NCBI RefSeq assembly: GCF_903970965.1
Contig: NZ_CAJCKW010000006.1
Coordinates: forward strand, 124,001-188,000
Reading direction: 5' to 3'
Length of the DNA: 64,000 bases
DNA from: Aureimonas sp. ME7
GTDB lineage: Bacteria > Pseudomonadota > Alphaproteobacteria > Rhizobiales > Rhizobiaceae
The position numbers and the translations under genes are program-made. Of the stretch, positions 1 through 64,000 are shown piece by piece. The stretch's first letter is position 1. The number at the start of each line of letters is the position of its first letter. Under the pieces are notes generated by a model, which searched no databases, had not been told where the DNA came from, and worked only from the letters and a program-made list of their open reading frames with translations.

Positions 1-176
1 CGTCGCGATGTCGCATGGGCGGAACGGCTCCAGTCGAGTTCGATGCGGGGTCGCCAGGCGTTCGACGTCGTCCGGCGGAGGGATTCCAGCCTTTTCGCAC
101 TTGCGAAACAAACTCCGCAAGGTAGCATCCGCCGCATTCCGGGAGCCGTTGGCTCCCCTCATTCGAAGGATCTTTC
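1..176. other. Leader region before galE with a GC-rich hairpin
   Basis: No convincing gene is seen here. A perfect 7-bp inverted repeat, GGGAGCC-GTT-GGCTCCC, lies at 141-157, directly before the galE ribosome binding site (GAAGGATC, about 166-173). It has no T-tract, so it may be the end of an upstream transcript or a 5' structure on the galE mRNA. Nothing in the sequence decides between these. Confidence 0.35.
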
Positions 177-1166
177 ATGGCGGTACTCGTCACCGGCGGC
201 GCAGGCTATATCGGTAGCCACATGGTCTGGGATCTGGTCGACGCGAACGAAAAGGTCGTGGTGCTCGACCGCCTGTCCACCGGCTTCGAATGGGCGGTGG
301 CGCCCGAAGCCGAGCTCGTGGTCGGCGACATCGCGGACGGCGAGCTCGTGGGCCGGCTGATCGCCGAGCACGGGATCGACGAGATCATCCATTTCGCCGG
401 CTCCATCGTGGTGCCGGAATCGGTGGCCGATCCGCTCGGCTACTATCTCAACAACACCGTCGCCTCCCGCGCCCTGATCGAGGCGGCGGTGCGGGGCGGG
501 GTGAAGCATTTCATCTTCTCGTCCACCGCCGCCGTCTACGGCTCGCCGAAGACGATGCCGGTTCCCGAAACGCAAGGCCCCGCGCCCGAATCCCCCTACG
601 GCACGTCGAAGTGGATGACGGAGCTGATGCTGCGCGACACCGGCGCCGCCCATCCCCTCACCTTCGCGGTCCTGCGCTACTTCAACGTGGCCGGCGCCGA
701 CCCGAAGGGCCGGGCCGGCCAGTCCACCAAGGGCGCGACGCACCTCATCAAGGTCGCCAGCGAAACCGCGCTCGGCAAGCGCCCCTTCCTGGAAGTCTTC
801 GGCAACGACTACGACACGCCGGACGGCACCTGCGTGCGCGACTACATCCACGTGTCGGACCTCGCCGCCGCTCATGCCAAGGCGCTCGCCTATCTTCGCG
901 CCGGCGGCGCGTCGATCGTCGCCAATTGCGGCTATGGCCACGGCTACTCGGTTCTGGAAGTGCTCGACACGGTGCGCGAGGTGGTCGGGCGCGACTTCGA
1001 CGTGCGCATGAGCGGCCGGCGACCGGGCGATGCCAGCGCCATCGTGGCGGATGCATCGATCGCACGCGAGCGCTTCGGCTGGGAGCCGCGCTACGACGAC
1101 CTGCCGCTGATCGTCGGCCACGCGCTGGCCTGGGAAGAAGCGCTGGACAAGCGAAACGCGCGCTAG
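177..1166 (+). CDS. galE: UDP-glucose 4-epimerase
   Basis: This 329-aa extended short-chain dehydrogenase interconverts UDP-glucose and UDP-galactose in the cytoplasm, usually to supply galactose for exopolysaccharide or LPS. The N-terminal NAD-binding glycine motif TGGAGYIGSH is at residues 6-15. The catalytic Tyr-X-X-X-Lys is Y141-K145 (YGTSK), and the conserved TAAVYG lies at 117-122. Length and motif order match bacterial GalE, including the C-terminal RRPGDA segment typical of the family. The start is supported by GAAGGATC about 7 bases upstream. The gene stands alone: the next 270 bases hold no gene. Related sugar-nucleotide epimerases are possible, but the sequence reads as a standard GalE. 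Confidence 0.93.
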   Translation: MAVLVTGGAGYIGSHMVWDLVDANEKVVVLDRLSTGFEWAVAPEAELVVGDIADGELVGRLIAEHGIDEIIHFAGSIVVPESVADPLGYYLNNTVASRALIEAAVRGGVKHFIFSSTAAVYGSPKTMPVPETQGPAPESPYGTSKWMTELMLRDTGAAHPLTFAVLRYFNVAGADPKGRAGQSTKGATHLIKVASETALGKRPFLEVFGNDYDTPDGTCVRDYIHVSDLAAAHAKALAYLRAGGASIVANCGYGHGYSVLEVLDTVREVVGRDFDVRMSGRRPGDASAIVADASIARERFGWEPRYDDLPLIVGHALAWEEALDKRNAR

Positions 1167-1446
1167 GAGCCCTGTTCGCCCAGCACGGGTTCGCCGCGCG
1201 GGGCCTCGGGGGCCGGGTCATGGAATGCCGGGGACGCAGACCTTTCAAGGAAGTGGAAGGAAGCACGGAGAGCACGGTCCACCAATCGCGCGCAAGGTTT
1301 CGTCCCAGCGCGCGGGACGGAGTGGAAAAGGTCGGACGCGCACTTTCCGTCGTCCGCCCGTCTACCGCCCTGCGCCAGCATTCGGGCGGTCCGGGCGAGC
1401 GTGCTTCCTTACGCGAACTCGACCCTCGATCCCTCATGCCCCGAAG
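1167..1446. other. Non-coding stretch after galE
   Basis: I see no supported gene, RNA or clear terminator here. Open frames crossing this stretch have no recognisable protein content. Confidence 0.4.
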
Positions 1447-1677
1447 CTGACACCGGACGCAGAGCATCGCGATCGCAGCCTCGTCACGATCACGTCGCTG
1501 ATGGCCAACGGGCAGGTCGCCCAACTGGCGGGACAGCTGAACCGCGCCTTGGACAACGGCCTGCGGAAGGAGGAGGCGGGCGAGGTCGTCACGCAGATCG
1601 CCTTTTATGCCGGCTGGCCGAACGCGTTCTCGGCCGGCCCCGTCGTCAGGGAAGTCCTGGAAAGCCGGCCCGAATGA
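1447..1677 (+). pseudogene. 5'-truncated carboxymuconolactone decarboxylase family remnant
   Basis: Only the C-terminal ~75 residues of a carboxymuconolactone decarboxylase (CMD/AhpD-like) protein are recognisable. They run from HRDRSLVTITSLMANGQ through LNRALDNGLRKEE to AFYAGWPNAFSAGPVVREV. The frame is open back to an ATG at 1225, but the residues before 1447 look like random Arg/Pro/Gly-rich translation and do not resemble the family. The conserved N-terminal part is missing. CMD proteins are often paired with a cupin gene, and one follows 62 bases downstream. I read this as a gene that lost its 5' half. A short protein from a new start cannot be excluded. Confidence 0.6.
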
Positions 1678-1739
1678 GGGACGCCGTCAGTTCCGCCCCC
1701 GATGCACCTTCCCGATCTCCATTCTTATAAGGATTCGCC

Positions 1740-2180
1740 ATGGAAAAGACGTTCACCGCCGCCTCCCTCGACGCTCGAGAGATCCAGGTCTTCCCGAGCG
1801 GCTCGGCCCCGTCCATGATCGCCAGCCCCGCAACCTTCTCCGGCCATGTCATCGTCGACGTTCTCGTTCCGTCGTCGGTCGAGACCCCTGCCTCCTCGGC
1901 TCTGGTTTCCTTCGCGCCGGCCGCGCGCACCGCCTGGCACTCCCACCCGGCCGGCCAAATGCTGATCGTCACCGCCGGCAAGGGTTGGGTCCAGCGCGAT
2001 GGGGAGGAGAGACAGGCGATCGGCGCCGGCGACACCGTGTGGATCCCCGCCGGCGTGAAGCACTGGCACGGCGCGACCGACATCAATGCCATGAGCCACA
2101 TCGCGGTCACCTACATCCGGGACGCGAAGAACGCCGATTGGATGGAACTCGTGACCGACGAGGAATACGCCGACCGCTGA
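1740..2180 (+). CDS. Small cupin-domain protein
   Basis: This 146-aa single-domain cupin has motif 1 around residues 60-85 (W-H-S-H-P-A-G-Q, giving the metal-binding H-X-H, and a following conserved Gly). Motif 2 is around 100-116 (AGDTVWIPAGVKHWHG). Such proteins are usually cytoplasmic metal-binding oxygenases, isomerases or sensors. The partner CMD gene just upstream is truncated, so this gene may be the surviving half of a CMD-cupin pair that acts on hydroxylated or quinone-like carbon sources. The start has the weak upstream purine stretch TAAGGATTC. The substrate cannot be predicted from sequence. Confidence 0.8.
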   Translation: MEKTFTAASLDAREIQVFPSGSAPSMIASPATFSGHVIVDVLVPSSVETPASSALVSFAPAARTAWHSHPAGQMLIVTAGKGWVQRDGEERQAIGAGDTVWIPAGVKHWHGATDINAMSHIAVTYIRDAKNADWMELVTDEEYADR

Positions 2181-2436
2181 GTCTTCTTCCAAGAAGGCTG
2201 AGGCCGGTCGATGCGTCGCCGGGCGGGTGGGGGACGGCGATATCCGGCTAGATGCGGGCTGAAAGGCCGATGGCTTGACGTGCCGGGGCTCGGCGATGCC
2301 GGGCGAATGGCTCTTGCCCGGACGAGGCGATCATGGATCGGCGGGAGCGGTCGCCGTCGCGCCGCCCCGCTTGCGTATCCGAACTTGCGGGGCGTCCGGC
2401 ATCGTTCGGGCCCGCACACCCCGCAAGATCGTTGGA

Positions 2437-2820
2437 TCAGTGGCTGTCGGAACCCGGGACGAGGCGACCGGCCGAACCCGGAGCGGCGGAATAGGTGCCG
2501 GCCAACGCTCCGGTGACGACGCTCATGATCGCATCGTGATCGGCCGCGTCGTTGACGGAGCGCGACCCGGGAACGAGACCGCCGCCGGAGCGGGCGGCCG
2601 AGGCGGGGGCGGTGGCGAGCGGGAAGCCGTAGGTGGCGCGGGCCGGGCTCGCGCCGATGCGGTCGGTCGAAGACGCGCCCTCGATCACCGACTGCACGGC
2701 GGCTTCGTCGCGAGCCCGCTCGTAGGTGTCGGAGCCGGGCACGATGGCGTGGGCTACGGACATCGTGCCGAAGGACGCGGCGGCAAGAAGGGCGGAGGCC
2801 AGGGTGCGGGTCTTGGTCAT
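2437..2820 (-). CDS. Small exported protein with repeated VPGS segments
   Basis: This 127-aa protein of unknown function starts at the ATG at 2820, with GAGGAACGATCC just upstream. The first ~24 residues form a Sec-type signal peptide (KTR, a hydrophobic Ala/Leu core, then SVAHA). The mature part is built from two related segments, IVPGSDTYERARDEAAVQSV and LVPGSRSVNDAADHDAIMSV. Each is followed by a Gly/Ala/Ser stretch, and the protein ends with a third LVPGSD. No cysteine or catalytic motif is apparent. Because the duplicated block is preserved, I take the frame as real. The gene stands alone, divergent from the response regulator at 3124. Confidence 0.6.
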   Translation of the reverse strand: MTKTRTLASALLAAASFGTMSVAHAIVPGSDTYERARDEAAVQSVIEGASSTDRIGASPARATYGFPLATAPASAARSGGGLVPGSRSVNDAADHDAIMSVVTGALAGTYSAAPGSAGRLVPGSDSH

Positions 2821-3123
2821 GGATCGTTCCTCGGATGGGCCTCGACGGGCCGTTGAAGCGGGGAAGCCGGGCGGGACGCCTCGACATCCCGGAGCGGGCC
2901 GTTTCGGCCCGCCGCTCTTCCCCGTGTTTGACGAGGAAGAGACTAGACGCGGCTTGTCGCAGCCCTGTGCCGCGGGCGTGCGAAATTGTCCCAAAAGTGT
3001 ATCGAGCCGCACAGTCGATCCGAAGCAACGGCCGATCCTGCGACACGTTGATACAGTTTTTCGCGCGCCTTTCCCGCATAGTGGCCTTATGATGGCGGCC
3101 GACCCGAAGTTCGGAACCATCCG
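2821..3123. promoter_or_regulatory. Divergent intergenic region with an inverted motif pair before the two-component genes
   Basis: This 303-bp stretch separates the small exported protein (leftward) from the response regulator (rightward). It holds AAAAGTGTATC at 2993-3003 and, inverted, GATACAGTTTTT at 3050-3061 (reverse complement AAAAACTGTATC). These are two facing copies of a roughly 11-base motif, 46 bases apart. OmpR-type regulators often bind repeats upstream of their own gene, so autoregulation is plausible, but this is inference. No convincing -35/-10 pair was found. Confidence 0.3.
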
Positions 3124-3839
<716 letters not shown>

Positions 3840-3843
<4 letters not shown>

Positions 3844-5336
3844 CACTCGCCTGGAGCCCGGTGACGGGGCTGCGGCGCGCCTTGGCGCCGCGCGAGGCCG
3901 AAAGCCGCTGGAACCCGGTCCACTGGTGGCGCAAGAGCCTGGCGATCCAGCTTCTCGCCTCCATGCTGCTGGCCCTGTTCGGCAGCCTCACCTTCGGTCT
4001 CTACATCTGCTGGGACGAGTACAAGGGCGCCATCCAGACCGCGGCGCGCACCGAGCTGCACAGCCGTTCGGCGGCCGTCGCGCGGCTGATGGAGGTCACC
4101 ACGCCGGCGCTGAGGGACGAGCTCGCGCGCGTCAACAGCACGCAATACACCCGGTTCTGGATCACACCGGGCGTCACGCCCGATCTGGGCACCTGGGTCG
4201 ACGACGCCTTCGCCCGCTTCCATGTGCCGTTGCGCGATCTCCTGGACGACGGCGCCGAGGACGCATCCGCCGCCCCCGAGGTTCATCCGGTTCTGGGCCC
4301 GGGCGCCACGAGCGCCCTGTTCCGCGAGGATGCGCGCTGGAACACGCCCACGGCGGAGGCGAGCGGCGACGTGCCGACGCAAGGCCGATACCTCGACTAC
4401 GCCGAAAAGGACGGTGCCGGCGTCATCATCCCCTTGGGCAACGGACAGGCCCTCAACGTCGCCTTCTACAAGCGCATCGCACCGACGATCTGGGCGACCC
4501 CCCTTCCCCTCACGCTCGGCCTCACCGCCGCGCTCGTGGCGCTGGTCGGCGCGTTCACGGCGCGGCGCATCGCGCGCCCGCTCCGGCAGCTGACGACGGC
4601 CGCCGAATCGCTGGGGCGCGGCGAGGCCGGCCCCCCGCTTTGCGAATGCGGTCCCGACGACATCCGTCGCACGGCGGAGGCCTTCAACCGGATGCAGGAG
4701 CGTCTCCACCGCTTCGTGGAGGATCGGACGCGGATGTTGGCCGCGATCAGCCACGACCTGCGCACGCCGCTGACGACGCTGCGCCTGCGCGCCGAACTCG
4801 TCGAGGACGCCAACCTTCAGGGGCGGATGCTTTCGACGATCGACGAGATGCAGGCGATGGCGGACGCGACGCTGGCGCTGATCCGGCAGGAAACGACCGC
4901 CGAGGCGACGCGCACGATCGACCTTTGCGCGCTGGTCGAGAGCACCTGCGCGGATCTGGCCGAGCTCGGACACGACGTCACCTTCGAGGCCTGCGAGCGC
5001 CTGCCCTACCGGTGCCGTCCGGACGGCCTGCGCCGCGCCGTGCGCAACCTCGTCGAGAACGCCGCGCGCTACGCCGGAGGGGCGCATGTGCGCCTCGTGA
5101 CGACGCGCACCAGCGTCGAGATCGTGGTGGACGACGACGGACCCGGCATCCCGCCCGACAAGCTGGACGAGGTGTTCGCGCCCTTCTATCGCCTGGAAGG
5201 ATCGCGCTCGCGCGAGACGGGGGGCGCGGGCCTCGGCTTGTCGATCGCCCGTGCGATCGCCCGCCAGCACGGCGGCGACATCACCCTGCGCCGCCGCGCG
5301 CCCGGCCTCAGCGCGGCGGTGACGCTTCCCCTCTGA
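3840..5336 (+). CDS. Sensor histidine kinase of the OmpR-partner (EnvZ-like) type
   Basis: This 498-aa inner-membrane kinase has one transmembrane helix near residues 33-60 and a periplasmic sensor of about 150 residues. A second helix follows near 218-240, then a HAMP linker (RRIARPLRQLTTAAESLGRGE). The HisKA helix carries the phospho-acceptor H305 in AAISHDLRTPLTTLRLR. The HATPase domain shows an N box (NLVENAARYA), a G1 box (DDDGPGIP), an F box (FAPFYRLEGSRS) and a G2 box (GGAGLGLSIARA). The start ATG at 3840 overlaps the regulator stop, which fixes it over longer frames. The periplasmic domain matches no ligand class I know, so the signal is unknown. Confidence 0.92.
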
Positions 5337-5437
5337 CCATCGCAGCCCCTCGCAGCGCCTTCCCGGCGCCCCCTTGCGCGCGCCCCGATCCGGAGGCCGC
5401 CCCGCGAGTTCGCGCGCCAGCCCGTTGAAAGCCTGGA

Positions 5438-6553
5438 ATGATCCATCTGAACTTCTCGATCCCGTGCCTCTACGTCTTGGTGCGGTTCGTTCTGCCTCTC
5501 CCCTGGACGTATCGATCGAAGATCGCGCTCGCCGCGCTGCTGATCGTCGGATCGCAGTTCCATCTCTGGAACCGCCTTTCGTCCGGCTCCGTTTTCGCGC
5601 CCGAGTTCCCGCAGGGCGTGGTGCTCGCCTTCAACTGGGCCTTCGGCGCGATCCTGTTCCTGGCGATCTTCCAGATCGCGCTGGATCTCGCGGGCTTGGC
5701 GACGCTTCCCTTCCGCCGTCCCGCGCCGATCGTGTCGAACCGGATGCGCTACGCCGCCGCGATCGCGGCCACGACCCTTGCCGGCGTCGCCGTCCATCAG
5801 GCGACGCGGCTTCCCCTCCCGAAGGATATCGAGATCGCGATCCGGGACCTGCCCCCCGAATTCGACGGCTACCGCCTCCTGCAGCTCACCGACCTTCATA
5901 TCAGCCGTCTCTTCCAGGAGGACTGGACGCGGGCCGTGGTGGAGCGGGCCAACGCGCTGGAAGCGGATGCGATGTTGATCACGGGCGACCTGATCGACGG
6001 CTCGATCGAGACCCGCGAGGCGGACGTCGCACCGCTCGCCGATCTCAGCGCCCCGGACGGGGTGTGGATGATCCCCGGCAACCACGAATACTACTTCGGC
6101 TACGACGCGTGGATGCGCCGCTTCGCCGATCTCGGCCTCCAAGGCCTCACCAACGCCCACACCGTGTTGCACCGCGAGGGCGCCGAAATCGTCGTCGCCG
6201 GGCTGGCCGACCTTGCCGCGCCGGCGAACGGGCACGAGGGTCCGGACCTCGGCGCCGCGCTGGCCGGCGCCCCGGCGGGCGCGCCCGTGATCCTTCTCGA
6301 ACACCAGCCGCGCATGGCCCCCGAGCGGGCCGGTCACGCAGCCCTGCAATTGTCCGGCCATACGCATGGCGGCATGATCCGCGGGCTGGATCGCCTCTTC
6401 GCCCTGGCCAACAACGGCTTCGTGGCGGGCACCTACAAGGTCGGCGGCATGACGCTCTATGTGAGCAACGGGACCGGGCTCTGGCCGGGCTTCGCCCTGC
6501 GCCTCGGCAAGCCGCCAGAACTCACGCGCATCACCCTGCGTTCGTCCCCGTAG
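5438..6553 (+). CDS. Membrane-anchored metallophosphoesterase
   Basis: This 371-aa protein has several N-terminal hydrophobic segments (about residues 5-22, 28-40, 65-90 and 107-122), then a calcineurin-like phosphoesterase domain. Metal-binding motifs appear in order: LTDLH (D-X-H), ITGDLIDG (GD), PGNHEYY (GNHE), LLEHQP and SGHTHGG (GHTH). The set is complete, so the enzyme should be active on a phosphoester. Close families include YkuE/YaeI-type UDP-diacylglucosamine-pyrophosphohydrolase-like enzymes and unassigned phosphodiesterases, so the substrate is not predicted. It lies about 100 bases after the kinase gene on the same strand and may be expressed with it. Confidence 0.85.
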   Translation: MIHLNFSIPCLYVLVRFVLPLPWTYRSKIALAALLIVGSQFHLWNRLSSGSVFAPEFPQGVVLAFNWAFGAILFLAIFQIALDLAGLATLPFRRPAPIVSNRMRYAAAIAATTLAGVAVHQATRLPLPKDIEIAIRDLPPEFDGYRLLQLTDLHISRLFQEDWTRAVVERANALEADAMLITGDLIDGSIETREADVAPLADLSAPDGVWMIPGNHEYYFGYDAWMRRFADLGLQGLTNAHTVLHREGAEIVVAGLADLAAPANGHEGPDLGAALAGAPAGAPVILLEHQPRMAPERAGHAALQLSGHTHGGMIRGLDRLFALANNGFVAGTYKVGGMTLYVSNGTGLWPGFALRLGKPPELTRITLRSSP

Positions 6554-6874
6554 GCGCGCGAGCGCCCCTGCCCGCGCCGCCCCTGCCCGCCATGCTCCAG
6601 CGCTCGGGCCGGCCTTGAGGACGCCGAAGCCGCCGGAACAGATCCCCGGCCTTACGCCTCCTTCGACACCGCCCGGGCCGCGACGGGTCGAAGCTCAGGC
6701 CATCCACCCAACCCGGAGTTACACACCTCGCACACCCTCGGGAGCTTCGCTAATGTTAAGATACCGGAAAGCATAGACTCCATACAAATTTAAGATGCTG
6801 AAACGAATGGTTTTTCGTCCCCGTATCTATGCCGCAGGCCATCAAGATCTGTAGCGCGAGCAGGGAGACGTTCT
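6554..6874. promoter_or_regulatory. Intergenic region before the repeat-protein gene
   Basis: This 321-bp region holds no gene. Its 3' part (about 6750-6800) is notably AT-rich for this window (TAATGTTAAGAT, ATACAAATTTAAGAT) and probably holds the promoter of the exported repeat protein. No unambiguous -35/-10 pair or operator was identified. Confidence 0.35.
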
Positions 6875-7813
6875 ATGCATCGATACCAACTGCATACTAT
6901 TGCAACTCTCTTGGGTTGTGCCGCCCTCGTCGGCGCCTTGCCCGAGGCGCATGCCCAATTTTCCGGAGGCCTTGGCGCGTCCGTCGGCGGAGGCCGAGGG
7001 CTGAGCGCGGGCGTTGGCGCCTCGCTCGGCGGCGGGCGCGGAATCGGCGCCGGGATCGGAGCCTCGCTCGGAGGGGATCGCGGCGCGGGTCTGGGAGCCG
7101 GCGCCTCGCTCGGCGGCTCCAACGGGGTCGGCGCCGGGGCCGGTGCGTCGCTGGGCGGCAGCCGTGGGACCAATGTCGGGGCGGGCGCCTCGGTCGGCGG
7201 GCGCAACGGCGTCGATGCCGGCGCGGGAGCCTCGCTCGGCGGCTCGAACGGAGTGAATGCCGGCGCGGGGGCCTCGGTCGGGGGCTCCAACGGCATCGGA
7301 GCCGGGGTCGGAGCCTCCGTCGGCGGGGGCAACGGCGTGAACGCGGGCGCAGGCGCGTCCGTGGGTGGCGGGCGCGGCGTCAATGCCGGGGCGGGCGCCT
7401 CGGTCGGCGGCGGCCGAGGGGTGAACGCCGGTGTCGGCGCGTCGCTGGGTGGCGGTCGAGGGACGGGTGTCGGCGTCGGCGTTTCGGTCGGCGGCAATGG
7501 AACGCGCCCCGGCGCGGGAACGGGAACCAATCCAGGCGGCGTCGCGTCCTCGCCGCCGATCCGGTCCAACCCGCCGACCGCGGGCAATCGTCCCGATCCC
7601 AACGCCGTACCGCCGACCGCCCTCCGCCCACCGGGCAGCCGCATACCGACGACGCCGAACATGAACCGGCGGCTGACGACGGCGGTCCTCCAGTTCAACG
7701 AAATGAGCCCCAACGACCGGCGTCGTCTGCAGAAGCGCTGCGGGCCGATCCTCAACGATCCCAACGGCAACGAATGGGATCTGGTGCAGCTCTGCAAGCT
7801 GCTCCGCTCCTGA
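6875..7813 (+). CDS. Exported Gly/Ala/Ser tandem-repeat protein
   Basis: This 312-aa protein has a cleavable signal peptide (residues 1-27, ending ALPEAHA). Thirteen copies of a 14-residue repeat follow (about residues 32-213), with the pattern G-x-G-A-S-(L/V)-G-G-(G/S)-(N/R)-G-x-x-A. A Pro/Thr-rich linker comes next, then a ~60-residue non-repetitive C-terminal domain with two Cys (KRCGPILND and LVQLCKLL). Regular 14-residue Gly/Ala/Ser repeats suggest an extended beta-solenoid or adhesin-like surface structure; that is inference. The start has AGGGAGACG 7 bases upstream. Similar low-complexity exported proteins occur in Hyphomicrobiales without an assigned function. The Cys-bearing tail may be the functional or anchoring part. 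Confidence 0.75.
   Translation: MHRYQLHTIATLLGCAALVGALPEAHAQFSGGLGASVGGGRGLSAGVGASLGGGRGIGAGIGASLGGDRGAGLGAGASLGGSNGVGAGAGASLGGSRGTNVGAGASVGGRNGVDAGAGASLGGSNGVNAGAGASVGGSNGIGAGVGASVGGGNGVNAGAGASVGGGRGVNAGAGASVGGGRGVNAGVGASLGGGRGTGVGVGVSVGGNGTRPGAGTGTNPGGVASSPPIRSNPPTAGNRPDPNAVPPTALRPPGSRIPTTPNMNRRLTTAVLQFNEMSPNDRRRLQKRCGPILNDPNGNEWDLVQLCKLLRS
6968..7513 (+). repeat. Thirteen tandem 42-bp coding repeats
   Basis: The DNA repeats with a 42-bp period and encodes the 14-residue units of the exported protein. Units vary at third positions and at a few fixed residue positions (N/R, L/V, x-x). Two neighbouring units, at about 7346-7429, are nearly identical at the protein level, which suggests a fairly recent duplication. 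Such an array is expected to vary in copy number between strains. Confidence 0.85.
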
Positions 7814-8186
7814 AACCCGGTGCGGGCGCCGACCCCATCCACGGGGCGCCCGCATCCTCTCCTTTCCATGTCCGGCGGAAGCGCTCCGCGCGGCCGGCGT
7901 CCGAAGACTGGCCGGGTCGCACGCCGTCGATCCTGTCGCAATTCCGGCACAGTCCCCCTTCGAACGCGCTCCGAAGTCGCGGCCTCCGGGGTGGAAACGA
8001 CGACAGGGCTTGCCGAAGGTCAAGGGGAAAATCTTAGCGAACACCGATGCTTCCGCAGATTTCTGGAAACCTTCCAGATATCGCCTTGGAATCGGTCCAA
8101 ATCATTGCATTTGCTCGACCTTCCGCTTTGCGGCATGGCTTCGGCCGATCCGTAGCCGCCTTCCCGACAGGCGCGGAAGGAACGTC
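7814..8186. promoter_or_regulatory. Upstream region of the ECF sigma operon with a 7-3-7 inverted repeat
   Basis: This 373-bp region has no supported gene. At 8062-8078 lies a perfect inverted repeat, TCTGGAA-ACC-TTCCAGA, about 110 bases before the sigma-factor start. Its 7-3-7 layout resembles the iron-control element (ICE, TTTAGAA-N3-TTCTAAA) bound by Irr in Hyphomicrobiales, with two changes per half. Control of this siderophore operon by an iron regulator is therefore plausible but unproven. Confidence 0.4.
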
Positions 8187-8687
8187 ATGACCGACAGCGC
8201 CATCGATTGGGGACAGTTGTATCGCAGCGAAGAGGGACGGCTGCGCGGCCTCGTGCAGCGGCTCGTCGGCAATCGGGCGACGGCGGAGGACCTCGTTCAC
8301 CAGGCTTTCCTTCACCTTCTGCGCCAGGCCGATCCCGCCTGTCGCTCGGCACCCGCCTACCTGACGACCACCGTGCGAAATCTCGCCCTCAACCACCTGC
8401 GCGATGCCCGGCGCCGGGGCGAGACGTCGCTGACCGATCTGGACCTCGACGCACTTACGGACGGCAAGCCCTCGCCCGAAGCGTCGGCCATCTATCGCTG
8501 CGAGCTGCGACGCCTTCTGGGCGCCGTCGCCGAACTGCCGGAGCGCCGCCGCCAGGCCTTTCTCCTCAGCCGGATGGAGGAGCTGACCTATGACGAGATC
8601 GCCCTTCGCATGAACGTCTCGCGCAACACGGTGATTTCCCATGTCGTGGCCGCGCTCGCCGATCTGTCCCGGCGCCTGGAGCGATAG
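8187..8687 (+). CDS. FecI-type ECF RNA polymerase sigma factor
   Basis: This 166-aa extracytoplasmic-function sigma factor has region 2 at about residues 10-80 (LRGLVQRLVGNRATAEDLVHQAFLHLL) and region 4 at about 105-160 (LPERRRQAFLLSRMEELTYDEIALRMNVSRNTVISHV). Region 4 contains the helix-turn-helix. The start at 8187 is chosen over a longer frame from 8010 because it has GGAAGGA about 7 bases upstream and gives the normal FecI length. It is followed by a fecR-like gene and a TonB-dependent receptor, the classic surface-signalling arrangement in which the loaded receptor releases the sigma factor to transcribe the transport genes. Confidence 0.92.
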   Translation: MTDSAIDWGQLYRSEEGRLRGLVQRLVGNRATAEDLVHQAFLHLLRQADPACRSAPAYLTTTVRNLALNHLRDARRRGETSLTDLDLDALTDGKPSPEASAIYRCELRRLLGAVAELPERRRQAFLLSRMEELTYDEIALRMNVSRNTVISHVVAALADLSRRLER

Positions 8688-8742
8688 GGCGCCGGCGTTC
8701 ATCGTTTGGCGGACCCTTAGTGTCTCGGGATAAGGGGACACC

Positions 8743-9699
8743 ATGAACGACACGCGGGAGCCGGATCCGACGATGGAAGGAAGCCAGACCGACAAGCGCT
8801 TCGAGGAAGCGCTGGAATGGTTCGTCCGGCTGCGCGAGGAGGACGCCGAGCCCGATCTGCGCGCCCGGTTCGAAACGTGGCGTCTCGCCGATCCTCGCAA
8901 CGAGGAAGCCTTCGCCAGGGCGCAGGCGCTGTGGGACGGGTTCGAGATCGCGCGGCCGAGCTTCCGGCGCCGCCGTCGAGGGCCCCGTCTCGACCGGCGC
9001 GGCGTCCTGACGCTCGGCGGCCTCCTGGCGCTGGGTGGCCCGGCGCTTTATTGGGCGAGCAGGCCCGGACGCTTCGCCGATTATCGGACCGACGTCGCGG
9101 AGCGTCGCAGCGTGACGCTCGCCGACGGAAGCGAGGTCGAACTGGCGAGCTATTCGGCCCTGTCGGTCGACTTCACCCCGACACAGCGGGGCCTGACGCT
9201 CCATCGCGGTCAGGCCTTCTTCCGCGTCGCTCCCGATGCGGACCGCCCCTTCGTCGTCGAAGCCGGGGCCGGACGGGTCCGTGCGCTCGGCACGGCCTTC
9301 GACCTGAAGCTCGTGGCGGGAAACACCACCGTCTCCGTCATGGAGCACGCGGTGGAAATCGCCGCCGCGAAGCATACCACCACGCTCGAGGCGGGCTGGC
9401 AGGCCAGCTACGGCACGGGCGGCATCGCCCCGCCGCAGCGCTTCGACGCGGGCGTCGCCGAGGCGTGGCGACGGGACCGGATCGTCTTCGAGGACGTCCC
9501 GCTTCGCCGCGTCCTGGCGGAACTGGAGCGCTACCGGCACGGGCCGATCCTGCTGATGGGCGCGAACGTCGGCGAGATTCCGGTCACCGCCGTGTTCGAC
9601 ACCCGCGACACCGACCAGGCGCTTCGAACCATCGAGCGCAACGTCCCCGTGCGGGTCGTGGCGGCCGCCGGCTTCGTCACCCTCGTCTATGCCCGATGA
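8743..9699 (+). CDS. FecR-family sigma regulator
   Basis: This 318-aa inner-membrane regulator has an N-terminal cytoplasmic DUF4880-type domain (about 20-65, EALEWFVRLREE...FETWRLADPRNEEAF) that would bind the sigma factor. One transmembrane segment follows near 85-105, directly after a twin arginine (LDRRGVLTLGGLLALGG). The periplasmic FecR domain (about 120-215, RSVTLADGSEVELASYSAL...VRALGTAFDLK) and the C-terminal part end in a short secretin/TonB-like fold. It receives the signal from the N-terminal extension of the receptor downstream. The twin arginine before the membrane segment suggests possible Tat-dependent insertion. Gaps of 55 and 130 bases on either side leave room for separate promoters. 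Confidence 0.9.
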   Translation: MNDTREPDPTMEGSQTDKRFEEALEWFVRLREEDAEPDLRARFETWRLADPRNEEAFARAQALWDGFEIARPSFRRRRRGPRLDRRGVLTLGGLLALGGPALYWASRPGRFADYRTDVAERRSVTLADGSEVELASYSALSVDFTPTQRGLTLHRGQAFFRVAPDADRPFVVEAGAGRVRALGTAFDLKLVAGNTTVSVMEHAVEIAAAKHTTTLEAGWQASYGTGGIAPPQRFDAGVAEAWRRDRIVFEDVPLRRVLAELERYRHGPILLMGANVGEIPVTAVFDTRDTDQALRTIERNVPVRVVAAAGFVTLVYAR

Positions 9700-9750
9700 A
9701 AAAAGTTCACGCCCCCGTTCATTAGCCGGGGCTTCCCGCGTGTCTGAAGA
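9697..9750 (+). promoter_or_regulatory. Candidate FecI-type promoter of the receptor gene
   Basis: A GAAAAAAGTTC element (9698-9708) overlaps the fecR stop codon. It is followed by a GC-rich stretch and CGTGTCTG at 9739-9746, about 85 bases before the receptor start. An A-rich -35-like element and a GTCT-type downstream element between a fecR-like gene and its receptor is typical of ECF-iron loci. The distance between the two elements is longer than in the E. coli fecA promoter, so the exact -10 is uncertain. Confidence 0.35.
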
Positions 9751-9829
9751 AACGAGGGCCTCCGGGGGGACGGCTCTCGTTCACCGAGGGACGCGGCCGA
9801 AACGGTCGCAAGGACACGAGAGTTCGACC

Positions 9830-12250
9830 ATGCGTATCGAGGGACAGGACAAGGGCGCCGCGACACGAAAGCGGGCAACGAGGGCCATGGTTCGCGGCCT
9901 GTTCGTGTCGAGCCTTCTCGCCGGCGCGGCGCTGCCGGGCGCGACCGCGACGCCCGCCTCGGCCGAGACGGGCCGCACCGCCTTCAACATTCCCGCCCAG
10001 TCCCTGTCCGGCGCGCTCCTGCGCTATTCGCAGGCGACCGGCGTCCAGCTCTTCTTCGGCGCCGACCTCGTGCGCGGTCGCAATTCGGGCGGCGCCAAGG
10101 GGCCGCTGACCCCGACCGCCGCGCTGACCCGCATCCTCGCCGGCTCGGGGCTCGCCTATCGCAACGAGGGCGGCACGATCGCGATCTACGACCCGGCCGC
10201 GATCACCGGCAGCATCGAGGCGACCGGCGGGACGGTGGTTCTCGACACGGTGACGGTGGAAGGCGAGGGCGACGGGGGCGCGGGCGTCAGCGGCTTCGTC
10301 GCGACGCGCTCCTCGGCCGGCACCAAGACGGGCGCCCCGCTGGTCGAAACGCCGCAGTCGATCTCCGTGGTGACGCGCAAGCAGATCGAAGCTCAGAACG
10401 CCCAGAGCGTCACCGAGATCCTGCGCTACGTCCCCGGCGTCACGGTCGAGACCTACGGCGTCGACCCGAAGGGCTACGACTGGGTCTTCATCCGCGGCTT
10501 CAACGCCCAGAGCACCAGCGACTACCGCGACGGGTTGCGCCAGATCGCGTCGAGCTACTCGTTCTTCCGCACCGAGCCCTACGATCTCGACCGCGTCGAG
10601 GTCCTGCGCGGGCCCTCGTCCAGCCTCTACGGCCAGTCCGATGCCGGCGGCATCATCAACCGCGTCACCAAGAAGCCGACCGCGACCCCGGTGCGCGAGG
10701 TGGAGGTGGAATACGGCTCCTTCGGCCGCGTGCAGGGCGCCTTCGACGTGGGAGGCCCGGCGAACGAGGACGCCTCGCTGCGCTACCGCCTCGTCGGCGT
10801 CGCGCGCGAGTCCAACACGCAGTACTCCTATGGCGGCGCGGATGTCGGCGACGACCGGCTCTTCCTCGCCCCGTCGATCGCCTATGTGCCGGACGCCGAC
10901 ACGAGCCTCCTGATCCAGGCCGACATCCTGCGCGACCGGTCCGGTGGCACCGTCCTCTACTACACGCCGACCGACACCTTGATCGGCGATCCCGACTTCA
11001 ACCAGTCGACGCAGGAACAGGCGACGATCGGCTACCAGTTCGAGCATCGCTTCAACGACACGTTCACCCTGCGCCAGAACCTGCGCTACGGCCATGTCGA
11101 CTTCGTGCTCGACAATCTCCTGATCGCCGGCTCCAACGCCGCCGGGCTGACGCGCGTGGCGCGCAACTTCGACGAGACGCTGGACGCCTTCACGGTGGAC
11201 AACCAGGGCCTTCTGAACTTCGAGACCGGCCGGGTCGGCCACGAGGTCCTGTTCGGGCTCGACTACGCCTATTCCGACGCCGACGTGAAGCGCTTCACGG
11301 GCGCGGCGCCCGGTCTCAACCCCTATGCGCCGGTCTACGGCGCCCCGATCCGCAATCCCTCGACCCCGCTCGTGCGCTACACGGAGGAAGCCAGCCAGCT
11401 CGGCCTCTACGGCCAGGACCAGGTCAAGCTCACCGATCGCCTGATCGCGACGCTCGGCGGGCGCTACGACTGGATCGACGTCACCACCGACAACGCGCTG
11501 ACACGCACCACGACAAAGCTCGAGGACGGCGCCTTCAGCGGCCGGGCGGGCCTGACCTATCTCCTGCCGCAGGGCTTTGCGCCCTATGTCAGCTATTCCG
11601 AGGCCTTTGTTCCCAATCTCGGCGTCTCGGCCCCGGCCAACGGATCGGAAACCTTCGATCCCTCGTCGAGCCGGCAGTGGGAAGGCGGCGTGAAATACGA
11701 GCCGACCGCCTTCACCGGCCTCTTCACCCTGGCGCTCTTCGACATCACCAAGACCAACGTCCTGACGACCGACCTCGCCAACCCGGGCTTCAGCGTCGCC
11801 ACGGGCGAGGTGCGCTCGCGCGGGCTGGAGCTGGAGGGCAAGGTGAATCTCGCCACCGGCTGGGACCTGACGGCCTCCTACAGCTACACCGACGCCGAGG
11901 TGACGCAGAGCAATTCCGGGAACGTGGGCAAGCGCCCGATCCTGGTGCCCGAGCATCAGGCCTCCGGCTGGCTGAACTACGAGTTCCAGGACGGCGCGCT
12001 GGCCGGTCTCGGCCTCGGCGGCGGCTTGCGCTATGTCGGCCCGTCCTACGGCAACGCCGCCAACACGCTGGAAGTCGAGGGGCGCACCCTGGTGGATGCC
12101 GGCGTCAGCTACACCTACGGCAACGTCAAGGCGCAGGTGAACGCCACCAACCTCTTCGACAAGCGCTACTTCACGACCTGCTCCTCCACCATCGACTGCT
12201 ACGAGGGAACGCGGCGCTCGGTGATCGCCCGCGTCAAGACGAGCTTCTGA
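9830..12250 (+). CDS. TonB-dependent siderophore receptor with signalling domain
   Basis: This 806-aa outer-membrane receptor starts at 9830 with a long signal peptide (about 1-45, ending TPASA). A secretin/TonB short N-terminal domain (about 50-105, FNIPAQSLSGALLRYSQATGVQLFF...) is the part that signals to FecR. The plug domain (about 145-260) has TPQSISVVTRKQIE, RYVPGVTVE and EVLRGPSSSLYGQSDAGGIINRVTKKP. The C-terminal beta-barrel ends with the terminal Phe (VIARVKTSF) needed for assembly. An in-frame ATG at 9689 lies inside fecR and is rejected. It belongs to the ferrichrome/ferrioxamine-like TonB-siderophore class. The ligand is unknown; with the downstream FhuD/FhuB-like genes a hydroxamate is a reasonable guess. 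Confidence 0.93.
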   Translation: MRIEGQDKGAATRKRATRAMVRGLFVSSLLAGAALPGATATPASAETGRTAFNIPAQSLSGALLRYSQATGVQLFFGADLVRGRNSGGAKGPLTPTAALTRILAGSGLAYRNEGGTIAIYDPAAITGSIEATGGTVVLDTVTVEGEGDGGAGVSGFVATRSSAGTKTGAPLVETPQSISVVTRKQIEAQNAQSVTEILRYVPGVTVETYGVDPKGYDWVFIRGFNAQSTSDYRDGLRQIASSYSFFRTEPYDLDRVEVLRGPSSSLYGQSDAGGIINRVTKKPTATPVREVEVEYGSFGRVQGAFDVGGPANEDASLRYRLVGVARESNTQYSYGGADVGDDRLFLAPSIAYVPDADTSLLIQADILRDRSGGTVLYYTPTDTLIGDPDFNQSTQEQATIGYQFEHRFNDTFTLRQNLRYGHVDFVLDNLLIAGSNAAGLTRVARNFDETLDAFTVDNQGLLNFETGRVGHEVLFGLDYAYSDADVKRFTGAAPGLNPYAPVYGAPIRNPSTPLVRYTEEASQLGLYGQDQVKLTDRLIATLGGRYDWIDVTTDNALTRTTTKLEDGAFSGRAGLTYLLPQGFAPYVSYSEAFVPNLGVSAPANGSETFDPSSSRQWEGGVKYEPTAFTGLFTLALFDITKTNVLTTDLANPGFSVATGEVRSRGLELEGKVNLATGWDLTASYSYTDAEVTQSNSGNVGKRPILVPEHQASGWLNYEFQDGALAGLGLGGGLRYVGPSYGNAANTLEVEGRTLVDAGVSYTYGNVKAQVNATNLFDKRYFTTCSSTIDCYEGTRRSVIARVKTSF

Positions 12251-12294
12251 GGACGCGCGTCGTGGGCGATCCCCCGCCCCCGGCGCGGGCCGGC

Positions 12295-13182
12295 ATGACG
12301 GCGGCGACGCGCCGCCGCGTGCTCCAGGCGCTGGCGGGCAGCCTCCTCCTGCCGGCGAGGGGCGCAGCGGCCATGCCCCGGCCGCTGCGCGTCGCGGCGA
12401 TCGACTGGGCGGGCGCCGAGGCGATGCTCGCGCTGGGCGTGGTGCCGGTCGGCCTGTCCGACACGCGCTACTACCGCGAGCGCATGGGCCGCTCCCTCTT
12501 GCCCGAAGACGTCGCCGACATCGGGCCGTTCTGGGAGGTCAACATGGAGCTCCTGGCCGAACTGCGGCCCGACGTGATCCTGGCGAGCCCGTCCAACATC
12601 GTGGCGATGCCCACGCTGCCCGAAGTGGCGCACATCCATGCCGTGCCGGACGCCGTGCCGCCCGAGGGGCGATACGCGCTGGGCGCGGCGATCCTGCGCG
12701 ACGTCGCCGCCCTCCTGTCGCGCGAGGCGCGGGCCGAAACCCTCCTGGCCGAAGCCGAGCGGGCGATGGGCGCTGCGGCCGAAGCGCTGGCGCGGGGGCC
12801 GGAGCGTCCCGTGTTCGTGCTCCTGCCCAACGGCAACGGGCGGAGCGTCATCGTCTACGGCCGCAACAGCCTGCCCGACGCGGTTCTCCGGCGGATCGGC
12901 GTTCGCAACGCGTTCAACGGGCGCACCAACGCGGCGGGCGTCGCCACGATCGGGGTGGAGCGGCTCCTCGCCGAGCCCGATGCCCTGATCCTGATGATCG
13001 ACATTCCCTCCGCGCGTCGGCGCATCGACGCCGCCATCGCCGGAAGCGCCCTGTGGCAGGCGCTGGAGCCGGTGCGCGCCGGGCGCATGGCGTTTCTGCC
13101 CGCCTTCTATCCGTTCGGCGGCGTTCCCTCGGCGCTCGGGCTGGCGGGCGAACTCCGCGCACGCCTGTCGAACCCCGCATGA
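12295..13182 (+). CDS. Iron-siderophore ABC transporter periplasmic binding protein
   Basis: This 295-aa FhuD/FecB-like protein has a twin-arginine-type leader (TRRRVLQALAGSLLLPARGAAA). The class III binding-protein fold follows, with lobe one LRVAAIDWAGAEAMLALGVVPVG and ELRPDVILAS. A connecting helix and lobe two (LLPNGNGRSVIVYGRNSL...IGVRNAFNG) come next. It lies 44 bases after the receptor stop and overlaps the permease start by 4 bases (ATGA). It would pass the ferri-siderophore from the receptor to the permease. A GTG a few codons upstream is an alternative start; ATG 12295 is preferred because it puts the Arg motif near the N-terminus. Confidence 0.88.
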   Translation: MTAATRRRVLQALAGSLLLPARGAAAMPRPLRVAAIDWAGAEAMLALGVVPVGLSDTRYYRERMGRSLLPEDVADIGPFWEVNMELLAELRPDVILASPSNIVAMPTLPEVAHIHAVPDAVPPEGRYALGAAILRDVAALLSREARAETLLAEAERAMGAAAEALARGPERPVFVLLPNGNGRSVIVYGRNSLPDAVLRRIGVRNAFNGRTNAAGVATIGVERLLAEPDALILMIDIPSARRRIDAAIAGSALWQALEPVRAGRMAFLPAFYPFGGVPSALGLAGELRARLSNPA

Positions 13183-15170
13183 TCGGCACGAGACGAAGCG
13201 GGTTCCTGCCTGCGCGGCACGTGTTCGCGCTCCTCGTGCTGGCCGCGACGCTGTTCCTCGCCTGGCGAGGGCTGGACGCTCTCCTGCCCACGGCCCGCTG
13301 GCTCCAGGCCGTTCAGGCGCCCGACCCGGCCGATCCGCAAACGCTCGTCTTTCTCCAGAGCGCGATGCCGCGCCTCGCCATGAGCCTTCTGGCCGGCGCC
13401 GCGCTCGGGCTGGCGGGGTCGGTCTTCCAGCACCTGTTTAGCAATCCGCTCGCCGATCCCTCGCTCCTGGGAGCGGCCTCGGGCGCGCAGCTCGCCTTGA
13501 CGCTGGCGCTTCTCTACGCGCCGGGCGCTCTCGCCTTCGGGCCGGAGCCCGTCGCCTGGGCCGGCGCGGCGCTGGCGCTCGGCCTCGTGTTCGCCTCGGC
13601 GTTCCGGCAAGGCTTCAGCCCAAGCGGGCTCGTGCTCGCCGGTCTGGTGATCAACCTGTATCTCGGCGCGCTCGCCAGCCTTCTCGTCCTCTTCAACCAC
13701 GACTTCCTCAGCGAACTGTTTCTCTGGCAGGCCGGCTCGCTCGCCCAGAGCGGCTGGTCCGGCCCCTTCGCGGTCGCCTCGCGCCTCCTGCCGTTCGCGG
13801 TGCTGATGGCCCTTCTGCGCCGCCCTCTACGCCTTCTCGAACTCGGCGACGCGTCGTCCCGCGCCCTCGGGCTCGGCGTCGGGTGGACGCGCGGTCTCCT
13901 TCTGGCGGGCGCCACGCTTCTCGTCGCTTCCGTGATCGGGTCCACCGGGCTCATCGGCTTCGTCGGCCTCGCCGCGCCGCATATCTCGAGGGCGTTGCGG
14001 GCGGGGCGACGGGCCTTCGATCCATGGGGCGCGGCGATCACGGGGGCGATCCTCCTCGCTTTCGTCGATCAGGTGACGCGCGAGCTATCCGCCTTCGCCG
14101 GCGAGATCCCGACCGGCTCCGTCGTCGCCGTCATGGGCGGGCCGCTTCTTCTCGCCCTCCTGTCGCGCATGCCGCGTTCGCCCGCTCCCCCGCCCCTGCC
14201 TACGAGCACGTATCCGCGTCCCGCGTACGCCGGGGCGCTCGGCTGGCTGGCCCTCGCCCTCCTCCTCGTCACCGCGCTGAGCCTTTCTGCCGCGCGGATG
14301 CGCGGGGGCTGGTCGTTCGACCCGTGGGCGCTGGAGGGGCTGATCCTGCAGGGGCGCGCCTTGCGGATCGCGGCCGCCGCGGGGGCGGGGGCGGGTCTCG
14401 CCCTGTCCGGCTTCCTGCTCCAGCGCATCACGGGCAATCCGCTCGCGAGCCCCGAGCTTCTGGGCGTCAGCCAGGGGGCGGGGCTCGGTCTCGTCCTGGC
14501 GATGCTGCTGGTTCCCGGTGCGGGCACCGGAGCCATGCTTCTGTTCACTTCGGCCGGCGGCCTCGCCGCCCTCCTCCTCGTCCTCGGCGCGAGCCGGCGC
14601 GGGGCGCGCGAGCCGAACCTGCCGCTTCTGGCGGGGGTTGCGGTCGGCGGCATCGCGTCGGGCGTGACGAGCTTCTTTCTCGCCAGCGGCGATCCGCGCG
14701 TGGCGATCCTCCTGTCGTGGTTTTCGGGCTCGATCGGGCGGGTCCAGGGCGCGAGCGGATCGGCGCTGGTCTGCATCGTCCTCCTCGGTCTCGGCCTTTC
14801 GGCCGCCATGCACCGCAACCTCGACACGCTGCTGATCGGACGCGATGCCGCCCGCCCGATCGGCTTTCCGCACGGCGCCGTTTCGTTCGCCGGCCTCGCG
14901 CTGGCCGCCGTCCTGACGGCCGCCGCCACCATCACGGTCGGCCCGTTGAGCTTCGTCGGCCTGATGGCGCCCCACCTCGTTCGCCGCGCCGGATTCCGAA
15001 CGGCAGGCCAGGCCGTTCCGGCCGCGGCCCTCGCGGGCGCGATCCTCCTCGTTGCCGCCGACTGGATCGGGCGCAACATCGCCTACCCCTGGCCGATCTC
15101 CGCCGGGCTCCTGGTCACGTTCCTGGCCGGCCCCTTGATCCTGGCAGGGAAACTCGGCCGAAACCGCTGA
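13179..15170 (+). CDS. Fused FecCD-type iron-siderophore permease (FhuB-like)
   Basis: This 663-aa inner-membrane permease carries two tandem FecCD/BtuC halves (about 1-330 and 345-663). Each half has the AGAALGLAGSVFQ or AGAGAGLALSGFLLQ entry motif, NPLADPSLLG or NPLASPELLG, and the EAA-like STGLIGFVGLAAPHISR or VGPLSFVGLMAPHLVRR loop. Length and duplication match FhuB, which serves as both subunits of the channel. Its start overlaps the binding-protein stop (ATGA). No FecE/FhuC-type ATPase gene follows; a possible terminator and then a YcaO gene come next, so the ATPase must come from elsewhere. Confidence 0.92.
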   Translation: MIGTRRSGFLPARHVFALLVLAATLFLAWRGLDALLPTARWLQAVQAPDPADPQTLVFLQSAMPRLAMSLLAGAALGLAGSVFQHLFSNPLADPSLLGAASGAQLALTLALLYAPGALAFGPEPVAWAGAALALGLVFASAFRQGFSPSGLVLAGLVINLYLGALASLLVLFNHDFLSELFLWQAGSLAQSGWSGPFAVASRLLPFAVLMALLRRPLRLLELGDASSRALGLGVGWTRGLLLAGATLLVASVIGSTGLIGFVGLAAPHISRALRAGRRAFDPWGAAITGAILLAFVDQVTRELSAFAGEIPTGSVVAVMGGPLLLALLSRMPRSPAPPPLPTSTYPRPAYAGALGWLALALLLVTALSLSAARMRGGWSFDPWALEGLILQGRALRIAAAAGAGAGLALSGFLLQRITGNPLASPELLGVSQGAGLGLVLAMLLVPGAGTGAMLLFTSAGGLAALLLVLGASRRGAREPNLPLLAGVAVGGIASGVTSFFLASGDPRVAILLSWFSGSIGRVQGASGSALVCIVLLGLGLSAAMHRNLDTLLIGRDAARPIGFPHGAVSFAGLALAAVLTAAATITVGPLSFVGLMAPHLVRRAGFRTAGQAVPAAALAGAILLVAADWIGRNIAYPWPISAGLLVTFLAGPLILAGKLGRNR

Positions 15171-15192
15171 CCCGAGGGCCGGGAGCCGCGCC

Positions 15193-15228
15193 AGAGGCCA
15201 TCCCGCATGTGAGGAAACGGCCTCTTTT
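15193..15228 (+). terminator. Candidate terminator after the siderophore operon
   Basis: AGAGGCC (15193-15199) pairs perfectly with GGCCTCT (15219-15225), with a 19-nt loop, and the stem runs into TTTT (15225-15228). It lies 22 bases after the permease stop. The loop is long and the T-tract short, so termination may be partial. If real, it separates the iron operon from the YcaO locus. Confidence 0.4.
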
Positions 15229-15320
15229 CCAAGGCGGGGCGCAACCTCGCGCGCGAACGTGATATCGGGCTTCATTCCCGCATTCCGGCTGGTGCCGGCT
15301 TTGCCCGAAGGAGACACGGC

Positions 15321-16571
15321 ATGGCGCCTGGGCGCACGACCGGCCAGGAGAACGTCATCGGCTCCCGCAGGGTGGACATCGCCGCCCTTCCCCGCTTCGG
15401 TCGCATCTGCGACCCGGCCGAGACGGTGCGGCGCGTGCGCCCGCATATGGCAGCCCTCGGCATCACCCGGCTCGCCCGGCAGACGGGGCTGGACCGGATC
15501 GGCATCCCGGTCTGGGCGGCGATCCGGCCCAACTCGCTGTCGCTGGCGGTCAACCAGGGCAAGGGGGCGAACGACGACGCGGCGATGGCCTCCGCCCTCA
15601 TGGAAGCCGCCGAATACGCGATCGCCGAACGCCCGAACGCGCCGGCCCGTATCGCCACGAAGGCCGAACTCCTGGCGGAGGGCGCCCCCGTCTTCGAGCC
15701 TCGGCGACAGATGGCACCCGGCGCCCTCGTGCCGGAGAATCGCGAGCTGTCCTGGCTTTCCGGGCGCAGCCTCTTTCACGGCGGGGAGGTGTGGGTGCCC
15801 ACCGAAGCCGTCCGGCTCGACCATACGACCGAGGTCTTCGGCGGGCTCGCCCGCTCGTCCAACGGCCTGGCGTCGGGAAACAACGAGGACGAGGCGGTGC
15901 TCCACGCCCTGTGCGAACTCGTGGAACGCGACGCGCAGACGTTCCAGCGGTTCCGACCGGGACGAAGCGCGTCCCTCGTTCGGATCGATCCCGCCTCGTT
16001 CGGGAGCGCCCTCGTCGACGACCTGTGCGCACGCCTGCGCGCGGCCGACTTCCACCTCGATCTTTTCGACATCACGACGGAGATCGGCATTCCCGTCGTC
16101 CATGCCGTGGTCCGCGACGCGCGAATCCCCGTCCACGGGCAGCTCGACCTGGCGGCCGGGTCGGGCTGCCATCCCTTCGTGCCGCATGCGGCCGTCCGCG
16201 CCATCACGGAAGCCGTCCAGACGCGGATCACCAACATTTCCGGGGCTCGCGACGACATCGATCCCGCCGAATACGCCGAGCCGCTTCGACCCGGCCTCCG
16301 AGCCTATGTCGAGGCCGCGCATACCCAAGCCACCGGCGAGCCGCCCCGATCCATCGCATCGCCAGAGGTGACGCCTGCCCGGTTCCTGGACATCGTCCGG
16401 CAGCGGTTGCTGGATGCGGGGATCGACGAGGCGATCGCCGTCACGCTGGGAAGCGAAGCGCACGAGATCGTCGTCGTGCGCGCCTTCGCCCCGCGTCTCG
16501 AGGATCGTCCCGTCAACCGGTTCTGGACGCCCGGCCCCCGGATGGCCAAGGCGATGCTGCGGCTATGGTGA
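15321..16571 (+). CDS. YcaO-domain protein of the TfuA-partnered type
   Basis: This 416-aa protein belongs to the YcaO superfamily, whose members use ATP to activate backbone amides of peptides to make azolines, thioamides or amidines. Expected ATP/Mg-binding segments are present: SALMEAAEYAIAER (about 92-105), SNGLASGNNEDEA with N181, and HALCELVERD with E199, E202 and R203. The third segment is HAAVRAITEAVQTR. It has no fused E1-like or ocin-ThiF leader-binding domain. It starts after GAAGGAGACACGGC and overlaps tfuA-like by 7 bases. YcaO plus TfuA pairs are known to make thioamides in peptides such as thioviridamide, and trifolitoxin loci carry tfuA. A precursor-like ORF lies at 17285. Confidence 0.9.
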   Translation: MAPGRTTGQENVIGSRRVDIAALPRFGRICDPAETVRRVRPHMAALGITRLARQTGLDRIGIPVWAAIRPNSLSLAVNQGKGANDDAAMASALMEAAEYAIAERPNAPARIATKAELLAEGAPVFEPRRQMAPGALVPENRELSWLSGRSLFHGGEVWVPTEAVRLDHTTEVFGGLARSSNGLASGNNEDEAVLHALCELVERDAQTFQRFRPGRSASLVRIDPASFGSALVDDLCARLRAADFHLDLFDITTEIGIPVVHAVVRDARIPVHGQLDLAAGSGCHPFVPHAAVRAITEAVQTRITNISGARDDIDPAEYAEPLRPGLRAYVEAAHTQATGEPPRSIASPEVTPARFLDIVRQRLLDAGIDEAIAVTLGSEAHEIVVVRAFAPRLEDRPVNRFWTPGPRMAKAMLRLW

Positions 16572-17284
16572 GGGTTCTCTTCGCGGGGCCGAGCCTTCCC
16601 GGCGTCCGGCTCGACGCCGCCGGGATCGACATCCGCCCCCCCGCCGCCCAGGGCGACCTGCAGGCCTGCGTTCTCGAGGGCGCCAACGTCGTCGGCCTCG
16701 TGGACGGCGTGTTCGAGACCGTTGCGGCCACCTGGCACAAGGAAATCCTGTTCGCGCTGTCGCAAGGGGTCACCGTTCTTGGCGCTGCCTCCATGGGCGC
16801 GCTACGGGCGGCCGAATGCCATGCCTTCGGAATGATCCCGATCGGGGAGATCGCGCAGCGCTACGTTTCGGGCGCCCTGGACGACGATGCCGCAGTCGCC
16901 CAGCTCCACGGTCCGGCCGAGCTCGGCTACCTCAGGGTGACGGAGGCGCTGGTGGACTGCGAAGCGGCCATCGCCGCGCTCGGAGCGTCAAGCCGCATCG
17001 ACGCGCGGGAAGCATGCCAGCTCGTGGACGCCGCCCGCGGCCTGTTCTTCAAGCAACGGACCTGGCATGCGGTCGTCGATCGAGCCGGGCTGGAAGGAGC
17101 CAGAGGGCGCGAACTCCTCGCTCTCCTTCCAGGCAAGGAGCGGCAGAAGCAGCGCGACGCCCGGCGTCTGGTGGAAGCCATGCAGGCGCTTCCCGATGCG
17201 AGAACCCTGCCCGATCCGGGATGGCACCCGGCCCGAACGCCGGCCTGGCTTCGAACCTTGAACCGCCGGGAGGCAGCGCCCTAG
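16565..17284 (+). CDS. TfuA-like protein, YcaO partner
   Basis: This 239-aa protein has the TfuA core: VVGLVDGVFETVAATWHKEILFAL, then GVTVLGAASMGALRAAECHAFGM and IPIGEIAQRYVSGALDDDAAVAQLHGP. It was named from the trifolitoxin locus. Work on thioamide systems shows that TfuA acts with YcaO, probably in sulfur delivery or activation of the amide. The ATG at 16565 overlaps the YcaO stop, so the two are co-translated. The C-terminal half is helical and basic. The gene ends with TAG at 17282-17284, and a small ORF begins at the very next base. The family assignment is firm; the role here is inferred from the pairing. Confidence 0.88.
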   Translation: MVRVLFAGPSLPGVRLDAAGIDIRPPAAQGDLQACVLEGANVVGLVDGVFETVAATWHKEILFALSQGVTVLGAASMGALRAAECHAFGMIPIGEIAQRYVSGALDDDAAVAQLHGPAELGYLRVTEALVDCEAAIAALGASSRIDAREACQLVDAARGLFFKQRTWHAVVDRAGLEGARGRELLALLPGKERQKQRDARRLVEAMQALPDARTLPDPGWHPARTPAWLRTLNRREAAP

Positions 17285-17407
17285 ATGAACACCACGGAGG
17301 GTGAAAGCCGGCGCGACAAGATGGCCAGGCCGGCAACGCTCGCCGTGTTGGGGCGTTCATGCCCGATCTCGGCGATGACGATCGCCTCGCGAACTTGCTA
17401 CACTTGA
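17285..17407 (+). CDS. Candidate 40-aa RiPP precursor peptide
   Basis: This ORF of 40 codons begins at the base right after the tfuA-like stop. GGGAGG at 17268-17273 is a possible ribosome site 11 bases upstream. The first half is charged (MNTTEGESRRDKMARP), like a leader. The end, residues 24-40, reads RSCPISAMTIASRTCYT, with two Cys, three Ser and three Thr of the kind YcaO enzymes modify. About 80% of third codon positions are G or C, as expected for coding DNA here but only modestly above background. Trifolitoxin precursor TfxA is of similar size. I infer a precursor from size, position and composition; I recognise no homologue. Chance ORFs of this size do occur in GC-rich DNA. Confidence 0.4.
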   Translation: MNTTEGESRRDKMARPATLAVLGRSCPISAMTIASRTCYT

Positions 17408-17439
17408 GGCGACGCAAACCTTTGGTATCCCGCGCGCGC

Positions 17440-19401
17440 ATGGCCGACGAACGATACAGACTGGCTCTTCTGGGACCTCCGTCCCTGCGCGATCCCCATG
17501 GCGAACTCGTCGGCTTTCCCGCCAAGGCCTTCGCCTTGGCCGCTCTTCTGGATGCACGTGCCGACGGGCGCGCCGCCCGCCCCGTCCTGGCGGGCCTTCT
17601 CTACGAGGATGTCGGACAAACGGCCGCCATGGTCAACCTGCGCCAGCTGCTCAGCCGGGTCCAGTCCCGACAGAACCAGCTGGGGATCGAGCTCTTCGCC
17701 TTCTCGAAGGACGAGGTTCGGCTCGTGGCCGAGACGGGCGGTGTCGCGCTCGACGTCGCCATGTTGCGAGCGGTCGAGACGCTGCCCGATCGCCAGGCGC
17801 TGGACGCGTTCCGCGAAGGATACGGCGGCGATCTTCTCGAGGGCTTCGAAGGCAAGGGCGAAGCGTTCGATGCCTGGCTCGCCGGGCAGCGCGCGGAGGT
17901 TCGGCGGCGCTATCTCGATTTCCTGCGCTCGGGCGCGGCCAACCTCGGCGGCCGGGAAGGCGAACGGGCGCTGCGGCAGATCCTTCGGTTCGATGCCTAC
18001 TCGGAGGATGTCTGGCGCGACCTTCTCAAGCTGGTGCGCGAAACCGTCGACCTCGAGGCGGCCGAGCGCGTCTTCCAGGAAATGACGGAGCGCTTCGAAG
18101 CCGATCTTGGCATCGCCCCCGGTCCCGAAACCGGAAGGCTGATGGAGATCCTGCGCGGTCGGGGCAGCGTCCGGGGCGCCGAGGCTTCCTATGTCAGGCC
18201 CGCCGAAGCCCTGCTTCGCGGCCCCGCACCCGACGGCGGGAGCGCCGCCACGCCGGTTCCGCGCCTGTGCATCCTGATGCCGCCCGCCGAGCCCGGGCTC
18301 GACGAGCACGCCGGTCTCGTCGGCTCTTTGATCGAGGACATCACGCTCGGCCTTTGCCGGCTCCGATCGCTCGCCGTGATCGCGCCCCACACCGCGTGGC
18401 AGCTGGCGGGGGACGGCGCGGCGCCGCTCGGCCAGTTGCAGCTCGACTACGTGGTCGAGACGAGCCTCCGATCGTCGTCGACCGGCCCCCGGATCTATGT
18501 GAAGCTCGTTCGGATGTCGGACCGGGTGATCATCTCGGGCGACGTCTACGAACTGTCGGACAGCTATCTCGGGCATCACGACCGGCTGACCAAGATGATC
18601 GTCCAGGCGCTGGCCGACGGGCTGGAGCGCGCGGAGGGCGAGCGGTTCCTGACCTCCGCCCGGCCCGACGCCTATCAATGGCTGCTGCAGGGGCGCCAGC
18701 ATAGCCGCGTCCTCGATCTTCCCCACGTGCGGCGCGCCCGCAAGGCCTTCGGCCAGGCCGTGGAATGCGATCCCTCCTTCGTTCCCGGCCTGTCCGGAAA
18801 GGCGAGGACGCTGATTCTGGAATGGCTGCTTCTCGCCCAGACGGATCGCAATCTCCTGATCCAGGCGCAATCCATCGCCCAGCACGCGATCACGCTCGAT
18901 CCGTTCAGCGGGGAAGCGCTGCGCGACTACGCCGGATCGACGCTTCTCCTCGGGGGGATGGACGAGGCGAAGGAAGGGTTCTCGAAGGCCGAACGCCTGA
19001 CACCGCACCATGCGGACATCCTGGCCGATCATGCCAACGCGCTGACGCACTGCTCGGAGATGGAACTGGCGCTCGGCAAGATCGAGCGGGCGATCGGGCT
19101 GAACCCGATCCCGCCCGACGACTATCTCTGGACCGCGGGAGGGGCGCTGTTCTTTCTCAACGACTTCGAGGGCGCCCTTTCCTATCTGAAACGGATGAAG
19201 CGGCAGGAGCCCGCCTTCCGCCTGACCGCCGCGTGTCTCGCCATGCAGGGGCAAAGGCGGGAAGCGGCCTATTTCGTGGCGCGCGCTCTTGAGGACCAGC
19301 CGAACTTCCTCATACAAGATTGGGTTGCGACGATTCCTTTGCGTTCGAAGCAACACATCCAGCAATACACCCATGCCTTGGCCCAGGCCGGGTTTCGTTG
19401 A
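17440..19401 (+). CDS. BTAD/TPR transcriptional regulator (SARP-like)
   Basis: This large cytoplasmic regulator is about 653 aa from the ATG at 17440. It opens with a winged-helix-like segment (YRLALLGPPSLRD...FPAKAFALAALLD). A bacterial transcriptional activation domain follows at about 100-240 (FDAYSEDVWRDLLKLVRE, AERVFQEMTERFEADLGIAPGPETGRLM). A TolB-like/adenylate-cyclase-associated region (about 265-390) and C-terminal TPR units (about 410-640) complete it. The start is uncertain. ATG 17440 gives the usual N-terminus but no Shine-Dalgarno; an in-frame TTG at 17422 lies 12 bases after GAGG, which overlaps the stop of the 40-aa ORF; ATG 17359 would overlap that ORF. It likely controls the YcaO-TfuA locus. 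No DNA target is visible. Confidence 0.82.
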   Translation: MADERYRLALLGPPSLRDPHGELVGFPAKAFALAALLDARADGRAARPVLAGLLYEDVGQTAAMVNLRQLLSRVQSRQNQLGIELFAFSKDEVRLVAETGGVALDVAMLRAVETLPDRQALDAFREGYGGDLLEGFEGKGEAFDAWLAGQRAEVRRRYLDFLRSGAANLGGREGERALRQILRFDAYSEDVWRDLLKLVRETVDLEAAERVFQEMTERFEADLGIAPGPETGRLMEILRGRGSVRGAEASYVRPAEALLRGPAPDGGSAATPVPRLCILMPPAEPGLDEHAGLVGSLIEDITLGLCRLRSLAVIAPHTAWQLAGDGAAPLGQLQLDYVVETSLRSSSTGPRIYVKLVRMSDRVIISGDVYELSDSYLGHHDRLTKMIVQALADGLERAEGERFLTSARPDAYQWLLQGRQHSRVLDLPHVRRARKAFGQAVECDPSFVPGLSGKARTLILEWLLLAQTDRNLLIQAQSIAQHAITLDPFSGEALRDYAGSTLLLGGMDEAKEGFSKAERLTPHHADILADHANALTHCSEMELALGKIERAIGLNPIPPDDYLWTAGGALFFLNDFEGALSYLKRMKRQEPAFRLTAACLAMQGQRREAAYFVARALEDQPNFLIQDWVATIPLRSKQHIQQYTHALAQAGFR

Positions 19402-19418
19402 GAAAAGGGAGACAGGAC

Positions 19419-19649
19419 ATGCCGATCTTCATCGTGGGCGCCAAGAGCGACACCGAAGAGCTCTGGATGGTCGACACCGATGCCGGCACCGTCCGAAAGG
19501 TCGACGCGGATGCCGGCGCGGCGGAGGGCTCGGACGCTCCCACGCTCCAGAGCCTTCGCCGGAACGGCTACACCGTGATCCGCGACGTCGACGTGGCCGT
19601 TCTGGTCGGCCAGTCCGACCAGCCCGTCAGCCGCCAGTTCACCGACTGA
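19419..19649 (+). CDS. 76-aa protein of unknown function downstream of the BTAD regulator
   Basis: This small acidic protein starts at 19419, after AAAAGGGAGACAGGAC, 17 bases past the regulator stop, so the two are probably co-transcribed. It begins MPIFIVGAKSDTEELWMVDT, has a central Asp/Ala-rich stretch (VDADAGAAEGSDA) and ends VAVLVGQSDQPVSRQFTD. It has no signal peptide, membrane segment or cysteine. I do not recognise a family. It could be a second substrate or an accessory protein of the YcaO-TfuA pair, or unrelated to it. The good ribosome site and codon usage make it a real gene in my view. Confidence 0.6.
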   Translation: MPIFIVGAKSDTEELWMVDTDAGTVRKVDADAGAAEGSDAPTLQSLRRNGYTVIRDVDVAVLVGQSDQPVSRQFTD

Positions 19650-19669
19650 GGGAGCGCTGCGAGACGGCG

Positions 19670-19687
19670 CCGCCCCGCGAGGGGCGG
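19670..19687. terminator. GC-rich hairpin between convergent operons
   Basis: A perfect 7-bp stem, CCGCCCC-GCGA-GGGGCGG, lies between the 76-aa ORF (rightward) and the ABC ATPase gene (leftward). It has no T-tract on either side. Its position between convergent genes suggests a shared transcription end point. Confidence 0.4.
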
Positions 19688-19773
19688 GCGGCCTTCGGTC
19701 GTGATAGCGACCCGTGGATCCCTGCCGGCACCCGTGTCGGCAGGACGACAAGCCCGACCGGCCCTTGGCGTCC

Positions 19774-20850
19774 TCAGTCGGCGGCCAGCGGCACCGTGTG
19801 GTTCGCGGACCAGGACAGGGTCACGGGGTCTCCCGGCGAACGCAGGCGCGCATCCCGGTTCTGGGCGAAGACCTTGAGGACGAGACCGCCCGCGGCCTCC
19901 ACGTCGTAGATGATCGCCGTTCCCGAATAGATCGACGCGCGGATCACGGCGGGAAGCCGGTTCACGCCCGGCCCACCCTCGTCGCCACCCAAGCCGGAAG
20001 CGTCCCCGATATCGATCTTCTCCGGCCGAACGGCGAGCGTCACGCGCTGGCCCGCCGGCGGCAGGGCGAGCGCGCTGACGATCCGCTCGCCGCTTGGCAG
20101 CACCGCCCCGTCCCCTTCCACCGTGCCGTCCAGAAAGTTCGTGTCGCCCAGGAACTCGGCGGCGAAGCGGTTCGCCGGCCGCTCGTAGACCTCGGTCGGC
20201 GCGCCGATCTGCACGATCCGGCCGCGATCCAGGATCGCGACCTTATCCGACAGGGTCAGCGCCTCCTCCTGGTCGTGGGTGACGAAGATCGTGGTCAGCC
20301 CGCTTTCGCGCTGGATGCGCACGAGTTCGACCTGCATCTCCTGGCGCAGGCGCCGGTCGAGGGCGGAGAGCGGCTCGTCCAGCAGGAGGACGCTCGGCCG
20401 CGTGACGATGGCGCGTGCCAGCGCGACGCGCTGCTGCTGTCCGCCCGAAAGCTGCTTGGGCTTGCGTTCGCCAAACCCCGGCAAGCGGACCATCTCCAGC
20501 GCGCGATCGACCTCCTGGCGCGCCTGCGCGCCCCGGATGCCGCGCCGCGCGAGGCCGAACGCCACGTTGTCGGCGACGCTCATATGCGGAAACAGCGCGT
20601 AGGACTGGAACACCATCCCGATGTTGCGCGCCCACACCGGAACGTTCGTCACGTCGCGGCCGCCGATCGTCACCTTGCCGCGATCGGGAGCGACGAAGCC
20701 GGCGATGATGCGCAGGAGCGTCGTCTTTCCCGACCCGGAGGGGCCGAGAAGGCTGGTGAAGGAGCCTTGTGTGAAATGCGTCGAGATATCCGACAGGATA
20801 TCGGCCTTCCCGTAGCTTTTCGCGACGGCGGATACGTCAACGGCGGTCAC
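19774..20850 (-). CDS. Polyamine-type ABC transporter ATP-binding protein (PotA-like)
   Basis: This 358-aa ABC ATPase powers the importer encoded upstream of it on the same strand. Walker A is GPSGSGKTTLLRI (about 36-48), the Q-loop is VFQSYALFPHM, the signature is LSGGQQQRVALARA, Walker B is VLLLDEPLSALD and the switch is VTHDQEEAL. A C-terminal TOBE domain (about 280-350) follows. It is the last gene of a four-gene transporter set and overlaps the permease gene by 14 bases. The family (PotA/FbpC/UgpC-like) covers spermidine, putrescine, iron and sulfate importers. The substrate here is better judged from the binding protein and the nic neighbourhood. Confidence 0.9.
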   Translation of the reverse strand: MTAVDVSAVAKSYGKADILSDISTHFTQGSFTSLLGPSGSGKTTLLRIIAGFVAPDRGKVTIGGRDVTNVPVWARNIGMVFQSYALFPHMSVADNVAFGLARRGIRGAQARQEVDRALEMVRLPGFGERKPKQLSGGQQQRVALARAIVTRPSVLLLDEPLSALDRRLRQEMQVELVRIQRESGLTTIFVTHDQEEALTLSDKVAILDRGRIVQIGAPTEVYERPANRFAAEFLGDTNFLDGTVEGDGAVLPSGERIVSALALPPAGQRVTLAVRPEKIDIGDASGLGGDEGGPGVNRLPAVIRASIYSGTAIIYDVEAAGGLVLKVFAQNRDARLRSPGDPVTLSWSANHTVPLAAD

Positions 20851-21616
20851 GGGGGACTCCTGGTCTGGCGAAGAGGGAGAAGAGAAGGAAGAGCATCATC
20901 GAGCCGCCGAGGAGAATGGTGCAGATCGCGTTGATCTCCGGTGTGAACCCCTTGCGGATCGCCGAATAGATCTCGACCGGCAGCGTCGAGAAGCCGGGCG
21001 TGGCGAGGAAGTAGGAGACCACGAACTGATCCAGCGAAACGGCGAAGGCGAAAAGCGCCGCTCCCACGATGCTCGGCAGAAGCAGCGGCAGCGTCACGCG
21101 GAAGAAGGCCGAGACCGGCCGCGCGCCAAGGCTCATGGCGGCCTCCTCCAGATCCGTGCGGATCGTCGTCAGGCCGGTGCCGACGACCAAGACGACATAG
21201 GGAATGGCAAGCGCCACATGGCCGATCAGGATCGCGTGGAAGCCGCGCCCGATACCCGTCCAGAAGAAGAAGACCAGCATCGCCGTGCCGGTGATCAGCC
21301 AGGGAATGGCGATCGGGGGCAAGAGCAGGAGGCGCAGAACCGTCTTGCCCCGGAACTCGCGCCGAGACAGGGCGACGGCCGCCAGCGTGCCGAGGCTCGT
21401 CGCCAAGGCCGAGGTGATCAGCGCGATCGAGACGCTGTTCCAGCTGGAGCGAAGGAGCTTGGCGTTGTCGCCGAGCGCCTCGTACCAGTGCGTGGTGAAG
21501 CGGAAGGGCAGCGCGTAGAGCGGCGACTCGTTGAAGCCCATCGCCACCAGCACCGCGATCGGCAGGTAGAGGAAGACGAGGACGGCGAGGAGATAGGTGC
21601 GGGCGGCAAGTTTCAT
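20837..21616 (-). CDS. ABC transporter permease (PotC-like)
   Basis: This 259-aa inner-membrane protein of the binding-protein-dependent permease family has about six transmembrane helices. The EAA-type coupling loop is EEAAMSLGARPVSAFFRVTLPLLLPSI (about 160-186). It pairs with the upstream PotB-like permease to form the channel. It is 13 bases downstream of that gene and overlaps the ATPase start by 14 bases, so the four genes form one transcription unit. Confidence 0.9.
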   Translation of the reverse strand: MKLAARTYLLAVLVFLYLPIAVLVAMGFNESPLYALPFRFTTHWYEALGDNAKLLRSSWNSVSIALITSALATSLGTLAAVALSRREFRGKTVLRLLLLPPIAIPWLITGTAMLVFFFWTGIGRGFHAILIGHVALAIPYVVLVVGTGLTTIRTDLEEAAMSLGARPVSAFFRVTLPLLLPSIVGAALFAFAVSLDQFVVSYFLATPGFSTLPVEIYSAIRKGFTPEINAICTILLGGSMMLFLLFSLFARPGVPRDRR

Positions 21617-21629
21617 CGGGGCCGCCTCC

Positions 21630-22556
21630 TCACAAGGCCGCGTTGCGGCGCAGGACGCCGGAGAAGGTGGCGAAGATCGCCAGCACCACGCCGAGGATGG
21701 TGAAGGACAGAGCGGCGCCGAGCGGCCAGTTGAAGGCCGAGGTGAACTGCTCCTCGATCACCGTGCCGAGCGTGACGCCGCGCGTGCCGCCCAAGATGCG
21801 CGGCTCCATGAAGGCGCCGATGACGGGCACGAAGATCAGGATCGAGCCCGAGATGAGGCCCGGAGCGGCGAGCGGCACGAGGATCTTGAAGAGCGTCGTC
21901 CACCAACGGGCACCCAGGCTCTCGGCGGCTTCCAAGATCGAATCGTCGATCGACAGGAGCGCGACGTAGCAGGTCAGCACCATGTAGGGCAGGTAGCCGT
22001 GGACGAGGCCGAGAATGATCGCGGGCAACGAATACAGGAAGCCGACCGAAGGCGCGTCGGCAAACAGGGTGCGGATCGCGGTGTCGAGGAAGCCGCCCTC
22101 GCGGATCACCATCGTCCAGGAGAAGACGCGAACGAGGCCGTTGGTCCAGAACGGCAGGATGACGAGGATCAGCAGCATCTCGCGGGCACGGCCCGCCGTC
22201 GCGCGAACCAGCGCCAGAGCGGCCAGGAAGCCGAGAACGGCTGAGATGGCCGTCGTCCAGAGCCCGATCAGAAGCGACGTCCAAGCGACGCCGACGAGAT
22301 AAGGCTGGTCGACGAAGGCCCGGTAGTTCCGGAGCGTGAAGGCGACCTCCTTCTTGCCCATCGGCGTGCCGCTGAGGAAGCTGAACGCCAGCATCGCGCC
22401 GAGCGGCAGAAGGACGGCGAGCGTCAGCCAGGCATAGGTCGGCATGAGCATGGCGACGGTCGCCATCCACGCCGGCAGCCGACCGCCCGCGCCCCGGGCC
22501 GCGGCATCGCCGCGGCCCGGGGTGGAGTTGGGACTGATGGCGGCCTCAGCCGGCAT
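21630..22556 (-). CDS. ABC transporter permease (PotB-like)
   Basis: This 308-aa inner-membrane permease has a cytoplasmic N-terminal tail of about 35 residues and about six transmembrane helices. Its coupling loop reads LEAAESLGARWWTTLFKILVPLAAPGL. It is the first of two permeases; its start overlaps the end of the binding-protein gene by 11 bases. It resembles spermidine/putrescine PotB proteins in length and loop sequence. Confidence 0.9.
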   Translation of the reverse strand: MPAEAAISPNSTPGRGDAAARGAGGRLPAWMATVAMLMPTYAWLTLAVLLPLGAMLAFSFLSGTPMGKKEVAFTLRNYRAFVDQPYLVGVAWTSLLIGLWTTAISAVLGFLAALALVRATAGRAREMLLILVILPFWTNGLVRVFSWTMVIREGGFLDTAIRTLFADAPSVGFLYSLPAIILGLVHGYLPYMVLTCYVALLSIDDSILEAAESLGARWWTTLFKILVPLAAPGLISGSILIFVPVIGAFMEPRILGGTRGVTLGTVIEEQFTSAFNWPLGAALSFTILGVVLAIFATFSGVLRRNAAL

Positions 22557-23622
22557 AGGACGCCTTCACTTCCTGCCAGAGATTGCTGAAGGCCTCGCGC
22601 CGGTCGTCCGGCTGCGGCGCCATGATGGTCATCGTGTCGAGATACTTGGCGTCGTGGACGCGGCGGTTGAGGTCGTCGGCGGGAAGCTTGTCCATCGCGG
22701 CCGCGTTGGCCGACGCCGGCGCGCCGACCTTGGTTGCCCATTCGAAGTAGAACTCCGGGTCGATCATGTAGTTGATGAAGGCCTGGGCGTTCTCGGCGTT
22801 CTCGCTGGTCGTGGGAATGGCCAGCGTGTCGAGCCAGCCGACCGCCCCTTCCTTGGGAACCACGAATTCCAACGGCAGCTGGAAATTGCGCTTGGAGCGG
22901 ACCGAGGCGCCGGACCAATAAACCGACAGGTCGAACTCGCCGGCGGAAAAGGCCTTGTTCCACTGGTCTTCGCTGGTCCAGATCGTCTTCACGTTGGGCT
23001 TCAGGCCCTTCAGCCAGTCGCCGACCGCCTTGAGGTCCTTCGGGTCGTTCATGTCCTGGCCGGTCATGAAGGCGCCGATGGCGACCGAGGTCACCGCGTC
23101 GTCGAAGAGACCGACCTTGCCGGCAAAGGCAGGGTCGGCGAGCGCGCCGTAGCTGTCGGGCTTCGGCTTGCCGTCGCGGATCGCCAGCGCGTTCATGCCC
23201 CAGACCCAGGGCACGCCGTAGTGCTCGCCGCCTTCGGTGAAGTTCGGATGGTCGGCGAGCTTGGCCGGCACTCCGGCCGCGTTCGGGATGGTGGACAGGT
23301 CGATCGCCTGCAGCAAGTCCTCGGCGGTCGCCTGCCGGGTCCGCGCGCTGTTGACGACGACGACGTCGTAGGCGCCCGGATTGGTCCGAAGCTTCGTCAG
23401 CATCTCGGATTCGGCATTGTAGTAGTCGTGGACCACTTCGATGCCGGTCTTCTTGGTGAAGGCCTCGACGGCCCATTTCTCGTCGGTGCCGTAGCCCTGC
23501 CAGTTGAGGACGGTCACCGTGCCGGCGGCGCGCGCCGGGCGGACCATGGCACCCAGGCCGCTCACGGCCACCGCGCCGGCGCCCATGATCGTCAGGAATT
23601 GGCGTCTCGAATGCTGCTGCAT
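22546..23622 (-). CDS. Polyamine-type ABC transporter substrate-binding protein (PotD-like)
   Basis: This 358-aa exported binding protein has a twin-arginine-like leader (SRRQFLTIMGAGAVAVSGLGAM) and then a class II solute-binding fold (VTVLNWQGYGTDEKWAVEAFTKKTGIEVVHDYYNAESEML). The second lobe includes VVVVNSARTRQATAEDLLQAIDLS and a long hinge. The family binds polyamines and other small cationic or zwitterionic compounds. The gene is 51 bases below an MFS porter and the nicCDEFX genes, all on the same strand. Uptake of nicotinate, a hydroxypyridine or another pathway-related compound is therefore a reasonable alternative to polyamine uptake. Confidence 0.88.
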   Translation of the reverse strand: MQQHSRRQFLTIMGAGAVAVSGLGAMVRPARAAGTVTVLNWQGYGTDEKWAVEAFTKKTGIEVVHDYYNAESEMLTKLRTNPGAYDVVVVNSARTRQATAEDLLQAIDLSTIPNAAGVPAKLADHPNFTEGGEHYGVPWVWGMNALAIRDGKPKPDSYGALADPAFAGKVGLFDDAVTSVAIGAFMTGQDMNDPKDLKAVGDWLKGLKPNVKTIWTSEDQWNKAFSAGEFDLSVYWSGASVRSKRNFQLPLEFVVPKEGAVGWLDTLAIPTTSENAENAQAFINYMIDPEFYFEWATKVGAPASANAAAMDKLPADDLNRRVHDAKYLDTMTIMAPQPDDRREAFSNLWQEVKASYAG

Positions 23623-23673
23623 GGTCGTCGCTCCGGTTGGATGCGGGGGAAAGGGGCTTAAGCGTCGGTCGTC

Positions 23674-24987
23674 TTATTCAAGCACGAGGTTTCGAGATTC
23701 GACATCCACCATCCAGGTGCTGAGCGCCGCCAGAACGAGAAGGGCGGAGATCGTGCCGAGCGCCAGATGGAAGTTCGAGGCCATGATCGGGGCGATCACG
23801 GATGGGGCGAGAAGGCCGCCGAAGCGGGCCACCGCGCCGGCCGCGCCCATGCCGCTGGCGCGCAAGGGCGTCGGGTAGATTTCCGGCGTGAAGGCATAGA
23901 TGGCGCCCCATGTCCCCAGAAGCGCGAAGCTCATCAGAAGCGTCGAGCCGACGACGATCGCGGTGCTCTGTCCCAGTCCGAACAGCAGGCAGCCGGCCGC
24001 ACTCAGAAGCAGGAAGCCGATCAGCGTCGGCTTGCGGCCCCATTTCTCGACGCCGTAGGCGGCCAGCGCGTAGCCCGGCAGTTGCACCAGGGCGACGAGA
24101 ACCAGGAACATCTGGCCGCGCAGGAAGCCGAAGCCCTCGCCCGACAGCCGGACCGGCAGGTAGACGAAGACGCCGTAATAGGAGATCGAGATCAGGAACC
24201 AGGCGGCCAGAAGGCCGACCGATCGACGGCGCAGAGCCGGCGAGAACAGGGCCGCGAGCGACTTGCGCGCCGGCTTTTCCGCCGCCAGCGCGCCGATCGT
24301 GGCGGTGGAGCCGTTGGTCTTGGCGACCCGCTGCAGGACCGCGCGCGCTTCGTCCGACTTTCCCCGGCTGTTCAGGAAGAACGGCGATTCGGGAACGTAG
24401 AAGCGTAAAGCCAGGCCGATGATGGCCGGCAGGCCGGTGCAGAAGAAGATCGTGCGCCACGCCTCGCCGCCTTGCGAGCCCGCCAGAAGGGCAAGAACGG
24501 CGAGCAGCACCGTGCCCAACGCCCAGAACGCTTCCAGAAGCACCAGCCACCGCCCCCGACGGTCGGCCGGCAGGAATTCGGCCAGCATCGTATAGTCCAC
24601 CGGCAGCGTCGCGCCGACGCCGATGCCGGTCAGAAGGCGCAGGGCCAGGAGCCAGCCGAAATCGGGCGCGAAGGCGGAGGCGACGCCGAAGATCGCGTCG
24701 ATGCAGATGGCGATCATCAGAACGGGGCGGCGCCCGATCCGGTCGGCCAGGCGCCCGAAGACGAAGGCGCCGATCAGCATGCCGACGAAGAAGAAGGTGC
24801 CGGTCTGCAGGGCTTGCGGGACCGTCACGCCGAAGCTTGCGGCGATGGAGGGCGCGCTGAAGCCGATCGCCAGCACCTGCATCGCGTCGGCGGCCCAGAC
24901 GAGGCCGAAGATCACGAAGAGGCGCTGCTGGAACCGGCCGACGCCCGCCGCCTGTATGCCCTGTTCGACGGTGATCGCTGCTGGCAT
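23674..24987 (-). CDS. MFS transporter, probable nicotinate-pathway porter
   Basis: This 437-aa major facilitator has 12 predicted helices. The A-motif loop GRLADRIGRRPVLM (about 78-91) and the related EKWGRKPTLIG loop (about 300) identify the metabolite/H+ symporter group. The start is set at ATG 24987 after CCAGGAG; a much longer frame reaching into nicX is rejected. It lies 98 bases below nicX. Nicotinate clusters in other bacteria carry an MFS porter (NicT), so uptake of nicotinate or 6-hydroxynicotinate is the likely role. A terminator-like hairpin upstream suggests it is only partly co-transcribed with nicX. Confidence 0.85.
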   Translation of the reverse strand: MPAAITVEQGIQAAGVGRFQQRLFVIFGLVWAADAMQVLAIGFSAPSIAASFGVTVPQALQTGTFFFVGMLIGAFVFGRLADRIGRRPVLMIAICIDAIFGVASAFAPDFGWLLALRLLTGIGVGATLPVDYTMLAEFLPADRRGRWLVLLEAFWALGTVLLAVLALLAGSQGGEAWRTIFFCTGLPAIIGLALRFYVPESPFFLNSRGKSDEARAVLQRVAKTNGSTATIGALAAEKPARKSLAALFSPALRRRSVGLLAAWFLISISYYGVFVYLPVRLSGEGFGFLRGQMFLVLVALVQLPGYALAAYGVEKWGRKPTLIGFLLLSAAGCLLFGLGQSTAIVVGSTLLMSFALLGTWGAIYAFTPEIYPTPLRASGMGAAGAVARFGGLLAPSVIAPIMASNFHLALGTISALLVLAALSTWMVDVESRNLVLE

Positions 24988-25046
24988 GCGGAACTCCTGG
25001 GTGACGGTTGACTGTTCGCGGGGGGGGCTCGCCCTCCCTCGCGCGG

Positions 25047-25072
25047 GAAAACAAGCGGCCTGTGACGGCCGC
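25047..25072 (-). terminator. Intrinsic-terminator-like hairpin between nicX and the MFS gene
   Basis: Read on the minus strand, GCGGCC-GTCACA-GGCCGC forms a 6-bp stem with a 6-nt loop and runs directly into TTGTTTTC. It starts 14 bases after the nicX stop. It could end or weaken nicCDEFX transcription before the transporter genes. Confidence 0.5.
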
Positions 25073-25085
25073 CTGCCGGTTCGCC

Positions 25086-26114
25086 TCAGGCGGAGCGGCG
25101 AAGCTCCTTCACGACGATGTCGCCGTCGACGACGATCGCCTCGTCGTCGAGGAAGAGGGAGCATCCGCGCATCGGGATGTCGAGGTGGCAGGCCGTGTCG
25201 TTGGGGCCGCCGAGTTCGTTGTTGGGGCCGGTGGAGAACATGACGTTGCCCCAGAAGGAGCGCGGCTCCATGCCCATGCCGCCGGGGAACTCGCCCGGCA
25301 CCATGCCATGCCACTTGGCATTGGGGTTCATGCCCCAGCCGACATGGCTCATGCCCATGCCGCGCGGGTCGGCAAAGCCGTCCATGTAGGACTTGACGAG
25401 TTCGGCCTCGAGCCCGCCGCGGATGTCGCGCACCCAGCCCTTTTCGATCGTGTAGGTGATGGGCTCGCGCACGTAGATGTTCTGCGGCAGGAGGATGTCG
25501 CCGGGCGCCACCACGATCTGCCCGTCCACCCCGTCGTCGTCGCCGCCGGTGAAGACGAAGCCGGACGGCCAATGGTCCCAGCGGCCCGGCTCGTCGGTGC
25601 AGGCGTATTCGGTCACCGTCGGGTAGGTGTTGAGCTTGTAGGTGACGTCGGTTCCGTGCGGCGAGGTGATGCGCATCACCTTGGCCTTGGCGAGGATCTC
25701 GCCCGCGATCTCGACCTTCTCGCGCAGCTCCTTGGTGGGCAGCATGCGGGCGAGAAGCTCGGGCGGCTCCACCGCCGTCAGGATGCGCGTGCCGGCCGCC
25801 TGGATCGCGAACTGTTCGGGGCTGAAGAGCAGGAACACGCAGTCAATCAGCATGTCGCAATTCTTCAGGGCTTCCACCGCGTCGGGCAGGGCCGCGAGAC
25901 CCGTCACCCCGACGTTCCAGCCGCCCGTCGGCAGCGGCGCGGGAAGGCGCATGTGATACATGCGCGCGCCCAGCCGCTGGCCGGCGGCCATGAAGGCGTC
26001 GGCATAGTCGAGGCGGTCGGAGCCTTGCGTCAGGACGACGAGCTTCTCGCCCTCGTGGACGCCCGACATCTTGAGCTGATGCAGGCAGATTTCGGTGAAA
26101 CTCGCGTGATCCAT
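25086..26114 (-). CDS. nicX: 2,5-dihydroxypyridine 5,6-dioxygenase
   Basis: This 342-aa enzyme is the extradiol-type Fe(II) dioxygenase that opens the ring of 2,5-dihydroxypyridine to N-formylmaleamate. Family metal ligands are in place: H257 (GMSHVGWGMNP), H310 and D312 (CHLDIPMRGC). They match H265, H318 and D320 of Pseudomonas putida NicX with a constant offset of 8. The shared TAVEPPELLARMLPT and TDEPGRWDHWPSGF blocks also support the call. The start at 26114 follows AAGGAGACC. It is the last enzyme gene of the leftward nicCDEFX run, 34 bases below nicF. A longer frame from 26243 overlaps nicF and is rejected. Confidence 0.93.
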   Translation of the reverse strand: MDHASFTEICLHQLKMSGVHEGEKLVVLTQGSDRLDYADAFMAAGQRLGARMYHMRLPAPLPTGGWNVGVTGLAALPDAVEALKNCDMLIDCVFLLFSPEQFAIQAAGTRILTAVEPPELLARMLPTKELREKVEIAGEILAKAKVMRITSPHGTDVTYKLNTYPTVTEYACTDEPGRWDHWPSGFVFTGGDDDGVDGQIVVAPGDILLPQNIYVREPITYTIEKGWVRDIRGGLEAELVKSYMDGFADPRGMGMSHVGWGMNPNAKWHGMVPGEFPGGMGMEPRSFWGNVMFSTGPNNELGGPNDTACHLDIPMRGCSLFLDDEAIVVDGDIVVKELRRSA

Positions 26115-26148
26115 GGCCGGTCTCCTTCGCGCGTTGGGCGGGACTGTC

Positions 26149-26808
26149 TCAAAGGGTGCGGGGGTCGGCGGCCGGGGGGGCGATGCGCTCCAGCGCCGCC
26201 ACCGCCTCGTCCAGCGAGACGACGTCCCCGTATTTGGCATCAATGTCGAAGAGGTTGGCCTCGTGCGGGCCCTCGTGCCGGTCGCCGACGCATTCGCGCA
26301 CGACGATCGTGCGGAACCCGTATTGGACGCCGTCCACCGCGCTCGCCCGGATGCAGCCCGACGTGGAGCAGCCGGCCAGGATCACCGTGTCGATCCCTTG
26401 CGCGTGCAGCATGGGGGCAAGGCTCGTGCCGAAGAAGGCGCTGGCATATTGCTTGGTGACGACCGGCTCGCCGGCGATCGGCTCGACCCCTTCGCAGAAC
26501 TCGGCAAGCGGGTTGCCGGCGACCATGGCCGTCATGACCGGCGACTTGCGCACCCAGACGCCGCCGTCGGCGCAGCCGGGCGTGTGGTAGAGGATGTTGG
26601 TGTGGATCACGGGCATGTCACGCCCCCGCGCGGCCGCCAGAAGACGCGGCGTCGCCGCCACCGCCTCGACGACGCCCGGCGCGTAGAGCGGGGCGCCCGG
26701 CGTCGTGTAGGCGCGCATGAAGTCGATCACGAGAAGCGCCGGCTTGCGTCCGAAACCGATCCTGTTGCCCCAGACGCCCTTGTAGTTCTCGGAAGCGGCC
26801 TGATCCAT
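26149..26808 (-). CDS. nicF: Maleamate amidohydrolase
   Basis: This 219-aa isochorismatase-family hydrolase converts maleamate to maleate and ammonia. The catalytic triad is visible: D29 (LLVIDFMRAY), K119 (VVTKQYASAFFGT) and C152 in AGCSTSGCIRASAVDG, followed by the conserved cis-peptide region. The position between nicE and nicX and the residue spacing fit NicF rather than a nicotinamidase. AGGAGCCCCG precedes the ATG. It is 11 bases from the nicE stop and is part of the operon. Confidence 0.92.
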   Translation of the reverse strand: MDQAASENYKGVWGNRIGFGRKPALLVIDFMRAYTTPGAPLYAPGVVEAVAATPRLLAAARGRDMPVIHTNILYHTPGCADGGVWVRKSPVMTAMVAGNPLAEFCEGVEPIAGEPVVTKQYASAFFGTSLAPMLHAQGIDTVILAGCSTSGCIRASAVDGVQYGFRTIVVRECVGDRHEGPHEANLFDIDAKYGDVVSLDEAVAALERIAPPAADPRTL

Positions 26809-26819
26809 CGCGGGGCTCC

Positions 26820-27571
26820 TCAGTAGGCGCCGGACAGAAGCGCGCCGGCGCCCGGAACGACCGGTTCGAGATCGAGCGCCTTCAGCATCTGGTAGGTCGT
26901 CGCGATCGCGGCGGTGACCACGGGCTTGCCGGTCAGCGCCTCGACCTTGGAAACGCTGGCGAGCGAGGGCATCTGGACGCAGGCCGACAGGACGATCGCA
27001 TCGACGCCCGACGTGTCGAGCCCGGCCACGATCCCCGGCAGGTTGGCCGGATCGTGCGCGGCCACCTTCAGGTTGTCGGAGATTTCCAGCGCCGCGTGCG
27101 AGACGACCTCGACGCCTTCCGCCTCCAGATACTCGATCACCATCCGCGTCAGCGGCTTCATGTAAGGCGCGACCACGGCGATCCGCTTCGCCTTCATGAC
27201 GGCGAGCGCTTCGACCAGCGCGCCGGCGCTGGTGACGACGGGCGCCGGCGCGCCGTTCTCGGCGGTCACCTTCGAAAGGCGGGCCTGGCTTTCGCGGTGG
27301 TAGCCGTGGCCCATCGACATGATGGCGACGAGGCAGGCATAGCCGAGGACGTCGACCCGCGCGTCGGAGAGTTCCAGCGCGCAGCGGTCGGACTGCGCGT
27401 CCATCGCGGCTAGTTCGTCCTTGGTCACATGCTTCATGCGCATGCGCGCCGAATGGAAGGTGAAGCGTTCGGGCCGGATCAGCTGACGGGCGGCCAGCAT
27501 CGCCGGGATCTCGGTTTCCATGGTGATGTTGGAGCTCGGCACGATCTGGCCGATGCGGAACGTCGTCTTGG

Positions 27572-27575
<4 letters not shown>
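26820..27575 (-). CDS. nicE: Maleate cis-trans isomerase
   Basis: This 251-aa Asp/Glu racemase-superfamily enzyme isomerises maleate to fumarate, the last step of the pathway. The two catalytic cysteines expected for maleate isomerases are present at C81 (LGYACLVAIM) and C199 (VLSACVQMPS). The N-terminal IGQIVPSSNITMETEIPAML is the usual substrate-binding stretch. Length matches known maleate isomerases (about 250 aa). The ATG at 27575 overlaps the nicD stop by 4 bases, which fixes the start against a longer shadow frame. Confidence 0.93.
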
Positions 27576-30382
<2,807 letters not shown>

Positions 30383-30416
30383 CCGCACCCCGGCGCGAAG
30401 CGGGCGGGCGCGAGCG

Positions 30417-30929
30417 ATGACCGGCGCCCCCGTTTCGTTTCGCCTGCACGTGAACCGGGAAAGCGTCACTGTCGAAACCGCGCCCGACACGCCTCTTCTC
30501 TACGTGCTACGCAACGATCTGGCGCTCAACGGGCCGAAATACGGCTGCGGGCTCGGCGAATGCGGCGCCTGCGCGGTGCTGGTCGGCGACCGCGCCGTGC
30601 GCTCCTGCACCCTGCCCGTATCGGCTCTTCGAGACCGCGCCGTCACGACGCTGGAGGGGCTCGGAACGCCCGATGCGCCCCATCCCGTCCAGGCCGCCTT
30701 CATCGCGGCGCAAGCCGCACAGTGCGGCTACTGCCTCAACGGCATGATCATCGCCACCGTCGCGCTTCTGCGCCGCAATCCCCACCCCGACGAGGACGCC
30801 ATCCGGCAGGCGCTTCGCCATCACCTGTGCCGCTGCGGAACGCATAGGGAGATCCTGGCAGCGGTTCGGGACGCGGCAGCCTCGCAACCGCCGCAAACGG
30901 CGGAAGACAGACCCGGAGCCAAGCCATGA
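30417..30929 (+). CDS. nicA: Nicotinate dehydrogenase small [2Fe-2S] subunit
   Basis: This 170-aa iron-sulfur subunit of the two-component nicotinate hydroxylase passes electrons from the molybdenum centre. The plant-type ferredoxin cluster ligands are C44, C49, C52 (CGLGECGAC) and C64. The second, helical cluster is bound by C103, C106 (CGYC), C138 and C140 (CRCG). It shares this layout with other xanthine-oxidase-type small subunits. The stop overlaps the nicB start (ATGA). It catalyses conversion of nicotinate to 6-hydroxynicotinate together with NicB. Confidence 0.94.
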   Translation: MTGAPVSFRLHVNRESVTVETAPDTPLLYVLRNDLALNGPKYGCGLGECGACAVLVGDRAVRSCTLPVSALRDRAVTTLEGLGTPDAPHPVQAAFIAAQAAQCGYCLNGMIIATVALLRRNPHPDEDAIRQALRHHLCRCGTHREILAAVRDAAASQPPQTAEDRPGAKP

Positions 30930-33900
30930 CGCCATCCGTGGACCGCTCCGCGCAAGCCTACCTCGCCGATCCCGACACCCTGACCGTCTCGCGCGCCGCG
31001 GCGTCGGGCGAGGAACTCTTTCTCGCGGTCCATGCCGACGGCACGGTCACCGCCTTCAACGGCCACGTGGATCTGGGCACCGGCATCCGGACCGCGCTGG
31101 CGCAGATCGTCGCGGAGGAACTCGGCGTCGCCTTCGAGCGCGTGACGATGGTTCTCGGCACGACGTCCGCGACCCCCAACCAGGGTGCGACCATCGCCAG
31201 CGAGACCATCCAGGTCGCGGCCGTTCCGCTGCGCCAGGCGGCGGCCACCGCGCGCGCCTTCCTCGTGGCGGAGGCGGCCCTGCGCCTCGGCCATCCGGCG
31301 GCGGACCTGCGGATCGAGGACGGTACGGTCGTCGCGCCGGAAGCCGGCAACGAGTTCGTGCCCTTCGGCGAACTGGTGACCGGGCGCGCGGCGCGGCTGG
31401 CGATCGACCCGGCCGCGCCCTTGAAGCCCGCCTCGGACTATCGCGTCGTCGGGCGCGCCGTTCCGCGCACCGACATTCCCGCCAAGGCGACCGGCACCTT
31501 CACCTATGTCCACGACGTGCGCGTGCCCGGCATGCTGCACGGGCGCGTGGTGCGCCCGCCCTATGCCGGCTTCGACGCCGGCCCGCATGTCGGCGCGAGC
31601 CTCGTTTCGGTCGACGAGAGTTCGGTCGCGGGCGTTCCGGGCCTCGTCGCCGTGGTCGCGATCGGCGACTTCGTCGGCGTCGTCGCCCGGCGCGAGGAGC
31701 AGGCCGTCGAGGCGATGAAGCGCTTGGCCGTCGTGTGGCGTGCCCCGCCCCTCATCCCCGACCTCAACGCCCCCGAACAGGCGCTGCGCGACAATCCCGG
31801 CACCGCGCGCACCCTGGCCGACGAGGGCGATGCGGCGCGCGCTCTGGAAGGCGCCGCGCTTTCCCTCGAGCGGACCTATGTCTGGCCCTACCAGATGCAC
31901 GGCTCAATCGGCCCGTCCTGCGCGGTCGCGGACTTTCGCGAGGACGCCCTCACCGTCTGGTCGGGAACGCAGAACCCCTTTCCGATGCGCGCCGACCTCG
32001 CCCGCCTTCTCGACATGCCCGAGGCGCGGATCGTGGTGGAGCGGTTGGAGGCGGCGGGCTGCTACGGGCGCAACTGCGCCGACGACGTGACAGCCGATGC
32101 CGCGCTCCTGTCGCGCGCGGTCGGCGCGCCGGTGCGCGTCCAGCTGACGCGCGAACAGGAACACGCCTGGGAGCCCAAGGGCGCCGCACAGGTGATCGAC
32201 GTGCGCGGCGGGCTGGACCGCGAGGGTGGCCCCGCGCTCTACGACTTCGAGACGCGCTATCCGTCCAACCTCGCGCCCACCCTGCCCCTGATCCTGACCG
32301 GCAAGGTGGCGCCCGTCGCGGACATCGCCCAAATGGGCGACCGCACCGCGATCCCCCCTTACGCCTTTCCGAACCTGCGCGTCACCGTCCACGACATGCC
32401 CCCGATCGCCCGGGCCTCCTGGTTTCGGGGCGTGTCGGCCATGCCCAACACCTTCGCGCATGAAAGCTTCATCGACGAACTGGCGATCGAGGCCGGCGTC
32501 GATCCGATCGAGTACCGGCTGCGCTACCTCACCGATCCGCGCGCCGTCGATCTCGTGCGGGCCGTAGCCGAGCGCGCCGCCTGGAAGCCCCACACCGAGC
32601 CCTTCACGCACGGGGGCGACGGCGACATCCTCTACGGTCGCGGCTTCGCCTATGCGGTCTATGTGCACGGCAAGTTTCCCGGCACCGCCGCCGCCTGGGC
32701 GGCCTGGGTGGCGGATGTCGCGGTCAACCGCTCGACCGGCGAGATCGCGGTGACGCGCGTCGTGTGCGGTCAGGACACGGGGCAGGTCATCAACCCCGAC
32801 GGGGTGCGCCACCAGATCCACGGCAACGTGATCCAGTCGACGAGCCGCGTCCTCAAGGAAGAAGTGCGCTTCTCGCAGACCGGCGTCGCGGTCCTCGAAT
32901 GGGGCGCCTATCCCATCCTCCAGTTTCCGGAGGTGCCGGACATCGACGTCCTCATGGTGCCGCGACCGGACGACCCGCCGCTCGGCGCCGGGGAATCGGC
33001 CTCCGTGCCGAGCGCGGCGGCGATCTGCAACGCGGTGTTCGATGCAACCGGCATCCGGTTCCGCGAACTGCCCTTGACCCCTGAGCGCGTGCGCGCCGCG
33101 CTCAATCCCTTGCCCCCGCCGGCCGAACCGACATCGACGGAAGCGCGCAAGCGTCGCTGGGCCTGGCCCTTTGCCGGCGCGCTGGCCGGCGTCCTGGCGA
33201 CCGGGGCGGCGACGCTCCCCTTTCCGTCCGCGATCGCTCCGATCGCGCGGCCCGCCGCCGACGTGTTCTCGGCCGCCACGATCGAGCGCGGGCGCATCGC
33301 GGCGGCTGCCGGCGCCTGCAACGTCTGCCATGTCGGCAACGACGGCCAAGCCTTTGCGGGCGGTCGGGCGCTGGAAACGCCGTTCGGCATCGTCTACGCC
33401 ACCAACATCACGCCCGACCCCGACACCGGCATCGGCGCCTGGAGCTATCCCGCCTTCGAGCGGGCGATGCGCGAGGGCGTTTCGCGCGACGGGCACCATC
33501 TCTATCCCGCCCATCCCTACACGTCCTTCGCCAAGGCCAGCGAAGGGGACCTCCAGGCGCTCTACGCCTATCTGATGGCGCAGGAGCCGGTCACAGCCGA
33601 GACCCCGAAGACGGGCTTGCGCTTTCCCTTCAACGTCCGTCCCCTGATGGCGGGCTGGAACGCGCTGTTCCATTCGAGCGCCCCCGCGCCGATCGACCCC
33701 GCAAAGAGCGAGGCCTGGAACCGAGGGGCCGAACTCGTCGAGGGTCTCGGCCATTGCTCGGCCTGCCACAGCCCGCGCAACGCGCTGGGCGCCGAGCGCG
33801 GCGGCCGCGCGCATCTGGCGGGCGGCGAAGCGGACGGCTGGCACGCGCCCTCGCTGCGCGCCGGGGCCGCACCCGTCGCCTGGACGGCGGAAGCGCTCTA

Positions 33901-34438
33901 CGACTACCTGCGGACCGGGCGCTCGCACGAGCACGGTTCGGCGGCCGGCCCCATGGCTCACGTCGTCGATTCGTTTCGCGACGTGCCCGACGACGACATC
34001 CGCGCGATGGCGACCTATCTCGCCTCGCTCGACGGCCCCCCGATCGATCCGGCGCAAGCCTCGGCCGCCGCGCGCCGCGCGGTCGAAGCGGCGGACGGGG
34101 CGATCGCCACGGCCGCGCGCATCGCGCCGGCCGGCGCGCGCCTCTTCGAGGGCGCCTGCGCGTCCTGCCACGCGTCGGACAAGCCGATCGCCTCGCTGGC
34201 GCTCAACAGCAACCTTCACGCCGCCGATCCCGGCAACGCGATCCGTGCGGTTCTGGAAGGCGTGCCCGCCCATAGCGGGCTCGATGCGGAAGCCATGCCC
34301 GCTTTCGACACGGCGCTGGACCGGCGTGCGATCGCCGATCTCATGGCCTATGTTCGCGCGCGGTTCGCGCCCGGCAAACCGGCCTGGAGCGATCTTCCCG
34401 CCGCCGTCGAGGCGGCCCGCGCCGCGCCCCATTCCTGA
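30926..34438 (+). CDS. nicB: Nicotinate dehydrogenase large subunit: molybdopterin domain with a fused triheme cytochrome c
   Basis: This 1170-aa fusion has an N-terminal aldehyde-oxidase/xanthine-dehydrogenase-type molybdopterin region (about 1-720; TAFNGHVDLGTGIRTALAQIVAEEL, GAGESASVPSAAAICNAV). A hydrophobic segment near 737-757 follows, then three cytochrome c domains with CXXCH at 798-802 (CNVCH), 944-948 (CSACH) and 1078-1082 (CASCH). This matches NicB of P. putida, which sends electrons to the respiratory chain instead of an FAD subunit. The molybdenum part lacks a Tat leader, so how the heme domains reach the periplasm depends on the internal hydrophobic segment. It overlaps nicA by 4 bases. 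Confidence 0.95.
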   Translation: MTPSVDRSAQAYLADPDTLTVSRAAASGEELFLAVHADGTVTAFNGHVDLGTGIRTALAQIVAEELGVAFERVTMVLGTTSATPNQGATIASETIQVAAVPLRQAAATARAFLVAEAALRLGHPAADLRIEDGTVVAPEAGNEFVPFGELVTGRAARLAIDPAAPLKPASDYRVVGRAVPRTDIPAKATGTFTYVHDVRVPGMLHGRVVRPPYAGFDAGPHVGASLVSVDESSVAGVPGLVAVVAIGDFVGVVARREEQAVEAMKRLAVVWRAPPLIPDLNAPEQALRDNPGTARTLADEGDAARALEGAALSLERTYVWPYQMHGSIGPSCAVADFREDALTVWSGTQNPFPMRADLARLLDMPEARIVVERLEAAGCYGRNCADDVTADAALLSRAVGAPVRVQLTREQEHAWEPKGAAQVIDVRGGLDREGGPALYDFETRYPSNLAPTLPLILTGKVAPVADIAQMGDRTAIPPYAFPNLRVTVHDMPPIARASWFRGVSAMPNTFAHESFIDELAIEAGVDPIEYRLRYLTDPRAVDLVRAVAERAAWKPHTEPFTHGGDGDILYGRGFAYAVYVHGKFPGTAAAWAAWVADVAVNRSTGEIAVTRVVCGQDTGQVINPDGVRHQIHGNVIQSTSRVLKEEVRFSQTGVAVLEWGAYPILQFPEVPDIDVLMVPRPDDPPLGAGESASVPSAAAICNAVFDATGIRFRELPLTPERVRAALNPLPPPAEPTSTEARKRRWAWPFAGALAGVLATGAATLPFPSAIAPIARPAADVFSAATIERGRIAAAAGACNVCHVGNDGQAFAGGRALETPFGIVYATNITPDPDTGIGAWSYPAFERAMREGVSRDGHHLYPAHPYTSFAKASEGDLQALYAYLMAQEPVTAETPKTGLRFPFNVRPLMAGWNALFHSSAPAPIDPAKSEAWNRGAELVEGLGHCSACHSPRNALGAERGGRAHLAGGEADGWHAPSLRAGAAPVAWTAEALYDYLRTGRSHEHGSAAGPMAHVVDSFRDVPDDDIRAMATYLASLDGPPIDPAQASAAARRAVEAADGAIATAARIAPAGARLFEGACASCHASDKPIASLALNSNLHAADPGNAIRAVLEGVPAHSGLDAEAMPAFDTALDRRAIADLMAYVRARFAPGKPAWSDLPAAVEAARAAPHS

Positions 34439-34462
34439 TCCCGAAGTTCGGACCGCCGCCCC

Positions 34463-36697
34463 ATGTTCTTCGACAAGACCATTCCCCTCGCCAGCGCCTG
34501 GAACACATGGTCGGACCGGCCGGGCGAACTCGTGTTCCTGCCACTCGGCGTCCGGATCGCGCCCCTCCTGTATTCGGGCAAGACGGCGCGCGCGAGCCCG
34601 ATCCGCGCACCGGACGAGGTCCGCTTCGGCCGCCACGGTCTTCGCGGCGAGCGGATCGACTTCGAGACCGATCATGCCGGCACCCGCCTCGGCTTTCGCT
34701 ACGACAAGCCCGACCCGTTCACGGTGCGCGGTGCCTTCGACGTGCGCGCGGCTGGCGAATGGGGCCTGCGCTACTGGATCACGCTCGCCCTGTCGGCCGA
34801 GGGCGGCCAGACGGTCCATTACGACGAGGCGACGGGCACGGCCGTCGTGGAGGTGGACTTCCGCTTCGTGGCGCTGGCCGCAAACGACGCTCCCGCGCTC
34901 GCGACCGGCCACGAGACGTTCGACGACCTCGTCGAGGACTTCGATCGGAACGGCTATTTCGACAAGACCTGCCGATCGGACGCGGCGCGGCTGATGGCGC
35001 TGCGCTTCAATCTCGAGATGACGCCGCGCCTGCGTTTCGCCGCAGCCGTCGCCGACAGCCGGGCGCTCGCGATCGCGCGCGCCCGAGCCGCGCTCGCCGA
35101 GGGCGAGCCGGGGCAAGCGCCTGCGCTTCAGACCGGGCGGGGCGCCGGCGCGCTCGACGCCGTGCGCGACGTTCTCGGCTGGAACACGGTCTATGACCGG
35201 CTCAACCGCCGTCCCTACACGGCGGCGAGCCGCATCTGGGGCCTCGGCGACGCGGTCTGGTACAACGACCAGTGCTTCGCCGCCCTGATGGCCGGTCTTC
35301 TCGACCCGGCGCTCGCAAGGGCGAATTTCGATGTCGCGATGGGAAGCGCGACGCCGCAGGGCAACATCGCCTGCCTCGTCAACCCGAAGGACGCCTGGGT
35401 CGACCGCACGCAGGCCCCGCACGGCGCCTTCATCGCCTGGGCGATGTTCGAGCGCAGCCGCGACCGCGCCTTTCTGGCCGACGTCTTCGATGCACTTGCG
35501 CGCAACCAGCTCTGGTGGCGCGCCCACCGCGATCCGGGCGGCCTCGGCCTCGTGTCCTGCGGCACGTCGGATGTCGGCGACGCGATGTATCGCGGCACCG
35601 CCTTCGGCGCGCGCAACGAAACGGGCATGGACAATTCGCCGACCCACGACGAGGCGCGCTACGACGGGCAAACGCGCACGCTCTCGACGCTGGATGTCGG
35701 CATCAACTCGGCGCTGGCGCTGGACGCCGAGATGCTGGCGCGCATCGCCACCGAACTCGGCCGCCGGGACGAGGCCGCCACCTTCGAACGGCTGGCGCGC
35801 GAAACCCGCGAGTTGATCCGCACCGAGCTTTGGGACGAGACGCGCGGCCTCTTCGCCAACCGGCAGCGGGACGGCGGGTTCGTGCGCTCGGTGTCGCCGA
35901 CGAGTTTCTTTCCGCTTCTCTGCGGAGCGGCGGACGGGGCCCAGGTCGAGCACCTCCTCGTTCATCTGCGAGATCCCGGAATGTTCGGCGGCCCCTACCC
36001 GCTTCCCAACGTGTCGCGCGACGATCCCGCCTACCCCGAGCAGATCTACTGGCGCGGGCGCATCTGGCCCAACGTCAACTGGCTGGTCTGGCAGGGCCTT
36101 CGGCGCTACGGGCTCCACGACGAGGCCGAGGGCCTTGTCGCCCGTTCGCTTGCCATGTTCGAGCGCTCCTGGCAGGGCCGCCGCTGGTGCGGCGAGAACT
36201 ACGGGGGCGAAACGGGCGAGATCGACGACCTACCGGGCAACGACCCCTTCTACACCTGGGGCGCGATGCTGCCGCTGATGGCCGTGTCGGAGGTCATGGA
36301 TATCGGCCCGTGGAACGGCTGGGAGCTCGCGAACGACGGGCGGCCGGTCCGTCTCGGGCCGATCGAGAGCCCCGCCGGGCCGGTCGTGGTCGAGGTGGCG
36401 GAGGGAGAGCTCGCGCTTCGGGGCGCGGACGGCGAGCCCTTGTTCGCCACCACCTATCGCGGCCGTCTGACCCATGTCGTCGTCTCCGAAGGCTTGGTGT
36501 CCGCAACCTTCGCGGACGGTGCCGCCGACATCGCCTTCCGGTTGGGCGCACAAGCGTCGGAGAGGCTGGCGGCCGTGCGCCTCGATGGACGCCCGCTGGA
36601 AACGCGCCTCGTGGACGGCTGCCACGACGCCGAGCTGCCGGGGATCGAAGCCGGCGCCCGGCTCGACTGGCACCTTGCCCCACCGCGCGCCTCGTGA
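34463..36697 (+). CDS. Trehalase-like (alpha/alpha)6 glycoside hydrolase (GH63/MGH-type)
   Basis: This 744-aa protein without a signal peptide has an N-terminal beta-sandwich (about 1-170) and a catalytic (alpha/alpha)6 barrel (about 175-610). Barrel motifs include DVLGWNTVYDRLN, NETGMDNSPTHDEARYD (likely acid Asp), YWRGRIWPNVNWLVWQGL and ENYGGETGEIDD (likely base Glu). A C-terminal beta domain follows. These resemble GH63 glucosidases and mannosylglycerate-hydrolase-like enzymes. It starts 24 bases after nicB and overlaps the next gene by 4 bases, so it may be read through from the nic promoter although its chemistry is unrelated. The substrate is unknown, but a cytoplasmic oligosaccharide is likely. 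Confidence 0.78.
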   Translation: MFFDKTIPLASAWNTWSDRPGELVFLPLGVRIAPLLYSGKTARASPIRAPDEVRFGRHGLRGERIDFETDHAGTRLGFRYDKPDPFTVRGAFDVRAAGEWGLRYWITLALSAEGGQTVHYDEATGTAVVEVDFRFVALAANDAPALATGHETFDDLVEDFDRNGYFDKTCRSDAARLMALRFNLEMTPRLRFAAAVADSRALAIARARAALAEGEPGQAPALQTGRGAGALDAVRDVLGWNTVYDRLNRRPYTAASRIWGLGDAVWYNDQCFAALMAGLLDPALARANFDVAMGSATPQGNIACLVNPKDAWVDRTQAPHGAFIAWAMFERSRDRAFLADVFDALARNQLWWRAHRDPGGLGLVSCGTSDVGDAMYRGTAFGARNETGMDNSPTHDEARYDGQTRTLSTLDVGINSALALDAEMLARIATELGRRDEAATFERLARETRELIRTELWDETRGLFANRQRDGGFVRSVSPTSFFPLLCGAADGAQVEHLLVHLRDPGMFGGPYPLPNVSRDDPAYPEQIYWRGRIWPNVNWLVWQGLRRYGLHDEAEGLVARSLAMFERSWQGRRWCGENYGGETGEIDDLPGNDPFYTWGAMLPLMAVSEVMDIGPWNGWELANDGRPVRLGPIESPAGPVVVEVAEGELALRGADGEPLFATTYRGRLTHVVVSEGLVSATFADGAADIAFRLGAQASERLAAVRLDGRPLETRLVDGCHDAELPGIEAGARLDWHLAPPRAS

Positions 36698-39363
36698 CGG
36701 CGTCGCCCCCGGACTGGTTCCGGAATCCGGAGCCGCGCTTCCGAACGGCCACGTTCTGGTTCTGGCACCGCATCCCGACGCAAGCCGAGATCGCCGCGCA
36801 GCTCGCCGATATCAGCGAAAAAGGCATCGGCTGTGTGATGATCCAGGCCCGCCCGGCGCTCGACCTCTCAGTCTATCTCTCGCCCGCCTATCTCGCGGCT
36901 TACCGCACCGCCTGCCAAACGGCGAAGCGGTTGGGGATCGGCGTCACGATCTACGACGAATACGGCTGGATGTCGGGCCACGGCGGCGGGCGCACGGTGG
37001 CAGTCGCCGACGCCTTGCGCGAGCGCCACCTGTTCTGGGCGAGCGGGCCGGTCGGCGCGCCGCTCGGGATCACCGGCATCCGCTCGCCCTTCCTGGATTT
37101 CCTGGGCGAGGCGGGACGCAGCTGGATCTACGACGGCAGTCTGCCCGTTTGGGGCGACTGGCAGACGGTCGCCGCCATCGCGCATCCGCCCGTCGTCCGC
37201 GACGAAGGGGCTCTTCGCATCCTCGAAGACGTCGATATTGACCCGCAGGGGAACGACGGCTGCCGCATCGCGCTAGCCGACATCAAGGGCGTTTCCGCCG
37301 ACTGGCGGGTGACGGTCTTCGTCTCCGCCCGCTGCCTGACCTCGCGGCTCGTCAACTATCTCCTGCCCGAAACGGCGGAGCGCTTCGCCGATACCGTCTA
37401 CGCCCCGCTCGTGGACGCGGCGGATGGGGCCGCCGACGCGATCTTCTTCGACCACCCCTATGCCGGCTTCTACATCTGGAACGAGCACGAAGGCGCCCTC
37501 GGCAACAGTCTTCTCAGCGACGGGCAGCCGGCCGGCCCCGGCGATGCCATGGCCCTCCTCTCGCTTGCGCGCGACGTCGGCCCCGCGACGCCGATGCTCC
37601 GGGCCGGCTTCCTCAAGGCCTATGGCGAGCGGATGCACGAAGCCTTCTTCGGCACTCTGTCGCGCTGGGCGCGGAAACGGGGCCTCGGCTTCACCGGCCA
37701 CGAACTCCTCACCCATGTGGGCGGCTGGTCGCTTCACGGCGGGCTGACGGGCATGGACCCGCGCACCATGCCCGGCGTCGACTATTTCGGGATCGACGCC
37801 TTTCGCACGCAAACGGCGGTGGACGCTGCCGACTTCGCGCCCCAGCTCGCCGCCAAGCTCGGCGACAGCGTGGCGCGCGCCAACGGGCGCCGCCGCTGCA
37901 CGATCGAGCAATACGCGACGGGGCGCGAAAGGGGGCGGCCGACGCTCGCCGGCCAATGGGACCTGACGCCGCAGCGCTTCCGCACCCAGGCGATCCGGCA
38001 CCTTCTCCTCGGCGCCCGCCGCATCCTGCTCCACGCCGTCAACGTCACCGACGGCTTCGACGGTGACGAACGCCCCCTTCTCAATCCGCGCTGGGACTTT
38101 CCGCCCGCCTACAACTTCCAGCCCTGGTGGGACGACTGCCCGGCGATCTTTTCCGAACTCGCGCGCCTGTCGGCCTTTCTGGAGGACGGCGATCCGCTCC
38201 GACCCGTCGCCCTGTTCTATCCCTTGGAGACGATCCGCGCGGAAGGGCCGGCGCATGCGTGCGGCGAGCACTTCGGCCGGTGGGCGGAGGCGCTCGCGCG
38301 TGCCGGCATCGGCTACGACGTGGTGGACGAGCGCATGCTCGGCACGGCTCTTGCGCCCGGTGGGGGCTACGAGACGTTGGTGCTGCCGGCCGCGACTCGC
38401 ATGAGAAACGCGCGAAGCGTCGATCTCATCGGCGAGTTCGGCGCTCGCGGCGGCCGGATTCTGGCGTCCGGCCAGATCCTCCGAAGCGTCCGCGAGCGCG
38501 TCGGCAACCTCGATCCCATAGGGCGGCGGGATCGGGCGCACCTAAGCTTTTCCGAAATCGCTGCGGACGAGATCGAGGCCTGCGTCGCCGCCCTGCCGCG
38601 CCCCCGGCCCGACATCCGCTTCCGGGGCGACGGGCCGACATGGTCCTCGATCGCCCGCTGCGGTGACACCTGGCGGATCGCCGTTCTCAACGACGCCGAT
38701 CATGCGCGGGAGATGGTCCTGGCCTCGAACGCGGCCGAGGGCGAGATCGCGATCTGGTCGCCGGCCGAGGGCGAAAGCGAGGAGCCAACCGTCGCCGCCG
38801 CGCGGCCCGGCGAACTGACGCTCCAACTGCCGGCCCACGGCGTCGCCTGCCTTACCGTTCCGGACGACGCGCACTGCCGGCCTCTCAAAACGTCGGGGAT
38901 CGCGTCCCCGCCAAGGATATGCGCGGCAGCGGGCGCCAGTGCCGTCATGGAGCTTGCGGACGGCTGGACGCTTGGGATCGGCGACCTGCCGCCCGTTCCC
39001 GTCGCGGTGGATCGCGGATGGGAGAAGCAAGGCTTTCCCGTCTTTTCCGGGACGGGGACCTATCGAAACGAGGTCCGGATCCCCGATCGGCCGGAGAACG
39101 CGGCCTGGAGCCTCGCCCTCCCCGGGTTCCACGCTTCCGCGGAGGTCTGGATCGACGATCGCCTCATAGGCCGGGCGCTCGGCGGCTCCGCGACGTTCTC
39201 CCTGCCCTACAGCACGGGCGCACGCCTCGCCCTGACGATCCGCGTGCGCAACACGGCGGCCAACCGGTACTATCGCGACACGTCGTTCGGGGAAGGCTTC
39301 CCCGAAGCGTCCGGCCTGACCGCCCCGCCGCAGCTTCTGGCCACACCGACGCCCGGAGGGTGA
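36694..39363 (+). CDS. Large glycoside hydrolase resembling the GH106 rhamnosidase group
   Basis: This 889-aa cytoplasmic protein begins with the GTG at 36694, which overlaps the previous stop (GTGA). The N-terminal half is a TIM-barrel-like region with TFWFWHRIPTQAEIAAQLADI, SEKGIGCVMIQARPAL and YDEYGWMSGHGGG. Conserved acids follow in FFDHPYAGFYIWNEHEG and TGHELLTHVGG. The C-terminal part (about 780-885) is a galactose-binding-like sandwich (PGFHASAEVWIDDRLIGRAL...IRVRNTAANRYYRDT). The layout resembles GH106 alpha-L-rhamnosidases and related unclassified hydrolases. Translational coupling to the trehalase-like hydrolase suggests the two act in turn on one oligosaccharide. Substrate specificity is not predictable. 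Confidence 0.65.
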   Translation: MTASPPDWFRNPEPRFRTATFWFWHRIPTQAEIAAQLADISEKGIGCVMIQARPALDLSVYLSPAYLAAYRTACQTAKRLGIGVTIYDEYGWMSGHGGGRTVAVADALRERHLFWASGPVGAPLGITGIRSPFLDFLGEAGRSWIYDGSLPVWGDWQTVAAIAHPPVVRDEGALRILEDVDIDPQGNDGCRIALADIKGVSADWRVTVFVSARCLTSRLVNYLLPETAERFADTVYAPLVDAADGAADAIFFDHPYAGFYIWNEHEGALGNSLLSDGQPAGPGDAMALLSLARDVGPATPMLRAGFLKAYGERMHEAFFGTLSRWARKRGLGFTGHELLTHVGGWSLHGGLTGMDPRTMPGVDYFGIDAFRTQTAVDAADFAPQLAAKLGDSVARANGRRRCTIEQYATGRERGRPTLAGQWDLTPQRFRTQAIRHLLLGARRILLHAVNVTDGFDGDERPLLNPRWDFPPAYNFQPWWDDCPAIFSELARLSAFLEDGDPLRPVALFYPLETIRAEGPAHACGEHFGRWAEALARAGIGYDVVDERMLGTALAPGGGYETLVLPAATRMRNARSVDLIGEFGARGGRILASGQILRSVRERVGNLDPIGRRDRAHLSFSEIAADEIEACVAALPRPRPDIRFRGDGPTWSSIARCGDTWRIAVLNDADHAREMVLASNAAEGEIAIWSPAEGESEEPTVAAARPGELTLQLPAHGVACLTVPDDAHCRPLKTSGIASPPRICAAAGASAVMELADGWTLGIGDLPPVPVAVDRGWEKQGFPVFSGTGTYRNEVRIPDRPENAAWSLALPGFHASAEVWIDDRLIGRALGGSATFSLPYSTGARLALTIRVRNTAANRYYRDTSFGEGFPEASGLTAPPQLLATPTPGG

Positions 39364-39378
39364 AGCGAACGTTCCCGA

Positions 39379-40935
39379 TCAGGCGTCCGCCGAGCCCTCG
39401 TCGCCCGCATCGATATCGAACCGGACGCCTTGCGCGAGCGGCATCTGGTAGCCGTAGTTGATGGCGTTGGTCTGGCGGCGCATATACGCCTTCCAAGCGT
39501 CCGAGCCGCTTTCGCGCCCGCCCCCGGTTTCCTTCTCGCCGCCGAACGCGCCCCCGATCTCGGCGCCCGACGAGCCCATGTTGACGTTGGCGATGCCGCA
39601 GTCGGACCCCACGACCGAGAGGAAGCGATCCGCCTCGCGCATGTCGGTGGTGAAGATCGAGGACGAAAGCCCGGCGGCCACGCCGTTCTGCAGGGCGATG
39701 GCCTCGTCCAGCGTCTCGTAGCGAAGGACGTAGAGGATCGGGGCGAAGGTCTCCTCCAGCATCGGCCCGGTCTGACGGGGCATCTCCGCCAGCGCGGGGC
39801 GCACGTAGAAGGCGGATTCCGCGACGCTCTCGGTGAAGCGCTCGCCGCCGGCCACCTGGCCGCCCGAAGCCCTGGCCGCGTCGAGCGCCCGCTGCATGCT
39901 CTCGAAGGCGGCGGCGTCGATCAGCGGGCCGACCAGCGCCTCGCTCTCCAGCGGATTGCCGACGGAAACCGAGGCGTAGACGCACTTCAGCCGGTCGACC
40001 AGCGCATCGTAGACGTTGGAATGGACGATCAGCCGCCGCAGCGTCGTGCAGCGCTGGCCGGCCGTGCCCATCGCGCCGAAGGCGATGGCGCGCAAGGCGA
40101 GGTCGAGATCGGCCGAAGGGGCGACGATGGAGGCGTTGTTGCCGCCGAGCTCCAGGATCGAGCGCCCGAAGCGTGCGGCGACCTGCTGACCGACGAGGCG
40201 GCCCATCGCCGTCGATCCCGTGGCCGAAACCACCGGCACCCGCGCGTCCCCGGCCAGCGCCTCGCCGGTCTCGCGTCCGCCGATGACGAGCTGCGACAGC
40301 CCGGCCGGTGCGTCCGGGCCGAATCTTGCGACGGCGCGCTCCACCAGCGCCTGAACGCCGAGCGCCGTCAGCGGTGTCTTTTCCGACGGCTTCCACACGA
40401 CGCTGTCGCCGCACACGAAGGCGAGCGCCGCGTTCCAGCTCCACACCGCGACGGGAAAGTTGAACGCAGAAATGACGCCGACGACACCCGCCGGATGCCA
40501 TTGCTCCTGCAGACGATGGTCGGCACGCTCCGATCCCATGGTCAGGCCGTAGAGCTGGCGCGACAGGCCGACCGCGAGATCGCAGATGTCGATCATCTCC
40601 TGGACCTCGCCGAGACCTTCCGAGACGATCTTGCCGGCCTCGATCGTCACCAGCCGGCCGAGGTCGTCCTTGGCCGCGCGCAACTCCTCGCCGAGGATGC
40701 GCACGAACTCGCCCCGGCGCGGCGCGGGCACGCGGCGCCACGCGAGAAACGCCTCGTGCGCGACGGCGATCGCCGCGCGCACCTCCTCGGCCGAGGCGTC
40801 GCGCACCTCCGCGATCGCCTCCCCGGTCAGCGGCGAGCGCACCACGCGCCCGCCCCCCGTCGCCACCGCCCGGTCGACGCCCAGCCGATCGAGAAGGTCG
40901 AGGGTTTGTTCGGCGAGATTCGTGGTCTTGGCCAT
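39379..40935 (-). CDS. Aldehyde dehydrogenase, probable 2-aminoadipate-semialdehyde dehydrogenase (AmaB-like)
   Basis: This 518-aa NAD-dependent enzyme of the ALDH7 type has the catalytic Cys in AMGTAGQRCTTLRR, the general-base Glu in SILELGGNNA and the NAD-binding region in VSATGSTAMGRLVGQQVA and FNFPVAVWSWNAALAFVCGD. ALDH7 enzymes oxidise 2-aminoadipate 6-semialdehyde from lysine and pipecolate breakdown. The neighbouring hglS remnant acts later in the same route, which supports that role. The start ATG 40935 follows AAAGGAGCC. It is intact, although the genes upstream of it on the same strand (hglS, LysR) are damaged. Confidence 0.85.
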   Translation of the reverse strand: MAKTTNLAEQTLDLLDRLGVDRAVATGGGRVVRSPLTGEAIAEVRDASAEEVRAAIAVAHEAFLAWRRVPAPRRGEFVRILGEELRAAKDDLGRLVTIEAGKIVSEGLGEVQEMIDICDLAVGLSRQLYGLTMGSERADHRLQEQWHPAGVVGVISAFNFPVAVWSWNAALAFVCGDSVVWKPSEKTPLTALGVQALVERAVARFGPDAPAGLSQLVIGGRETGEALAGDARVPVVSATGSTAMGRLVGQQVAARFGRSILELGGNNASIVAPSADLDLALRAIAFGAMGTAGQRCTTLRRLIVHSNVYDALVDRLKCVYASVSVGNPLESEALVGPLIDAAAFESMQRALDAARASGGQVAGGERFTESVAESAFYVRPALAEMPRQTGPMLEETFAPILYVLRYETLDEAIALQNGVAAGLSSSIFTTDMREADRFLSVVGSDCGIANVNMGSSGAEIGGAFGGEKETGGGRESGSDAWKAYMRRQTNAINYGYQMPLAQGVRFDIDAGDEGSADA

Positions 40936-41049
40936 GGACGGCTCCTTTCGTCGTCGAGCATGCCGGATCGTCGCTTTGCGGGCGCCCGGCAAGGGATATG
41001 GCGGGGCGCCGGAGGGTGCCCCGCGAAGGCGTGCGGGATGCGGCGGGCC

Positions 41050-41874
41050 TCAGACGTCGGCGAGCGCGCGCAGCGCCTGGAGGGCTTCGGCGATCGACGC
41101 GGACTGCATCTTGGCATAGAGCGCGATCTCGTCCGCCGGTTCGGCGCCCAGGTCCTCGACGAACGCGTCTCGATGGGCGCGCGCGGTGAAGTTCCGTTGG
41201 GACTCGTCGCCGAGATTGGACTGGAAGATGCCCGCCGCCGAAACGGGCAGGAAATCCTCGTAGGTGATCGGCTCGGCCGCGACGAAACCCCGCTCGACCA
41301 AAGCATCGAGATCGAGCCCCTCGGGTGCGCCGGCCTTGCCGGTCGCCCGGTAGCGGAAGAAGGCGAGTTCCTGGCGCCGAAGAGCGTCCTTGTCGTCCGG
41401 GAAGGCTTCGAAACGGCGGGCGAGAATGGCGGCCGCCTCCGCGCGAAGCGCCTCGCCCGCCACGAGGTGGAGGCGCAGGAGCGAGGTAAAGACGCGGAAC
41501 GGATTGCGGCGGAGCGCTTCGGGCTCGACCGGCTGGAACGCGGTGGAATGCACGGGAACGCCGGCAACCGACAGGTCGTAGTAGCCGACCGGCACCATGC
41601 CCATCACGGCGAAGAGTCGGCGCATGGTGGAAAGCTTCCCCGCCGTGCCCAAACGAATCGCGCCGTGCCGTTCGAGATCCAGCCGCTCGATCTCGCGGTG
41701 GGCGAGAAGACGCGCGTCGAGCGCCGGGTCGGCGCGCCGCGCCGCCTCGTTGACGGCCGCGACGAGTTCCATGAGCGTCCCGTACTGGGGCACCTGGGCC
41801 CGGTACATCTCCGACATCGACCCCGAGAACAGCGTGCGGATACGGTCCGGCGACATGCAAGCGGATGATACCAA
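41050..41874 (-). pseudogene. hglS: Internally deleted 2-oxoadipate dioxygenase/decarboxylase
   Basis: The intact family (HglS/YdcJ, DUF1338) is about 460 aa; this frame is about 270. Residues 1-153 match the N-terminal part (MSEMYRAQVPQYGTL, RLFAVMGMVPVGYYDLS, VPVHSTAF, NPFRVFTSLLRL). From about residue 154 (nt ~41415) the frame jumps to the C-terminal part (FPDDKDALRRQELAFFRYR, PITYEDFLPVSAAGIFQSNLG). Roughly 190 residues are missing in frame, including two of the three Fe(II) ligands (the H in HINHLTP and the later E). Only the first ligand (ERHGAIRLG) remains, so it cannot be active. TTG 41874 with GGAG upstream, or ATG 41856, would be the start. HglS turns 2-oxoadipate into D-2-hydroxyglutarate. 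Confidence 0.75.
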
Positions 41875-42003
41875 CGAAGGATCTCCAGGCAGGCAGGGCG
41901 TTGGCCCATGCCTATCGCAGGGAACGGCGATCCGTGAGGGGAATATGGTCGCCCTTCGCGAATTTCGGGCCGAACGAGCGTGGGGCGGCGTCGCGGGAAA
42001 GCG

Positions 42004-42975
42004 CTACGGGAGCGCCCGCCCCGAAGGAGCCTCGGACGCTTCGTTCAAGGCGCTGAACTCCTCCGGAAAGCGCAGGAACGACTTCGAGAACTTGGCCGCG
42101 AAGTCCGTCGCCAGGGACGATATCGGCGAGAAGTTCGGCATGATGATCGACCATTCGAAATGGATGGCCGGGCGGAAGGGGCGGATTTTGAGGTTGCGCC
42201 AGGGAAGACGAGAGGCGGTGAACGGATCGACCATGGCGCAGCCGAAGCCGGCATCCACCAGCCCGCACCGGATCATCGTCAGGAGACTTTCCATCCGGAT
42301 GCGCAGCGCGCGGCGGTGGGTCACCATGACCGCGTCGAAGGCGCGGCGCATGGACGAGCTCGAGGCGAGCCCCACGAAGTCCCGCTCGTGCAGGTCCTGC
42401 GGCTCGATCACGTCGCCCTCCAGAAGCGGATGGCCCGTGGGCGCGACGAATACCGCCTCCATCGAGGGAAGCTCATGGGCGCGATCGCCGAATGGGGAAT
42501 GCGCTCGTGCACGATGCCCAGATCGCATCGCCCGGTGATCACGAAGTCGAGGACGGACGGCGACGTCATTCCGTAGAGCGTGATGTTCACGCCGGGGCGC
42601 GCCGCGCCGAACTCGGCGGTCACGCTCGGCAGCAGGCTCGTGGCGAGCGCGGGAAGGGCGGCCACGCGCAGTTCGCCCCCGCGACGCTCCCGGATATCCT
42701 TGGCGGCCTTCCCGATCCGCTCCAGGCCGACAAAGGAGCGCTCCACCTCGCGATAGAAGGTGATCGCGTCGGCGGTCGGCATGAGCTTTCCGCCCTTGCG
42801 CTCGAACAGCCGACGGCCGACGGCGTATTCCAGATCGCTGAGAAGACGGCTGATCGCCGGCTGGGTCACCCCGAGAAAATGCGCCGTTTCCGTCGCCGAT
42901 CCACTCAGGAATGACGGCACGAAAGGCTTCCACCTGCCTGCCTTTCAGTACCTTTGCTCCCTCCTGCCACGACAT
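42004..42975 (-). pseudogene. LysR-family regulator with two frameshifts
   Basis: The protein begins in one frame (KGRQVEAFRAVI) and moves to another near nt 42900 (SGSATETAHFLGVTQPAISRLLSDLE, the helix-turn-helix). It returns to the first frame near nt 42488 (HELPSMEAVFVAP through the ligand-binding domain to the end). Each segment joins the next without loss of family residues, so small indels rather than deletions are implied. The gene lies upstream of hglS and the aldehyde dehydrogenase on the same strand and diverges from a binding-protein pseudogene. It probably regulated the lysine-type pathway. Sequencing error is possible but unlikely, given the damage around it. Confidence 0.75.
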
Positions 42976-43073
42976 AACATCAGGTTACGAAGACGCCATG
43001 AAATTCAATTTGGCGAATGGCAGCAAGTTTCGAACAGTTACAGGGTTGATGGAAATCTGATCAGGGACCTTCG

Positions 43074-44120
43074 ATGAGCATTCAGCCCCGCCTGCGCCTT
43101 CTCACCACGGTTGCCCTCCTGGCCGCGTCCGCAGCCTTCCCCGCGAACGCGCAGGACAAGGTCCTCCACGTCGCGGCCTATGGCGGCTTCTACGAGCAGC
43201 TGATCCGCGAACAGATCTTCCCCGATTTCGAGAAGCAGCACGGGGTCCGCATCGAATACACGGCGGGCAACCCCACCGACACGCTGGCACGGCTCGTGGC
43301 GACCCAGTACGCCCCCCAGATCGACGTCGCGATCATGGACGACGGGCCGATGTACCAGGCGATCGCGCTCGGCCTTTGCCGGGACGTCGAGCCCGCCGCC
43401 GTGTACGACGACCTCTACGACATGGCCAAGGTCAGCGGCGGCAAGGCGACGGGCCTGGGCGCCGTGGCGACCGGGTTCATGTACGACACCCAGTATTTCC
43501 AGGAACAGGGCTGGGCCGCGCCGACCTCCTGAGCCGATCTCAAGGATCCGAAATACGCCGGCAAGCTGGTGGTCCCGCCCTTATCCAATACCTACGGCCT
43601 CCACGCCCTCGTGATGGAAGCCGAGCTCGGCGGCGGCAACGAGCGCAACATCGATCCGGGGTTCGAAGCCTTCAAGTCCGAGATCGACCCGAACGTGCTG
43701 GCCTACGAAGCCTCGCCCGGCCAGATGACGTCGCTGTTCCAGAGCGGGCAGGCCGTGCTCGGCGTCTGGGGCTCGGCCCGCATCAACTCGCTGGCCAACA
43801 CGGGCTTTCCCGTGGAGATGGTCTACCCGAAGGAAGGCGCGGTCTCGCTCGGCATCATTGGGTGCCCGATCGCGGGCCGCGACACGCCCGAGGCGCAGGC
43901 GCTGCTTCAGTACCTGTTGAGCCCGGACGTGCAGGAGAAGGTGGCGCGCGGCTACGGCTACGGCCCGGTCAACAAGAACGCCAAGCTCACCGACGAGGAA
44001 GCCAAGGGCATTCCCTACGGACCCGAACAGGTGGGCCGGCTGCGCGTGATCGACTGGGACTACGTGAACCCGGTCCGCAAGGAATGGAACACGCGCTGGA
44101 CGCGCGAAGTCGAGCGCTGA
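43074..44120 (+). pseudogene. ABC transporter substrate-binding protein with an in-frame TGA
   Basis: A PotD/Fe-type binding protein of about 348 codons has a good signal peptide (ending AFPANA) and family segments throughout (VLHVAAYGGFYEQLIREQIFP, LSNTYGLHALVMEAEL, VLGVWGSARINSLANTG). Codon 153 (43530-43532) is TGA, where the family usually has Trp before ADLKDPKYAGK, so a single TGG-to-TGA change explains it. The frame is otherwise intact to the stop at 44120. No SECIS-like or readthrough signal was noticed. It heads a damaged transporter set with the ATPase at 44195. Confidence 0.8.
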
Positions 44121-44194
44121 GGGCACGGGTCCGCCAGCCGGCATCCGTTCCGTCCGGCGATCCCGGCGGAAGACGCTTCTCAAGGAGACCGCCG

Positions 44195-45231
44195 ATGAGC
44201 TTCCTGAAAATCGAACGCCTGACCAAGACCTACGATCAGATCGTCGCGGTCGGCGGCATCTCGCTCGACATCGAGCGCGGCGAGTTCGTTTCCCTGCTGG
44301 GACCCTCGGGTTGCGGCAAGACGACGACGCTGCAGATGATCGCAGGCTTCGTCGAGGTGACGTCGGGGCGGATCGTCCTGGACGGGCGCGATCTCGCCGA
44401 GGTGCCGCCCGCCAAGCGGGGCCTCGGCATGGTGTTCCAGAGCTATGCGTTGTTTCCGCATATGACCGTCGCCCAGAACGTCGGCTTCGGGCTCGAGATG
44501 CGCAAGGTCGGCCGGGCCGATCGCGACCGCAAGGTCGCCGCCGCGCTGCAACTCGTCGGCCTGTCCACGATGGCGGATCGCTACCCCCGCCGCATGTCGG
44601 GCGGCCAGCAGCAGCGCGTGGCGCTCGCCCGGGCGCTCGTGATCGAGCCGAACCTTCTTCTTCTGGACGAACCCATGTCCAACCTCGACGCCAAGCTGCG
44701 CGACGAAATGCAGGGCGAGCTGCGCGACATCCAGGAGCGCACCGGCCTCACCACGATCCTCGTCACCCACGACCAGTCGGAGGCGATGGCCCTGTCCGAC
44801 CGGGTCGTCGTCATGAACCGCGGCGTGATCGAACAGGTCGGGCCGCCCGAAGCCGGTCTACCGGACGCCCGCCTCGCGCTTCGTGGCTGGCTTCCTCGGT
44901 CGAACCGACACGCTGGACGGCGAGCGCAGCGGCCAGACCGTGGCGGTGCGCGACCAGCGCTGGACCCTGGCGGACGAGGGCGCTGCGGGCCCGATCGTGG
45001 TCGCCGTGCACCCCGAGCGCGTCTGCTTCGGCGAGGACGGCCTCCGGGGCGTCGTGCGCAAGCGCGTCTTCCAAGGGAAGCCAGTGGTTCTTCGACGTCG
45101 AAAGCGAGGCGGGGCAGGTCTTCGTTCTGGCTCCCAACGGGAGCGGGGCGCTGCCGGCGGCAGGCGAAGCCGTGGGCCTCGTCTGGAAGGCCGAGGACAT
45201 GCGCGTCTTCGCGCGCGACGAGGCGAGCGCG
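44195..45231 (+). pseudogene. ABC transporter ATP-binding protein with frameshifts in the C-terminal domain
   Basis: The first ~220 codons are a normal ATPase: Walker A GPSGCGKTTTLQM, VFQSYALFPHM, signature MSGGQQQRVALARA, Walker B LLLLDEPMSNLD and VTHDQSEAM. A one-base gain near 44854 (AGCCGGTC where AGCCGTC is expected) moves the frame to VYRTPASRFVAGFLGRT. A second near 45078 moves it again to SQWFFDVESEAGQVF. The TOBE domain is therefore split over three frames. Translation would stop or scramble after the nucleotide-binding domain. AAGGAGACC precedes the ATG. It matches the binding-protein pseudogene upstream. Confidence 0.78.
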
Positions 45232-45351
45232 ATGAGCGCCGTCACCGCGCAAGCCGCAGCACCGCTGGCGGCCGCGCCGCCGCGAAGCCGGGCATCCCTC
45301 GCTCCCTATCTCCTCAACCTTCCCGCGCTTCTCGTCGTCCCGCTCGCGATG
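45232..45351 (+). pseudogene. N-terminal fragment of an ABC permease
   Basis: An ATG at 45232 opens a segment of about 40 codons. It looks like the cytoplasmic tail and the first membrane helix of a PotB-type permease (ASLAPYLLNLPALLVVPLAM). The rest of the permease, and any second permease, is missing. The sequence runs straight into a flavoprotein fragment at about 45350, so a deletion joined the two. Confidence 0.65.
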
Positions 45352-45991
45352 ACGCGACCCTGGCCTCCAAGGGCGGGGCCCGCACGCTCCTCGTCGACGA
45401 GAACGCGGCCATCGGCGACCAGATCTATCGCGGCATCGGCACGACGCCCTTGCGCAAGCGCGAACTCCTCGGCGAGAACTACTGGAAGGGAGGGCGGATC
45501 GGCGCGGACTTTGCCACGAGCGAGGCAAGCCACCTTCCCGGCGCGACGGTCTGGCAGCTTTCGCCCGATCTCGAGCTTGGGATTTCGGCCGGCGGACGCA
45601 CGGCCATGATCGAAGCGCGCCAGGTCGTCATGGCGACGGGCGCGCTGGAGCGGCCGTCTCCGATCCGGGGCTGGACGCTGCCGGGCGTGATGACGGCGGG
45701 GGCTGCGCAAATCCTCCTCAAGACCTCCGGCGTGGCGGTTTCGGGCAAGGTCGTGCTGGCGGGCTGCGGCCCGCTGCTCTGGCTGATCGCAGCCCAGTAC
45801 CTGACCGCCGGCCAGCGCTTCGACGCCATTCTCGACACGACGCCGCGCGGCAATTGGGCGGCGGCGTTCGCCGAACTGCCGCGCCTCCTCGCTTCGCCCT
45901 ATCTCGCCACGGGCCTGAAGCTGATGGGCCCGGGTCCGGCGGGAGACAAAGGTGGTCACCAGTGTCACCGCGCTCGCCGCCGAGGGCGACC
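45351..45991 (+). pseudogene. Fragments of a HcnB/opine-oxidase-type FAD/NAD(P) oxidoreductase
   Basis: The frame starting ATLASKGGARTLLVDENAAIGDQIYRGIG lacks the first FAD-binding strand of the family. It continues through the NAD-binding region (MATGALERPSPIRGWTLPGVMTAGAAQILLK, VLAGCGPLLWLIAAQYL). It breaks near 45945, where VVTSVTALAAEGD continues in another frame, and the rest is lost. Such flavoproteins oxidise opines, proline-like or pipecolate-like amines and often accompany amino-acid ABC transporters. Both ends are cut by deletions. Confidence 0.7.
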
Positions 45992-46198
45992 GGCATCGAG
46001 ATCGTCGCGATCCACGAGGACAACGGCTGCCTCGTGTTCAACCCCCATCGCTACACGTTGGAGGAAGGCGGCATGAAGCGCACCGACCGCGCCCGACTGG
46101 CCTTCAAGCGCGAGGCCGATCCGAGCGGCATCCTCAATCCCGGCAAGATGGTCGCCGGGGAGAATCCGGACTTCGATTTCGACAGCGGACGCGCCTGA
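45992..46198 (+). pseudogene. C-terminal fragment of an FAD-linked oxidase
   Basis: About 68 codons match the end of FAD-binding oxidoreductases of the glycolate/2-hydroxyacid type: VFNPHRYTLEEGG and RLAFKREADPSGILNPGKMVAG. The FAD domain is absent; the fragment is joined to flavoprotein sequence upstream. In the lysine route the HglS product D-2-hydroxyglutarate is oxidised by an FAD-linked dehydrogenase, so this may be the remnant of that step (inference). Confidence 0.6.
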
Positions 46199-46241
46199 CT
46201 GTTCTCCGGGCTCCCGCGCGCCGACGCCGCCTGACGTCGCT

Positions 46242-46620
46242 ATGCGCGTCCTCGTCATCCACGCCCTCGATCCGGCCCTATGTGGAGCGTCTGCGCGCGG
46301 CCGACACCCTGGTGCTCGTCCACCCCGTCTGGAACTTCGGCATGCCGGCCATTCTGAAGGGCTTCTTCAACCGGGTGCTGGTGCCCGGCGTCGCCTTTGC
46401 CATGGCGGACGGCGACCGCGGGCGGCTGACGCGCGTCATGAAGAACATCCGCAAGGTGGCGGTGGTGACGACCTAAGGGGGCACGCGCTGGCGCGCGCTC
46501 CTCGTGGGCGATCCGCCCCGGCGCGTGGCGCGCCGCGTGCTCTACGACATGAACAACAACGGGCCACGCGAGTTGGAAGCCTTCAAGCACGCGGTGGGGC
46601 GGAGCATGAGCCGCTTCTGA
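46242..46620 (+). pseudogene. Broken NAD(P)H-dependent flavodoxin-fold oxidoreductase
   Basis: The N-terminus (MRVLVIHALD) and the later part (YVERLRAADTLVLVHPVWNFGMPAILKGFFNRVLVPGVAFAM in pieces) are both recognisable as the quinone-reductase/KefF family. About 65 residues between them are missing and the frame shifts. An in-frame TAA at 46474-46476 replaces the conserved Tyr in VTT-Y-GG, after which GGTRWRALLVGDPPRR continues in the same frame to 46620. At least three lesions are present. Confidence 0.75.
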
Positions 46621-47614
46621 CGACACCATCCCCAGCAACCGGCAAGCGGCGGAACCGGCACCCGTCGACGAGGGCAAGCTGCCGCTGGAGCGCGCCCGGT
46701 CCGAGCTCGACATCCGCCAGCTTCGCATCCTGAGTTCGGTTCTGGAGGAGCGCAGCGTTTCGCGCGCGGCTGCCCTCCTTGGTCTCAGCCAGCCCGCCGT
46801 CAGCCTGTCGCTGCGGCGCCTGCGCGGGCTGACCGGCGACCCGCTGCTCGTCCGGGGCGCGCGCGGCTTCCTGCGCACCGAGCGCGGCGAAGACGTCCTC
46901 GTGCTGATCGGACGCATCCTGTCGGACGTCGATCATCTCGTGGGACGCGAGGCCGAGTTCGACCCCGGCTCCTCGGACCGGCACGTGCGCATCATCGCGG
47001 CCACGGGCCTCGGCCCCTTCCTGGTTCCCCAGTTCGTGCGCTCCTTAAGCGCGGCGGCGCCCGGCATGTCGCTGGAAATCGCACCCATGCCCGGTCCGGC
47101 CGCGCTCGATGCTCTTCTGAACTCCGGCGAGGCGGACCTCGTTCTCGGCCATCGGCCGCTGGAGGGGCGCGACCTGCGCGCCGAGGAGCTGATGGAATGC
47201 GAGGTCGTGTGCATGGTGGATCGCGCCCATCCGGCCGCGGGGCGCCGGGCGATCGCCATGGACGAGTACCTCGGCTTCGAGCACCTGTCGCCCAATCCCG
47301 CCCATGCCGACGCGGCCAGTCCCATCGACGGGCGCCTCGCCGAACTCGGCCTCAAGCGCTCCGTGCGCATTGCCGTATCGGAATACGCGATGGTCCCGCT
47401 GATCCTGCCGGGCAGCGATCTCGTCTTCACCTCGGTGCGCCCTTTTGCCGACTTCCTGTCGCGCTCAGGCGACTTCGCGGTGATCGGCGCGCCGCCCGAG
47501 TTCGGCCCGATCCACTTCTTCATGCTGTGGCACGAGCGCTCGCAGCATTCCAACTTCGGCGCCTGGCTGCGTCGCTTCACGCGCGAGGCCCTCCGTCAGG
47601 CCTGGGCGTCGTAG
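46610..47614 (+). CDS. LysR-family regulator without a recognisable start codon
   Basis: A LysR protein is complete from its helix-turn-helix (ELDIRQLRILSSVLEERSVSRAAALLGLSQPAVS, nt 46703 onward) to the C-terminus at 47614. The substrate-binding domain (HVRIIAATGLGPFLVPQFVRSL...) is also whole. The frame is open from 46610 but has no ATG, GTG or TTG before the DNA-binding domain. The first in-frame ATG, 46901, would remove that domain. A rare start (CTG 46679 or ATC 46628) is possible, but given the damaged neighbours the start was probably lost. It may once have controlled the reductase or catabolic genes upstream. Confidence 0.6.
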   Translation, partial: AASDDTIPSNRQAAEPAPVDEGKLPLERARSELDIRQLRILSSVLEERSVSRAAALLGLSQPAVSLSLRRLRGLTGDPLLVRGARGFLRTERGEDVLVLIGRILSDVDHLVGREAEFDPGSSDRHVRIIAATGLGPFLVPQFVRSLSAAAPGMSLEIAPMPGPAALDALLNSGEADLVLGHRPLEGRDLRAEELMECEVVCMVDRAHPAAGRRAIAMDEYLGFEHLSPNPAHADAASPIDGRLAELGLKRSVRIAVSEYAMVPLILPGSDLVFTSVRPFADFLSRSGDFAVIGAPPEFGPIHFFMLWHERSQHSNFGAWLRRFTREALRQAWAS

Positions 47615-47987
47615 CGCCAAAGGTCGCGCGACTCATCCACCGCTCCCTGGCGATCGGGAGCGGGCACGCGAGACCTCGCCGGCCAGGGCCGCCGGGCACG
47701 ATCGCTCGCAGTCCCATGCCGGCCTACCCCTCGGGCGCCGCGAACACCGACCACGTCGGGTACCGGCATCGGCCGGGTTTTCGCTTGGCGACGGGCGAGC
47801 GCGTTCCCCCTCGGGCCTCCGGTTTCCGAGCGCGCGTCTACGCTTTCCCCCCTTTTGTCATCAGGCCGGCTCTTCCCTAAGCCGTCCATACCATCCCGTC
47901 ATTGACATTCTAATATACCAATTGTTAGTCTGCAGGCGGATTTGGACCACGGAGTGGCCCGCAGAGCCGGACGACAAGGGAGGACGA
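47615..47987. promoter_or_regulatory. Intergenic region with the uxaC promoter
   Basis: This 373-bp region has no gene. TTGACA at 47902-47907 with TAGTCT at 47926-47931 (18-bp spacer) is a plausible promoter. Its spacer holds the partial inverted repeat CTAATATACCAATTGTTAG (47910-47928), whose TATACCAATT half resembles GntR-type uronate operators such as those of UxuR. The regulator gene is not in the window. AGGGAGGACGA ahead of uxaC is a strong ribosome site. Confidence 0.35.
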
Positions 47988-49388
47988 ATGGCGCTGAACA
48001 GGGACCGGCTCCTGCCGATCGAAACGGAGGCTCGCGCCATCGCGCGGCGCCTGTTCGATGCCGTCGAGAGCCTGCCCATCGTCTCGCCGCACGGCCATAC
48101 CGAGCCCGCGTGGTTCGCCCGGAACGAACGCTTTCCCGATCCCGCCACGCTGTTCGTGGTGCCCGACCATTACATCTTCCGCATGCTGTACAGTCAGGGC
48201 GTGCCGCTGGAGGCGCTCGGCGTGCCGCGCGCGGACGGCGGCGCGAGCGAAACCGACGGGCGCGCGATCTGGCGCCTTTTCGCCCGGCACTACGCCCTGT
48301 TCCGTGGAACACCTTCGCGCCTGTGGTTCGAGCACGCGCTCCAAACGGTGTTCGGCATCGAGGAGCGCCTGTCGGAAAACAATGCCGACGCGCTCTACGA
48401 CCGCATCGCGGAGGCTCTCGGGCGGGACGACATGCGCCCGCGCGCACTCTTCGAGCGCTTCCGCATCGAGGCGATCGCGACCACCGATTCGGCGCTGGAC
48501 GACCTCGCCCATCACGAGGCGATCGCCGCCTCCGGCTGGGGCGGGCGCGTTCTGCCGACCTACCGCCCGGACGCGGTCGTGGACCCCGACCGGCCGGGCT
48601 TCGTGCAGGCGCTCGCGCGCCTTTTCGAGCTGACCGGCGAGCGGGACGACTGGGACGGGTATCTCGGCGCGCACCGCGCGCGCCGCGCCTTCTTCAAGGC
48701 GCGCGGCGCGACCGCGACCGACCACGGCCACCCGAGCGCGCGCACCGCCGATCTGCCGCGCGGGGATGCCGAACAGCTGTTCGACAGGGTGCGCGGCGGC
48801 CGGGCCGACGCGGCCGAGCGCGAGCTCTTCCGCGCCCAGATGCTGACCGAGATGGCGCGCATGAGCCGCGACGACGGGCTCGTGATGCAGATCCACCCGG
48901 GCTCGGTGCGCAACCACAACGCGGCCGTGTTCGAGCGCTTCGGCTTCGACAAGGGCGCCGACATCCCCGCCCGCACGGACTATGTCGAGGCGCTTCGCCC
49001 GCTTCTCCAGGCGGTCGGCAACGATCCGTCCGTGACGGTGATCCTGTTCACGCTGGACGAGACGGCCTATGCGCGCGAGCTCGCCCCGCTCGCCGGCCAT
49101 TACCCCGCGCTCCGGCTCGGCCCCGCCTGGTGGTTCCACGACAGCCCGGAAGGGATGCGACGCTTTCGCGAGGCCACCACCGAGACGGCCGGTTTCTACA
49201 ATACGGTCGGCTTCAACGACGACACGCGCGCCTTTCTGTCGATCCCCGCGCGCCACGACATGGCGCGGCGCGTCGACTGCGCGTTTCTCGCCCGCCTCGT
49301 CTGCGACGGCCGGCTGGACGAGGACGAGGCGCAGGAGGTGGCGCACGACTTCGCCTATCGGCTGGCCAAGGACGCCTACCGACTTTGA
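47988..49388 (+). CDS. uxaC: Uronate (glucuronate/galacturonate) isomerase
   Basis: This 466-aa amidohydrolase-superfamily enzyme isomerises D-glucuronate to fructuronate and D-galacturonate to tagaturonate. Family landmarks are the N-terminal metal motif VSPHGHTEPAWFA (H-X-H, about 34-36) and DHYIFRMLYSQGV. MQIHPGSVRNHN, GPAWWFHDSPEGMRRF and VGFNDDTRAFLSIPARHDMARR follow toward the C-terminus. Length matches UxaC. It is followed after 46 bases by an ABC importer on the same strand, so uptake and first metabolism of a uronate or uronate-containing compound is likely. No uxuA/uxaB homologue is nearby. Confidence 0.93.
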   Translation: MALNRDRLLPIETEARAIARRLFDAVESLPIVSPHGHTEPAWFARNERFPDPATLFVVPDHYIFRMLYSQGVPLEALGVPRADGGASETDGRAIWRLFARHYALFRGTPSRLWFEHALQTVFGIEERLSENNADALYDRIAEALGRDDMRPRALFERFRIEAIATTDSALDDLAHHEAIAASGWGGRVLPTYRPDAVVDPDRPGFVQALARLFELTGERDDWDGYLGAHRARRAFFKARGATATDHGHPSARTADLPRGDAEQLFDRVRGGRADAAERELFRAQMLTEMARMSRDDGLVMQIHPGSVRNHNAAVFERFGFDKGADIPARTDYVEALRPLLQAVGNDPSVTVILFTLDETAYARELAPLAGHYPALRLGPAWWFHDSPEGMRRFREATTETAGFYNTVGFNDDTRAFLSIPARHDMARRVDCAFLARLVCDGRLDEDEAQEVAHDFAYRLAKDAYRL

Positions 49389-49396
49389 ATCGAAGC

Positions 49397-49415
49397 GCCG
49401 GCGCCCGCCGCCGGC
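49397..49415 (+). other. Hairpin between uxaC and the binding-protein gene
   Basis: GCCGGC (49397-49402) and GCCGGC (49410-49415) can pair across a 7-nt loop, 20 bases before the binding-protein ATG. It may modulate mRNA stability or translation. It lacks a T-tract and is a weak call. Confidence 0.25.
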
Positions 49416-49434
49416 TCGATCTGGGAGGATCACC

Positions 49435-50613
49435 ATGCACATCACACGCAGACGCTTCATGGGCACCACCGCCGCAGCGGCCGCCGGCGCGACCCTGTTC
49501 GGCGGCCGCGCCCTGGCCGCGCTCGCCCAACCGTCCAGCCCGGTGACGATCACGGTCGCGGACGTGGCGGGCAATCTCGCCCTGACCCAGGCCGCCATGG
49601 AGCGCTACACCGCGGCCAGGCCCGAATGGGCGAGCCGCATCGCCTTCACCAAGGCGCCCGCGCCCGAGCTGCCGGGCAAGCTGCGCGCCCAGCAGGCGGC
49701 AGGCCGCGTCGACATCGACCTCGTTCTCACCGGCACCGACGCCCTGTCGGCCGGCCTCGACCAGGGGATCTGGACCGACCTCTCGCCCTATATGGCCGAT
49801 CTGCCGAAGCTCGAGGACATCTACATCCCGCAGGCCTTCAAGATGCAAGGGATGGCCAAGAACCACGGCGTCGTCGTTTCCTACTACCCGTCCGGGCCGC
49901 TGATCGAGTACATGCCCGACCGCGTGCCCACCCCCCCAAAGACGGCCGACGAGCTTCTCGCCTGGAGCAAGACGAACCCGAACAAACTGATCTATGCGCG
50001 CCCCGCCAACTCGGGCCCGGGCCGCACCTTCCTGATGGGGCTGCCCTATCTCCTGGGCGACAGCGACCCGCGCGATCCCGAAAAGGGCTGGGAGAAGACC
50101 TGGGCCTATCTAGAGGAACTCGGGCAGAACATCGAGTACTACGCGTCCGGCACCACGCAGACCATGCGCGAGTTCGGCGAGGGCACACGCGACATCGTGG
50201 TCACCACCACGGGCTGGGACATCAACCCGCGCGTGCTCGGCACGGTGCCCGCTGAGGCGATGGTGGGCACGCTCCAGGGCTTCCACTGGGTGACCGACGC
50301 CCACTACATGGTGGTGCCGAAGGGCGTGTCGGAAGAGAAGCTCGCCGTTCTCCTCGACCTCATGAACTTCATGCTGACGCCCGAATCCCAGGCCTACGCC
50401 TACGACGAGGGCTACTTCTACCCCGGCCCCGCGGTGAAGGACGTGCCCTTGTCCATGGCGCCCGAATCCAGCCGGGCGGCGATCGAGGAGTTCGGCCGTC
50501 CCGAATACGACGAGTGGATCGCGTCGAACCCGCTGGAGATCCCGCTCGACGCCGACAAGATCGTCGCCGCGTTCCGCATCTGGGACGAGCGCATCGGCGC
50601 CAAGAAGGGGTGA
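49435..50613 (+). CDS. ABC transporter extracellular solute-binding protein
   Basis: This 392-aa exported binding protein has a twin-arginine-like leader (TRRRFMGTTAAAAAGATLFGGRALA). A type 1/type 8 solute-binding fold follows (VTITVADVAGNLALTQAAMERYTAARPEWASRI), with a hinge region near TFLMGLPYLLGDSDP and YFYPGPAVKDVPLSM. It resembles binding proteins of the Fe3+/polyamine/sugar-phosphate group. Close linkage to uxaC suggests a uronate or sugar-acid ligand. GGGAGGATCACC precedes the start. A perfect hairpin after its stop may keep this part of the mRNA abundant. Confidence 0.85.
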   Translation: MHITRRRFMGTTAAAAAGATLFGGRALAALAQPSSPVTITVADVAGNLALTQAAMERYTAARPEWASRIAFTKAPAPELPGKLRAQQAAGRVDIDLVLTGTDALSAGLDQGIWTDLSPYMADLPKLEDIYIPQAFKMQGMAKNHGVVVSYYPSGPLIEYMPDRVPTPPKTADELLAWSKTNPNKLIYARPANSGPGRTFLMGLPYLLGDSDPRDPEKGWEKTWAYLEELGQNIEYYASGTTQTMREFGEGTRDIVVTTTGWDINPRVLGTVPAEAMVGTLQGFHWVTDAHYMVVPKGVSEEKLAVLLDLMNFMLTPESQAYAYDEGYFYPGPAVKDVPLSMAPESSRAAIEEFGRPEYDEWIASNPLEIPLDADKIVAAFRIWDERIGAKKG

Positions 50614-50632
50614 CCTTTCGATCCCGCTTGGC

Positions 50633-50654
50633 GCGGCCGGCACATGCCGGCCGC
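50633..50654 (+). other. Perfect inverted repeat between binding-protein and ATPase genes
   Basis: A 10-bp perfect stem around a 2-base centre (core CGGCCGGCACATGCCGGCCG) lies 20 bases after the binding-protein stop. Such intercistronic hairpins commonly protect the upstream message so that the binding protein is made in excess over the membrane subunits. No T-tract follows, so full termination is unlikely. Confidence 0.5.
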
Positions 50655-50689
50655 CGACCGTCTCACCTGCAAGTCGGAGGCCGTTCGCG

Positions 50690-51790
50690 ATGAATGCCCA
50701 CAGCAACCCGATCGCCTCCGTCCCGCCGGGCGCCTCGCCCCATGCCGACGGCGGCCGCCTGGAACTCGTCGGCCTGCGCCGCGCCTTCGGTTCCTATACC
50801 GCGCTCGACGGCATCGATCTCAGCGTCGAGCGTGGCGAGTTCATTGCGCTGCTCGGGCCGTCGGGCTGCGGCAAGTCGACGGCCTTGAACTGCATCGCCG
50901 GGCTCCTGCCGCTGACGGGCGGAGAAATTCGCCTCGACGGGCGTGCGATCCACGAGCTGGAGCCCGAAAAGCGCGGCTTCGGCATGGTGTTCCAGAGCTA
51001 CGCCCTGTTTCCGCACCTGACGATCCGCCGGAACGTCGGCTTCGGCCTCGCGATGCAAGGCGTGCCGCGGGCCGAGGCCGACGCGCGCATCGACGCAGCG
51101 CTCGATCTCGTGCGCCTGCGCAGCCAAGCCGATAAGCTGCCGGGGCAGTTGTCGGGCGGCCAGCAGCAGCGCGTGGCGATCGCGCGCGCCATCGTCATCC
51201 GCCCGCCCGTGGTCCTGATGGACGAGCCCTTGTCCAACCTCGACGCCAAGCTGCGCCTGGAAATGCGCGCCGAGATCCGCGCCATCCACGAGGCGATCGG
51301 CTCCACCACGATCTACGTGACGCACGACCAGGACGAGGCGCTTTCGCTCGCCGACCGGATCGTCGTCATGGCGAACGGCGTGATCCGCCAGGTCGGCACC
51401 CCGGAAGACCTCTACGAGCGGCCGAGCCAGATCGACGTCGCGGACTTCATGGGATTTCGCACGCGCATCCCGGCCCGGGTCGTCGACGGCGAAGGACATG
51501 TCGAGGCGGTCGGGGCGCGCCTGCGCCTGCCCCCGGCGCGTGGATCGGTGCCGGGCAGCGCCGTCTGGATTTCGGTTCGCCCCGAGGATCTGGTGGCGGG
51601 CGGCTCGGAGGGGATCGAGGCCGAGGTGCGCTCGATCGAGTATCGCGGCCGCGCCTGGTTCGGCTCGGGCACGCTGGCCGACGGAACGCTCGTCTTCTTC
51701 CGTTCCGACGCGTCGCTGGCGAACGGAGCCAAGGTCCGCCTCGGGTTCGATCCCGCCCGCACGCTCGTCTTTCCCCGCGAGGACGCATGA
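50690..51790 (+). CDS. ABC transporter ATP-binding protein
   Basis: This 366-aa ATPase of the PotA/FbpC type has Walker A GPSGCGKSTALN, VFQSYALFPHL, signature LSGGQQQRVAIARA, Walker B VVLMDEPLSNLD and VTHDQDEAL. The C-terminal TOBE domain (VWISVRPEDLVAGG, VRSIEYRGRAWFG) is complete. GGAGG lies 14 bases before the ATG. The stop overlaps the next permease start by 4 bases. It energises import of the solute bound by the protein at 49435. Confidence 0.92.
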   Translation: MNAHSNPIASVPPGASPHADGGRLELVGLRRAFGSYTALDGIDLSVERGEFIALLGPSGCGKSTALNCIAGLLPLTGGEIRLDGRAIHELEPEKRGFGMVFQSYALFPHLTIRRNVGFGLAMQGVPRAEADARIDAALDLVRLRSQADKLPGQLSGGQQQRVAIARAIVIRPPVVLMDEPLSNLDAKLRLEMRAEIRAIHEAIGSTTIYVTHDQDEALSLADRIVVMANGVIRQVGTPEDLYERPSQIDVADFMGFRTRIPARVVDGEGHVEAVGARLRLPPARGSVPGSAVWISVRPEDLVAGGSEGIEAEVRSIEYRGRAWFGSGTLADGTLVFFRSDASLANGAKVRLGFDPARTLVFPREDA

Positions 51791-52704
51791 GCGATCTCGC
51801 CCTTTCCTCCGAGCCCGCGCGCCGGCCGCAGCGTCCCTCGCTCCGCATCCGGCTGGCCGCGCGCGGCATCGACGGCACGACGCTGCTCGTCCTGCCCGGC
51901 CTTGCGGCGGTTCTCGCCCTTTTCGTGTATCCATTCCTCTACGGCGTCGTCGACTCGATCACGCCGACGGAAGGCGCATGGTACGCGAACTACGGGCGCT
52001 TCTTCTCCGACCCGTTCCTTTACAACACGATCGGCGCCACGCTGTGGCTGGCCCTGCCGGTGACGATCGTCAATCTCACGCTCGCCGTTCCGATCGCGCT
52101 GCGCGTCCGGCTGATGCGGCGCCAACGGCTCCTGACGACGATCCTCGTCCTGCCGATCACGCTCGGCACGGTTCTGGTGGCCGAGGGGCTCCTGAACTTC
52201 CTGGGACCGCGCGGCTGGTTCAATCAGGCGCTGATCTTCATCGGCCTTCTGGAAACGCCGCTGCGCCTGACCAACAACTACTGGGGCGTCTTCGCCTCGC
52301 TGCTCATCACCGGCTTCCCCTTCGCCTTTCTTCTGACCTTGTCCTACGTGTCGGGCATCGATCCGGCGATCGAGCAGGCGGCCGCGACGCTCGGCGCCAA
52401 CGCGCGCCGGCGCTTCACCCACGTCTTCCTGCCGCTTCTGGTGCCGGGGCTGGCGGTGACGTTCTGTCTCGCCTTCGTGCAGGCCTTCGCCGTGTTCCCG
52501 TCCGCCGTGCTTCTCGGGGCGCCGGCGGGTGCGACGCGCGTCATCTCGATCGCGGCCTATTCGGCGGCCTTCGAGGAATACAACCACTCGCTCGGCTCGG
52601 CGATCGCGATCATCATGGGCCTCGTGCAACTCGCCGTGGTCGTCGCGGTGCTGGCCCTGCGCGGTCTTTTCTATCGCGGCCCGGCCGGCGGAACCAAGGG
52701 GTGA
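51787..52704 (+). CDS. ABC transporter permease, first subunit
   Basis: This 305-aa inner-membrane permease has about six helices. Its coupling loop is EQAAATLGANARRRFTHVFLPLLVPGL. The N-terminal 30 residues are cytoplasmic. Start and stop are tightly spaced with neighbours (4-base overlap upstream, 4-base gap downstream), so it belongs to the uxaC-transporter unit and forms the channel with the next gene product. Confidence 0.9.
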   Translation: MSDLALSSEPARRPQRPSLRIRLAARGIDGTTLLVLPGLAAVLALFVYPFLYGVVDSITPTEGAWYANYGRFFSDPFLYNTIGATLWLALPVTIVNLTLAVPIALRVRLMRRQRLLTTILVLPITLGTVLVAEGLLNFLGPRGWFNQALIFIGLLETPLRLTNNYWGVFASLLITGFPFAFLLTLSYVSGIDPAIEQAAATLGANARRRFTHVFLPLLVPGLAVTFCLAFVQAFAVFPSAVLLGAPAGATRVISIAAYSAAFEEYNHSLGSAIAIIMGLVQLAVVVAVLALRGLFYRGPAGGTKG

Positions 52705-52708
52705 ACGG

Positions 52709-53554
52709 ATGATCCGCGACCGTGGCATCGGGTCGAAGCTCTGGCGCGCCGCCGTCTGGGGCGTCGCGATCCTCTTCGTCCTCAATCTCCTCGGCGTCAT
52801 CTCGGCCGTGGTGACCAACTCCTTCGCCACCCGCTGGCTGGGCACATGGCTGCCGGTGGATTGGACGACGCGCTGGTACTTCTCGGCCTGGCGCGAGTTC
52901 CAGCTGACCGAGGTGCTGCTCGTCACCTTCCAGATCGTGTTCCTGGTCACGCTCCTGTCGGGGCTGATCGGCATCACGACGGCCTATGCGCTGGCGCGGC
53001 GCGACTTTCCCGGAAAGCGCTTCGCGATCCTCCTGTTCCTCCTGCCGCTTCTGGTCCCACCGCTTACCTACGGCATCCCGCTCGCCACGCTGCTTTACCA
53101 AGTGGGTCTCGGCGGCTCCTTCTGGGGTGTCGTGATCATCAACCTCGTGCCCTCCATCCCCTTCGTGGTTCTGGTGATGATCCCCTTCATCGAGCAGATC
53201 GACCCGCGCATCGAGGCCGCCGCCCGCGTCTTCGGGGCGGGCACCACCAGCCTGTTCACGCGGATCCTCCTGCCGCTTCTCCTGCCGGGCATGCTGGCGG
53301 CGCTGCTTCTCGTCCTGGTGCGCACGATCGCCATGTTCGAGCTGACCTTCCTGGTCGCCGGCCCGACCAGCCAGACGCTGGTCGTCTCGCTCTACTACGC
53401 CGTCTTCGCGTCGGGCGTGCGCGCCTCGCAGTCGATCGACGCGATGGCCGTCGTCTACATGATCACGACCCTGTTCTGGCTGGTGCTGGCACTGCGCTTC
53501 GTGAACCCGACGCAGATCGTGGCGCGCGCCAAGCAGTCGCAGCCGGCGCACTGA
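52709..53554 (+). CDS. ABC transporter permease, second subunit
   Basis: This 281-aa inner-membrane permease has about six helices. Its coupling loop is EAAARVFGAGTTSLFTRILLPLLLPGM. It completes the importer. The start at 52709 is preferred over longer frames because it begins just before the first membrane helix and follows the previous stop by 4 bases. It is the last gene of the rightward unit and faces iolE. Confidence 0.9.
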   Translation: MIRDRGIGSKLWRAAVWGVAILFVLNLLGVISAVVTNSFATRWLGTWLPVDWTTRWYFSAWREFQLTEVLLVTFQIVFLVTLLSGLIGITTAYALARRDFPGKRFAILLFLLPLLVPPLTYGIPLATLLYQVGLGGSFWGVVIINLVPSIPFVVLVMIPFIEQIDPRIEAAARVFGAGTTSLFTRILLPLLLPGMLAALLLVLVRTIAMFELTFLVAGPTSQTLVVSLYYAVFASGVRASQSIDAMAVVYMITTLFWLVLALRFVNPTQIVARAKQSQPAH

Positions 53555-53568
53555 AGGGCCCCGCGCGC

Positions 53569-53587
53569 GGCGGGCGATCGGCCCGCC
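53569..53587. terminator. Hairpin between convergent transporter and inositol operons
   Basis: GGCGGGC (53569-53575), loop GATCG, and GCCCGCC (53581-53587) form a perfect 7-bp stem 15 bases after the permease stop and about 100 bases before the iolE stop on the other strand. No clear T-tract follows. It probably marks the end of one or both transcripts. Confidence 0.4.
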
Positions 53588-53685
53588 CGCCGCTTCCAGC
53601 GTGTGGCGGCGAATGCCGACGCGCTCGCCCGGCCGGTCGGAAGGCGCCCGCGCCGGGCTTCATCCCCTCAAGCGGGGGCGACGCC

Positions 53686-54597
53686 CTATGCCGCCGCCCC
53701 CTCCCGATCGAGGCCGGCCTCGCGCGCCATCGCGCGCAGCGCCTTCAGGCCCATGGCCTGATAGTGCCGAGGTTCGCGCACCGACGGGTCCTGCTCGGCC
53801 TCGATGACGAGCCAGCCGGCGTAGCCGTGCCCGGCCGCGAGCCGTAGGACCGGGGCGAAGTCCACCCCCCCTTCCGCGTCGCCCGGCACGGTGAAGACGC
53901 CGCGTCGAACGCCCTCCAGAAAGGAAAGGCCTTCCTCGCGCACCTGCCGCATGATCTCGGGGCGCACGTTCTTGGCGTGAATGTGCGCGACGCGTCCCAT
54001 GTGACGCTTCGCGACCTCGGCCGGGTCGCCGCCGCCGAAGAAGCAATGCCCCGTATCGAAGAGGAGCCTCGTGGCCGGCCCCGTCTCGCGCATCAGCCGG
54101 TCGATCTCGGCCGGGGTCTCGACCACGGTTCCCATGTGGTGATGGTAGACCAGCGTGATGCCCTGTTCGGCCGCGAAGGCGGCGAGCGCCTCGACGCCTC
54201 GCCCGAAGGCCGCCCAGTCCCCGTCCGCGAGGACGGGCTTATCGTTCACCGCCGTGTCGTCCGCCCCGTGGATCGCGTTGGAGGTCTCGCAGACGATGAC
54301 CACGGTCGAGCCGACCGCCTTCAGAAGGTCGAGAAAGGGCTGCATCGCCGCCTTCTCGGTCTCGATGTCGTTCACCAGAAGGTTGGTGGAGTGCCAGCCC
54401 GACACGTAGCGAAGGCCGCGCCGGCCGAGCGCCGCCTCGATGCCCTCCGGGGTCGTCGGCAGCTTGTGCCCCTTCTCGATCCCGTCGAAGCCGATCGCGG
54501 CCGCCTCGTCGAGGCATTGCTCGAGCGAGATATGGGCGCCGAGCGAGCGATCGTCGTCGTTGGTCCAGGCGATGGGATTGGTGCCGTAAAGAATCAT
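53686..54597 (-). CDS. iolE: Inosose dehydratase
   Basis: This 303-aa xylose-isomerase-like TIM barrel dehydrates 2-keto-myo-inositol to 3D-trihydroxycyclohexane-1,2-dione. Metal and catalytic positions include [39 protein letters not shown] and [12 protein letters not shown], ending with [15 protein letters not shown]. The start ATG at 54597 overlaps the iolD stop by 4 bases. It is the third gene of the iolC-iolD-iolE unit. Confidence 0.93.
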
Positions 54598-56420
54598 CCG
54601 CGTTCCTTCAACTGGGTCTCGTAGGAAGCGCGCGCATCGCGGACCTCCTGGCGCCGGGAGACTTCCGGTACGGCGACGTCCCACCAGTGGCCACCATGGG
54701 GCGTCGAGGGATAGGGATCGGTGTCGATCACCACGACATAGGGACCCGCGATCCCGGAACGGCGCGCGAGCGCGGCCTCGAGTTCGGCGATGTCCGCAAC
54801 CTTGACGGAGGTGGCGCCCATCGCGCGGGCGTGGAGCGCGAAGTCGATCGCGGGCGCGTTGGCCAGGTTGGACGAGGCGTAGAGATTGTTGAACTCCGCG
54901 CCCCCGGTGCCCTTCTGCAGCCGGTTGATGCAGCCGTAGCCGCGATTGTCGGTGACGACGACGGTGATCGCGACGCCCATCATCGCGGCGGTCGCCATCT
55001 CGGAATTGGCCATCATGTAGGAGCCGTCGCCGAGCATGCAGACGACGTCGCGTTCGGGCTCGGCCAGCTTGATGCCGAGCGCCCCGCCGATCTCGTAGCC
55101 CATGCAGGAATAGCCGTACTCCATGTGGTAGGCGCCCGGCCTCGGCGCCTTCCAGAGCTTGTGGAGCTCGCCCGGCATGGTGCCGGCGGCGCACATGACG
55201 ACGGTGTCGGCGTGGGCGGCGCGCTGAACGGCACCGATCACCTGGGCGTCGGTCGGCAGTTCGTTGCCGGCGCCCGGCGGCGGAGCCGTCAGCGGATCGA
55301 CGGCGGCGAACCAGTCCGCCTTCAGCCCCGCGCGGGGCGCCGGGGCGCGGGTGTCGCCGAGCGCGGCGGCAAGGGCGTCCAGCGCGGCGAGCGCATCGGC
55401 GCAAAGCGGCTCGGCCCCGTGCTTCATCGCGTCGTAGGCCGCCACGTTGATCGACACGAGATGGCGATCCGGGTGGCGGAACAGCGCCCAGGAGCCGGTG
55501 GTGAAGTCCTGGAAGCGCGTGCCGACGCCGATCACGAGATCGGCTTCGGCACAGACCGCGTTGGCGCTGGAAGCGCCGGTGACCCCGACCGGACCGAAGT
55601 TCCATTCGTCGTCCCAGGGGAGAGCCGACTTGCCCGCCTGGCTTTCGACCACGGGAATGCGCAAGCGCGCCGCGAAACGCGCCAGCGCCTCGCAGGCGCC
55701 GGAATAATGGACGCCGCCGCCTGCCACGATCACGGGCGCGCGTGCGGCCCGGATCATCTGCGCCACCGCCTCCACCTCGCGCGGGTCGGGCGCCGGGCGG
55801 CGGCGATGCCAGACGCGTGGCTCGAAGAACGCTTCCGGCCAGTCGTAACCTTCCGCCTGCACGTCCTGGCAGAAGGCGAGCGTCACCGGGCCGCAATCGG
55901 CCGGATCGGTCATGGTGCGAAGCGCGCGGGGCAGCGCGGTCAGGAGCTGCTCGGGCCGCGTGATGCGGTCGAAATACCGGCTGACGGGGCGGAAGCAGTC
56001 GTTGGCCGAGACCGTGCCGTCCGCGAAGTCCTCGACCTGCTGCAGCACGGGATCGGGCCCGCGCCCGGCGAAGACGTCGCCCGGCACCAGGAGGACCGGC
56101 AGGCGGTTGACGTGGGCAAGCGCGGCGGCGGTCACCATGTTGGTCGCCCCCGGACCGATCGAGGATGTCACCATCATCGCGCGGCGGCGGCCGAGCTGCT
56201 TGGCATAGGCGATCGCGGCATGGGCCATCGTCTGCTCGTTCTGGCCGCGAAAGGTGGAAAAGCTGTCCTTGGCGTCTTCCAGCGCTTCGCCGATCCCCGC
56301 GACGTTGCCGTGGCCGAAGATCGCCCAGGCCCCCGCGATGAAGGGTTCATCTTCTTCCGTCATCTGGCGGGAAAGCCAGCGGATCATGGCCTGGGCTGCG
56401 GTCAGGCGGATGGTGGTCAT
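54594..56420 (-). CDS. iolD: 3D-trihydroxycyclohexane-1,2-dione acylhydrolase
   Basis: This 608-aa thiamine-diphosphate enzyme opens the ring of the diketo-inositol intermediate. The N-terminal ThDP PYR domain ([35 protein letters not shown]), the central domain ([13 protein letters not shown]...[22 protein letters not shown]) and the C-terminal PP domain are complete. The Mg/ThDP motif is [19 protein letters not shown]...DNRGYGC. It overlaps iolC and iolE by 4 bases on either side, so the three are translationally coupled. Length matches IolD. Confidence 0.94.
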
Positions 56421-58330
56421 GCCGCGACGTCCTCCTTGCAGTTCGCCCTCGCCTCGTCCCAGAGGGCGCAGAGGGATGCGAAATTGTCTTTCATCCGCGT
56501 CACGGCGGCGGCATCGTCGATGCGCCCCGACAGCCACTCGCGCGCCGGCTCGCGGAAGATGGTACGGCCGACCGCAAAGCCCTTGACCAGCGGGTGGCGG
56601 GCCGCTTCGCGGAAGCTCGCCGCCAGTTCCTCCACCCCTGCGTCGAGGCCGAGCACGACGATGCCCCGGCAATGCGGATCGTGGGCCGCGATCGCCTCGC
56701 AGGCGTTCGACCATGCCCGCTCGCCGGTCAAGGGTTCGAGCTTCCACCAGTCGGGAAAGATGCCGATCTCGTAGGTTCGACGGATCAGCCGCGCAACGGT
56801 CTCCTCGTCGGTCGGGCCGACCTTGGAGGGGATGACCTCCAGCAGGAACTCCAGCCGGTTGCGCCGGGCGGCCGCGTAAAGGCGCCGGAGCGTGTCCTCC
56901 TGGGCCGAGCGCACCGCCGCGTCGTCGTCCGGGTGGCAGAAGCAGAGCACCTTGACGACCTGATGCAGCGGCCATTCGGCAAGGCCCCCGCAGTCGGGCC
57001 CGAGTTCGGCTTCGAGTTCGAGCGGCCGCGAGCCCGGAAGCTCGGCCGGCCGGGCGACCCAGAGGCCGGTGCCGGTGGCGGCATGAAGCGCCTTTCTCCC
57101 CAAGCGATCGTCGCACAGGATGCCGTAGCCGGGGCGCCCGTCGGCAACGCCGAGGGCCGCTTCGAGGCAGAGTTCCTTGAAGCGTCCGATGCGCTCCGGC
57201 GTCGCGCCTTCCATCGCCTCCATCTGCATCCGGTGGTCGAAGGCGAAGACGCGCATGCGCGGCCATGCCTCGTGCCGGTTGGTCGAGCGGTGGATCCGCT
57301 CCAGCTCCGCGTCGTGGCGCAGCGCCGGCGTGACGACGCCGCGTTGCAGGAAGAAGCGCAGTTCCTCCAGGCTCGGATAGGCCGGCGTGCAGCCGTGGCG
57401 CGAAACGGCGAAGGCACCGCAGGCATTGGCGTATTCGAGGGCGCGCGGCCAGGGCTCGTCGTCGAGCCAGCCTTTCAGAAGGCCCGACATGAAGCCGTCG
57501 CCGGCGCCCAGCACGTTGAACACCTCGATCGGAAAGCCCGGACCGCTTTCCCCCTCGTCGAGCGAGGGGGGAATCTCGCCGGTGAAGGCGACGGCCCCGG
57601 ACGCCCCGCGTTTGCACACGAGGACCGCGTCCGTCTTCGCGCGAACCGCGCGCAGCGCCGCCAGCGTATCGGTCGAGCCGCCCGCGATGTGGAACTCCTC
57701 CTCCGTGCCGACGATCAGGTCGAAGAGCGACAGGGTCGCCTGGAGCCGGGCGGTCACCGCGCCGCTCTCGATGAAGCGGTTCTCGCCGTCGCCGTGGCCG
57801 GACAGGCCCCACAGGTTCGGGCGGTAGTCGATGTCGAGCGCGGTGCGCGCGCCGTTGGCACGTGCGAGCCGCAGGGCCTTCAGGACGGCGGCCTCGGTTC
57901 GCGGATGCGACAGATGGGTGCCGGTCGCCACCACGGACCGGCTTTCCGCGATGAAGGCCTCGTCGATATCTTCCTCGCAGAGCGCCATGTCGGCGCAGTT
58001 CTCGCGGTAGAAGATCAGGGGAAAGCGTTCCTCGTCGCGGATGCCGAGGATGACGAGCGCGGTGAGGCGCTCGGGGTCGGTCGTGACGCCGCGCACGTCG
58101 ACGCCCTCGCGCGCCAGTTCCTCGCGTAGGAACCGGCCCATGTGCTCGTCACCGACGCGCGTGATGAGCGCGGAGCGCAGGCCGAGGCGCGCGGTGCCGG
58201 TCGCCATGTTGGTGGGCGAGCCGCCGACATATTTCTGGAAGGAGCCCATGTCCTCCAGGCGACCGCCGATCTGCGACCCGTAGAGATCGACGGACGAGCG
58301 GCCGATGGTGATGACGTCCAGTGCGGGCAA
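56417..58330 (-). CDS. iolC: 5-dehydro-2-deoxygluconokinase fused to a DUF2090 aldolase-like domain
   Basis: This 637-aa fusion has an N-terminal PfkB carbohydrate kinase (about 1-320; GRSSVDLYGSQIGGRLEDM, VGGSPTNMATGTARLGL, FNVLGAGDGFMSGLLKGWL with the catalytic Asp). A C-terminal DUF2090 region (about 330-637; VFAFDHRMQMEAM, ILCDDRLGRKAL, LEVIPSKVG, VGRTIFREPAREWL) resembles the IolJ-type 2-deoxy-5-keto-gluconate-6-phosphate aldolase. This fusion is common in Rhizobiales IolC. It phosphorylates 2-deoxy-5-keto-gluconate; the second domain may perform the following aldol cleavage. It is first in the leftward iolCDE unit, with an IolR-type site about 110 bases upstream. Confidence 0.93.
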   Translation of the reverse strand: MPALDVITIGRSSVDLYGSQIGGRLEDMGSFQKYVGGSPTNMATGTARLGLRSALITRVGDEHMGRFLREELAREGVDVRGVTTDPERLTALVILGIRDEERFPLIFYRENCADMALCEEDIDEAFIAESRSVVATGTHLSHPRTEAAVLKALRLARANGARTALDIDYRPNLWGLSGHGDGENRFIESGAVTARLQATLSLFDLIVGTEEEFHIAGGSTDTLAALRAVRAKTDAVLVCKRGASGAVAFTGEIPPSLDEGESGPGFPIEVFNVLGAGDGFMSGLLKGWLDDEPWPRALEYANACGAFAVSRHGCTPAYPSLEELRFFLQRGVVTPALRHDAELERIHRSTNRHEAWPRMRVFAFDHRMQMEAMEGATPERIGRFKELCLEAALGVADGRPGYGILCDDRLGRKALHAATGTGLWVARPAELPGSRPLELEAELGPDCGGLAEWPLHQVVKVLCFCHPDDDAAVRSAQEDTLRRLYAAARRNRLEFLLEVIPSKVGPTDEETVARLIRRTYEIGIFPDWWKLEPLTGERAWSNACEAIAAHDPHCRGIVVLGLDAGVEELAASFREAARHPLVKGFAVGRTIFREPAREWLSGRIDDAAAVTRMKDNFASLCALWDEARANCKEDVAA

Positions 58331-58441
58331 TCGACCCTCCTCTCGCCGAACGGATTTCGAGGTGGGAGGGAGCGGGCTCGCGGCATCGAGCCCCGTCGAA
58401 ACGTCGCGCGTGAGCGACCCGCGCCTCCTCCCGACGCATGT

Positions 58442-58455
58442 AGAACAAATATTCC
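58442..58455 (-). promoter_or_regulatory. IolR-type operator candidate near iolC
   Basis: On the minus strand the site reads GGAATATTTGTTCT, that is GGAA-N6-TTCT, one base from the GGAA-N6-TTCC motif proposed for the RpiR-type repressor IolR of Sinorhizobium meliloti. It lies about 112 bases before the iolC start in an AT-rich stretch that likely holds the promoter. Confidence 0.45.
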
Positions 58456-58572
58456 ATTATTTTGGTTTCGGCAAGGCAGATAGTCGCAACTGCCGCAAAA
58501 CATGCCGATAAGCGGGGTAGGTCCGTCATGCGGCAGCTTAACCTTCTGGCGCCGCCACTACTCTAAAATATG

Positions 58573-58590
58573 TTGGAAAATAAATTCCAA
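58573..58590 (+). promoter_or_regulatory. IolR-type operator candidate near iolG
   Basis: TTGGAA-AATAAA-TTCCAA is a perfect 6-6-6 inverted repeat that contains GGAA-N6-TTCC exactly (58575-58588). It lies about 87 bases before the iolG ATG. The 346-bp region 58331-58676 holds this site, the iolC-side site and no gene; the regulator iolR is not in the window. Confidence 0.55.
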
Positions 58591-58676
58591 ATCGGGTAGT
58601 GTTCCGCCGGGAGGAGGATACTGCGGGAAGCGGATCGTCCCCTTGCTTGCGCCATTCTTCACCAGCGGAACGCTCC

Positions 58677-59684
58677 ATGTCTCTATCGATTGCAATTCTC
58701 GGCGCCGGGCGGATCGGCAAGGTCCATGCGGGCGCGGTGTCGCAGACAGCCGGCGCGCGGCTGGCGGCGGTGGCCGATCCGCTCCAGGCGAACGCGGACG
58801 CCGTGGCCGCCCTCTACGGCTGCCGGGTGACGTCGATCGAGGAGGTCGCCGCCGCGTCCGACATCGATGCCGTGGCGATCTGCACGCCGACCGACACCCA
58901 TGCCGACCTCATCGAGCTCTTCGCTCGCGCCGGAAAGGCGATCTTCTGCGAAAAGCCGATCGACCTGTCGCTGCGCCGGGTGCGCGAGTGCCTCGGCGTC
59001 GTCGCATCGACCGGCGTTCCGCTGATGCTCGGCTTCAACCGCCGCTTCGATCCGCATTTCTCGGCGCTGAAGACGGCGATCGAGGACGGGCGGATCGGGG
59101 ATGTCGAACAGGTCGTCATCACCAGCCGCGACCCCGGCCTGCCGCCGCTCGACTACCTGCCGCGCTCGGGCGGCCTGTTCCGCGACATGACGATCCACGA
59201 CTTCGACATGGCGCGCCATCTCCTGAGCGAAGAGGTGGAAAGCGTCTTTGCCACGGCTTCCGTGCTGGTGGACCCTATGGTGGCGAAAAGCGGGGACGTC
59301 GACACCGCCAGCATCGTCCTCAGGACCTCGAGCGGCCGGCAGGCGGTGATCACCAATTCGCGCCGCGCGAGCTACGGCTACGACCAGCGCATCGAGGTCC
59401 ACGGCTCGGCCGGCATGGTCGCGGCGCAGAACCAGCACAAGGCGAACGTCGTCGTCGCCGACGCCACCGGCTATACGCAGCCCCCGCTGCAGGACTTCTT
59501 CATGGATCGCTACGCGGACGCCTATCGCGCCGAGATCGCGACCTTCCTCCAAAACGTGCGGGATGGGCAGCCGATGAACCCGTCCGGCGAGGACGGGCTG
59601 CGGGCGCTGGCGTTGGCCGAAGCCGCGAACCGCTCGCTCGCGGAAGGGCGGCTCGTGAGGGTCGCCGAGGTCCTGGCCGACTGA
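58677..59684 (+). CDS. iolG: myo-Inositol 2-dehydrogenase
   Basis: This 335-aa Gfo/Idh/MocA oxidoreductase starts inositol breakdown by oxidising myo-inositol to 2-keto-myo-inositol with NAD. The dinucleotide motif is ILGAGRIGKVHAGAV (about 6-20). The catalytic Lys lies in FCEKPIDLSL, the His pair in GLFRDMTIHDFDMARHLL, and the FGFNRRFD-like LGFNRRFDPHF is typical. The start at 58677 gives the normal length and has GCGGAAC upstream. It diverges from iolCDE, with IolR-type sites between, so the two units are probably co-regulated. Confidence 0.93.
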   Translation: MSLSIAILGAGRIGKVHAGAVSQTAGARLAAVADPLQANADAVAALYGCRVTSIEEVAAASDIDAVAICTPTDTHADLIELFARAGKAIFCEKPIDLSLRRVRECLGVVASTGVPLMLGFNRRFDPHFSALKTAIEDGRIGDVEQVVITSRDPGLPPLDYLPRSGGLFRDMTIHDFDMARHLLSEEVESVFATASVLVDPMVAKSGDVDTASIVLRTSSGRQAVITNSRRASYGYDQRIEVHGSAGMVAAQNQHKANVVVADATGYTQPPLQDFFMDRYADAYRAEIATFLQNVRDGQPMNPSGEDGLRALALAEAANRSLAEGRLVRVAEVLAD

Positions 59685-59748
59685 CGCCGCATCCGGGGCG
59701 CGCCGCCGCGCTCCGGCTCTCATTCCCCGAAAGGCGCGGGGCCCGCGG

Positions 59749-61398
59749 TCAGGCCGCGGCCCCGTCGAGGATCCGGCTTTCGGCGAGCAGCCCCTTCTCG
59801 TCCATGATCGGGTGCGCCACCGAAACGATATGGGCGTTGATGCGCTTGAGATCGCGCAGGATGTCGAGATGGAGCGAGCTCGTCTGGAGGCTGGCGGCAT
59901 GGCCGTCCCGCAGCCGCTGGAGGTGGCGCTCGGCGGACTGCTTCTCCAGAAGGCGCACCTGCACCTTGATGTTCATCAGCCGCCGCGCGAGCGTCATGTC
60001 GCGCGTGACGAAGATCGTCTGGGCGATGCGCAGGTTCTCGACCGTCAACTCGAAGAGCCTGTCGAGTTCGCGGTATCCCTCCTCCGAGAAGCGCAGGCCG
60101 TTGGTCACCATCTTGGTGACCTGTTCCAGGAGGCCCTTCTCGATGATGTCGCCGACATGTTCGAGGTTTATGGCGTAGTCGATGATGACGATCGACTTGG
60201 AACTGCCCTCCTCGCTCATCTCGCCCTGCCCGAGCTTCGACAGATAGAGCTTCACCTCCTGCTGCAGGCGGTCGACCCCATGCTCCAGCTTGGAAATGTC
60301 CTGCAGGGGCGAAAGATCGCGCCGCCGAAAGGCGTCGAGAACCTGCACCAGCATGCGCTCGATCAGGTCGCCGACGCCGAGCACTTCGCGCGTCGCGCTG
60401 GTGAGCGCGACGAGCGGGGTCGACAGCTCGACCGGGTCGAGGAACCGGGGCGCCATTTCGGACGTGGGGGCATCCGGCACGAGACGCGTCATCCAGTCGG
60501 TGAGAAGGCCGGCGAACGGCCAGGCAAGAAGCGCCAGCGCGAGATTGAAGGCGAGATGCGCGTCGACCGGAAGCTTGTCGGGCGGGAGGGGAAGCGCCGC
60601 CAGAAGCGCGCCGGCCTGATCGGCGAGCGGCAGCGCCAGGAGGCAGCCGGCCGCCCGCACGACGAGATTCGCCAGAACCACGCGCCGCGCGGCGGCAGGC
60701 CCTCCCATGCTGGCGACGACGGGTGGAATCGCGCCGCCGAGATTGGCGCCAAGCACCAGCGCCACGACGAGACCGGGCGACAGGATGCCCGCCCCGGCCA
60801 GCGACAGGATCAGAACCACGATCGCCAAGCTCGAAGAGGAGATGAAGGCCAGGGTGGTCGACAGGATCAGCGCCACCGGCCAGGCGTCCTCCAGAAGGCC
60901 GATAAAGGCGGCGAGCGCCGGCGAGGCGCGCAGCGGCTCGGTCGCCGAGGTCATCAGATGCAGCGACAGGAGCATCAGCCCGACGCCGACGAGCGCTGTT
61001 CCCGCGCCCTGGCGGGCGTTGCTCCGGCTGCGGTGAAGGGCGATGCCGACGAGGATGAGAAGCGGCGAAAGCCACTCGATCCCGGTGGCCACGATCCAGG
61101 CTGTGACGGCGGTTCCGACGTTCGCGCCGAGAAGCACGATCTGAGCCATGCGTGCCCGCACGAGGCCGCGCTCGACGAAGGACGACACCATCAGCGCGGT
61201 CGCCGTGGAACTCTGGAGCGCGATCGTCGCCACGAGGCCCGACAGGAAGGCGCGCCAGCCCCGGCGCGTTCCGGCGGCGAGCCCGGTTCGCAGCCTGGCG
61301 CCGAAGGCGCGCGAAACGCCGAGCTTCACCTGGGCCAGTCCGAAGAGGAGCAGGGCGACGGCGCCTGCGAGGTTGATCATGACGACGGTGGAATGCAT
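59749..61398 (-). CDS. Na/phosphate-cotransporter family protein (YjbB-like) with a PhoU-like tail
   Basis: This 549-aa inner-membrane protein has two inverted repeats of the NptA/PF02690 fold, each with the Gln/Ser/Thr-rich signature (FLSGLVATIALQSSTATALM; LILSTTLAFISSSSLAIVVL). About nine helices lie in residues 1-300. The cytoplasmic C-terminal half (about 330-549) is all-helical and resembles PhoU. Such proteins export or exchange phosphate or other anions. TTG at 61407 is an alternative start; neither start has a strong ribosome site. It lies beside iolG but converges on it, so a link to inositol is not implied. Confidence 0.85.
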   Translation of the reverse strand: MHSTVVMINLAGAVALLLFGLAQVKLGVSRAFGARLRTGLAAGTRRGWRAFLSGLVATIALQSSTATALMVSSFVERGLVRARMAQIVLLGANVGTAVTAWIVATGIEWLSPLLILVGIALHRSRSNARQGAGTALVGVGLMLLSLHLMTSATEPLRASPALAAFIGLLEDAWPVALILSTTLAFISSSSLAIVVLILSLAGAGILSPGLVVALVLGANLGGAIPPVVASMGGPAAARRVVLANLVVRAAGCLLALPLADQAGALLAALPLPPDKLPVDAHLAFNLALALLAWPFAGLLTDWMTRLVPDAPTSEMAPRFLDPVELSTPLVALTSATREVLGVGDLIERMLVQVLDAFRRRDLSPLQDISKLEHGVDRLQQEVKLYLSKLGQGEMSEEGSSKSIVIIDYAINLEHVGDIIEKGLLEQVTKMVTNGLRFSEEGYRELDRLFELTVENLRIAQTIFVTRDMTLARRLMNIKVQVRLLEKQSAERHLQRLRDGHAASLQTSSLHLDILRDLKRINAHIVSVAHPIMDEKGLLAESRILDGAAA

Positions 61399-61521
61399 GG
61401 GTCTCAACCTGCCCGAAATCGTTCAAGGCGCAACCCGGCGACAGAAACCGCCGCGATGCGCGCCGAGCGGGGCTTCGGCGATGCGCCGACGTCTCGCTCC
61501 GTTGTTTCGCGTCGTTCCGCT

Positions 61522-63207
61522 TCAGACGGCCCGTGCAACCGGCGTCGGGACGAGTTCTTGCGCCCGCTCCGCCCGCTCGATCGAACCTCGCATGACGTCG
61601 AGAAAGACGCGCCAGAAGCCGGCGAGCGGCGTCCTCGCGCCTTCGCCCGGCGCCGTGCCCGAGAGCGCCCGGTAGAGTGCGAGACGATGAGGGGGAATAT
61701 AGGGCAGCGCCAGCTCCTGCGCATGGCGCAGGCAGTACCAATCGGTCGCGAGATCCACGCCGCTGCAGGTCGCAAGCTCCCGGACGGGCACCCCCGCCTC
61801 CGCGAGCGGCGCCGCGAGGCGGGTCGCGTCCACCCCGGCCGCCCGCAGGATCCCGTCGAGACTCGCGGCGGCGAAGAGGTCGGCGATCTCGTCCGGCCAT
61901 TCGCGGGGCAGATAGCGGTGGGTCACGAGCGCGCGGGCGTGTTCGTAGAGGAAGCCGCCATAGTCCGGCGCAACGAAGGCCGGATGCGGCGCCTCGCCCG
62001 CGCGCGCCGCCTCGCGCCGGTAGAGCTCCACGAGCCGCCCGTCGAGCGGCAGGCCGGACAGGCCGACGGTTTCCATGGCGCCGCTTCCCGGCCGGAGGAC
62101 CGCGAAGGCGGGCGGGAAGGCGACCGGCGACGGGACGGCCACATTGACAAGGCGATGCCCCGCAAACTCGCGCGTGGTTTCCCCCGCGACATGCATATGG
62201 CCGCTGAAATGGCGCCGCATCCCCGCCTCGATCAGCCGGCGCGCGACCGCGGGCTCCGGCGTGCGGCGCGCGACGTTGGTGTCGCCGAACAGGGCGCGCT
62301 CGGCCGCGAGGTTGTCGCCGAAGGGATCCACCACGGGATAATGCGAAAAGCACAGAAGCGTCTTGCCGAGGCGCCGAGCCCGTTCGTGGACATCGGCGAT
62401 CCAGCGGGTCAGGAAGGGCTTGGAGCGCAGGACGCCGTTCCACCCCGCATTGGTGCTGTCGACGAAGCTGTCTTCCCGGGACAGATCCTCGGTGCCGTCC
62501 CGCGGCTCGAAGACGTTGGCGTCGATCATCAGGAGCCACAACCCGTCGGCGGGCTCGACCAGATAGGACGCGTCCGCCATCGAAACGCGGGTTCGCCCGT
62601 CCGGTGAGGCGATCTCGTAAACCCGCTCGGCCGGGTCGTCGGAAAGCCCGAACGGCGTTTCCCAGTGGAGGTCGGCAGGATGGCGGGTGAAGCCGTGCTC
62701 GAGCATCGGCCGAAGGGCTTCCGGATAGCCCTCGCAATACATGGCGTCCGACAGGACGGCGCCCGGCGTCCGGGCTGCCTCGGCATCGCTGGTGACGAGG
62801 ACGGGCTGCCCATCGCATCGCAGGAAGCGCTTCGATTGATGGCGGCCGTGCAGCGCATAGCCGTCGTGATTGCCGGGCAGCGCGAAGAACCGGATCCCGT
62901 GCCGGTCGCGGTAGCGCCGGAGGAGGCGGGCGACGGATGCCACCGTGGCGCGCTGCCCGTCGTCGCTGTAGTCGCCAAGGAGGACGACGTGGCGGATGCC
63001 GCGCCGGACGGTCTCGTCCAGCGCCGCCTGGAGCGCGCCGAAGCTTTCGTTGAAGACGCGCGTCGAGGCGCGCGTGTCGGCCCAGCTGCGAACCGTCAGC
63101 CGACGCCCGTCGATGTCCGCGCCTTCGAACCCGTAGTCGCCCTCCACGTCGTGGTAGTGGGCGTCGGCGATCACCGCGACGGGCGGCAGGGCAGCTTGAC
63201 GGATCAT
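61522..63207 (-). CDS. Large cytoplasmic metallophosphoesterase
   Basis: This 561-aa calcineurin-like phosphoesterase has all metal-site motifs: VIADAHYHD (D-X-H), LLGDYSDDG (GD), LPGNHDGYAL (GNHD), CFSHYPVVDPFGD and FSGHMHVAGE (GHMH). The C-terminal 150 residues are helical and unusual in length for the family. It has no signal peptide. The start overlaps the upstream phosphatase gene by 4 bases. Together with that phosphatase and an ABC ATPase on the same strand, it likely processes an imported phosphodiester or phosphomonoester. The exact substrate is unknown. Confidence 0.85.
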   Translation of the reverse strand: MIRQAALPPVAVIADAHYHDVEGDYGFEGADIDGRRLTVRSWADTRASTRVFNESFGALQAALDETVRRGIRHVVLLGDYSDDGQRATVASVARLLRRYRDRHGIRFFALPGNHDGYALHGRHQSKRFLRCDGQPVLVTSDAEAARTPGAVLSDAMYCEGYPEALRPMLEHGFTRHPADLHWETPFGLSDDPAERVYEIASPDGRTRVSMADASYLVEPADGLWLLMIDANVFEPRDGTEDLSREDSFVDSTNAGWNGVLRSKPFLTRWIADVHERARRLGKTLLCFSHYPVVDPFGDNLAAERALFGDTNVARRTPEPAVARRLIEAGMRRHFSGHMHVAGETTREFAGHRLVNVAVPSPVAFPPAFAVLRPGSGAMETVGLSGLPLDGRLVELYRREAARAGEAPHPAFVAPDYGGFLYEHARALVTHRYLPREWPDEIADLFAAASLDGILRAAGVDATRLAAPLAEAGVPVRELATCSGVDLATDWYCLRHAQELALPYIPPHRLALYRALSGTAPGEGARTPLAGFWRVFLDVMRGSIERAERAQELVPTPVARAV

Positions 63208-63806
63208 CCTTTCCGGCCTTCGATCAGGTCGATCCAGTCTGAGGCCTTGCGCGCGGCATCGTAGAGCATGGGCTTCGGGGTCTCGAACCATTCGTCGGGG
63301 CGCAGCTCGCGCTTCTCCCGGATATGGGCGAGCGCGTCGTCCAGCGTCGGAAACAGATCGCGCTGCTGCCGGTGGAGGTAGAGCGCCACCAGCGAGACCG
63401 AACGCGAGCGCCCGCTGCGGCAGTTGACGAGCACGTTGCCGCCGTCGGGGTAGGGGTAGGTTTCGCGCTTGGGCAGGGTCTGGTGCAGCGCGCCGTGCAG
63501 GATGTAGTAGGCGCCGAGCATCATCGTGTCCGGACTGCCGCCGCCGTCGATCATGCCGAGCTTGTAGTAGCGGATGGGGGAATAGCCGCTGGCGCACAAG
63601 GGCCCGTCCTCGGGGCGGGCCGGCTCGCGCACGAAGTTGACGTCGAGATTGACGGCGCAGTTGACGACGATGCCGATCTCGTTCGCCTTGAGGAGGGCGA
63701 GGTCGCGCGCGCCCTCCAGGCCGCCGATGAAGAGCTTGGATCCGAAGGGGCCGAGGCCTTCGGTGATGAGGCTGATCGCCGGGCGGGCGTAGACGGGGGC
63801 ATCCAT
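63204..63806 (-). CDS. Dual-specificity/tyrosine-phosphatase-like protein
   Basis: This 200-aa protein has the Cys-X5-Arg phosphatase P-loop as NCRSGRSRS in GGNVLVNCRSGRSRSVSLVAL. The position of the usual general-acid Asp is in LGMIDGGGSPD. The N-terminal LFIGGLEGARDLALLKANEIGIVVNCAV is the standard dual-specificity fold entry. The ATG at 63806 follows AAGGAACCC; an upstream in-frame ATG at 63854 is less likely. It overlaps the metallophosphoesterase by 4 bases. It is probably part of a transporter-linked phosphate-scavenging unit rather than a signalling phosphatase, given the neighbours. Confidence 0.82.
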   Translation of the reverse strand: MDAPVYARPAISLITEGLGPFGSKLFIGGLEGARDLALLKANEIGIVVNCAVNLDVNFVREPARPEDGPLCASGYSPIRYYKLGMIDGGGSPDTMMLGAYYILHGALHQTLPKRETYPYPDGGNVLVNCRSGRSRSVSLVALYLHRQQRDLFPTLDDALAHIREKRELRPDEWFETPKPMLYDAARKASDWIDLIEGRKG

Positions 63807-63878
63807 GCGGGGTTCCTTGGGCGGGCAGAGCAGGCGCGAGGCCGCCTCTTCCACCGGGTCGTTTCGAAGAACAGGCGT

Positions 63879-64000
63879 TCAGGCCGCGTCCACCCGGCGC
63901 TCCAGCACCGTGACGGGCTTGGCGATGTCGCCGGAGGCGGGATCGAAGACCATGGCGGCGGCGGGATCGAACTCCAGCCACACCTTGCGGCTCGGCCACG
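63879..64000 (-). CDS. C-terminal end of an ABC transporter ATP-binding protein (partial)
   Basis: The last 40 codons of a gene that begins outside the window are visible. They read WPSRKVWLEFDPAAAMVFDP followed by a hydrophilic end and TGA at 63881-63879. This resembles the TOBE-type C-terminus of sugar-phosphate/UgpC-like ABC ATPases. It is 72 bases upstream of the phosphatase gene on the same strand, so the phosphatase and metallophosphoesterase genes probably follow an ABC importer operon. Confidence 0.5.
   Translation of the reverse strand, partial: WPSRKVWLEFDPAAAMVFDPASGDIAKPVTVLERRVDAA

Follow-up and report, generated by a model that had tools for sequence, protein, structure and literature searches.

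A YcaO-TfuA locus of Aureimonas sp. ME7 points to a family of candidate RiPP precursors paired with a SARP-TPR regulator

Results

The stretch of DNA analysed here, hereafter the window, covers 64,000 nucleotides of Aureimonas sp. ME7 and carries a ycaO gene (15321..16571, +) directly adjacent to a tfuA gene (16565..17284, +), the arrangement expected of YcaO-TfuA RiPPs, a known class. The pair had been proposed in an earlier note on this DNA, and both genes are real: the YcaO frame matches PF02624 at E 2.5e-60 and the TfuA frame PF07812 at E 2.2e-37 in Pfam. The start of tfuA is best read as the ATG at 16565, which overlaps the stop of ycaO. YcaO is predicted to activate backbone amides in an ATP-dependent manner, with TfuA as its predicted sulfide-delivering partner.

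Among NCBIfam models, YcaO passes the generic YcaO-type kinase domain TIGR00702 (176.5, cut-off 75.65). Its top score, 203.4 bits, is to TIGR03266, the YcaO of McrA-glycine thioamidation, below the cut-off of 365, and it reaches 113.7 bits against the azoline-type SagD model, under the cut-off of 219.25. These relative scores place the protein nearer to thioamidating than to azoline-forming YcaOs, with no equivalog cut-off reached. Its best solved structure is MJ1094 (6pe3, E 2.4e-29), which we take to be a YcaO with a role in thioamidation. TfuA scores 141.7 bits against NF033432, below the cut-off of 235.2, and matches the solved TfuA-domain protein 6xp8 at E 1.1e-22; its SMGALRA motif, H55-K56 and K192 (query numbering) are each at least 93% conserved across 46 TfuA sequences. 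The genome also holds two matches above cut-off to the sulfur-carrier family PF02597 (ThiS), a family that presumably takes in MoaD as well, and at least one of the two may be MoaD.

Directly behind tfuA, the earlier note had singled out a 40-codon open reading frame (17285..17407, +; translation MNTTEGESRRDKMARPATLAVLGRSCPISAMTIASRTCYT) as a new RiPP precursor. Its description was accurate: the frame begins one base after the tfuA stop (17284), has the 40 residues quoted, and is preceded by a possible ribosome site, GGGAGG, ending 11 nt before the ATG. It lies inside the 155 bp that separate tfuA from the gene that follows, which we start at ATG 17440. Conservation of this short frame behind tfuA, which the note had made a test of its proposal, was not seen in 47 stretches around related TfuA genes (L031-L077): with tblastn at E 1, the sole match (E 0.88, L068) is on the opposite strand, before YcaO. 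The nearest relative, from the same genus (G001; TfuA 66% identical), has three forward frames behind tfuA, none of which resembles it. Against 200 related genomes, the top non-self match among those listed has E 0.007 and none is credible; at least 151 of 201 genomes, its own included, give some match at E 1, which is the chance level.

The properties of the frame itself are also those of a chance frame. When an ATG was simulated at the local base composition, at least 40 codons stayed open in 35% of cases. The three codon positions of the frame have GC contents of 0.45/0.65/0.80, compared with 0.70-0.78/0.45-0.57/0.81-0.91 in five neighbouring genes; GC1 is thus lower than GC2, opposite to the neighbours, a profile unlike coding sequence. 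Some frame of 25-90 codons begins near the tfuA stop in 17 of the 47 stretches, a count that includes the window and one locus entered twice (L038/L090), and only that of the window looks like the 17285 frame. Having no relative behind tfuA at the 47 loci and no credible one among the matches listed from 200 genomes, being absent from the same-genus locus, and showing GC1 below GC2 and a length expected by chance, it was rejected as a precursor; it is very probably not a gene, and we judge it a chance frame in the gap between tfuA and the regulator gene, outside the system. Of the earlier observation, therefore, YcaO, TfuA and the position and translation of the frame stand, and the frame itself is no better than chance.

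The gene that follows (17440..19401, +) encodes a SARP-like regulator with a BTAD domain (PF03704, 25 bits, cut-off 22.1 in Pfam) followed by tetratricopeptide repeats (TPR), seen as matches among solved structures. Only 17 bases behind it, and about 2 kb downstream of the 17285 frame, lies a candidate RiPP precursor gene (19419..19649, +) encoding 76 aa (MPIFIVGAKSDTEELWMVDTDAGTV...IRDVDVAVLVGQSDQPVSRQFTD), with AAGGGAG upstream. In the six-frame window, a profile of 47 other family members retrieves it at E 5.7e-15, with 0.015 for the next match; in the whole genome, an 18-member profile does so at E 1.4e-13, with 0.59 for the next. The window and G001 copies were both left out of the two profiles. 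It is 59% identical to its same-genus homologue. For the protein, queried from two codons upstream of the ATG, Pfam gives no match at E 0.001 and NCBIfam only 13.8 bits to the ELWxxDGT repeat model (cut-off 65); for the relatives L048 and L042, Pfam likewise gives none at E 0.01.

A conserved leader and a separable core can be delineated in this linked gene, by sequence only. The putative leader, residues 1-65 (19419..19613, +), is conserved in the family profile A1, and the predicted core SDQPVSRQFTD, residues 66-76 (19614..19646, +), is present in a single copy. The protein ends in ...VIRDVDVAVLVGQSDQPVSRQFTD; by eye, this tail can be aligned both to the unit that relatives such as L057 repeat (RSDPSERAFSFDG) and to ESEGPVSRQFS of the same-genus homologue. 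A low-confidence structural model (mean pLDDT 63.7) has a beta-rich leader part, with strands at 3-7, 14-19, 24-29 and 52-54 and a helix at 43-48, and residues 55-76 have no regular structure.

The family comprises 48 distinct members here, window included; a Met start was required, and L033, a frame without Met at its start, was left out. Members share a single leader, MAxxVVIGxxGxxxLWxVDxxAGTV...KGVDxAVA, followed by a tail. In 11 of the 48 the tail consists of 3-8 near-identical units behind the one leader (residue 48 on; 6-mers with one mismatch allowed), a copy number of three that none of 2400 shuffled peptides reached. Eight copies occur in L140 (DTRSEPAAHILYGA) and L040 (SDAASHHYFPNRG), six in L139 (DTRSDAASHIFYGVDRAVAA) and L123 (of GGLFERSE type), four in L049, L057 (second ORF), L048, L124 and L129, and three in L051 and L054. 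Two copies are less telling: shuffling produces them in 0-3% of cases for seven two-copy peptides and in 3-36% for eleven others, and the two-copy match of the window precursor falls within its leader. In L139 and L049, the end of the leader also recurs, by eye, within the repeat unit as a GVDRAVA- or GGDxAVA-like copy, a hint that this segment may aid recognition.

Two core types are visible by eye, S-[DE]-x-x-S-[RH], to which the window belongs, and [SAG]-G-x-[FLYM]-[DE]. A core motif is present in 45 of 48 tails against a shuffled mean of 22; the pattern was chosen post hoc and is not evidence. SG or GG dipeptides occur in 36 of 48 tails (shuffled mean 28, maximum 36) and are weakly enriched at most. 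From residue 49 onward, the tails are not Cys-rich (Cys in 2/48), and Ser is present in 46/48.

The usual gene order is regulator - precursor - YcaO - TfuA, and the window is rearranged to YcaO - TfuA - regulator - precursor. With distances taken from the end of the open frame to the end of the BLAST alignment, 39 of the 48 precursors are followed by YcaO on their own strand within 250 bp, and one more within 700 bp. Three have another arrangement (the window, L038 and L136, of which L136 nevertheless touches YcaO), and five have no YcaO in the stretch examined, one of these (L095) being at a contig end. The remaining four are distinct precursor-regulator pairs in genomes with TfuA elsewhere, for which modification in trans is possible: L091/L114 (G049), L101/L115 (G029) and L102/L116 (G023), each with 14 kb examined, and L121 (G509), with about 3 kb. 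Separately, G065 has a precursor-YcaO locus without a detected TfuA (L113) and, on another contig, a TfuA without a detected YcaO (L045).

A regulator match stands beside the precursor on the same strand in all 48 members; at L038 and L138 it covers no more than 62-70 residues. At L038 (8142-8327, G001) only the last 62 regulator residues are recognisable behind the precursor, with about 1 kb more of the contig examined; this regulator looks shortened or strongly diverged. The G001 precursor is moreover convergent to tfuA.

Precursor and TfuA co-occur. By profile search of 397 genomes of the order, the precursor is found in 33, all 33 of which have TfuA, present in 62 of 397 overall (TfuA called at E 1e-10; Fisher p 2.4e-31, which ignores kinship and overstates independence, several sampled genomes being closely related). 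Counted by genus, the figures are 13/142 for the precursor and 32/142 for TfuA; 29 of the 33 precursor-bearing genomes had contributed no row to the profile. Among 201 relatives, with TfuA called at E 1e-3, it is present in 21 of 22 precursor-bearing genomes against 44 of 201 overall, a comparison that is partly circular because the loci behind profile A1 had themselves been located by their TfuA genes. The exception, G047, has a fragmentary precursor match (E 0.008) in a 1473-codon frame and no TfuA; in G412 the TfuA partner has an internal stop.

The family is under purifying selection. Ka is lower than Ks for every listed precursor pair with a finite Ks, and in many close pairs nearly all differences are synonymous (L127 and L128: 28 synonymous and 0 nonsynonymous changes). 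With L048 as query, a relative is encoded in 59 of 72,556 plasmid records, mainly of Rhizobium (31), Sinorhizobium (10), Ensifer (10) and Neorhizobium (4); across the 40 of these 59 matches that are listed, the annotated genes are hypothetical proteins, with a few entries also for the neighbouring YcaO.

Further frames were noticed at related loci. A second, unrelated precursor-like type is present near YcaO-TfuA at 10 of the 10 loci looked at (L053:5762-6331, L058:5197-5820, L062:9822-10466, L063:4252-4914, L064:10039-10596, L065:2927-3775, L066:4280-4915, L067:9719-10282, L068:9994-10689, L071:9041-9571). It has a long N-terminal domain (MAETLL...ILLFGRVVEDL...FARIYGF...LFLVHGDG...WSYD...RLD) and a tail of tandem VSGAR, VSGAK, VSGSR, GSKV, AYSGGK or SGANL units in which a 4-mer recurs 4-10 times; of three scanned with Pfam, only L071 scored above cut-off, as a pentapeptide repeat. 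The Ser-Gly core of this precursor-like type is similar to the second of the two core types in the window family. A different ORF of 47-50 aa (e.g. MKANATIKAAPAACPIHLSAEAREAIGSCPVIPRDNGMGSVVHAMKFR) lies between the BTAD gene and YcaO in L072, L073 (same genus) and L061. It takes the place of the precursor and is possibly a third precursor type; its L072 form has no NCBIfam match at E 0.1. About 2.4 kb upstream of tfuA, L070 has a small ORF, MTKSTATTAIETPSNVGGRIAPKAVTPAQVGGRISATAVTPAQVGGRIR, with three VGGRI units.

The remaining neighbours of the window pair are of other kinds. Just upstream of ycaO, 8743-15170 encodes a FecR, a TonB-dependent receptor with an STN domain, a periplasmic binding protein and a double FecCD permease; this is an ordinary iron-uptake operon and was set aside as unlinked. 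At E 1e-3 over the 47 loci, most of which span about 5-8 kb on each side and some less, the receptor, binding protein and FecCD gave one match, to FecCD at the edge of L036 (E 5e-7). The ATPase gene at 19774-20850 belongs to an ABC-ATPase-type group found at 12 loci in scattered places. A promoter and terminator scan of 15100-19800 returned nothing above shuffled expectation.

Discussion

The earlier note read the locus as one in which YcaO and TfuA act on a ribosomal peptide encoded nearby, and this is very likely correct, with a conserved small precursor candidate at the locus. The peptide that it chose is very probably the wrong one; judged from sequence, the precursor is probably the 19419-19649 product. 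In our estimate the locus quite probably encodes a thioamidated-RiPP pathway in which YcaO-TfuA would modify the core of this precursor, and the predicted product is a short linear thioamidated peptide with one core here, about SDQPVSRQFTD.

From the gene content, the family and its conservation, the tandem cores of relatives and the co-occurrence with TfuA, we infer how substrate relation, thioamide chemistry and site, release and role may fit together. The locus would act as two gene pairs, SARP-TPR regulator with precursor and ycaO with tfuA. Once translated, the precursor would be bound by YcaO-TfuA at its leader, which ends in ...GVDxAVA..., and YcaO with ATP would activate a backbone amide in the C-terminal core. 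According to biochemistry cited in the available text of PMC13185837, TfuA frees sulfide from ThiS-COSH by a Ser-Lys pair and YcaO makes the thioamide via an O-phosphorylated intermediate; the change expected from this work is thus a backbone exchange of O to S. Here TfuA would bring sulfide from a ThiS-type thiocarboxylate, and one or more backbone amides at or beside the conserved Ser region would become thioamides (+16 Da). A dedicated protease is not among the genes identified at the locus, so host peptidases may free the short linear peptide, as proposed for thiovarsolin.

Two observations favour a thioamide pathway in particular: YcaO scores best against a thioamidation model, and its own genome holds two ThiS-family matches. 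Several count against our preferred reading, namely that both enzymes stay under the thioamidation equivalog cut-offs, that the gene order is rearranged and the core single in the window, that the precursor is convergent and the regulator reduced to 62 recognisable residues in the same-genus genome, and that G047 and G412 depart from the co-occurrence. The precursors without a YcaO nearby also weigh against it, since they make the regulator, and not the enzymes, the tightest link of the precursor.

That link is what would be expected if the 76-aa protein were a partner of the SARP-TPR protein, with an accessory or regulatory function, and not a substrate of YcaO-TfuA, a reading that the same-strand regulator match at all 48 members, four of them lacking YcaO in the stretch examined, supports. 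We nevertheless consider it unlikely, because tandem tails behind one leader, as in 11 of 48 members, are expected of a multi-core RiPP precursor and not of a regulatory protein, and because the precursor is confined to TfuA-bearing genomes (33/33 of the order sample). It is slightly less likely still that YcaO forms azolines or azoles on Ser, Thr or Cys of the core. YcaO enzymes in general can cyclodehydrate, and nearly all tails (46/48) offer a Ser; against this, the partner is TfuA, the YcaO scores 203.4 bits for McrA thioamidation versus 113.7 for SagD (below both cut-offs, 365 and 219.25), and just 2 of 48 tails contain Cys. Most improbable by far is that the 40-codon frame is the precursor after all, perhaps as a lineage-specific one. 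Its place behind tfuA, the plausible GGGAGG upstream and the Cys/Ser/Thr in its tail invited that idea, which is opposed by its lack of a relative at 47 loci and of a credible one among the matches listed from 200 genomes, its absence from the same-genus locus, its GC1 below GC2, its length within chance and the conserved precursor candidate already present in the cluster.

The thioamidated-RiPP pathway proposed here is best compared with that of thiovarsolin (Streptomyces varsoviensis; VarY, VarT and VarA), as described in the consulted parts of PMC6511847. Both have a YcaO-TfuA pair, VarA has a short repeated core like those of 11 of our 48 members, and the thiovarsolin cluster has no specific protease, as none is among the genes identified at the window locus. 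Unlike the thiovarsolin core, APR/GPR, no member of the present family contains APR (0/48). Thiovarsolin also involves a dehydrogenation enzyme, VarO, whereas no VarO-like enzyme is found among the genes Pfam-scanned at 8.7-21.6 kb of the window. A SARP-TPR pairing is not mentioned in those parts of the paper. Both window enzymes have their best NCBIfam scores to the archaeal McrA-glycine thioamidation YcaO/TfuA (TIGR03266, NF033432), without reaching the equivalog cut-offs; that archaeal system acts on a large protein, whereas here the substrate would be a small precursor. Trifolitoxin of Rhizobium, in which tfuA was first implicated (PMC4603692, in part), is likewise a rhizobial TfuA-linked peptide, and no precursor relation is claimed.

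A global mining survey that takes in TfuA-related clusters from Rhizobium and other Proteobacteria reported more than 500 Rhizobium clusters and 797 precursor families (PMC8120280, main text in part), and on that scale members of the window family were probably caught there in silico. The available portions of its main text describe neither such a leader nor repeated rhizobial cores, and the words 'BTAD', 'tetratricopeptide' and 'repeat' do not occur in the main text at all. A literature search, mostly at the level of listings, found no description of the leader family or of the regulator pairing; the family may have been listed previously.

The constant pairing with the regulator also invites a further idea. 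It is conceivable, if rather doubtful, that the SARP-TPR protein and the precursor form a signal-receptor pair, in which short thioamidated cores, released from precursors with one or several cores, would act as pheromones that resist proteases and are sensed by the TPR domain of the partner regulator; YcaO-TfuA would also serve additional pairs in trans. Peptide-sensing TPR regulators exist in Gram-positives, and such a pair, if real, would be a Gram-negative parallel to them.

As of the 2021 survey (PMC8120280, in the text available), the thioamidated YcaO-TfuA RiPPs then known were all actinobacterial and most clusters proteobacterial. Starting from the present locus, a defined precursor family could be traced within the order, in Rhizobium, Sinorhizobium, Neorhizobium and others. 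The predicted cores can be read from the sequence, with up to eight repeats in relatives, so that product masses can be predicted and the rule by which a proteobacterial YcaO-TfuA pair selects its substrate can be put to the test. Finally, the constant SARP-TPR pairing suggests where to seek the role of the peptide.
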